Shown here piece by piece: positions 1-37,555 of a DNA stretch of 37,555 nt. The stretch comes from Lachnospiraceae bacterium. GTDB taxonomy: Bacteria > Bacillota > Clostridia > Lachnospirales > Lachnospiraceae. Below the pieces are notes generated by a model. The model saw only the letters and a program-made list of their open reading frames with translations. It had not been told where the DNA came from and did not search any database. Location: the NCBI GenBank assembly GCA_024692905.1, contig JAILLY010000020.1, positions 1 through 37,555 of the forward strand, in the 5' to 3' direction. Each line of letters opens with the position of its first letter. The first letter of the stretch is position 1. Both the position numbers and the translations under genes were made by a program.

Positions 1-106
1 GGATCCTACAGAAGCGCCAACCGAGGCGCCGGAACCCGAGGAGGAAGAGCCTACACCCACCCCCAAACCCACTGAGGTGGAAGTTCCGCCCGAGGAAGAT
101 GAGTAA
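1..106 (+). CDS. C-terminal tail of an upstream protein (partial, 5' end outside window)
   Basis: An open frame beginning at base 2 runs to a TAA at 104-106 and gives about 34 residues made almost only of Pro, Glu, Thr, Ala and Val (for example PTEAPEPEEEEPTPTPKPTE). Such acidic proline/threonine tails are common as wall-spanning or flexible ends of secreted or membrane-anchored Gram-positive proteins. The rest of the gene is outside the window, so no function can be given. No LPXTG-type sorting motif is seen before the stop. The composition supports coding, but the fragment is short. Confidence 0.55.
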   Translation, partial: DPTEAPTEAPEPEEEEPTPTPKPTEVEVPPEEDE

Positions 107-171
107 ACCGTCGCATATCTGCATCCGGTTCCCCGGCAAAACGCTTTGGATAACGGAAATAAACATATATA

Positions 172-1359
172 ATGAGTAAACTATACGAAACCGACAGCTA
201 CATAAAAGAAGTGACCACGTCCGTGACCGGATCGTACACCGACGATAAGGGCAGGCACTGCGTAACGTTTGAGGATACGATCTTCTTTCCCGAGGAGGGC
301 GGCCAGAATGCAGACACAGGCATTGTAATACCCGCATACGACGACGGGACTTACGATGAGGATGCCGCAATAAAGCTCCTTGGAGGGGCCGTTTTGGGCG
401 GCAGTCCGGTATATTTCCTCAGTGATGAAATAAAGGAAGGAAGCAGCGTGATATGCCGCCTTGACTGGGACATGCGTTATGACCGCATGCAGAATCACAC
501 AGGCGAACATATCCTAACGGGCGTTATACATAATGCCTTCGGATTCGATAACGTCGGTTTTCATTTAAGCGATACGGGCTTTGTGACTCTCGATCTTAAC
601 GGAACGCTTAGTTATGAGAAAGTCATTGAGATGGAGGAAGAAGCCAATAAGGTCATATACTTGAACCTCCCGGTAAAGGACAGTTATCCTTCCCGTGATG
701 AACTTAAAAATATCGATTACAGGAGCAAGATAGAGATAGAAGGCCAGGTGAGGCTGATCACGGTCGGGGATGATAAGACCAGGGTCGATGTATGTGCATG
801 CTGTGCACCGCATGTTGCCCGGACGGGTGAGGTTGGCATCATAAAGGTCATTTCCGTCATCAATTGGAAGGGCGGGATAAGGATATCGATACTTTGCGGA
901 CGGCGCGCTCTTTTATATATCAATAAGGAGCATGACATACTGAAAAAGGTGGCCGAAAGCCTGTCGACCGACATAGTCAATGTACCCGAACTGGTTGATT
1001 CTTACAGGTTTCAGGTTGCGGACCTTAATGCCGGGCTTGCAAATGAGAAGGCTCTCCGCGTGATCGATAAGGTCATCGCGGATGATAAAATAAAATGTGT
1101 TTTTGGAGAACCCGGCCTTCCCCCGGAAGCGATGAAGGACATCTATAATGTCTTAAAGGAAAAAAGGCAGGGCAGGATCGGAGTGTTCGCGGGCAGCGAT
1201 GATGAAGGATACCGTTTTAACGCAGGCGGTGATGACCCGCTTGCATTGCTCAGCGAACTTAAGGATAAATTGGGTGCAAAGGGCGGCGGGAGCCCCGAAA
1301 TGATACAGGGCCGGATAAACGCCGGCAGAAAAGAGATAGAAAGGTTGTTTTATGAGTAA
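172..1359 (+). CDS. AlaX-type alanyl-tRNA editing protein with DHHA1 domain
   Basis: Predicted stand-alone trans-editing factor that hydrolyses wrongly charged tRNA(Ala) (Ser- or Gly-tRNA(Ala)) in the cytoplasm. It has the two metal-binding motifs of the alanyl-tRNA synthetase editing domain: HTGEH (H109, H113) and, about 95 residues later, C210-x3-H214 within CACCAPHVARTGEVG. The N-terminal part (about 1-90) matches the small beta-barrel domain with the FFPEEGGQ motif. The C-terminal half carries a DHHA1-like region ending in a GGGSPEMIQGR segment, like the GGG motif of AlaRS. At 395 residues it fits the long AlaX class. No strong ribosome site precedes ATG 172. The 3' end overlaps the next gene by 8 bases, which suggests co-translation. 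Confidence 0.88.
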   Translation: MSKLYETDSYIKEVTTSVTGSYTDDKGRHCVTFEDTIFFPEEGGQNADTGIVIPAYDDGTYDEDAAIKLLGGAVLGGSPVYFLSDEIKEGSSVICRLDWDMRYDRMQNHTGEHILTGVIHNAFGFDNVGFHLSDTGFVTLDLNGTLSYEKVIEMEEEANKVIYLNLPVKDSYPSRDELKNIDYRSKIEIEGQVRLITVGDDKTRVDVCACCAPHVARTGEVGIIKVISVINWKGGIRISILCGRRALLYINKEHDILKKVAESLSTDIVNVPELVDSYRFQVADLNAGLANEKALRVIDKVIADDKIKCVFGEPGLPPEAMKDIYNVLKEKRQGRIGVFAGSDDEGYRFNAGGDDPLALLSELKDKLGAKGGGSPEMIQGRINAGRKEIERLFYE

Positions 1360-1954
1360 GATCGACACAGTCATATTCGACATAGGTAACGTCCTTGTCG
1401 ATTTCTGCTGGAAGGAATTCATCGAAAGCTTCGGATACGATGAAGCAATAAACGAAAGGGTCGCAAAGGCGAGCGTATTAAGCCCTGCATGGAACGAATT
1501 CGACAGGGGTGTGCTTGAGGTTGACGAGATCCTTGAATTGTTTATTAAGAGCGATCCCGGAATAGAGGATGAGATCAGGACGATATATAAAAACATCGTC
1601 GGGATGCTTAAGCAGATGGATTATACCAAGGCCTGGATAAAGGAACTAAAGGACATGGGACTCAGGGTTTTATACCTTTCCAACTTCTCCGAGATAGGTG
1701 CCACCCAGTGTGCGAAGGAACTTGATTTCATACCGCTCACCGACGGCGGGATACTTTCATATAAAGTCAAGCTGACGAAGCCCGAAAAGGAGATATATGA
1801 GCTGCTTATAAGCATGTATGACCTTGATCCGTCACGGTGCCTTTTCCTTGATGATACCAAGGCCAATGTTGACGCGGCAATTGCGCTGGGTTTTCAGTCT
1901 GAAGTGTTTACCGGCAGGCAGAGCGCTGATGAACTGATCCGAAGCCTCATATGA
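1352..1954 (+). CDS. HAD-IA family hydrolase (phosphatase-like)
   Basis: Haloacid dehalogenase superfamily hydrolase, probably a small-molecule phosphatase of unknown substrate. Motif I is FDIGNVLVDF with nucleophile D10; the second acidic position is Gly, as in YihX-like proteins. Motif II is the Ser in LYLSNFS, motif III the Lys in LTKPEKEIYE, and motif IV is FLDDTKANVDAA. The helical cap lies between motifs I and II (about 20-85), typical of subclass IA. Its 200 residues are a normal length. The start codon lies inside the end of the AlaX gene (8-base overlap), with a weak AAAGG in front, so translation is probably coupled. The substrate cannot be read from sequence. Confidence 0.85.
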   Translation: MSKIDTVIFDIGNVLVDFCWKEFIESFGYDEAINERVAKASVLSPAWNEFDRGVLEVDEILELFIKSDPGIEDEIRTIYKNIVGMLKQMDYTKAWIKELKDMGLRVLYLSNFSEIGATQCAKELDFIPLTDGGILSYKVKLTKPEKEIYELLISMYDLDPSRCLFLDDTKANVDAAIALGFQSEVFTGRQSADELIRSLI

Positions 1955-2022
1955 TGCATACGGGAAATATTTACCCGGGCTGACCGGATGCATATGAAGC
2001 ATACCTAAAACATCCGCGGTCC

Positions 2023-3621
2023 TCAGTCTTTCTTAAGGTATACAAGCCCGGTATCCGTCTGATAGATACAGTCGTAACGCAGCCGCACCGCCTCATCCAT
2101 GACCGGAAGATAATCGGGCAGGGTGTTGCTGCATATGATCCACTTGGGCGGATCGTTATCAAGCATATCAAGAAGCTCGTCTTCGATCGGAGGATCGAGG
2201 GCGATAAAATACTGAAGGTTTACCACATATTTGTTGCAGGGCATCATCCCGTTTATCTCAAACCACTGCATGTCGATGTCAAACGAGAACACGCTGTCCC
2301 TGTCGCATTCGGGTATCAGCATTCCCATATTAAGACAGTCATTATAATAACTTTCGTGGAAGGTATCGTGTCCGCGGTTTGCAAACGTTTGGACCGTGTT
2401 CATGCTCTCTTTGGTGAAGCTGTAAGCAAATATGATAAGCAATGCCCAGCACAGGCCCTGACGCAGATCCTTAAGGAAGATGAGCGGATCGTAGAGCTTA
2501 AGGAATAATATGAGCGCCGCCACGATGCAGGGAACTCCGGTTATGTAATAGTATATGAAAAAGTCACCCAGATGCAGCGCCGCATAAGTAAAAAGGCACA
2601 TCGGAAACATAAGGATCCCGAGCTCGAATGCATGCTCATCCTTAAGCTTTTCCGTAAACTTATAGTGCTTACGTAAGCGCGCGGTCATAAGATGGGTAAG
2701 GATAAACACGATCGAAAAAGTCACTCCCGCAAGCCTTGATTCTGTTTCAAGGGTAAATGCATGCGAAAGATCCGAAGACCGCTTGAGACCGAGTAAGAAG
2801 GTGCATGAGAGCATCTTTAAGATGCATCCGTTAATGCCGTAGTATATAAGCAGCGGCACGGTCGCGCACATCGCTCCGGTAACAAACCAGAGGATAAAAT
2901 ATGCAAGATTTTTAAATGAGCGGCGGATGATATTTAGTATGACGATGCCGAGCATAAGACCGGCAAGCGGAGCTGCCGTGGTTATCTTTGAAAAGGCCAT
3001 TACCGTAAAGCAAAGCCCCGAAATGAATGCCGTGCGGCTAAGGCTTCGGGAACGTTTCGCCGTATCTTCCGCCATGTTTCCGGAAGGCTCCGGAAGACCG
3101 TCCGGTCCGTTTTCCGAATGTTCCCGTGACACGTGTGACTCTCCCGCATATTCCTTTAAGATAAGATACATCACAAGCAGGTTAAGCGGCAGGCTGAATT
3201 CTTCGAGACAGTTGCCGCCCCAGAGCATTGAGGCGTAAGCCCACAGGAAAAGCACGATGACAGCAACCGTTTTTTTGACGGATATGAACAGACGCCCGGT
3301 CTTATATATAAGGACAAGGGATGCAAAAAGAGAGACGATCTCAAGCAGGAACATACCGCTCCTGCCGGAGTGTATCAGCTGGCCGAGTGCCTGAAGGAAG
3401 AAGAAGTACGGGCCTTTCAGATCGTAGAAGTCCCTGTATGGCACCCGTCCGTTTAATATCCCGCGGCCGACAAGAGTGAAAAAACTCGCATCACACCCGT
3501 ACCAGTGACTGTACAACGGGCTCATCCACATGGCAAAGACCGATATGAAGGCTGCGGATATTGCCAAAAAGACCGGGTATATGAGTATTTCTTTAAATTT
3601 TTTTTCCGATGATCCTGCCAT
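2023..3621 (-). CDS. GT39-like (ArnT/PMT-type) multi-pass membrane glycosyltransferase
   Basis: 532-residue membrane protein of the GT-C fold type. After a first membrane span (about 13-32) comes an acidic loop (CDASFFTLVGRGILNGRVPY followed by RDFYDLKGPYFF), the region that in GT39/ArnT-like enzymes holds the catalytic Asp and reads lipid-phosphate sugar donors. About ten further hydrophobic segments follow, then a soluble extracytoplasmic C-terminal domain (about 420-532). A hydrophilic insert rich in Ser, Glu and Arg (around residues 150-195) separates two spans, which is unusual. Likely role: transfer of a sugar from a polyprenyl-phosphate donor to a wall glycan or protein. It stands alone on the minus strand, convergent with the HAD gene. 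The substrate is unknown. Confidence 0.7.
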   Translation of the reverse strand: MAGSSEKKFKEILIYPVFLAISAAFISVFAMWMSPLYSHWYGCDASFFTLVGRGILNGRVPYRDFYDLKGPYFFFLQALGQLIHSGRSGMFLLEIVSLFASLVLIYKTGRLFISVKKTVAVIVLFLWAYASMLWGGNCLEEFSLPLNLLVMYLILKEYAGESHVSREHSENGPDGLPEPSGNMAEDTAKRSRSLSRTAFISGLCFTVMAFSKITTAAPLAGLMLGIVILNIIRRSFKNLAYFILWFVTGAMCATVPLLIYYGINGCILKMLSCTFLLGLKRSSDLSHAFTLETESRLAGVTFSIVFILTHLMTARLRKHYKFTEKLKDEHAFELGILMFPMCLFTYAALHLGDFFIYYYITGVPCIVAALILFLKLYDPLIFLKDLRQGLCWALLIIFAYSFTKESMNTVQTFANRGHDTFHESYYNDCLNMGMLIPECDRDSVFSFDIDMQWFEINGMMPCNKYVVNLQYFIALDPPIEDELLDMLDNDPPKWIICSNTLPDYLPVMDEAVRLRYDCIYQTDTGLVYLKKD

Positions 3622-3630
3622 TGCTTTGCT

Positions 3631-3659
3631 CTTATATCCGTTTCATGCTATACTTTCAA
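3631..3659 (-). promoter_or_regulatory. Predicted sigma-A promoter for the GT39-like gene
   Basis: Read on the minus strand: -35 TTGAAA (3654-3659), 17-base spacer, -10 TATAAG (3631-3636). Predicted initiation is near 3624, only a few bases before the ATG at 3621, so the transcript would be nearly leaderless. No ribosome site is visible before that ATG, which agrees. Confidence 0.55.
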
Positions 3660-3760
3660 TAAATATGATCGGGTGTCCGGGATAGTACGGCTATACGGGA
3701 TGTCCCCGTTTTCCGTTATAAGGACCGTTGGAATTATAACATATTTCTTCAGGAGGGTGT

Positions 3761-4219
3761 ATGGATAATCAGGATGAAAAACTCAGCACTAAGATCCGAA
3801 ATGAGTATATGTCCGATGTTGAGCTTCTCTCAAAGTATATGAACTGGATAGAGAAGAAGTCCGGCAAGCAGGTTCAGAGCTATTATGACGGCGAGGAGGA
3901 CTCATATAAACTCATGCAGATACCTGTTTATGATTCGACTCTTCTTGCATTCGTTAAGGATGCCGGAAAGACGAAGCTCATGGACCGGAATTACAGATAT
4001 GTATACACGCGCTACAGGATACGATCGGTCGAGGATGAGCTCAGGCTTTTAAAGCACGCCCATCTTAAGGATATCGATCTGTTCAAGGGCATCTTAAGCA
4101 GTTATATCATGCGGGGCCGGTCCAAAGGTTCGGTCTGGTCGGAGGGTGTCCAGAACGGAGTATTTCTTGAACTTATGCGCAGGATGACGGCACTGTTCTT
4201 TTCCACGAACATGGACTGA
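3761..4219 (+). CDS. Conserved-looking soluble protein of unknown function
   Basis: 152 residues, strongly charged, with no signal peptide or membrane span. It is preceded by a strong AGGAGGG (3751-3757) three bases before ATG 3761. I do not recognise the family. The N-terminal third looks helical (KIRNEYMSDVELLSKYMNWI), the middle is a mixed region with several Tyr residues, and the end is helical (ELMRRMTALFF). No catalytic motif is apparent. It lies 27 bases upstream of the HflK-like gene on the same strand, so co-transcription with hflKC is likely. Any role with that complex is guesswork. Confidence 0.7.
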   Translation: MDNQDEKLSTKIRNEYMSDVELLSKYMNWIEKKSGKQVQSYYDGEEDSYKLMQIPVYDSTLLAFVKDAGKTKLMDRNYRYVYTRYRIRSVEDELRLLKHAHLKDIDLFKGILSSYIMRGRSKGSVWSEGVQNGVFLELMRRMTALFFSTNMD

Positions 4220-4246
4220 GCTTGCCGGATAAATAAGGAGGAGCAG

Positions 4247-5218
4247 ATGACTTTTAACGACTTTAAAGAGAATATCTCCGGGTTAAATTCCGGAGGGAAG
4301 ATGAAAAATACCGGGAAAAGGATCGCTGCGGCGGTCCTTATCGTTGTTGCGATAATGGTGATCGCCGGTTCGTTCTATACGATCCAGGAGGAAGAGCAGG
4401 CCGTGGTATGTACCTTCGGCGTTCCCAAGGCTGTGACCCAGTCGGGACTTCATTTCAAGATCCCCATCATCCAGACTGTCTCGAAGGTCAACACGACCAT
4501 ACAGGGATTTGCGATAGGCTATTCCTCGGATTCGGAGCTTAACTACAACGGTGCCGAGGGAGCCGATAACAGCATGATGATCACGTCGGATTACAACTTC
4601 ATACACGTTGATTTTTATGCCGAATACAGGGTGACGGATCCGGTAAAGGCGCTGTACGCATCCGAGGATCCGCAGATAATACTTGCAAATATCGCCCAGA
4701 ACTGCATAAGGACGACGATCGGTTCATACGGTGTAGATGCCGTGCTCACAACGGGTAAGAATGAGATACAGTCAAACATCAAGAACATGATCCTTGAGAA
4801 GCTTGATTCTATAGACATAGGCATACAGTTGGTTAACATAACTATTCAGGATGCCGAGCCTCCCACGGCCGAGGTAATAACGGCGTTCAAATCCGTCGAG
4901 ACCGCCAAGCAGGGTAAGGAAACGGCACTTAACAATGCCAATAAGTACCGCAATGAGCAGATACCCGGAGCCGAGGCCGAAGCGGATAAGATCATCCAGG
5001 ACGCCGAAGCCGACAAGCAGGCAAGGATAAACGAGGCTGAAGGCCAGGTAGCCCGTTTCAATTCAATGTATGACGAATACGTTAAGTATCCCGCGGTCAC
5101 CAAGGAGCGTATGTTCTATGAGACCATGGAAGACGTTCTTCCGGGGATGAAGATAATCATCGAGGGTGCTGACGGAAATACGATCGAGCAGGTAATGCCT
5201 CTCGATAAATTCAATTGA
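4247..5218 (+). CDS. hflK: HflK-like SPFH/prohibitin-family membrane protein
   Basis: Predicted partner of HflC in a membrane-anchored SPFH complex. In well-studied bacteria HflKC surrounds and modulates the FtsH protease. A short cytoplasmic N-terminus is followed by one membrane span (about 26-45, AAAVLIVVAIMVIAGSFYTI) and the SPFH core (EEEQAVVCTFG, then YRVTDPVKALY). A long Ala/Glu/Lys helical region (about 215-275) includes AEADKIIQDAEADKQARINE, typical of the coiled coil. AAGGAGGAG precedes ATG 4247. It is 14 bases upstream of the HflC-like gene. HflK is chosen because of gene order and the pairing; the two paralogs are similar, so the K/C labels could be reversed. Confidence 0.82.
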   Translation: MTFNDFKENISGLNSGGKMKNTGKRIAAAVLIVVAIMVIAGSFYTIQEEEQAVVCTFGVPKAVTQSGLHFKIPIIQTVSKVNTTIQGFAIGYSSDSELNYNGAEGADNSMMITSDYNFIHVDFYAEYRVTDPVKALYASEDPQIILANIAQNCIRTTIGSYGVDAVLTTGKNEIQSNIKNMILEKLDSIDIGIQLVNITIQDAEPPTAEVITAFKSVETAKQGKETALNNANKYRNEQIPGAEAEADKIIQDAEADKQARINEAEGQVARFNSMYDEYVKYPAVTKERMFYETMEDVLPGMKIIIEGADGNTIEQVMPLDKFN

Positions 5219-5232
5219 TGTGAGGGTGCGAC

Positions 5233-6327
5233 ATGGAAAAGACAGAAAGGTTCAATTCAGACGGAAAGCCCGTAAGGGATAAAAATACAAAAGGCGCGGC
5301 AAGATGGATAATAGCAGTGCTCATACTGCTGATACTTTCATCCGGTCTTGTTGTATGCCATGAAAACGAATACAAGCTCGTAAGACGGTTCGGACGTGTC
5401 GTAAGGATCATATCGGACTCCGGTCTTTACTTCAAGATCCCGATATTTGAATCCATCGATACCGTACCGAGGGAGATACTTATCTACGATCTTCCGGCAT
5501 CGGATGTAATTACTTCGGATAAGAAGTCGATGATCGTTGACAGTTACGTGCTCTGGCGCGTGACCGATCCGCTCAAGTTTGCGCAGACGCTCAGCTATTC
5601 GGTCACGAATGCCGAGAACCGTATAGATACCCTGGTATATAATGCGACCAAGAATACCATTTCAAACATGACGCAGGATGAGGTCATAAGGAGCCGTGAC
5701 GGCAAGATGACGATCGTTAATGCCCAGGCCGAGGATGAGGTAAAGGGCAATGATATTGTCCTTGAGGAAACGACGCAGGTGGTTAACATAAAGTCACTGA
5801 CCGAAGAGATAATGGACCATATCGGAACCGTTTATGAGCAGTACGGCATAAAGATCATGACTGTCGAAGTAAAGAAGCTTGACCTTCCGGATGACAACAA
5901 GAATGCCGTTTATACACGAATGATCTCGGAGCGCGAGAATATCGCCGCAAAGTATACCGCGGAAGGTGAGGCACAGGCCAAGATCATACAGAACACGACC
6001 GATAAGGAAGTTTCGATAATGCGCTCGACAGCACAGGCCAAAGCCGAGAAGATAAGGGCAGAGGGTGAGGCCGAATACATGAAGATACTCTCCCAGGCAT
6101 ATAACGATAAGGACAAGAGTGATTTCTACAGTTTCGTCCGTTCGCTGGATGCGGCCAAGGAGAGCATGAAGGGCGGGAACAAGACGCTCGTTCTCCCGGC
6201 TGATTCTCCCATGGCAGAGATATTCATGACCAACACTGCGGACAAGATACCGGATAAGGTTTATGAGGCTGTTACGGATGCGCAGGATGCGGCCGGTAAC
6301 GCGGATGATGATACGGACGGCGAATAG
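5233..6327 (+). CDS. hflC: HflC-like SPFH/prohibitin-family membrane protein
   Basis: Second SPFH protein of the pair, 364 residues. It has one membrane span (about 25-42), then an SPFH domain (NEYKLVRRFGRVVRI, SGLYFKIPIFESID, VLWRVTDPLKFAQTL) and a long coiled-coil stretch (EGEAQAKIIQNTTDKEVSIM to AKAEKIRAEGEAEYMKILSQ) with the RAEGEAEYMKI pattern seen in HflC. It ends in a short acidic tail (DDDTDGE). GAGGG lies nine bases before ATG 5233. It probably acts with the upstream protein as a membrane ring on FtsH or another membrane protease; no ftsH gene is in this window. Confidence 0.85.
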   Translation: MEKTERFNSDGKPVRDKNTKGAARWIIAVLILLILSSGLVVCHENEYKLVRRFGRVVRIISDSGLYFKIPIFESIDTVPREILIYDLPASDVITSDKKSMIVDSYVLWRVTDPLKFAQTLSYSVTNAENRIDTLVYNATKNTISNMTQDEVIRSRDGKMTIVNAQAEDEVKGNDIVLEETTQVVNIKSLTEEIMDHIGTVYEQYGIKIMTVEVKKLDLPDDNKNAVYTRMISERENIAAKYTAEGEAQAKIIQNTTDKEVSIMRSTAQAKAEKIRAEGEAEYMKILSQAYNDKDKSDFYSFVRSLDAAKESMKGGNKTLVLPADSPMAEIFMTNTADKIPDKVYEAVTDAQDAAGNADDDTDGE

Positions 6328-6354
6328 AAAAGAAATAAGAAAGGCAGATAAGAT

Positions 6355-7545
6355 ATGATCTCAAAAAAGATGGTCGGGCTCGTCAAGGGGAGCTCGGTGA
6401 TACGCGCGATGTTTGAGGAAGGAAAGAGGCTTGCGAAGGAATACGGAGCCGAGAATGTTTATGACTTTTCACTCGGTAATCCGAACGTTGCTCCGCCTGA
6501 AGCGGTCGAGGATGCGATAGTCGATATAGTAAGGAATGAAGACCCGCTTAAGCTCCACGGATATATGAGCAATGCCGGATATGAGGACGTAAGGGCCGTT
6601 ATCGCAAAGTCGTTAAATGAGCGTTTCGAAACCTCATTTAATGAGAACAACATCATCATGACGGTGGGCGCGGCTTCGGGACTTAATGTGGCGTTTAAGA
6701 CACTGCTCGATCCGGGTGATGAAGTGATCACCTTCGCTCCCTATTTCGGGGAATACAGGAATTATGTCATTAACTATGACGGCGTGCTCGTTGAAGTTGA
6801 ACCCGATACGACTGACTTTCAGCCAAGGCTTGATAAGTTTGAGGCCGCGATCACCCAAAAGACCAAATGCGTTATCGTAAATTCGCCCAACAATCCTACG
6901 GGAGTCGTGTATTCCGAAAAGACGATAAAGTCGATCGCTTCGATCCTTGAAAAGAAGCAGAAGGAATTCGGTACGAGCATATACATAGTATCCGATGAGC
7001 CCTACAGGGAGCTTGTTTACGGAGATATCGAAGTTCCTTATATCACTAAATATTACAGAAATACGCTTGTCGGGTATTCATATTCAAAGTCACTTTCGCT
7101 TCCGGGGGAACGTATCGGATATCTTGTTATCCCCTCCGAAGTTGATGACTATGGTGATATATTCGCGGCCGCCGGAGTTGCAACAAGGATACTCGGATAT
7201 GTAAATGCGCCCTCGCTCATGCAGAGGGTGGTGGCAAGATGCATAAACGAGAAGACGGATATATCCTATTACGACAGGAACCGCAATGCGCTGTATGACG
7301 GACTGATAAAGTTCGGATTCACCTGTCAGAAACCGGAAGGAGCGTTCTATCTTTTCATGAAGACTCCGGTTGACGATGATAAGGAATTCGTCGCTGCGGC
7401 GAAGAAATATAATATCCTCATCGTTCCCGGCAGCACCTTCGGATGCGCCGGTTACGTAAGGATCGCATATTGTGTTGCATATGAAACCATAATCCGTTCC
7501 ATGCCTGCCTTTGAGAAGCTGGCGGCAGAGTACGGCCTTAAATGA
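6355..7545 (+). CDS. PLP-dependent class I/II aminotransferase
   Basis: Fold-type I aminotransferase, cytoplasmic. The Schiff-base lysine is K245 in SYSKSLSLPGERIGY, followed by the phosphate-binding Arg. Also visible are the substrate motif SLGNPNVAPP (about 40-49), the NSPNNPTGVVYS loop with its conserved Asn and Pro, and the SDEPYRELVY motif with cofactor-binding Asp and Tyr. Its 396 residues are normal for the family. These features fit aspartate/aromatic-type aminotransferases, but the substrate cannot be decided. It follows hflC after 27 bases and overlaps the methyltransferase reading frame by 4 bases. Confidence 0.88.
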   Translation: MISKKMVGLVKGSSVIRAMFEEGKRLAKEYGAENVYDFSLGNPNVAPPEAVEDAIVDIVRNEDPLKLHGYMSNAGYEDVRAVIAKSLNERFETSFNENNIIMTVGAASGLNVAFKTLLDPGDEVITFAPYFGEYRNYVINYDGVLVEVEPDTTDFQPRLDKFEAAITQKTKCVIVNSPNNPTGVVYSEKTIKSIASILEKKQKEFGTSIYIVSDEPYRELVYGDIEVPYITKYYRNTLVGYSYSKSLSLPGERIGYLVIPSEVDDYGDIFAAAGVATRILGYVNAPSLMQRVVARCINEKTDISYYDRNRNALYDGLIKFGFTCQKPEGAFYLFMKTPVDDDKEFVAAAKKYNILIVPGSTFGCAGYVRIAYCVAYETIIRSMPAFEKLAAEYGLK

Positions 7546-7553
7546 GGGAACAC

Positions 7554-8456
7554 ATGAACCGAAAAGGAGAAGACGGGGCTTACGATGCCCTTGCATATGT
7601 TTATGATGAACTGATGGATGACATTCCCTACACCGAGTGGTGCGATATCCTCGATGAGATGATAAAAAAGCACGGGATATCAAGGCCGGTCGGACATGAC
7701 GGAACCGGCGGCTCTGTCAGCGGATACGATCATGATCACGATCACGGGGATACGTCCGGTGAGGATAACCTGACCAAAGAAGAAGCGCTTGAATCCGAGA
7801 AAAACCTTGTGGTGGACTTAGGGTGCGGAACGGGAACTCTTACCGGACTTATGTATAAGCGCGGATACGACATGATAGGTATCGATATCTCCGAGGCTAT
7901 GCTGGATGTAGCCCAGCAGAAAAGGTTCGATAAAGAGTACGATATATTGTACATTAATCAGGACATGCGGGATCTTGATCTGTATTCGACGGTCGGGACC
8001 GTTTATTCTGTATGCGATACCGTCAACTATCTCCTTAACGATGAGGATGTCATAAGGACGTTCAGTCTCGTTGCCGGGTTCCTTTATCCCGGCGGACTGT
8101 TCATGTTTGACTTTAACACCATATATAAATATGAGAAAGTCATAGGCAATACGACGATAGCCGAGAATGCCGAGGACTGCGCATTCATCTGGGATAACTT
8201 CTATGATGAGAATGAATGCATAAATGAATACGACCTTTGCATCTTTGTAAAGCAGGATGAACCCGATCTGTTCAGGCGCTACCTCGAGACACATTACCAG
8301 AGGGGATATACTCTGGGACAGATGCATTCTTTCCTTAAAAAGGCAGGGCTTGATGTGCTGCTCGTAAGAGACTCCGAGACAAAAGACCAGCCCACGGGTG
8401 AATCCCAGAGGATATTCATTGTTGCCGTAAAGAAATCCGAAGAACAGGAAGGATGA
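7554..8456 (+). CDS. Class I SAM-dependent methyltransferase with His/Asp-rich insert
   Basis: Methyltransferase with the SAM-binding motif VVDLGCGTGTLTGLMYKRGY, the acidic strand-2 end GIDISEAML, and later the MRDLD and CDTVNYLLND segments typical of small-molecule methyltransferases. An upstream ATG at 7542 gives four more residues and overlaps the aminotransferase stop. I prefer ATG 7554 because GAGGG (7544-7548) lies five bases before it. Between the N-terminal helix (AYVYDELMDDIPYTEW) and motif I is an insert of roughly 40 residues containing GYDHDHDHGDTSGEDN, not expected in the family. The substrate is unknown. Confidence 0.82.
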   Translation: MNRKGEDGAYDALAYVYDELMDDIPYTEWCDILDEMIKKHGISRPVGHDGTGGSVSGYDHDHDHGDTSGEDNLTKEEALESEKNLVVDLGCGTGTLTGLMYKRGYDMIGIDISEAMLDVAQQKRFDKEYDILYINQDMRDLDLYSTVGTVYSVCDTVNYLLNDEDVIRTFSLVAGFLYPGGLFMFDFNTIYKYEKVIGNTTIAENAEDCAFIWDNFYDENECINEYDLCIFVKQDEPDLFRRYLETHYQRGYTLGQMHSFLKKAGLDVLLVRDSETKDQPTGESQRIFIVAVKKSEEQEG

Positions 8457-8466
8457 CCGTCTGATC

Positions 8467-9771
8467 ATGAATAAGACCGTAAGGACGCTGTTAAAACTGT
8501 TATTATTTTTGCTGGCCTCGGCCGCAGCCGGATATATCCTGCTCGTGATCGTATATTGTATCCCGGTTTCGAGGATGAAAGGACCCGGGAATTCCGTCGG
8601 TGCGATAAGGAAGGATGATGCCGACTTATCCGAGGTGATTACCGGATATCCGGGGAGCCGCCTTGACGTGTTCACGGACGGCGCAATGTTAAATACCGCG
8701 ATACATACGAATGATGAGAATGTCTTCAGGAGGGCGGTCGCCTGCCATCAGTATACATATAAAGGCTTAAGCCCCGCGCAGGCGTTCATCGCGTTCTTTG
8801 CCGATGAAGAGCCTGACGGAGAGGTCACTTATGTAAGATACTGGCACGGATTCCTCGTGGTATTAAAGCCTTTGCTCATATTCTTTTCATATTCCGACAT
8901 ACGCATGCTTAATGTCATGGGGCAGATGCTTCTTGTCTTTATCACGCTTTACGGACTCATACGCAGAAAGCTTACAAGATACGTTCCTGCCGTGCTCATG
9001 ATGTACTTTTTCCTGACACCCGTTATCATGCCTTTGGCGATGCAGTATTCAACGGTATTTTATATAGGATTCGGCTCCCTTGCCTGCATCATACTTTTCT
9101 ATGACAGGATCAAAGAGGGTGACAGAAGGCTTTATTTATTTATGCTGACCGGAATACTCACAAGTTATATGGATCTTCTCACATATCCCGTATTTACGCT
9201 CGGTATACCGCTTGCGGGATGGCTGATGCTGGAATCGGAGGAGGGTAAGGAATTTAAGGATGCCTTCATCCGTTTCGTATCATGCGGCCTGTCATGGTTT
9301 GCAGGCTATGCGCTCATGTGGATATCCAAGATTCTTATTTCGATACCCTTCTACGGTTTTTCTTCGATCACCGATACTGTAACGAGCGTTTCATCGAGGT
9401 CGGCCGGCGGGGCGCAGAAAGAAGGATTAAGCTACGGTCAGGCGCTGTCGCTTAATTTCTTCATGTATAAGAATGATATATACAGGATACTCCTTATATT
9501 GTATACTGTTGCGGTGGTGTTGTTCGTCCTGTACGGGATCGTTAAGAAACGCCGCGCTTTAAGGGCCGGATATGTTCCGATGCTGATATGTGTGATGTTT
9601 ATACCCTTTGTATGGTATCTTGTGACGATCGAACATGCCTGCGTACATGCATTTATGACCTACCGTAACCTTACCGTCGCCGTATTTGCATACTGCATAT
9701 GCCTTATGTCTTTATACGGGCCGGTCAAGGAAGGAAACGGATCGGAGGGATCGCTTTCGGATGACAAGTAA
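8467..9771 (+). CDS. Multi-pass membrane protein, unknown family
   Basis: 434 residues with an N-terminal membrane span (about 8-33), then an extracytoplasmic loop of roughly 100 residues (YPGSRLDVFTDGAMLNTAIH to GEVTYVRYWHG), then about eight to nine further hydrophobic segments. The layout (first span, acidic loop, bundle of spans) resembles GT-C glycosyltransferases, but I see no decisive motif and do not name a function. AGGAAGGA (8446-8453) lies 13 bases before ATG 8467. It overlaps the next membrane-protein gene by 11 bases, so the two are probably made together. Confidence 0.72.
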   Translation: MNKTVRTLLKLLLFLLASAAAGYILLVIVYCIPVSRMKGPGNSVGAIRKDDADLSEVITGYPGSRLDVFTDGAMLNTAIHTNDENVFRRAVACHQYTYKGLSPAQAFIAFFADEEPDGEVTYVRYWHGFLVVLKPLLIFFSYSDIRMLNVMGQMLLVFITLYGLIRRKLTRYVPAVLMMYFFLTPVIMPLAMQYSTVFYIGFGSLACIILFYDRIKEGDRRLYLFMLTGILTSYMDLLTYPVFTLGIPLAGWLMLESEEGKEFKDAFIRFVSCGLSWFAGYALMWISKILISIPFYGFSSITDTVTSVSSRSAGGAQKEGLSYGQALSLNFFMYKNDIYRILLILYTVAVVLFVLYGIVKKRRALRAGYVPMLICVMFIPFVWYLVTIEHACVHAFMTYRNLTVAVFAYCICLMSLYGPVKEGNGSEGSLSDDK

Positions 9772-11383
9772 TAACAGCAAAAAAGACCTTGCAGGGCTTA
9801 TAATTTCGGCAGCCGTTTTCGCGCTCGGCCTTATCCTCGCACTGTTTTATATCTTCACAAGGGAGATAGTCGTATATAACATAGATCATACGGATACCCT
9901 GTTCTGGGCTGCGGCGTCCGTGAAGAGTAATTCTTTCATAGACCGTAGCTACTGGTATGTTTACATAATACCGTTCAGCGGATATCTTCTGATGATCCCT
10001 ACAGTAATGATGTTCGGGGTCACCTATCTTGCGCATGAGCTCGGCATGGCTTTGTTCGTGATCGTCATGACCGCCGCTTTGGTATTCGGATTCAGGGCAC
10101 TTAAGATGACATACAAAAGGAGCTTTTTCCTGACGGGACTCCTTCTCATCCTTATGAATTCATCCGCAAATACCAGGGTCATTTTCTTCGGGCATGTGAT
10201 CCATTATTCGATCGCCCTTATATTCACCTTTGTTGCGCTGATCCTTCTTGATAAGACAGGGTGCTTAAGGGTTGATAAGTTTGACCGCAGGCAGAAGATT
10301 TATTACGCGGTTTTTGTTATATGGTGTTTCTTATGCTGCATGAACGGCTCTTCCGTTGTGCTGCTTTACATGATCCCCCTTTCGGGTGCGATCGTGCTTG
10401 AAAGGCTCCTTGATCCCGAAAAGTTAACGCTTTTGGGCATAAAACTTCCGCTTATAAGGTTTGCGGGTATACTTGCCGGAGGAGGAGCCGGCTTCTTATA
10501 CAAGAGATACCGCATCCAGCCTTTTTTTGATAACAGTTATGAAGAGAAGTTTTCATCCCTTCTTGCCCATGATCAGTGGATGTGGAAGGAGCAGGGCTTT
10601 ATCGTAAGGTTCGTGACTCTGCTCACAGGAGACGTATATGACGGTACACCGATGCTGTCGACGGACGGCATCTTCATAATGCTTAGGCTGATGCTTGGGC
10701 TTATGCTGCTCATCATCCCAGTCATCGCGCTTTTCTTTTACAGGAAGACGAAGAACCGCCTTGTAAGGATACTTCTGCTTGATTACTGGGTGCTGTTTAT
10801 CATCACATATATAACCTACGGGGTTTCGGTAGTATCCAATACGAACTGGAGGCTGTGTACTCTTCTTTGCATGGCTTTTGCGGTCTCAGCCTGCTTCCTT
10901 TACATGATGATAAAGGAGGGCTTTGCCGCAAGGTTTGTATATATCGCGCTGCTCATCATATTCCCGGCGCTTCTTACTATCCCGGTTTCCGTTTACAGGC
11001 TTCCTTCGGATCCTTCCTTAAACGGCTATGTCCGAATGGCGAAGGTGCTTGATGAGAACGGGCTTACTTACGGATACTCGGGCCTTTGGGGAGGCGCTGA
11101 TGTTATGGATGTACTGACGGATTCAAGGATAAGGATGTCGATGATCTCGTTTGATCAGGACGGCAGTTACGGTATAGTAAGATATCAGTCGGAGGCATCC
11201 TGCTATGAGGACCAGCCGGGAGTTTCAAGATATTTCGTTGTAGTCGGTAATGACGGGCTTGATACGGTCAAGGATACGCTCGTTAAGAACGCATCTGAGC
11301 AGATACCGTTTGAAGACAGCACGATCCTTGTGTTTGACGGGAATATATTTAAGGACGGACAGCCCGTATATGCACCGCAGTAA
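9761..11383 (+). CDS. Multi-pass membrane protein, unknown family (GT-C-like layout)
   Basis: 540 residues from ATG 9761. A longer frame exists upstream (from 9686), but GGAGGGA (9744-9750) correctly places the start at 9761, and the extra N-terminus would read through the previous gene. The first span is at about 11-33, followed by an extracytoplasmic loop with NIDHTDTLFWAAASVKSN, roughly nine to ten more spans, and a soluble C-terminal part (about 420-540) with VLDENGLTYGYSGLWGGADV. The acidic first loop and terminal soluble domain resemble GT-C membrane glycosyltransferases, but this is only a structural hint. Overlap with the preceding gene suggests a functional pair. Confidence 0.72.
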   Translation: MTSNNSKKDLAGLIISAAVFALGLILALFYIFTREIVVYNIDHTDTLFWAAASVKSNSFIDRSYWYVYIIPFSGYLLMIPTVMMFGVTYLAHELGMALFVIVMTAALVFGFRALKMTYKRSFFLTGLLLILMNSSANTRVIFFGHVIHYSIALIFTFVALILLDKTGCLRVDKFDRRQKIYYAVFVIWCFLCCMNGSSVVLLYMIPLSGAIVLERLLDPEKLTLLGIKLPLIRFAGILAGGGAGFLYKRYRIQPFFDNSYEEKFSSLLAHDQWMWKEQGFIVRFVTLLTGDVYDGTPMLSTDGIFIMLRLMLGLMLLIIPVIALFFYRKTKNRLVRILLLDYWVLFIITYITYGVSVVSNTNWRLCTLLCMAFAVSACFLYMMIKEGFAARFVYIALLIIFPALLTIPVSVYRLPSDPSLNGYVRMAKVLDENGLTYGYSGLWGGADVMDVLTDSRIRMSMISFDQDGSYGIVRYQSEASCYEDQPGVSRYFVVVGNDGLDTVKDTLVKNASEQIPFEDSTILVFDGNIFKDGQPVYAPQ

Positions 11384-11473
11384 ACCGGAAAAGCATACGC
11401 ACAAGATAAAAGAGCGTTGCCGTCCGGTGTTTGATAAACGATAAAAATGCCGTTTGCGGCAGATTAGGAGTAT

Positions 11474-12577
11474 ATGATGTCCTGGGAAGATAATGTAAGA
11501 AAAGTCACGCCTTATACTGCGGGAGAGCAGCCTAAAGGCAGGGTGATAAAGCTTAATACGAATGAGAATCCGTATCCGCCTTCGCCGATGGTCGCGACCC
11601 GGATATATGACCTTGCGCAGCAGGAACTCGACGGAGTGACCTCGATGTTAAGGAAATACCCTGATATGGATGCGGTTCCTTTGGTGGATGCGATCGTAAG
11701 GGTATATAATGAGCAGTATTTCCCGCAAGGAGACGGACTTACTTTTGATAACGTCTTTGCCGGAGTCGGTTCGGATGATGTGCTCTTTACGGCATTTATG
11801 ACGTTTTTCAATTCGGATAAGCCTATCATCTTTCCGGATATAACCTATTCGTTCTATGATGTCTGGGCACAGGTCCATCGTTTCCCTTACAGGATGATAC
11901 CGTTAAAGGATGACTTTTCCATAGATATAAATGATTACCTTGATACGGAAAACGGCGGTATAGTAATTGCCAATCCCAATGCTCCGACAGGAGAGTACCT
12001 GGATCCGGCAGAGCTTGAGAAGATAGTTAAGGCAAATCCGGATTCGGTTGTGATAATAGATGAGGCGTATATCGATTTCGGCGGGGAGAGCTGCCTTCCT
12101 TTCATCAAAAAATACGATAATGTCCTGATAGTCCAGACCTTCTCCAAATCACGCTCGCTCGCAGGCCTTCGGATAGGCACGGCCTTTGGTGATGAGAAAC
12201 TTATAAGATACCTTAAGGATATAAAGTTTTCGATCAATTCCTATACCATGAATTATCCCGCGATAGAACTTGCCACCGTTGCGGTCCTTGATACGGAGTA
12301 TTTTAATGAAACCGTAAAAAGAGTCATTAAAACGCGGGAATGGACCAAGGAGAAGCTTAAGGAACTCGGATTTATATTCGGGGATTCAAAGACCAATTTC
12401 ATATTCGCGCGTCATGAGAAGATAAGCGGAGAGGAGATATTTGCAAAGCTCCGTGAAAGGCAGATATATGTAAGACACTGGAATAAGCCGAGGATAAGCG
12501 AATATCTGCGGATATCGATAGGCACCGACGAGGACATGAAAGAACTTATAAAGGCACTTGGGGAGATAGTAAAATGA
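11474..12577 (+). CDS. hisC: Histidinol-phosphate aminotransferase-like PLP enzyme
   Basis: Fold-type I aminotransferase of the HisC group, which converts histidinol phosphate and 2-oxoglutarate to imidazole-acetol phosphate and glutamate. It shows KLNTNENPYPPSP near the N-terminus, the IANPNAPTGEYL loop, IIDEAYIDFGG, and the PLP lysine K225 in QTFSKSRSLAGLRIG with the following phosphate-binding Arg. The end carries the YVRHW and LRISIGTDEDM segments typical of HisC. Its 367 residues are normal. AGGAG precedes tandem ATG codons at 11474 and 11477. No other his genes are nearby, so a related role (for example an aromatic aminotransferase) is possible. It overlaps the next gene by 4 bases. Confidence 0.85.
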   Translation: MMSWEDNVRKVTPYTAGEQPKGRVIKLNTNENPYPPSPMVATRIYDLAQQELDGVTSMLRKYPDMDAVPLVDAIVRVYNEQYFPQGDGLTFDNVFAGVGSDDVLFTAFMTFFNSDKPIIFPDITYSFYDVWAQVHRFPYRMIPLKDDFSIDINDYLDTENGGIVIANPNAPTGEYLDPAELEKIVKANPDSVVIIDEAYIDFGGESCLPFIKKYDNVLIVQTFSKSRSLAGLRIGTAFGDEKLIRYLKDIKFSINSYTMNYPAIELATVAVLDTEYFNETVKRVIKTREWTKEKLKELGFIFGDSKTNFIFARHEKISGEEIFAKLRERQIYVRHWNKPRISEYLRISIGTDEDMKELIKALGEIVK

Positions 12578-13104
12578 GCTCACTTGCACAGAACATCGCA
12601 AATGCATTTACGGCAAACACATTAACACAATATATCGGTTGTTTTATAATCTCGATGATCCCTCTTATCGAATTAAGGGGAGCAATACCGATAGCATACT
12701 GGTTTAAGAGCATGAATCCGGAGCAGTTCAATATTGTTCTCGGATATGTGATAATCGCCGTCGGGAATATGCTGCCGGTACCGCTCATTTTTTTCTTCGC
12801 TAGGAAGGTACTTGAGTGGGGTAAGGACAAAAAAGTCATCGGCAAGTTCTTTACCTTCTGTCTCGAGAAGGGACATAAGGGCGGTGAGAAGCTTCAGAGC
12901 AAGGCCGGAAGGGGACTGTTCGTTGCGCTCCTTCTGTTCGTAGGTATACCGCTTCCGGGTACCGGAGCGTGGACGGGAACGCTTGCTGCATCGATCCTTG
13001 ATATGAAGTTTAAGGAAAGCATCGTCGCGGTAATGCTCGGAGTCGCACTCGCCGGAGTGATAATGGGAGTAGTATCGGCCACCGTGTCAGGCGCGATATT
13101 CTAA
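12574..13104 (+). CDS. COG2426 'small multi-drug export' family membrane protein
   Basis: 176-residue integral membrane protein matching the Sm_multidrug_ex family (COG2426). The family signatures are ISMIPLIELRGAIPIAYW in the first hydrophobic region, then GNMLPVPLIFFFARKV and the GIPLPGTGAWTGTLAA motif. About four to five membrane segments are visible. Despite the family name, export function is poorly supported in general, so a transport role is only a family-based guess. It starts with an ATG overlapping the hisC stop (ATGA), which indicates translational coupling. Confidence 0.85.
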   Translation: MSSLAQNIANAFTANTLTQYIGCFIISMIPLIELRGAIPIAYWFKSMNPEQFNIVLGYVIIAVGNMLPVPLIFFFARKVLEWGKDKKVIGKFFTFCLEKGHKGGEKLQSKAGRGLFVALLLFVGIPLPGTGAWTGTLAASILDMKFKESIVAVMLGVALAGVIMGVVSATVSGAIF

Positions 13105-13138
13105 GCTTTTTTATACGGAGCGTAAGGGAAACATCCGC

Positions 13139-13167
13139 TTTACGAAAAAGCGGTGAAGGAATATAAT
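13139..13167 (+). promoter_or_regulatory. Predicted promoter for glutamine synthetase III
   Basis: -35 TTTACG (13139-13144), 17-base spacer, -10 TATAAT (13162-13167), with predicted initiation near 13174. AGAGGAGAA at about 13191-13199 then precedes ATG 13205. The -35 sits inside an inverted repeat, CCGCTTT (13135-13141) and AAAGCGG (13147-13153), which could be an operator. It does not match the GlnR consensus. Confidence 0.6.
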
Positions 13168-13204
13168 TTAATTCGCATAAATTTTTGTTCAAGAGGAGAA
13201 ATTC

Positions 13205-15301
13205 ATGAGAAGCAACGTACCCGAGATATTCGGAAGCATGGTTTTTAATGACGCGATAATGCGCGACAAGCTGCCCAAAGACATATACCGGTCGCTTAAG
13301 AAGACGATAGAAGCCGGAAGAGATCTTGATATCTCGATCGCAAATGTCGTGGCGATAGCCATGAAGGACTGGGCTATAGAGAAGGGAGCCACGCATTATA
13401 CCCACTGGTTCCAGCCCCTTACGGGGATAACCGCGGAGAAACATGACAGCTTCATATCACCCCAGAGTGACGGGCGTGTCATAATGGAGTTTTCGGGCAA
13501 GGAACTTATAAAGGGCGAGCCCGACGCATCAAGCTTCCCGTCAGGAGGACTGCGAGCGACTTTTGAGGCAAGAGGATATACCGCCTGGGATCCGACTTCA
13601 TATGCTTTTGTTAAGGACGGAGTTTTATGTATCCCTACTGCCTTCTGTTCATACGGCGGAGAGGCACTTGACAAGAAGACACCGCTCCTTAGATCCATGG
13701 AGAGTTTAAACGAGCAGGCACTCAGGATATTAAGGCTCTTTGGCAATAATGCCGTAAAAAGGGTAACGACCACTGTCGGTCCCGAGCAGGAATATTTCCT
13801 TGTGGACAGGGATCTTTATAATAAACGTAAGGATCTTATATATTGCGGCAGGACGCTTTTCGGAGCCATGGCACCCAAGGGCCAGGAGATGGACGACCAT
13901 TATTTCGGGGCCATACTTCCGAGGGTCCAGGCATATATGGAGGAATTAAACGATGAACTGTGGAAGCTCGGTATACTCAGCAAGACCGAGCATAATGAGG
14001 TGGCACCTGCCCAGCATGAGATGGCACCCATCTATGATACAGCAAATATATCCATAGACCATAACCAGATCACGATGGAGATCATGAAGAACGTGGCCAA
14101 GCGCCATAACATGATCTGCCTGCTTCATGAGAAGCCGTTTGCATGCGTTAACGGATCCGGCAAGCATAATAACTGGTCAATGATAACGGACGAGGGCGTA
14201 AACCTTTTAGAGCCCGGAAAGTCACCCCACGAAAATGCGCAGTTCCTTCTGTTCCTTACTGCGATAATAAAGGCTATCGATGAATATCAGGATCTTATGC
14301 GCGTATCGATCGCATCTGCCGGAAACGACCACCGTCTGGGCGCAAGTGAGGCGCCTCCTGCGATAATGTCCATATTCCTTGGCGATGACCTTGAAGAGAT
14401 ACTTGAATGCATTGAGAAAGGTACCTCATATAAGAACCAGGGAGCGGGAAAGATGGAGATAGGAGTCCATGTCCTTCCGACTTTCCCCAAGGATACTACC
14501 GACCGGAACCGCACATCACCGTTTGCGTTTACGGGAAATAAGTTTGAGTTCCGCTCCTGCGGATCTTCAATGTCGGTATCCGGGCCGAACACGATATTAA
14601 ATACGATCGTAGCTGAGGAACTTAAGCAGTTTGCGGATGAGCTTGAGAAGGCGGATGATTTTACCGAAGCCTTGAACGATCTCATCAAGCGCACGATAAG
14701 CAAGCACAAGAGGATAATATTCAACGGTGACGGATATTCCGAGGAATGGAAGAAGGAAGCCGCAAAGAGGGGACTGCTTAATCTCCCGACAACCGTTGAT
14801 GCAATGCCGACCGTACTTGCGCGGAAGAATATCGATCTGTTTGAGAGACACCGTATCTATACCGAACCTGAGATCACTTCGAGATATGAGATCCAGCTTG
14901 ACGTATACGGCAAGACGATAAATATCGAAGCCATGACCATGATAGAGATGGCAAGACGCCAGATACTTCCGGCCGTGAACAGATATGTTTCAAGCCTCGC
15001 AAAGTCATTAAGCCTTAAGCTTACGGTAGACCCGATCCTTAAAAATTCGATGGAAAAGGATCTTTTAAGAAAGCTTTCCAATCTTGAGGATAAGGCCTAT
15101 GCCCAGGTTAACGAGCTTGAGAAGCTGCTTACAAAGGCTCCGTCGTCTGACGGCAACAAGCTTGAGTATGCTTCATATTATAAGGATAAGATCATCCCGG
15201 CGATGAATAAACTGCGCGGCTTCTGCGATGAGATGGAAGTGAACACGCCGTCGGATATATGGCCTTTCCCGACCTACGGCGACTTATTGTTTTCAGTCTG
15301 A
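13205..15301 (+). CDS. glnN: Glutamine synthetase type III
   Basis: ATP-dependent ammonia assimilation: glutamate plus ammonia gives glutamine. Length (698 residues) and motifs are those of the GSIII class, not the ~450-residue GSI. Visible are the N-terminal GSIII block ([13 protein letters not shown]), THWFQPLTG, the metal-binding [15 protein letters not shown], the [15 protein letters not shown] segment, [28 protein letters not shown], and [16 protein letters not shown] near the active site. It has its own promoter and a good ribosome site. The next gene, addB, starts only 9 bases after the stop, so read-through transcription into addBA is plausible. Confidence 0.95.
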
Positions 15302-15310
15302 TCATAAAAT

Positions 15311-18300
15311 ATGGCATTACAGATGTACTTAGGCTGCTCGGGCAGCGGCAAATCACATAAGCTATATAAACATATTATAGATGAGTCCTTAAAACACCCG
15401 GAACTCAACTATCTTATCCTTGTGCCCGAGCAGTATAACCTCGCAACCCAGAGGCAGCTCATTTCCATGCACCCCAGAAAGGGAATACTGAATATCGATG
15501 TATTAAGTTTCACCCTCCTTTCTCGACGCGTATTCGAGGAGGTGGGCTATTCTCGCGCCATGGGAGCCGCGATCGATGATATCGGAAAGAATCTGATACT
15601 GCGGCATATGGCATATAAGAATGAGGATAAACTGACCGCCCTGTCGGGTGTTGTCGGTAAACTTGGCTATATAAGCGAGGTAAAGTCAGTCATATCCGAA
15701 TTCATGCAGTACGGTATAGGCGATAAAGAGCTTGACGGCCTTATAAAGAAGAGTGAGGGAAGAGGCATACTGCATGCAAAGCTTGAAGATATAAAGCTTC
15801 TTTATTCCGAATTCCTTAAATATATAAGTGAGAAATATATAACCACAGAGGAGATACTCCAGAAGGTAAGCGATGCCGTGCCGGATTCGGCAAGGCTTAA
15901 GAGGAGTGTGATCGTTCTTGACGGATATACGGGTTTCACGCCGGTTCAGGTTAAACTCATAGAGGCTCTTCTTAAAAACTGCGTGGATGTTTATATAACA
16001 CTCCTTGATGATGTGTCCCGTGAACCGGACACATCCGAGACCGGTCTCTTTGCCCTTAGTCATAAGACGATCGGAACACTTGAAAAGATATGCAGGGAAA
16101 ATGCAATAGAGCGCCTTCCAGATGTTATGTTAACCGAAGAAGCGCCGGCCCGATTTATGTATGACCGGGACGGTTCCCGGGTCGCCCCTGAGATCATGCG
16201 TAAGGATCTTATCCATCTTGAAAGAAATCTTTTCAGGAAGGGAGAGGAGACATATCGTGATGAATGTCCTTCGATACGCATCTTTACGGGTACCGATCCT
16301 TACGAGGAAGCCCTTGAGGCGGCAGTCAGGATCGAAAGGCTGATACGTGAGGAAGGGCTCCGCTATAAGGAGATCGCCGTTGTCAGCGGTGATATGGATA
16401 CCTATTCAAGTGTATGCGCAAGGGCATTTGATAAGTACGGGATCCCTTATTTTGCCGACAGGACAGTGCCGGTTTTGTTAAATCCGCTCATAGAATATAT
16501 AAGATCGGTATTTGATATAGTAACGGATAATTATACCTATGAAGCCATGTTCCGTTATTTCCGTACGGGTTTAAATGACTTTGACCGGGATGCCGTTGAC
16601 AGGCTTGAGAATTATGTCCTTAAATACGGGATCAAAGGCAGAAGCCTGTGGGAAAACAGGTTCATAAAAAAGCCTTCGGGAATGGATAACGATGAGCTTA
16701 AGGAACTTGACGCTTTAAGGGAAAAGGCCGTAAACGATATAGGAGAGTTCATCCGTGAACTGGGGCTCGGGGATGATGATGAATCGGGAAGGATAAACGT
16801 AAAGGTATTTGATGTCAGGGTCATTTCAACTGCACTCTACCATTATATGACAAGAGGATCGCTTGCCATGAATGCGGAAAGGCTGAGGAAAGCGTTTGAG
16901 TCTTACGGCGACAGGGTGAGGGCAAGGGAATACGGAAACATATATGAAGAGGTCTGTGTGCTGCTTGACAAGATGGTAAGCCTCCTGCCGGAGGAATGTG
17001 TCACGCTTAAGGAGTATGCGGAACTTCTTGATGCCGGATTTGCCGAGATCAGGACCGGTGTCATACCCGGAAGCGATGATTATGTTCAGGTCGGGGATAT
17101 AACAAGGAGCAGGCTGAGGGATATTAAGGTATTGTTCTTCATGGGAGTAAACGACGGAGTGATCCCGCCGACTTCCGGATCGGGCGGCCTCATTTCGGAT
17201 ATGGAAAGGGAGTTCTTAAAAGAGGATGACGGTGTCGAGTTGGCACCTACCTTAAGGGAACAGGCATACACGCAGAGGCTGTATCTGTATATGCTCGTCA
17301 CAAAGCCCTCGAAGTATCTGTACATATCATATGCCAAGCTGTCCCGCGACGGTGATTCGATCCCGCCTTCGTATTTTATTAAAACGATAAGGCATATGTT
17401 TCCCCGTATCGTGATACAGCAGCCCGATGAGAGCATCGGCAACAGGGTATACGGCGTGGGGAACGGATACGGAGTACTTGCCGTTAAACTCCGCGATCTT
17501 ATAGCGGATCCGGCCGGGGAAAAGACCGGGGACATCCATTCATTGTTTAAGATATATACCGATAACGAAGAATACAGGTCAAAGATAGAAATGCTGCTTA
17601 AAGCTGCGTTCTCAAAGGGTGTTTTTGAGAGAAAGGATCATATAGGCAAGGCCATAGCGCAGGCTCTTTACGGCAGGGAACTGACCTGTTCGATCACGAG
17701 GCTTGAGATGTATGCAAAATGTGCATACAGTCATTTCTTAAGGTACGGCCTCACGCTTAAGCAGAGGGAGATGTTTTCGTTCGAGGCAAAGGATGTCGGG
17801 TCAATATTTCATGATACCCTCTTAGCTTATTCCACGATCCTTAATGAAAGAGGGCTTACCTGGTTTGATATAAGTGAGGCGGATTCCGATGCGATCGTTG
17901 AAGAGTCGGTCATGCGTACGATAGCCCGGGAGGATTACGGTGCACTGTACGGATCGTTCAGGACGAAATATATGATAAACCGTATGAAGCGTATCACCAA
18001 GAGGACGGTTGATACTCTTTCAGACCAGCTTAAAAAGGGGAGCTTTATACCCGGTGAATTCGAGTTCTCATTTTCATCGGTGAATGACTATAAATCCCTT
18101 AATATCAGCCTGTCGGATGAGGAGAAGATGCATCTCATCGGGCGTATCGACAGACTGGATGTATGTGAGCAGAACGATAAGGTATATGTCAAGGTCATCG
18201 ATTATAAATCCGGCAATAAGAAATTTGAATTAGCCGGGATATACACGGGACTTGATCTTCAGCTTGTTGTATATTTAAACGCCGCAAGCGAGTATGTTTC

Positions 18301-18880
18301 AAAGACATACGGCAGGGAAGCGGTACCGGCAGCCATACTGTATTATCATATCGATGATCCGATGGTTGATGAGGAGGATGGTAAGCCGTTAACTGATGAG
18401 GAGATCGACCAAAAGATCCGCAGCCGGCTTAAGATGAACGGGCTTGTAAACAGCGATGAGAGCATATACAGGCTTATAGATAAGGACTTTACAAATAAAT
18501 CGGAAGTGATCCCTGTCGGAATCAAAAGTGACGGAAGTTTCGACAGATACAGCAGTGTGGCGAGTACGGCCGAATTCCGGGCCATATCAGATTATGTAAA
18601 CCTAAAGATAGCCGGGATGGGGCGCGGAATACTTGACGGAGACATAAAGATAGAGCCTCATAAGAAGTACGAGCAGGAAGCAAGCCCCTGTGAATACTGC
18701 GATTATTCCGGGATATGCACATACAGGGAAGAGGTGCATGCCGATGAGGAACTGACGGACAGGGAAGACCATGATTCAAAAGAGGAACATATCCTTCAGC
18801 TTATAAAGAAAAAACTCGGGATAGAGGAAACGGACAGTAAAGAAAATGGGATTCACGACGGAACAGAAGAAGGCAATTGA
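15311..18880 (+). CDS. addB: AddB subunit of the AddAB helicase-nuclease (iron-sulfur)
   Basis: Processes double-strand DNA ends for RecA-dependent repair together with AddA. The N-terminus has a Walker A motif, GCSGSGKS (residues 8-15). The C-terminal nuclease domain shows GRIDRLDV, VIDYKSGNKKF and LDLQLVVYL. Four cysteines for a 4Fe-4S cluster are present: C804 (in YAKCAYSHF) and C1127, C1130, C1136 (in CEYCDYSGIC), with the spacing seen in Bacillus AddB. Its 1189 residues are a normal full length. No clear ribosome site precedes ATG 15311, and it lies 9 bases after glnN, suggesting coupling. The 3' end overlaps addA by 35 bases. Confidence 0.95.
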   Translation: MALQMYLGCSGSGKSHKLYKHIIDESLKHPELNYLILVPEQYNLATQRQLISMHPRKGILNIDVLSFTLLSRRVFEEVGYSRAMGAAIDDIGKNLILRHMAYKNEDKLTALSGVVGKLGYISEVKSVISEFMQYGIGDKELDGLIKKSEGRGILHAKLEDIKLLYSEFLKYISEKYITTEEILQKVSDAVPDSARLKRSVIVLDGYTGFTPVQVKLIEALLKNCVDVYITLLDDVSREPDTSETGLFALSHKTIGTLEKICRENAIERLPDVMLTEEAPARFMYDRDGSRVAPEIMRKDLIHLERNLFRKGEETYRDECPSIRIFTGTDPYEEALEAAVRIERLIREEGLRYKEIAVVSGDMDTYSSVCARAFDKYGIPYFADRTVPVLLNPLIEYIRSVFDIVTDNYTYEAMFRYFRTGLNDFDRDAVDRLENYVLKYGIKGRSLWENRFIKKPSGMDNDELKELDALREKAVNDIGEFIRELGLGDDDESGRINVKVFDVRVISTALYHYMTRGSLAMNAERLRKAFESYGDRVRAREYGNIYEEVCVLLDKMVSLLPEECVTLKEYAELLDAGFAEIRTGVIPGSDDYVQVGDITRSRLRDIKVLFFMGVNDGVIPPTSGSGGLISDMEREFLKEDDGVELAPTLREQAYTQRLYLYMLVTKPSKYLYISYAKLSRDGDSIPPSYFIKTIRHMFPRIVIQQPDESIGNRVYGVGNGYGVLAVKLRDLIADPAGEKTGDIHSLFKIYTDNEEYRSKIEMLLKAAFSKGVFERKDHIGKAIAQALYGRELTCSITRLEMYAKCAYSHFLRYGLTLKQREMFSFEAKDVGSIFHDTLLAYSTILNERGLTWFDISEADSDAIVEESVMRTIAREDYGALYGSFRTKYMINRMKRITKRTVDTLSDQLKKGSFIPGEFEFSFSSVNDYKSLNISLSDEEKMHLIGRIDRLDVCEQNDKVYVKVIDYKSGNKKFELAGIYTGLDLQLVVYLNAASEYVSKTYGREAVPAAILYYHIDDPMVDEEDGKPLTDEEIDQKIRSRLKMNGLVNSDESIYRLIDKDFTNKSEVIPVGIKSDGSFDRYSSVASTAEFRAISDYVNLKIAGMGRGILDGDIKIEPHKKYEQEASPCEYCDYSGICTYREEVHADEELTDREDHDSKEEHILQLIKKKLGIEETDSKENGIHDGTEEGN

Positions 18881-21800
18881 TACAAGAGGAGCAACGATGC
18901 TTGTATCCGCGGCTGCGGGCTCGGGAAAGACTACCGTGCTCGTTGAGCGGATCATACGCCGGATCCTTGATGATAACGATCCTGTCGATATTGACAGGAT
19001 GCTTGTCATGACTTTTACCAAGGCGGCAGCATCGCAGATGAAGGATAAGATATTCCGTGCCATCGAAGAGAAGAAGGCACAGGATCCTTTGAACCGGAAT
19101 CTGATAAGGCAGTCTGCGCTTGTTCATAATGCCAGGATCTCCACCATACACGGCTTCTGTCTTAACGTGATAAGGGACCATTTTCAGGAGATAGGTATAG
19201 ATCCCGATTTCAGAGTGGCGGATGAGGCAGAATGCAGGCTGCTTAAGCAGGGTGTGATCGAATCCGTGATCGAAAAGGCATATGAGGAAGGCAGTGAAGG
19301 ATTCATCAATCTGACGGAATGCCTGTCGCCCGGCAGGAGTGACTATGCGCTTGAGGGAGTGCTCGAAAGCCTGTATGACTTTTCCATGAGCTATCCGGAT
19401 CCGGATGAATGGCTCGAAACGTGCATCAGGGCATATGACGGGATAACTGAAGATAATATCGATGGGCAGCCCTGGATGAAGGTGATCAATGATAATGCCA
19501 TACTGGTCATTGAAGATGCGCTGCGGTCTGCAGAACTTGCAGGGAGATTAAGTCTTGCGCAGGACGGTCCGTATATGTATGCGGAGACAATAGATAATGA
19601 CATCAAAAAGCTGGAGGAACTGCACGGTCATGACGGATATGACGGACTTAAGTCGGCACTTTCCGATATTTCGTGGGACAGGATACCGAGATCTCCGAAG
19701 GATGGACAGGATATCGATCCCGAGATCCGGGAACTGGTAAAGAATATAAGAAATAACTATAAGTTCATGGTCGACAAACTGAAAAAGGAGGATTTTTCGG
19801 TCGAAAAAAGTGAGCAGGTCATACGGATAAAGGCATGTGCACCGGTAGTCAGAGAACTTGTCAGGCTGACAAGGGAGGTAAGGCAGGGATTCGATCTTAT
19901 AAAGCGCGAGAAAAAGGTAGTCGATTTCAATGACCTTGAGCATTACTGCATAAGCATACTCGCCGCGGCGGACGGAAATACGGCACGGGAATACAGGGAG
20001 TTTTTTGAAGAGATATACGTTGATGAATATCAGGACAGCAACCTCGTACAGGAGGAGCTTCTTAAGCATATCGCAAGGCCCGATAACCTGTTCATGGTCG
20101 GTGATGTCAAGCAGAGTATATACAGTTTCAGGCTTGCAAGGCCCCAGCTGTTTGTGGAGAAGTACGAAGATCCGGGGATCTTAAGGATAGATCTTACCCA
20201 TAATTTCCGAAGCCGCACCACGGTGCTTGATACCGTGAATGAGCTGTTTTCGCAGATAATGAGCAGGAAACTGGGCGGTATCGATTATGATGAGGCCGCA
20301 AGGTTAAATCCCGGTGCACACTATCCCGGATCGGATAATAAGGGCAGCGAACTCATCATAATAGGTTCCGAGGAGCTGACGGATGATAAGGATCTTGAGG
20401 CGCGGGTCATAGCAAAGAGGATACATGAGCTCATGAAAGAGCAGACCGTTTCGGATCCTACAGAAGACGATCCCGATCATGTGCGGCCGCTCAGATATTC
20501 GGATATCGTCATCCTCCTGCGTACGGCAAAGGGATGGGACAACCGGTTCGGAAAAGTACTTACGGAAGAGGGAATACCTGTATATGTTACAAGCCAGATG
20601 GGCTACTTTTCAGCCTACGAGGTATCCATCCTGCTCGATTATCTGACTGTTATCGATAATCCGCTCCAGGATATCCCGATGGCAGCGGTGTTAAGATCAA
20701 TGCTTGGATGCTTTGACGATGAGGAACTTGCACTTCTTAAGATGAAGTACCCGGCAAAATACCTCTATCATTCCGTAGAAATGTGTGAAGCTGCCATCCA
20801 AAACGGTGAGAAGGATGAAGACAGGATAAGGCTTGCAAAGAAGGCCGTAGCTTTTCTTGAAAGATACCGTTATTTTCGCGATAAAGTCGAATATACGCCG
20901 GTATATGAACTGCTGCTTGAGATCATCGAAGGGGATTACGGAACATATATAAGTTCGCTTCCCTCGGGGAAACGCAAGATGGCAAACCTTAACATGCTGC
21001 TTAAGAAGGCTGAGGATTACGGAAAAGTCAGCTTCAAGGGGCTGTTCCATTTTGTCAGATATATTGAGATGCTCAAGAAATACGATGTTGATTACGGTGA
21101 AGCGGGGCTTCTTGATGAAAACGCCGATGCGGTCGCGATCATGACCATACATAAGAGTAAGGGACTGGAATTCCCGGTATGTTTTGTCGCCGGAATGAAA
21201 AAGGTATATAACTTTATGGACTCAAGAGCCAGGATCCTCCCCGACATAGATTTCGGTATAGGTTTACCGTATTCGGACCCTGTAAGGAGGGTACAGAAAA
21301 AAACGATCTTAAAACATGCTCTTGCAAGGAAGAGAGATTTCGAGATACGTGCGGAAGAAGAGAGGGTCCTGTATGTTGCGATGACCCGGGCAAAGGAAAA
21401 ACTGATAATGACCGGAGTAGTCAACGATACGGAAAAGGCCCTTGGAAGCTATCTTAGTGTCAATAAATGCAATAGTTATCTCGACCTTCTTATTTACGGC
21501 CTGAACAATAAGGGCTTACCCTCGCTTGAAGTTACTACAGTAAATGCGGCGGATCTGATCGATTCCGGTATCAGGGAAGCCGTCAGTGCGGAAGAGAGCA
21601 GGGAGGAGTTAAGGAAGATATTTAATGCCCAGCACGATGAGGGCAAAGAAGATGCGCTGACTAAACTTCTTAGGGAGAGGTTTGCTTTTGCCTATCCGTA
21701 TGAGAACGAAAAGAACATGTTCGAGAAGGTCTCCGTTACCGAGCTTAAGCGGAGGTTCATGCATGAGAACGAGGATAAGGAACTGCCGGATGAGGGGCTT

Positions 21801-22394
21801 TTTATAGAAGGTTCAGACATGGATGAAGATCTCAATAAGTCAGGGACAGTCAGCCGGCCTGACACCGTGGATGAAGTATATATACCTGATTTTATCAGGG
21901 AGCAGGAGAAGGAGATACCGCCTACGCTTTACGGAACGGCAGTACACAGGGTCTTTGAGATATGGGACTATAACAGTGACGGAAGCGATGAGGACATCCG
22001 CGGGTTTATGGAACAGGTGAAGGCCCGGGGGCTTATGGAGAAGGAACTTGCGGACTGTGTAGGTATCAACAGCATAAGCAGGTTCGTGAACAGTCCGCTG
22101 GCGGCAAGGATGAAGAAGGCTTTCCTTGAAGGCAGGCTGTACCGCGAGCAGCCGTTCATGTTCAGCTATGAAGGGATGCTCATACAGGGAATAATAGATG
22201 CATATTTCATTGAAGATGACAGGATAGTGATCGTGGATTATAAGACGGACCGGGTCGGGAACATGCAGGAATTAAAGGACCGTTATCATGTGCAGCTTGA
22301 GTATTACGGTAAGGCGCTCTCGGCACTGCTTTCGATGCCCGTCGGTGAGCTGATCATATATTCGGTGCGTCTTGCGGACACGGTAATATGTTGA
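18846..22394 (+). CDS. addA: AddA helicase-nuclease subunit
   Basis: UvrD-type (SF1A) helicase with a RecB-like nuclease domain; it unwinds and cuts DNA ends with AddB. Motifs in order: Walker A AAAGSGKT (22-29), motif Ia MTFTKAAA, motif II YVDEYQDSN (about 393), motif III MVGDVKQSIYSFRLARP, motif IV HNFRSR, motif V MTIHKSKGLEFPV, and motif VI LYVAMTRAKEKL. The C-terminal nuclease has GIIDAYFIEDD and VIVDYKTDRV near residue 1130. At 1182 residues it is complete. The start lies 35 bases inside the end of addB, so the two subunits are almost certainly co-translated. Confidence 0.96.
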   Translation: MGFTTEQKKAIDTRGATMLVSAAAGSGKTTVLVERIIRRILDDNDPVDIDRMLVMTFTKAAASQMKDKIFRAIEEKKAQDPLNRNLIRQSALVHNARISTIHGFCLNVIRDHFQEIGIDPDFRVADEAECRLLKQGVIESVIEKAYEEGSEGFINLTECLSPGRSDYALEGVLESLYDFSMSYPDPDEWLETCIRAYDGITEDNIDGQPWMKVINDNAILVIEDALRSAELAGRLSLAQDGPYMYAETIDNDIKKLEELHGHDGYDGLKSALSDISWDRIPRSPKDGQDIDPEIRELVKNIRNNYKFMVDKLKKEDFSVEKSEQVIRIKACAPVVRELVRLTREVRQGFDLIKREKKVVDFNDLEHYCISILAAADGNTAREYREFFEEIYVDEYQDSNLVQEELLKHIARPDNLFMVGDVKQSIYSFRLARPQLFVEKYEDPGILRIDLTHNFRSRTTVLDTVNELFSQIMSRKLGGIDYDEAARLNPGAHYPGSDNKGSELIIIGSEELTDDKDLEARVIAKRIHELMKEQTVSDPTEDDPDHVRPLRYSDIVILLRTAKGWDNRFGKVLTEEGIPVYVTSQMGYFSAYEVSILLDYLTVIDNPLQDIPMAAVLRSMLGCFDDEELALLKMKYPAKYLYHSVEMCEAAIQNGEKDEDRIRLAKKAVAFLERYRYFRDKVEYTPVYELLLEIIEGDYGTYISSLPSGKRKMANLNMLLKKAEDYGKVSFKGLFHFVRYIEMLKKYDVDYGEAGLLDENADAVAIMTIHKSKGLEFPVCFVAGMKKVYNFMDSRARILPDIDFGIGLPYSDPVRRVQKKTILKHALARKRDFEIRAEEERVLYVAMTRAKEKLIMTGVVNDTEKALGSYLSVNKCNSYLDLLIYGLNNKGLPSLEVTTVNAADLIDSGIREAVSAEESREELRKIFNAQHDEGKEDALTKLLRERFAFAYPYENEKNMFEKVSVTELKRRFMHENEDKELPDEGLFIEGSDMDEDLNKSGTVSRPDTVDEVYIPDFIREQEKEIPPTLYGTAVHRVFEIWDYNSDGSDEDIRGFMEQVKARGLMEKELADCVGINSISRFVNSPLAARMKKAFLEGRLYREQPFMFSYEGMLIQGIIDAYFIEDDRIVIVDYKTDRVGNMQELKDRYHVQLEYYGKALSALLSMPVGELIIYSVRLADTVIC

Positions 22395-22427
22395 TAATGA
22401 TACATATGTTGTGGTAATATTTTTGTT

Positions 22428-23018
22428 ATGGAAAACAAAGTAAAAAAATTCGATGCGGGAAATATAATAGCGATCGTAATAGGAACGGTGATCATCATAT
22501 CGATCAATGCATGGTCTGATATGGGAGGACCAATAAAAGGCCTTTGGGTCATCCAAGCGTGTTCTGCGTTTGTGGTAGTGATATCCGCAATCTACGGTAT
22601 GGCCGCCGGATTACTTATGCCTATTGCCGCATGTCTTATATACGGCGTGGTCATGAACGAGCCGATCCTGATAAATGAGGCTGTTTTTCTTTCCATAGGA
22701 GGAATGATCACCGGTCATTACAGTGACAGGTTCATGGTAAATTCGGGAGAGTTTAACGGCATGCGTCTTATAGACTACGCGGTCATCGAGACGATCATCG
22801 CCATTATCACATGGGTATGCCTGTATCCTCTTGTCAACCTGTATTTTAACGATGCAGATCTGGGATTTTCTCTTCTGGACGGAGTAAAGTATTGCGGGAT
22901 GTGTATATTTGCCAAGATATTTTTATGCCTGCCCGTCCTGCTTTTGTTTAATATGTTCTTCAAAAAGAAAAGGATGGTCGATGATGCCCGTAAGGAGTAT
23001 CTGTACGAACGGAAATAA
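22428..23018 (+). CDS. Membrane protein resembling ECF transporter S components (UPF0397-like)
   Basis: 196 residues with about five to six hydrophobic segments (for example IIAIVIGTVIIISINAW, VVVISAIYGMAAGLLMPIAA, YAVIETIIAIITWVCLYPLV). The pattern of an N-terminal hydrophobic pair with a GMAAGLLMPIAACL-type segment followed by an IGGMITGHYSDRF loop resembles small substrate-binding S components of energy-coupling-factor vitamin transporters. The similarity is remote and the substrate is unknown; no ECF ATPase genes are in the window. It starts 33 bases after addA. A weak TTGATA-18-TAATAT pair lies at 22391-22420. It is 11 bases upstream of the large membrane protein. Confidence 0.6.
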   Translation: MENKVKKFDAGNIIAIVIGTVIIISINAWSDMGGPIKGLWVIQACSAFVVVISAIYGMAAGLLMPIAACLIYGVVMNEPILINEAVFLSIGGMITGHYSDRFMVNSGEFNGMRLIDYAVIETIIAIITWVCLYPLVNLYFNDADLGFSLLDGVKYCGMCIFAKIFLCLPVLLLFNMFFKKKRMVDDARKEYLYERK

Positions 23019-23029
23019 CGGAGGTTTTT

Positions 23030-25207
23030 ATGAAACCTGATGAAGTGATAGTTTTGAGCAAACGGCAGAAAAGGTTGGGCATACCGCTTGTGTGTCTGAT
23101 CTTTATTTTTGTGCTTTCCGTATGCTTTATCAAGTACAGGAAGACAGACGTATATAGTTTTGACCTTAAAGATTGCGAACTTAAGTCGGCGGTGCTTGAA
23201 GACGGCGGGATACGTTCTGCCGGAGCATCGGATGATTTTTATTTTGCAACAAGGCCGTTCTTCCTGCCTGAGGGCGGATATACGCTTTTGATCACCTATT
23301 CATCCACGACGGATTCAAGGGTGCTCGTTCAGGGGAATAATGACTGTGTCTTTGATATAACACTCCCCGCAACCGCAGGTGAAACGGAGACTGTAACGGA
23401 CGGCCGCCTTATCCTTCCCCATGGTACCGATAAGGGCAAGCTTAAATTTTTTAACGAAAGTCAGGGGGATGTCTGCGTGAATGAGGTAAGGATGATCTCA
23501 GGAAGGCATATCTTCAGGGATTATCTTTTATTTGCTTTGATCGCAGCGGTTTTATGCCTGACCGCCGTGATCATCATCTTTAATTTCAACAGATTTAACC
23601 TGACATGGAGGGAACTGTCATATTTAGGACTTATGGCCATAGTGGTGACAGCGGTCAGCATACCTTTTCTTATAAGAGGGGATTATTATGAGACAGATAC
23701 CCAGGGGCACATGAAGCGTATAGAGGCGATAGCACAGGGCCTTAAGGACGGGCAGCTTCCTGTCCTTATAGGACCTAATTATGCCAATCAGTACGGCGAA
23801 CTTGTTGCATTGCAGCCGGGGCTGTTCTTATATATACCTGCGATCCTGCGGGTGCTTAATATATCGGTTCCCACGGCATATAATTTCTTTATGGTACTTA
23901 TAAACATAATGACGGCCGTCACTGTGTTTATTAGCGCCTTCAGGCTGTCCGATTCAAGGAAATGCGGTGCGGTTGCCGCGGTGTTCTATCTTATAGAGCC
24001 CTTCAGGCTTTTTGTGATGCTCAAGCTTGGGGCGGGCGCCGGTATGGGACTTGCACTTGTCTTCCTGCCGCTGCTTGCTGCCGGTATACTTACGACCCTG
24101 AACAGGGAAGGGAAGGGCTGGGGGCTTGTCGCGACCGGACTCTGGGGGCTTGCATGTTCTCATGTGCTCGGTTTTGTGCTTGCTGTCATCATAATGTTTG
24201 CTTGCATCCTGCTCCATATAAGAAAGCTCTTCGCCAAAGGGGTTTTTGTTTCCCTTATAAAGGCAGCCGTTCTGTTTGTCTGCCTGTCTGCCGGAACGCT
24301 TCTGCCGTTTGCGGGTTATTATTTCAGCGACTGGAACAGGGGAGCCCTTGCATGGACTGATTTTTATCATTTTGATGTGGAGTGGGATCGTGAAGCGCTA
24401 AATGTCATCGCTCTTTTGATCCTGATCTTCTGCTGTGCCCTTATAAGACGCAGGAAGGATATTTCAAAGACTGCCCGGCTGATGGTTGCGGGAGGATTTA
24501 TATTTACGTTGTTTGCCCTGCCTGTATTTCCCTGGTTCCTTTTTGAGAACATCAGTATCGTGGACAGTTTCCTTTCAATGATGCAGTATCCTTTAAGGTT
24601 CCATTTTGCGGCTGTTCCTTATGTTGCTTTCGCAGCGGCGTTTTGTTTGTGTCCGTATGAGGATGATGCACCGGCAAGGAGGGCGGCGGCTTATCATATA
24701 ACCGGTATTCTCGCGATCGGTGTGATAATAAGCGCATATTTTTATTATTCAAGACCGATGCTCTTTGACGATCCGGTGTCAGGTGAGATAAACACCGTTA
24801 TGGAGGATTATCTTCCCGGCGGAACGCTCACGGAGTGGTATGATACGGATACGGGTGAGTTTTCCGATTATGATCTTGTCGAGGCATTCTCATATTCCAA
24901 GAGATATACACATATTGACTGTACCTATACCGCTCATGCCGAGGGACAGTACATGGAATTCCCCCTGTTTTATTATAAGGGTTATAAGGCACATGACGGA
25001 ACCGGAGCACCGCTTCTTGTACAAAAGGGAGAGCATAACCGTGTAAGGGTATATCTTACCGCATCGGATAAGGAAGAGGAACTCCATGTAGGTTTTGAGG
25101 TTGACAGAGTGTATACCGTGGTATTTGTTTTTTCTCTGATCGCATGCGCGGTATGGTTTGCATATAAGTTTTTCTGTATTTTTAAGTCAAAATGTGTTAT
25201 TCTGTGA
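23030..25207 (+). CDS. Large membrane protein with PTPS-related/YfhO-type (GT-C-like) architecture, copy 1
   Basis: 725 residues. One N-terminal span (about 16-34) is followed by an extracytoplasmic beta-rich region (about 40-160), then about ten to eleven spans and a short extracytoplasmic C-terminal domain with a final span. The loop ETDTQGHMKRIEAIAQGLKD and LPVLIGPNYANQYGEL match the pattern of the bacterial '6-pyruvoyl-tetrahydropterin synthase related' membrane domain, a GT-C-like group. GGAGG (23021-23025) precedes ATG 23030. A clear paralog lies on the minus strand at 32099-34324; both end with the YMEFPLFYYKGY...AHD motif. Probably involved in surface glycan work; the true reaction is unknown. 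Confidence 0.7.
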   Translation: MKPDEVIVLSKRQKRLGIPLVCLIFIFVLSVCFIKYRKTDVYSFDLKDCELKSAVLEDGGIRSAGASDDFYFATRPFFLPEGGYTLLITYSSTTDSRVLVQGNNDCVFDITLPATAGETETVTDGRLILPHGTDKGKLKFFNESQGDVCVNEVRMISGRHIFRDYLLFALIAAVLCLTAVIIIFNFNRFNLTWRELSYLGLMAIVVTAVSIPFLIRGDYYETDTQGHMKRIEAIAQGLKDGQLPVLIGPNYANQYGELVALQPGLFLYIPAILRVLNISVPTAYNFFMVLINIMTAVTVFISAFRLSDSRKCGAVAAVFYLIEPFRLFVMLKLGAGAGMGLALVFLPLLAAGILTTLNREGKGWGLVATGLWGLACSHVLGFVLAVIIMFACILLHIRKLFAKGVFVSLIKAAVLFVCLSAGTLLPFAGYYFSDWNRGALAWTDFYHFDVEWDREALNVIALLILIFCCALIRRRKDISKTARLMVAGGFIFTLFALPVFPWFLFENISIVDSFLSMMQYPLRFHFAAVPYVAFAAAFCLCPYEDDAPARRAAAYHITGILAIGVIISAYFYYSRPMLFDDPVSGEINTVMEDYLPGGTLTEWYDTDTGEFSDYDLVEAFSYSKRYTHIDCTYTAHAEGQYMEFPLFYYKGYKAHDGTGAPLLVQKGEHNRVRVYLTASDKEEELHVGFEVDRVYTVVFVFSLIACAVWFAYKFFCIFKSKCVIL

Positions 25208-25253
25208 TAGATGGGGAGTTTTTTGAGTATTAAGGGGTTTGGGAGATACTTTT

Positions 25254-26615
25254 ATGGATTACAATAACGATACCAGCAGGATAAATCAGGGTATGCAGCG
25301 ACCGGGTACGAACGGTCCGATGAATCCGGGGATGCCGCCGCAGGGGATGCCTATGCAGGGAATGCCGGGAGGAATGCAGCGACCGGGTACAAACGGTCCG
25401 ATGAACCCGGGGATGCCGCCGCAGGGAATGCCGGGAGGAATGCAGCGGCCGGGTACAAACGGTCCGGTGAATCCGGGGATGCCGCCGCAGGGAATGCCTA
25501 TGCAGGGACCGGCCGGAAGGAATCCGCGCAGTGTCGGTATGAATACCGATGATATAAGTGCAAGGCTTGCGAAGGGAATCGAAGGCCGGATAAACAGTAA
25601 TAATAATGAACCGGACAGAAAGGAACGCCATGGTCTTTCGATAGAGAAGGATCTGACGGCGGACCGCAGTGCGGGATTTAAGCAGTTTGGTGAGGGCATG
25701 ATGCAAAAGTTTGCATCATTCAGGATCCCGAGCGGCGTTATCGAAGGCATATCCGGAGCATCACACCTTATATTCGGTGCGATACTCGTGCTATGCCTGA
25801 TCATTGCGCTCATTGCATTTGGTAAGGGTCATGGTTCATCGCGCAGGTCATATAATATACCCACGGATATGACAACATATTCGGGGATATTCTTAAATGC
25901 ATATAATAAGGCAGTGGCAGGATCGCTCACAGGTGCGGGTACACCTGCACCCGAGACGCTTTATGATGAGGACGGGACGGAGGTTCCGCCTGCACCCACT
26001 GCGATAGGTGAGGATCCGTTTAACTCTGATACGGGTTCCGATACGTCTGATACCGGTTCGGATGCACAGGATGATTCTTCATATCCGGTTTCTGATTCCG
26101 AGGTGACGGGAGCTGCAATGGTTCTTGACAGCGGGACTTCCGGACCCAGATCGCATAAGGATCTTTTATCGGAGCTCGATTCCGCGATCGGCTCCGGAGA
26201 TATCAAATCCGTAGGCGGTAAGATGGCATATGAAGATGAGAACGGCAATCTTAAGGGTTATCCCGAGTCCGTCGTCAGTCATTTCATTTCATATATGTCA
26301 GCCAATTCTGACAAGAAATCGGCATTAATGGCCGAACTTTCCGATGAGAAGTATTCGGCGCAGCATGACGAAGCCTATGTTGTCAAGCTCCCGCTTATCA
26401 AGTTCGTGGTAAACATGGGCTATGATAATACCACCGTATCCATTTCCGGTTTCTCGGATCAGGTGGTCAACGCGGGCCAGAGTGCCGACATCGCACCGCT
26501 CCTGCCGTGCATGTACACGCTTACGATCAGCAATCCGGAGTGGCCCGAAGCGACCACAAGGGATATCGAAGCAAACGTGAGTGAGCCGGCGATCTCTATC
26601 AATATCAAGCCTTAA
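25254..26615 (+). CDS. Single-span protein with Met/Gly/Pro tandem repeats, unknown function
   Basis: 453 residues from ATG 25254 (GGGAG at 25241-25245; an in-frame TTG at 25239 is less likely). Residues 14-86 are three imperfect repeats beginning MQRPGTNGP, low in charge and rich in Met, Pro and Gly. A charged cytoplasmic region follows, then one membrane span (171-190, HLIFGAILVLCLIIALIAFG) and an extracytoplasmic part. That part opens with a Ser/Asp/Thr-rich linker (NSDTGSDTSDTGSDAQDD) and ends in a domain of about 150 residues with beta-like segments (VVKLPLIKFVVNMGY, TVSISGFSDQVVNAG). I do not recognise the family. It sits just upstream of groES with its own downstream gap. Confidence 0.75.
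   Translation: MDYNNDTSRINQGMQRPGTNGPMNPGMPPQGMPMQGMPGGMQRPGTNGPMNPGMPPQGMPGGMQRPGTNGPVNPGMPPQGMPMQGPAGRNPRSVGMNTDDISARLAKGIEGRINSNNNEPDRKERHGLSIEKDLTADRSAGFKQFGEGMMQKFASFRIPSGVIEGISGASHLIFGAILVLCLIIALIAFGKGHGSSRRSYNIPTDMTTYSGIFLNAYNKAVAGSLTGAGTPAPETLYDEDGTEVPPAPTAIGEDPFNSDTGSDTSDTGSDAQDDSSYPVSDSEVTGAAMVLDSGTSGPRSHKDLLSELDSAIGSGDIKSVGGKMAYEDENGNLKGYPESVVSHFISYMSANSDKKSALMAELSDEKYSAQHDEAYVVKLPLIKFVVNMGYDNTTVSISGFSDQVVNAGQSADIAPLLPCMYTLTISNPEWPEATTRDIEANVSEPAISINIKP
25293..25508 (+). repeat. In-frame tandem repeat (three units)
   Basis: Unit 1 is 81 bases (25293-25373), unit 2 is 66 bases (25374-25439), and unit 3 starts at 25440 and runs to about 25508. Each begins ATGCAGCG(A/G)CCGGGTAC and encodes MQRPGTNGP(M/V)NPGMPPQGMP. 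Unit lengths differ by a five-codon PMQGM-type segment. Near-identity at the DNA level suggests recent slippage or unequal recombination. Confidence 0.9.
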
Positions 26616-26666
26616 AAGCCCGGTTTTGGTATTTCCCAAAGTCAATAGTTTATTTGTATTTTGTTG

Positions 26667-26698
26667 TTGACAACATACATCAATGGGGTTATTATAAT
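26667..26698 (+). promoter_or_regulatory. groESL promoter
   Basis: A consensus -35 TTGACA (26667-26672) is followed after 17 bases by TATTAT (26690-26695). A perfect TATAAT overlaps at 26693-26698 but at 20-base spacing. Either way this is a sigma-A type promoter, with initiation near 26703-26706, right at the CIRCE operator. Confidence 0.8.
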
Positions 26699-26705
26699 AT
26701 CTGTG

Positions 26706-26732
26706 TTAGCACTCATGTGTGCGGAGTGCTAA
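26706..26732 (+). promoter_or_regulatory. CIRCE operator (HrcA binding site)
   Basis: Perfect CIRCE inverted repeat: TTAGCACTC (26706-26714), nine-base spacer, GAGTGCTAA (26724-26732). It lies directly downstream of the promoter, so HrcA bound here would block initiation of groES-groEL and release it on heat shock. hrcA itself is not in the window. Confidence 0.97.
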
Positions 26733-26780
26733 CAAGAATGAAAATAATGTATATATTTATCAAATAGGAGGCGAGTCATA

Positions 26781-27065
26781 ATGAAGTTAGTACCATTAGG
26801 CGACAGAGTAGTACTTAAGCAGCTTGAAGCTGAAGAGACGACCAAGTCAGGGATCGTATTACCGGGCCAGAGCAAGGAAAAGCCGCAGCAGGCCGAGGTC
26901 ATCGCAGTAGGTCCCGGCGGTGTTGTTGACGGCAAGGAGATAAAGATGGAAGTCAAGGTCGGACAGCAGGTGATCTATTCCAAGTATGCGGGAACCGATG
27001 TCAAGCTCGGTGATGAGGAGTTCATCATCGTTAAGCAGTCCGATATTCTTGCTATAGTTAAGTAA
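26781..27065 (+). CDS. groES: Co-chaperonin GroES
   Basis: 94-residue heptameric lid of the GroEL chaperonin. It begins MKLVPLGDRVVLKQLEAEE and contains the mobile loop (ETTKSGIVLPGQSKEKPQQA) that contacts GroEL, then AVGPGG and VIYSKYAGTDVKLGDEE. Length and all conserved segments are normal. AGGAGG at 26766-26771 precedes the ATG. It is controlled by the CIRCE operator and followed by groEL after 14 bases. Confidence 0.98.
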   Translation: MKLVPLGDRVVLKQLEAEETTKSGIVLPGQSKEKPQQAEVIAVGPGGVVDGKEIKMEVKVGQQVIYSKYAGTDVKLGDEEFIIVKQSDILAIVK

Positions 27066-27073
27066 GGAGGTAA

Positions 27074-28702
<1,629 letters not shown>

Positions 28703-28710
28703 GCGTAGCT

Positions 28711-28867
28711 ACGAGACAGGCTAAAGCATAAAATAACCACCGGATGTGTGCTTGCACACAGTCCGGTGGTTATTTTTATGCTTTAATCCGACGACAGCCG
28801 GATATGAGCGAAGCGCAGCGTAGCGAATAAGCCTGGCGCAGTGAAGCGAATGGCATGTCTCGTTTTT
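28711..28867. repeat. Nested inverted repeat and GC-rich short-repeat element
   Basis: ACGAGACA (28711-28718) is matched by TGTCTCGT (28856-28863), with further partial pairing, and so encloses the groEL terminator. The last arm runs into TTTTT (28863-28867). Between them, 28805-28850 is built from near-repeats of AGCGAAGCG, AGCGTAGCGAA and AGTGAAGCGAA. This looks like an intergenic repeat element, possibly dispersed in the genome, but only one copy is in the window. Confidence 0.55.
28722..28785 (+). terminator. Very long hairpin terminator after groEL
   Basis: The arms TAAAGCATAAAA...CACCGGATGTGTG and CACACAGTCCGGTGG...ATGCTTTA form a stem of nearly 30 pairs with two small bulges and a very short loop. 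The T-rich ATTTTTATG in the closing arm fits an intrinsic terminator that can work in both directions. It lies 20 bases after the groEL stop. Confidence 0.85.
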
Positions 28868-28869
28868 GA

Positions 28870-28898
28870 TTGACGAATCCTATTTCATAAAGTAAAAT
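28870..28898 (+). promoter_or_regulatory. Promoter of the XRE regulator gene
   Basis: -35 TTGACG (28870-28875), 17-base spacer, -10 TAAAAT (28893-28898). Both hexamers are 5 of 6 to consensus. Initiation is expected near 28905, just upstream of a perfect palindrome. Confidence 0.7.
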
Positions 28899-28913
28899 AT
28901 GAATAGTCGAATC

Positions 28914-28923
28914 CGACATGTCG
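28914..28923. promoter_or_regulatory. Palindrome, candidate operator for the XRE regulator
   Basis: CGACATGTCG is a perfect 10-base palindrome about ten bases after the predicted start of transcription and 34 bases before the ATG. Its place fits self-repression by the HTH protein. This is an inference from position and symmetry only. Confidence 0.4.
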
Positions 28924-28957
28924 TATTGAACGGTTCTCGCCAAAGGGGGCATCAGTT

Positions 28958-30226
28958 ATGAAGATATGGGAAAAGATATTCATATTAATGAAGGACAGGG
29001 GTATGTCCCAGAAGCAATTTGCCGGACTGACAGGCATATCCGAGAGTACGGTAAGCGATTGGAAGCGGAAACATCTTAACCCCGGGGCGGATAAGCTGCC
29101 GGCGATATGCAGGGCACTGGGCGTATCTGTGGAATCTCTGCTTGGGATGGATGCCGCAGATACGGACTATATTGCGGATGACGGTACGGTGATGCTTATT
29201 GAAAAATACAGGAATCTTTCACCGGATATGCAGCGAAGGCTTATGGCTTATATGGATGTGCTGCTGCGATCATCATCCGGGGAAACCGAACCTGACGATT
29301 CGAAAATGCTAAGTGCCGCCATTCCGACAGAAGGCATTGTCGATAAAGAATTTCAGATACGGAAAAATCTTGCCAGGAGGCTGAGAAAGCTGGCCAGGCT
29401 GTCACGCCTTACCATCAATGAGGATAGTCATGCATCGGGGCTGAATCTTCATTTATACAGATATCTTGATTTTATCGGACTTGACAAGCTTGATTTTATA
29501 AAGGACTATCTGTCTCATATCCAGCCGTATATGATAAGTGAATTCAAAAGTCAGGAGAAGTTTGATAATGCCATCTGTGTTTTGGATGAGTATTACAGGA
29601 TATCGGTCTATATAAAAGTGGATGCTACGAAGGGCGAAGAAGTCGTGGTATCTTTTCACGAAAACAATAAAGGTGGCCTGGCCAGGCAAAATCTGTTTAT
29701 CAAACGCGAGGGATTTGTTTATGTTTTTGCGGACTCCGTGGGATCACATGTCGAAGGCAGCGATAATTATTCAATAAATCTGTTCATAATGCGCGGTGTA
29801 AGGACATTTCCGCTAAATGTTGCGGCAGTCAGGTATGACGCTGATGGCTTTATGGTAAGGGCAGTCGATATAAATAACGCATTGATCGGTATCTCGAACC
29901 GATACCTCGAGGACCTGTATACCTCTGATCTTGATATTTCGGATATTGAACTTTTTTCCTCCCTGCAGCAGCTTTCCTTTACCTCTTTTGGGAATGATGT
30001 ATTCTCCAATATTTCAATCCTTATTGACAGTTTGCTGATCCAGAGGGATAGCATAAGCAGGCAGATCGCTGATGCGGCTTTGTGCATTTACTGCGGCAGT
30101 ATCGAACTTATGGAAAGTGATATAAAAGAACTGATTGAAACCCTCAGGATCCGTTTCTCGGTTAATTCAGTCAGGGTATTACCTCAGATACTTAAGAGGG
30201 TTGAGCTAAATCTGCTTCGGGGTTGA
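28958..30226 (+). CDS. XRE-family transcriptional regulator with unknown C-terminal domain
   Basis: 422 residues. Residues 1-65 are a Cro/C1-type DNA-binding domain (helix-turn-helix about 18-38: SQKQFAGLTGISESTVSDWK), complete with the usual PGADKLPAICRALGVSVESL ending. The remaining ~350 residues match no family I know. They include a basic helix (NLARRLRKLARLSR), a Tyr-rich segment (FIKDYLSHIQPYMISEF), a beta-like part (VYIKVDATKGEEVVVSF) and a helical end. This is much longer than a simple XRE repressor, so the C-terminus may sense a signal or a partner. AGGGGG precedes ATG 28958, and a good promoter and palindrome lie upstream. The next genes, on the same strand, could be its targets. 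Confidence 0.85.
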   Translation: MKIWEKIFILMKDRGMSQKQFAGLTGISESTVSDWKRKHLNPGADKLPAICRALGVSVESLLGMDAADTDYIADDGTVMLIEKYRNLSPDMQRRLMAYMDVLLRSSSGETEPDDSKMLSAAIPTEGIVDKEFQIRKNLARRLRKLARLSRLTINEDSHASGLNLHLYRYLDFIGLDKLDFIKDYLSHIQPYMISEFKSQEKFDNAICVLDEYYRISVYIKVDATKGEEVVVSFHENNKGGLARQNLFIKREGFVYVFADSVGSHVEGSDNYSINLFIMRGVRTFPLNVAAVRYDADGFMVRAVDINNALIGISNRYLEDLYTSDLDISDIELFSSLQQLSFTSFGNDVFSNISILIDSLLIQRDSISRQIADAALCIYCGSIELMESDIKELIETLRIRFSVNSVRVLPQILKRVELNLLRG

Positions 30227-30257
30227 GGTAAAAGCCATATCAGGGGCAAAAGATCTG

Positions 30258-30286
30258 TTGAAAATAATTACAACCGATGATAGAAT
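30258..30286 (+). promoter_or_regulatory. Promoter of the PIG-V-like gene
   Basis: -35 TTGAAA (30258-30263), 17-base spacer, -10 TAGAAT (30281-30286). Initiation near 30293 lies downstream of the ATG at 30277, which argues for the later start codon at 30322. Confidence 0.6.
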
Positions 30287-30321
30287 TTTTTAGAATAAAC
30301 ATTGTGGGAGATGATCTGCAC

Positions 30322-31473
30322 ATGAAAGAGCGGGTACTTAAGTCGGAAGATTTACGTATCATATTATATATTATGCTTATGTTTGTCGTCTCACGTACGA
30401 TCATGTACCTGATTTACAGAGGCATGTACGGAGACGGCAGTATTATGAACTGTATCCATGGGTTCAATATATGGGATGCAGAGTGGTACGAAGGATATGC
30501 CAAAGGCTTCTTAAACGGCCAGTTTCCATGGAATTACGACGGGGCCACAACGTGGGCTTTCTTTCCCCTCTTTCCGCTCATGCTCGCCGTAGCATATAGG
30601 GTTCTTCATTTTAAACTTGAAATACTCTTGATAGGAACCATCGTGAGTAATGTATGTTTTTTGCTTGCGGAATATATTGCTTATAAATATATCATGCTGA
30701 CCCGCAGATCAATAAAGGTAGCCTATGCTTTTATTACGTTCATGTCGCTGGGGTTATATGCATTTTATTATACGATAACCTATACTGAGGCACTTTATCT
30801 GTTCTTTCTCGTCCTCTCTTTTTACTTTATGAAAAAAGAGCAATACATCTTTATGGGAATTTCCGGTGCATTTTTGTCTGCGACAAGAAATACCGGCGTT
30901 ATGTTTGTTTTTGCGATTCTTATATGGAGGATCATGGTCTATGTTAAGGAGAAGGGAAAGGAAGGTAATGTCGGTGATTTCATCATTTCCAATTTAAAGA
31001 ATGAGAAACTCGTATTGGGGACGGTAATGGTGCCGGCGGGAATTTTTGCATACATCCTTTTCCTTATCCATAAGACCGGTGACGGTTTTGCTTTTGTTCA
31101 TGTCCAAAAGGTATGGGGAAGAGACTATAAGGGATTCTTTAATGTATTGGTTCACAGCTTTCGGGATCATTTTCCACCGGATTATCTGGGGCTTTTTACC
31201 TTTGTTTCTTTTTTGTTGATATTATATCTGATAGTAAGATATAAAAATTTTGATGAAATGTTCATACCTGTGATTGTTCTGCTCATGGGAGGATCTTCAA
31301 GTTTTATGTCAATGCCCAGATTTATGATAGGATCATTCAGTTTGGTACTTGGTTTTGCTGAAGAGTACGCTAAGATGAACAAGGTTGCTAAAGTCGTCGT
31401 TGCTGCAGGTTTTTTTGCATTCGAACTGGTCCTTATTGAACAATGGGTGACACCAAACAGTCTTTTATGGTGA
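30322..31473 (+). CDS. PIG-V-like membrane mannosyltransferase
   Basis: 383 residues from ATG 30322; an in-frame ATG at 30277 exists but lies upstream of the predicted transcription start. GTGGGAG (30304-30310) is a weak ribosome site. Features of the PIG-V/GPI mannosyltransferase II family are the early NIWDAEWYEGYAKGFL loop with its catalytic-type Asp, TTWAFFPLFPLMLA, TYTEALYLFFLVLSFY, and GAFLSATRNTGVMFVFAI. About nine membrane spans follow the family layout. Bacterial members are thought to use polyprenyl-phosphate sugars to build extracytoplasmic glycans. The gene is visibly AT-richer than groEL or addA. The next gene follows after 4 bases and is probably functionally linked. Confidence 0.78.
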   Translation: MKERVLKSEDLRIILYIMLMFVVSRTIMYLIYRGMYGDGSIMNCIHGFNIWDAEWYEGYAKGFLNGQFPWNYDGATTWAFFPLFPLMLAVAYRVLHFKLEILLIGTIVSNVCFLLAEYIAYKYIMLTRRSIKVAYAFITFMSLGLYAFYYTITYTEALYLFFLVLSFYFMKKEQYIFMGISGAFLSATRNTGVMFVFAILIWRIMVYVKEKGKEGNVGDFIISNLKNEKLVLGTVMVPAGIFAYILFLIHKTGDGFAFVHVQKVWGRDYKGFFNVLVHSFRDHFPPDYLGLFTFVSFLLILYLIVRYKNFDEMFIPVIVLLMGGSSSFMSMPRFMIGSFSLVLGFAEEYAKMNKVAKVVVAAGFFAFELVLIEQWVTPNSLLW

Positions 31474-31477
31474 GAAA

Positions 31478-32077
31478 ATGAAAGATGACTTAACGGTAAA
31501 TAGTACAATAAAAATGAAGATACTCATATATTCTTTGGTAGTGTTCCTGCTTATAGGATATATCTGCATCTTTATGAAAGGTATGGATCATTCCCGGCTT
31601 GATGAAGCATACCGCATGTTTTATATCGATGATTCGCTCAAATATTGGGCCGACATGAAGGAACTTAATACGTACAGAGATAATACCGTGTTCAGGTATA
31701 ATGAGTCCGGAAATTTCCGAAATCTTGGGAAGGGTTGGCTGTTTGTTAATGAAAATGCTACCTGGTGCGTAGGAAACGAATCGGATTTTTATCTTTATAT
31801 CGACGAACCGGATAAGCCTCATGAAGTTGTGATCGATCTGGCTGAGGATATGGGTTATAAGAACTATATTACAGTAAATGGAGTTTATCAAGACGATCTT
31901 ACGATAAGTGATAACATTGCAACGGCCATTATCTCAACAAACATGCATGAAGGTCTTAACAGAATAGCCATATGTACGGATGAGACGGTTAAGGATGTGG
32001 ATGAAAACAACAAAAACTTATACCGTGAGGACGGGCGTCATAACATGTACATAAAGAGTATAATTGTCCGTTACTGA
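31478..32077 (+). CDS. Single-span extracytoplasmic protein, unknown function
   Basis: 199 residues with one N-terminal membrane span (about 14-33, MKILIYSLVVFLLIGYICIF) and a ~160-residue domain predicted outside the cell. That domain is rich in beta-like segments (DFYLYIDEPDKPHEVVIDL, YITVNGVYQDDLTISDNIAT) and ends in NMYIKSIIVRY. This resembles carbohydrate-binding-like sandwich domains, but no family is recognised. It begins 4 bases after the PIG-V-like stop, so the pair is likely translated together. The region is AT-rich like its partner. Its stop codon is directly followed by the GroEL-tail-like sequence, which marks a probable junction. Confidence 0.7.
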   Translation: MKDDLTVNSTIKMKILIYSLVVFLLIGYICIFMKGMDHSRLDEAYRMFYIDDSLKYWADMKELNTYRDNTVFRYNESGNFRNLGKGWLFVNENATWCVGNESDFYLYIDEPDKPHEVVIDLAEDMGYKNYITVNGVYQDDLTISDNIATAIISTNMHEGLNRIAICTDETVKDVDENNKNLYREDGRHNMYIKSIIVRY

Positions 32078-32079
32078 TT

Positions 32080-32136
32080 CCGGTGCCCTGTGCTCCGGCT
32101 ATGCCCGCCGGCGGAATGGGCGGAATGGGAATGTAA
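32080..32136 (+). pseudogene. Remnant of a second groEL 3' end (GroEL C-terminal tail)
   Basis: In frame this short stretch reads PVPCAPAMPAGGMGGMGM and then TAA (32134-32136). That is a typical GroEL C-terminal tail, close to the resident [16 protein letters not shown]. At the DNA level 32092-32112 matches the end of groEL at 18 of 21 bases by eye. There is no upstream groEL body: the frame leads back into the unrelated 31478-32077 gene. It is best read as a displaced or donated 3' end left by insertion or recombination at groEL. The low-complexity GGAATGG repeats leave some chance of coincidence. Confidence 0.65.
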
Positions 32137-34324
32137 TAAGGCCCAGCAATCCGATCAATGAGATCAGGGCACATACCCGGAACGCCGGGTGCATCTTAAA
32201 TTCAATATCTATAACCTGGGGCTCGTTACTTTTAACGAGCCCTATTGTTATGCGGTTGTGATCGCTTATCATGATGGGAAGCGGGTTCCCATTAGCGTCA
32301 TGAGCTTCATAACCCTTGTAATAAAACAAAGGAAATTCCATGTAGTTATCATCCGTAAGGCAGGTATATTCATAATGTATCGAGGTTCCGTTCTTTATAT
32401 AGGCGATATTGTTAACGCTGTCCCAGTCATAGCAGTTGGGAACATTTGACTGATAGTATTCAACCTTGCTGCCGGCCGGAAGATAACCTATCTGTTTATA
32501 ATATATATCTCCTGTGGCCCGGTCGTATACGCTAATATCGCACGCACTTGTCTGTTGATAAGCGGTATAGACGCCGGCGATCACACAGAATATCATGAGT
32601 GCGGTCATCGCGGGATTGATCCTGAAAGCTGAAGACGGAGCATCTTTTGCATCGGCTGATGATGCTTTGGAGGCTTGCATCATATCCGAAATGAGCATAC
32701 CGATTCCGAGACTTATCGCAGCCGTCCCGGCGAGCATGAACCTTTCTGCAAACTGGAACATTCCCAGTTTGTCGGCTATAAATCCAATCTTTTTGATAAG
32801 ACCCCACGGAAAGAGTTTGGTTGACATAAAATACAGAACAAATCCTGCAATGAGAAGATATCTGCAGTAGATATGCTTCCCGGCTTTTTTGATCACAACC
32901 AGGAGTATGCATACGGCAAGAAGAATCAGGTGATATACACCGTTTCCGGAGATGAGATCGGATATGAGCGGCTTGAAACTTGCAAAGAAATCAAGCTTCA
33001 TACTCTTAGTGTTAAGTCCGCTTCCGTAATAATACAAAAACGGTACGATGGTCGACAGCCCGAGTACTGCGGTCAGAAGAGCCGCCTTTATGATCGAAAG
33101 CAGAGGCTCCCTGATATTTCTCTCATGCCTTTTTACGATCGATATGATAATACAGAATAAAGCGGTTATGGTGCATATTATGATCCCGAGTGCGAGCGAT
33201 AATATATGTGAGAATAACAGTCCTGTTACGCCTATTGAAAGCAGATACCACCGCTTTCCTTTAAGGAAGAATATATCATACATCGATGCAAATATGACCG
33301 GGAAAAACAGCATGGACAGCCCCATTCCGAATGCCTGCCCGCCTCCGTACATAACATACATCCTGTAAGGGAAGAAACAGTATATTACAGCTGAAATTAG
33401 CGAGGCTTTGGCAGATCCGGTTATAAGCCTGGTACAGAAAAACATGATAAGCAGTGCCGCGGCATTTATGATAATAAGCATGGTACCGTGCGATGCGAGC
33501 AAAGATACGCCGAATTTGCGCAGAAGCCCCGGCAGATAAAGGAATTTGTCGGGATAAATACAGCTTAATTCTCCGTAATCATTGCAGTAATTTGAATATA
33601 TGACAGTCGGGATCCTGTGAGCCGTTATAGCTGTGCTCACACCATCGATGCGCATAAGATGCGGCCTTGTATCCGTGCCCATCCAGATATGGTCGTAGAA
33701 AGCCGGGAAGGATACAAGGATGCATACGGTGCTGAGTATCCCGCTTATTATCCATTGTTCACGTCCGAATTTAAAATGTTTCTTAAGTATCGTAATAAGC
33801 ACCGGAAGCAGGAGAGCGATCAATACAGTGACCAGCATAAAGTATTCATAATCCGTGTAGATAGGACGTGAGGACGATAAACTGATATTATTGATCGTAA
33901 GAGTCCCGGCGCCCTTATATATCAGCCAGATCCTGAAGTTATCACTCGATGGCCATACGGAAAAAGGCACTGTGATATTATCCTGTCCTGCCGGAAGAGT
34001 CACATAATCCTCGGTATTGCTGTTTGCGGCATAATGGACTGTATTGTCCGAATCCGAAGAATAATCGATCGAAAGTAAATAATCGCCGCTTCTTAACTGG
34101 GTTCCGGGTGAGGCGGAGAATACGTTTGAAAACCCGGAGGATTCGTCAATGGAAAGATAAGAACCGTCTTCGGGCCGCGTTCCCGCGTCGAGTGAAAACC
34201 GGTTAAAGTCATATGAATATGAGTATTCCTCGGATCTTTTTTTGTTGAAATATATAAGAAGAGCAGCCGTCAGTAATATATATATAACAACTGCAATGTA
34301 TTTTCTGGTATTCTTTTCGTTCAT
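32099..34324 (-). CDS. Large membrane protein with PTPS-related/YfhO-type (GT-C-like) architecture, copy 2
   Basis: 741 residues and a clear paralog of the 23030-25207 product. It has an N-terminal span, an extracytoplasmic beta-rich region with Ser/Asp-rich segments, then about ten spans. The loop WMGTDTRPHLMRIDGVSTAI is followed by YSNYCNDYGELSCIYPDKFL, and the end carries YMEFPLFYYKGYEAHDANG as in copy 1. GGAGG (complement of 34331-34336) precedes the ATG. The last residues (FPFRPFRRRA) are encoded by the complement of the GroEL-tail remnant, so the natural C-terminus may have been altered at this junction. Likely role in surface glycan assembly; the substrate is unknown. Confidence 0.72.
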   Translation of the reverse strand: MNEKNTRKYIAVVIYILLTAALLIYFNKKRSEEYSYSYDFNRFSLDAGTRPEDGSYLSIDESSGFSNVFSASPGTQLRSGDYLLSIDYSSDSDNTVHYAANSNTEDYVTLPAGQDNITVPFSVWPSSDNFRIWLIYKGAGTLTINNISLSSSRPIYTDYEYFMLVTVLIALLLPVLITILKKHFKFGREQWIISGILSTVCILVSFPAFYDHIWMGTDTRPHLMRIDGVSTAITAHRIPTVIYSNYCNDYGELSCIYPDKFLYLPGLLRKFGVSLLASHGTMLIIINAAALLIMFFCTRLITGSAKASLISAVIYCFFPYRMYVMYGGGQAFGMGLSMLFFPVIFASMYDIFFLKGKRWYLLSIGVTGLLFSHILSLALGIIICTITALFCIIISIVKRHERNIREPLLSIIKAALLTAVLGLSTIVPFLYYYGSGLNTKSMKLDFFASFKPLISDLISGNGVYHLILLAVCILLVVIKKAGKHIYCRYLLIAGFVLYFMSTKLFPWGLIKKIGFIADKLGMFQFAERFMLAGTAAISLGIGMLISDMMQASKASSADAKDAPSSAFRINPAMTALMIFCVIAGVYTAYQQTSACDISVYDRATGDIYYKQIGYLPAGSKVEYYQSNVPNCYDWDSVNNIAYIKNGTSIHYEYTCLTDDNYMEFPLFYYKGYEAHDANGNPLPIMISDHNRITIGLVKSNEPQVIDIEFKMHPAFRVCALISLIGLLGLITFPFRPFRRRA

Positions 34325-34353
34325 CCCTTATCCTCCGATCATACTATTTCTAT

Positions 34354-34382
34354 ATTCTATCAGAATCGGGCCATACCCACAA
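34354..34382 (-). promoter_or_regulatory. Candidate promoter for the minus-strand membrane gene
   Basis: On the minus strand: an extended -10 TGATAGAAT (TAGAAT at 34354-34359) and a weak TTGTGG -35 (34377-34382) 17 bases upstream. It is divergent from the MBOAT promoter in the same gap. Confidence 0.4.
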
Positions 34383-34418
34383 GATAAGGACGACAGGCTT
34401 TGTAAGAGGCACTATAAG

Positions 34419-34447
34419 TTGACATCGGATGATAATTCTTTTAAACT
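34419..34447 (+). promoter_or_regulatory. Promoter of the MBOAT gene
   Basis: A consensus -35 TTGACA (34419-34424), 17-base spacer, and TAAACT (34442-34447, 4 of 6) give initiation near 34454. CGGAGGGG (34464-34471) then precedes ATG 34477. Confidence 0.55.
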
Positions 34448-34476
34448 TATTCTGTTGTGGTTACGGAGGGGATTTT

Positions 34477-36066
34477 ATGTCTTTGATCACTCTTGAATTC
34501 TTTGCTTTTTTCCTGGCAGTGACGGTGGTTTATTATCTGCTCCCGGGAAAGATCCAGTGGGTCTGGCTCTTGGCTGCGGGACTGTTTTTTTATTACAAAA
34601 ACGCCGATACTGTTCAGTGTCTTATATTCGTATTATTTCTGAGCGTGAACTACCTTGCATCACTTAAGATGACGGAAGAGTCAGCCCATCCCAAGGCTGC
34701 ATTCAGGACGGCGCTTATCTTCGATGTTATGATGCCTATGGTTATGAAGTATTCCGGATTCTTTTTCGGGATATATGAATGGATCACGCATCTTTTCGGG
34801 CATAAGGCCAATGCCTCTCTTGCCTATCATTACATAAACATCATTGAACGGCTGTGCCCTCCGAGGATATCATATTTTGCACTCATTGTTATAGGCTATA
34901 TAACCGATGTCTACTGGGGCAGGGTTAAGGTCCAGAAAAACCCCGGCAAGTTCGTTCTGTTTGCATCGTTTTTCCCGCAGATGACCTCAGGCCCCATAGT
35001 CCAGTATGAGCAGATGGATGGCAAGCTTTGGGGCAGCAGGCATAACTTAAGTTACAGCCGTCTTATAAGCGGACTTGAACGGGTATTATGGGGAATATTC
35101 AAGAAGCTTGTCATATCCGAACGTCTTTCTGTGATTGTTAATGAGATATACGGATGCTATGAGATATATCCGGGATTCTATATCCCGTTTGCGGCGGCCT
35201 GCTTTGCGTTCCAGCTGTATACCGATTTTTCGGGGCTTATGGATATAGTACTCGGCTTATCGGAAATACTCGGGATATATCTTCCCGAAAACTTCAACAC
35301 GCCTTTTTATTCCGTGAGTCTTGCCGAATTCTGGAGACGATGGCATATCACACTCGGAGAGTGGCTTAAGTCATATGTCTTTTATGCCGTGCAGCAGACA
35401 GAAGCCTTCAGGAAGCTGCGTAAGTTTTGTAAGAAGAAGCTCGGCAAGGGTTATGAGAAGAAGTATAATATCCCGCAGTATCTCGGGCTCCTTATATCAT
35501 GGTTTCTCATCGGTTTATGGCATGGCGGCGGCTGGAATTATATTTTCGGCGTCGGATTGTATATGGGTGTCATCATAATACTTGGAGAATTATGTAAACC
35601 CATCCTTGCGTGGCTCGTGACTCTTCTGCATATCAATACAGAGACGTTCAGTTATACATTATTCAAGAGAGTAAGGACCTTCTTCATATTCATATTCGGG
35701 CTTTCGTTCTTCAGGGCCGAGACCTTAAGGGAAGGACTGCGAATGTGGAAGAGTGCGTTTTCACTGTTCAATCCGTGGATCTTCTTTGACCGTTCGATCT
35801 ATCAGCTCGGACTTAACGAGCATGAGTTTCATATACTTCTGTTCTCGCTCCTTATACTCCTTACGGTATCCGTGATCGAACACCGAAGGGAGATAAGGGA
35901 AGGTAAGGCAGAGGCCGGGTGCATGGATGAATGCAGGAAGGTTATTTCAAGTCAGAATTATGTATTCAGGCTTGCGTTATTCGTTATCCTCTTTATCATG
36001 ATAATAACGTGGGGATATTACGGATCGGAGTATAATTCTTCCGACTTTATATACGGAAGGTTTTGA
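34477..36066 (+). CDS. MBOAT-family membrane O-acyltransferase (AlgI/DltB-like)
   Basis: 529 residues from ATG 34477, which has CGGAGGGG upstream; the longer frame from 34429 starts before the predicted transcription start. About ten to twelve membrane spans are visible. MBOAT signatures are SFFPQMTSGPIVQYEQM, TDFSGLMDIVLGLSEILG, FNTPFYSVSLAEFWRRWHIT (H290) and the catalytic-type His H349 in GLWHGGGWNYIFGVGLYMG. Relatives move acyl groups across the membrane onto teichoic acids (DltB) or acetyl groups onto polysaccharides (AlgI, PatA). The next gene is an SGNH/DltD-like protein, the usual periplasmic partner. Which glycan is modified is not known. Confidence 0.88.
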   Translation: MSLITLEFFAFFLAVTVVYYLLPGKIQWVWLLAAGLFFYYKNADTVQCLIFVLFLSVNYLASLKMTEESAHPKAAFRTALIFDVMMPMVMKYSGFFFGIYEWITHLFGHKANASLAYHYINIIERLCPPRISYFALIVIGYITDVYWGRVKVQKNPGKFVLFASFFPQMTSGPIVQYEQMDGKLWGSRHNLSYSRLISGLERVLWGIFKKLVISERLSVIVNEIYGCYEIYPGFYIPFAAACFAFQLYTDFSGLMDIVLGLSEILGIYLPENFNTPFYSVSLAEFWRRWHITLGEWLKSYVFYAVQQTEAFRKLRKFCKKKLGKGYEKKYNIPQYLGLLISWFLIGLWHGGGWNYIFGVGLYMGVIIILGELCKPILAWLVTLLHINTETFSYTLFKRVRTFFIFIFGLSFFRAETLREGLRMWKSAFSLFNPWIFFDRSIYQLGLNEHEFHILLFSLLILLTVSVIEHRREIREGKAEAGCMDECRKVISSQNYVFRLALFVILFIMIITWGYYGSEYNSSDFIYGRF

Positions 36067-36089
36067 TGGTAAATACCGGAGGTTTGTGA

Positions 36090-37555
36090 TTGTTTAGAGG
36101 TGTAAGCAGAAAAAGGTTCATACAGTGCATCATAAGCATGATCATCATAGCAGCCGTATTCACGACGACTGTCGCGGTTCTTGACCGTGTGCTCCTTATC
36201 AAGTCGGAGGACGGCATCGAGCAGATGAAGTCTTTTTATCTTCAGCCGGAAGGGACGGTCGATGCCCTGTTCGTTGGGAGTTCGCATATATTCTGTCATG
36301 TAAATACCGGGATACTGTGGGATGAATACGGTATTTCCGGCTATGATCTCGCGGGTGCCGAGCAGCCTTTCTGGAACAGTTATTATTATATAAAAGAGGC
36401 TTTAAGATATCAGACCCCCAAGGTTATAGTTCTCGATATAACAACTCCGGGAATAAGGCCTGTCGATATCCAGCCGGAGAACTGGTTTATAACCAATAAC
36501 TATGGCATCAGATACGGAAAGAACAGGTTTGACTCCATAAAGGCAAGTACCCTGAAACAGTCATTCCCGCGCCTTTTAGTTCCGCTTAATTCGACTCACG
36601 GAAGGTACGTTGATCTTACCGAGGAGGACTTCGTCGAGAATGACTGTTCCGTAAATTATAAGGGCTTTGATCCGAGGGAGACGATAGTTGCCTATGAAAC
36701 CCCTGATATATCGGGTGTTACAGAGCGGGGTGAACTGTCCGAGAAGGAAGAAGAGTACCTTCGGATGATCATAGATCTTGTTCAGGGTAACGGTATCCCG
36801 CTTCTTTTCATCTCATCGCCTTATGTGGTTACGGCCGATGAGCAGGCCAAGTATAATACGATATTTGATATAGCGGATGAATACGGTATCCCGTATCTTG
36901 ATTATAATAAGCTTTATGATGAGATGGGACTTGATTTTGAAACGGATATCGCAGAGGTACTTCACCTTAACCGAAGCGGTAACGGAAAGTTCACGAGACA
37001 TCTTGGAAAGTATCTTAAGGATAACTATGAACTTACGGATCATCGCGGGGACGATCGATATGTTTCATGGGATGCGGATGCGCTCATTCAGCGCCAGGAT
37101 AATCTTAAGTTTGATATAGAGCAGGCAGCCAAAAACGGAGACAGTGCTGAGTATCTTAAACTCCTTTCCAATGATAAATATGTCGTATTCTGCACGATAC
37201 CCGCAGGATACGGTGGATTGTCCGATGCTTCGCTCCTCCCGGCGATCGAAGGGCTCGGACTTAAGATGGATATGTTCAAGGAACTTGGAGCTTTTGTATT
37301 AAGGTCCGGCAAATGTGCTGCCCGCTCGTATGATAAGGATGTAAAGATGACAGTGGCCGATGGGGCAAGAAGGCTTGCCTTTGTACGGTATACGGATGAG
37401 AACTCCGATATGATGATGAATCTTGTCAGGGTGAACGGTATGAGGAACGGACAGAGCATGAAGGGATACGATAACTACAGCATGCCGCAGGACGGACTGA
37501 GTTTCTATGTTTATGATACTGTACTTGATCAGGCATTCGGGGGATATACGATACG
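36090..37555 (+). CDS. SGNH/DltD-like protein, partner of the MBOAT (partial, 3' end outside window)
   Basis: An open frame of at least 488 residues runs from TTG 36090 to the window end. TTG is chosen because GGAGG (36078-36082) lies seven bases before it and the next ATG would cut into the N-terminal span. One span (about 9-30) is followed by an SGNH-type fold: block I ALFVGSSHIFC (G63-S-S65-H66, probable Ser nucleophile S65), a mid-region PKVIVLDITTPG, NGIPLLFISSPY, and the final H292 in EVLHLNRSGNGKFT, where Glu stands three residues before His in place of the usual Asp. After about residue 310 comes a second domain (NDKYVVFCTIPAGYGG, GLSFYVYDTVLDQAFGGYTI) that resembles ILEI/FAM3-like modules; this is tentative. 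It probably completes O-acylation with the MBOAT protein. Confidence 0.75.
   Translation, partial: MFRGVSRKRFIQCIISMIIIAAVFTTTVAVLDRVLLIKSEDGIEQMKSFYLQPEGTVDALFVGSSHIFCHVNTGILWDEYGISGYDLAGAEQPFWNSYYYIKEALRYQTPKVIVLDITTPGIRPVDIQPENWFITNNYGIRYGKNRFDSIKASTLKQSFPRLLVPLNSTHGRYVDLTEEDFVENDCSVNYKGFDPRETIVAYETPDISGVTERGELSEKEEEYLRMIIDLVQGNGIPLLFISSPYVVTADEQAKYNTIFDIADEYGIPYLDYNKLYDEMGLDFETDIAEVLHLNRSGNGKFTRHLGKYLKDNYELTDHRGDDRYVSWDADALIQRQDNLKFDIEQAAKNGDSAEYLKLLSNDKYVVFCTIPAGYGGLSDASLLPAIEGLGLKMDMFKELGAFVLRSGKCAARSYDKDVKMTVADGARRLAFVRYTDENSDMMMNLVRVNGMRNGQSMKGYDNYSMPQDGLSFYVYDTVLDQAFGGYTI

Follow-up and report, generated by a model that had tools for sequence, protein, structure and literature searches.

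A second, cut-off groEL 3' end beyond a three-gene block in a Lachnospiraceae genome: a probable scar of recombination at groEL

Why should the 3' end of groEL, an essential chaperonin gene, occur a second time at some distance beyond an intact copy of the same gene? The locus that raises this question lies in a window of 37,555 nucleotides, the whole stretch of DNA analysed here, which is contig C8 of a Lachnospiraceae genome (G000) of 2.62 Mb in 137 contigs with 92.33% completeness and 3.9% contamination. The host bacterium has rumen relatives. The features on which the argument turns, in the order of the forward strand, are:

27080 to 28702, plus strand: resident groEL, intact, 540 aa (Pfam Cpn60_TCP1, 1.2e-86; the sole groEL match in its own genome)
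28703 to 28865, plus strand: 3' flank of groEL, a terminator hairpin inside a larger nested hairpin (from folding, done without a shuffle control, and from DNA matches)
28958 to 30226, plus strand: XRE-type regulator, 422 aa, with the HTH at its N-terminus (HTH_26, 4.5e-11; HTH_3, 8.3e-11)
30277 to 31473, plus strand: membrane protein, PIG-V/GT-C mannosyltransferase-like, GC 38.8% (a relative matches PF04188)
31478 to 32077, plus strand: linked protein of unknown function, GC 37.8% (a 29% relative in genome G014)
32078 to 32091, no strand: proposed illegitimate junction, the 14 bases between the stop of the preceding gene and the groEL remnant
32092 to 32136, plus strand: orphan groEL 3' end, 14 codons APAMPAGGMGGMGM plus TAA (groEL-end matches)
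32099 to 34324, minus strand: membrane protein, 741 aa, its last residues and stop lying on the strand opposite the groEL remnant

The orphan tail comprises 45 bases, about 3.4 kb past the resident groEL and 14 bases after the gene at 31478-32077, with no groEL body upstream and with flanks unrelated to groEL. Read from the DNA, 32080-32136 translates as PVPCAPAMPAGGMGGMGM followed by a stop. Upstream, the open frame reaches back no further than 32044, and the only start codons it offers are a single GTG and the tail's own ATGs; we take it for a fragment and not a gene. The terminator-in-nested-hairpin flank that follows the resident groEL is absent behind the orphan tail, as read from the DNA. 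The stretch 32092-32136 is groEL-derived and it is truncated.

Its closest counterparts were sought among groEL 3' ends, which were readable in 29 genomes (28 genus relatives and G000 itself), two of which, G046 and G042, end in ...TPAMPAGGMGGMGM. The orphan tail agrees with these two at 39/45 and 38/45 bases (38/42 and 37/42 over the last 42 bases), respectively, and with the groEL end of a distant genome, L100 (titled Eubacterium sp.), at 41/45. Over the 45 bases, third codon positions and the stop codon account for five of the six differences from G046 and six of the seven from G042, and the one left over is in both cases a first-position change that gives Ala for Thr; all four differences from L100 are at third positions. 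This pattern suggests that the orphan tail was recently part of a working groEL, and 45 bases are too few to name its source. Between the resident and orphan tails the longest identical run is 8 bases. A first-pass annotation of this DNA had counted 18 of 21 bases shared between the two, a count that holds for 28658-28678 against 32092-32112, the resident coordinates given at the time (28665-28685, which match at 5/21) being off by 7.

When the groEL end of G046 was used as a query, the orphan site matched at 38/42 and the next best place in the window at 28/42, and the best match in 40 simulated windows (first-order Markov) was 26/42. With the resident tail as query, the gapped score was 45 at the orphan site versus 24 at best in the rest of the window. 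Across 916 kb of other DNA, made up of overlapping loci, with the window excluded along with six loci from its contig (five of them containing the site), and taking the best stretch per locus and strand, identities of at least 30/42 occurred only at groEL ends among the 25 top-ranking stretches. Pattern searches gave the same picture. The GGMGGMGM form, with up to two mismatches, was found at five places in the 37 genus genomes, namely the orphan site, the groEL ends of G042, G046 and G015, and a weak second place in G015 (contig C72, two mismatches) that is not at groEL; the GGGMGGMM form was found at 24 places in 24 of these genomes, all 24 at their own groEL-end coordinates. Among 397 family genomes, sampled evenly from a larger set, exact patterns of both forms occurred at 44 places in 43 genomes, with two only in G000, and all 30 of the 44 places that were fetched proved to be groEL ends; the other 354 genomes gave no match, and a stray tail of a different form would go unseen there. 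In a collection of 84,980 species, which may omit the window's own genome, the exact tail-plus-stop matches were groEL ends in nine of nine cases. A chance match was rejected on the pattern counts, the simulated windows and the uniqueness among the family genomes. The orphan groEL remnant is real and rare, and the second GroEL-type tail that the first-pass annotation had placed at 32080-32136, in frame to TAA, is borne out by the alignments and the pattern searches alike.

The gene at 32099-34324 ends in about TFPFRPFRRRA-stop, encoded opposite the remnant. A search of 24 genus relatives (leaving out G041-G052, including G042 and G046) and of 16 more distant genomes found one close relative, on contig C68 of G013 (55-57% identity), which ends in LLYIVKMDFSR. 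An end conserved among close homologues, envisaged at first pass as a counter-case to a displaced tail, was not seen and was rejected on this one close relative. The gene is itself related to that at 23030-25207, the two encoding large membrane proteins (~30% identical, no Pfam match) that flank groESL; relatives of the 23030-25207 protein lie near groEL in G008, G011, G021 and G044.

On the near side, the homologous anchor gene has been left whole. Block-wise identities along the groEL body reveal no visible switch before the tail, and the nearer species are ~85% identical, so the power to see a mosaic is low. DNA matches to the groEL 3' flank were reported in 10 of the 37 genus genomes (G000 included), all adjoining groEL. 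The outer stem of the hairpin (28700-28865) includes the groEL stop codon in G046, G013 and G014, and its arms differ among species but still pair; the nested hairpin is not clearly seen in G017, G024 and G006, and part of its DNA is tandemly repeated in G008. Upstream of groES, 25239-26615 encodes a protein with a repeated Met/Gly/Pro-rich N-terminus, relatives of which, varying in length, lie near groEL in most relatives fetched.

The three genes between the two tails were not found together in any of the 36 other genus genomes, some of which are incomplete. Full-length relatives of the XRE gene (67-74%) occur in four of the 36, on contigs that lack groEL and among neighbours that differ, and the pair formed by the PIG-V-like gene and the linked gene occurs in one (G014), behind a GT2 gene on a contig other than that of groEL. 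The GC content of the XRE gene is 44.1%, compared to 51.1% for groEL and 46.6% for the window. The PIG-V-like protein has no Pfam match at 0.001 and a weak NCBIfam match (NF046093) far below cut-off; its 36-37% relative in G014 matches PF04188 at 4.7e-05. The linked protein aligns to the last residue of its G014 relative, one residue short of its own end, suggesting that its gene is near-complete and that the block was joined close behind it. Searches of the three proteins, including Pfam, NCBIfam and PHROG, recognised no integrase in the block, and no plasmid gene was recognised there; the XRE HTH gave weak transposase matches (NF033545 at 0.0016, below cut-off, and phrog_9366 at 0.0098; 25 of its 26 PHROG matches were inspected). 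Taken together, these gene comparisons support the view that the block behaves like an insert, as the first-pass annotation had proposed; the deep conservation of the block that would have told otherwise was not seen in the 36 other genus genomes. The ~420-aa XRE family has different neighbours in each genome (G044:C113, G003:C10, G008:C24 and G048:C116); close to it in G003 and G044 lie divergently oriented genes for related proteins of 354-355 aa (33% identical).

All 12 relatives examined that have more than 1 kb of sequence behind groEL carry genes other than the block there. Their 21 nearby downstream proteins include several GT2, MBOAT and sugar-nucleotide enzymes, alongside DUF5672, CotH, VTC and GGDEF proteins, and six have no Pfam match; no integrase was found among the 21, with some short ORFs left unscanned. 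Judging from these gene contents, the DNA behind groEL appears to be a variable region beside a fixed gene, several of its genes being of a putative surface-sugar or acyl-transfer type. A 13th relative, G014, shows that the region is not always of the surface type: on visual inspection, its groEL seems to be followed by what we take to be nucleotide-synthesis genes. Five of the 29 readable groEL contigs end less than 500 bases after groEL versus 0.83 expected (P 0.0017, Poisson), a post hoc statistic based on rounded contig counts, which fits strain variation at this point but would also fit assembly trouble caused by a hairpin. An empty site, a pre-insertion form or a donor arrangement was not found in the 37 genus genomes, several of which are incomplete or have contigs that end at groEL.

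Most likely, DNA was spliced in at the 3' end of groEL. For type VI secretion system (T6SS) clusters of Vibrio cholerae, one-anchor insertions have been proposed to displace old 3' ends, and the same is said to be hypothesized for Rhs, according to the available part of that report (PMC5361080). The layout seen here, with an intact gene, new DNA and a stranded 3' end preceded by an unrelated junction, is the one that was explained in the T6SS clusters by a proposed pair of junctions, one homologous and one illegitimate. As far as that partial account goes, the locus shares with T6SS and Rhs displacement a conserved upstream anchor, incoming DNA that brings its own 3' end and an old 3' part left downstream, and it differs in that the displaced parts there are toxin and immunity 3' parts thought to be selected, whereas here they are 45 bases of a chaperonin Gly-Met tail with no likely function. 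We therefore read the orphan tail as a cut-off groEL 3' end, the scar of groEL-anchored recombination with an illegitimate far junction, and give this reading a probability of roughly 0.6. Incoming DNA with its own groEL end and further genes would have recombined with the chromosome, the first junction being a normal crossover inside groEL where the genes of the two species are alike, so that groEL stayed whole. The second junction would have been illegitimate, joining a point immediately behind the linked gene (32077) to one barely within the tail of the other copy of groEL, and would thereby have stranded the last 14 codons beyond the three-gene block. The usual groEL flank would have been lost on the far side, so that the minus-strand gene now extends into the stranded tail and finds its stop within it. 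Two observations correspond to these steps: the remnant of another 3' end is present on the far side of the new DNA, at 32092-32136, and the far junction is non-homologous, passing from a near-complete gene unrelated to groEL through 14 bases into the tail. The direction, the donor, the order and number of events and the enzymes we infer; the remnant has a breakpoint on either side, which may require more than a single event.

Which of the two tails is native was approached with trees of groEL and of groES-groEL, both built without the tail and used instead of an rpoB species tree as rpoB had no match in G000. G000 groups with G046 and G042 in both (88/93 for groEL and 94/92 for groES-groEL, neither starred); the trees disagree on what is nearest to it (G042 alone versus G046 and G042 together), and G046 and G042 are mutual nearest in the groES-groEL tree (84/67). 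Since these two species carry the GGMGGMGM form, the grouping favours the orphan tail as the native form and with it the earlier proposal that groEL owes its present tail to the insert. A grouping of G000 with G021 and G044, which share its GAG tail, was rejected (p 6e-31). Several points nevertheless count against the orphan tail as native and make that proposal a tentative one: a grouping of G000 with G013 and G017 was not rejected (p 0.091), G046 pairs with G042, a single base change turns the common GGG tail into the GAG form, and the orphan tail is nearer to that of L100 than to those of the two sister species.

Other processes could leave a similar arrangement. Intact groEL, block and old tail is the layout that site-specific insertion leaves, the block then being a small or decayed integrative element with its att site at the groEL 3' end, which would have supplied a replacement end and left the old one on the far side. 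The staphylococcal island SeCISE48 integrates at the groEL 3' end, as the available part of its description has it (PMC8125051), and the XRE HTH resembles phage repressors (PHROG) and mobile-element regulators (NCBIfam RstR and TrbA, below cut-off). However, neither the block nor the 21 downstream proteins of the 12 relatives (six without a Pfam match) yielded a recognised integrase, and the tails share only 8 identical bases in a row; integration by a recombinase into the groEL 3' end, as entertained at first pass, is thus weak, and we consider it unlikely. Two scans of viral contigs gave no match to the GGMGGMGM form and one to the other form (L138), the sole viral contig with a groEL tail, in which an intact groEL is followed by tRNA genes and then phage genes and no second tail was found. 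A viral element using the groEL tail as its attachment site was rejected as a candidate, the tRNA genes of L138 separating groEL from the phage genes.

An assembly error joining pieces of two strains draws some credit from the 137 contigs, 92.33% completeness and 3.9% contamination of the genome and from the contigs of five of 29 genomes that break right after groEL. Misjoins usually arise where the joined pieces have words in common, though, and these 45 bases sit between two sequences unrelated to groEL; moreover, the minus-strand gene keeps an open frame with its stop inside the remnant, and we hold a misassembly to be unlikely in its turn. Campbell-type integration would likewise account for the layout and for the truncated start of the far tail: a non-replicating circle that bore the three genes and a short piece of the groEL 3' end would have entered through a single RecA-mediated crossover within the tail. 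For RecA, however, some 45 bases in which no identical run exceeds 8 make a very short substrate, and no plasmid gene was recognised in the block. Linear DNA in E. coli can circularise by ligation and integrate by single crossing-over, according to the part of the report available (PMC3240628), and we regard such an event here as improbable. Finally, the likeness could stem from a chance or convergent C-terminus of the minus-strand gene. This is hardly credible in view of the 38/42 identity with plus-frame differences mostly at third positions, a C-terminus that is not conserved in the G013 relative and a second tail match in only one of 397 genomes, even if it is commonplace for a membrane helix to be followed by a basic C-terminus.

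The locus can also be compared with two kinds of known element. CIMEs are integrase-less elements lying between attL and attR, and the block is like them in having cargo without recombination genes between two related ends; it is unlike them in lacking a long identical repeat, and the relatives examined showed no related integrative element at the site. In Staphylococcus epidermidis, SeCISE48 carries an integrase and its att site overlaps the last 18 bp of groEL (PMC8125051), and another staphylococcal island, SeRIfusB, is placed at or downstream of groEL, a statement of location only (PMC10094739), both in the available portions of these reports. As described there, DNA is likewise inserted directly after an intact groEL, but in contrast to SeCISE48 no integrase is recognised here and the longest shared stretch is 8 bases versus an 18 bp att site.

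Searches that covered the open-access literature and not subscription papers turned up no earlier description of a displaced groEL tail. We most likely see a known kind of process, the displacement of a 3' end, in an unusual place, a housekeeping gene: displaced 3' ends have been described for toxin genes, and the stranded end of an essential chaperonin gene would be a scar of the same kind in a place where selection on the tail is not expected. Scars of this kind could act as neutral markers that record the place and manner in which foreign DNA was joined to a chromosome. A broader and rather doubtful extension is that the groEL 3' end is a standing anchor for the exchange of cassettes, often of surface genes, in this genus, with Gly-Met tails swapped between species as a by-product and the nested hairpin perhaps provoking breaks. 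GroEL C-termini, and groEL as a typing marker near its end, may be recombinant, and the locus suggests that the exchange of neighbouring genes can reshuffle even a housekeeping gene at its end.
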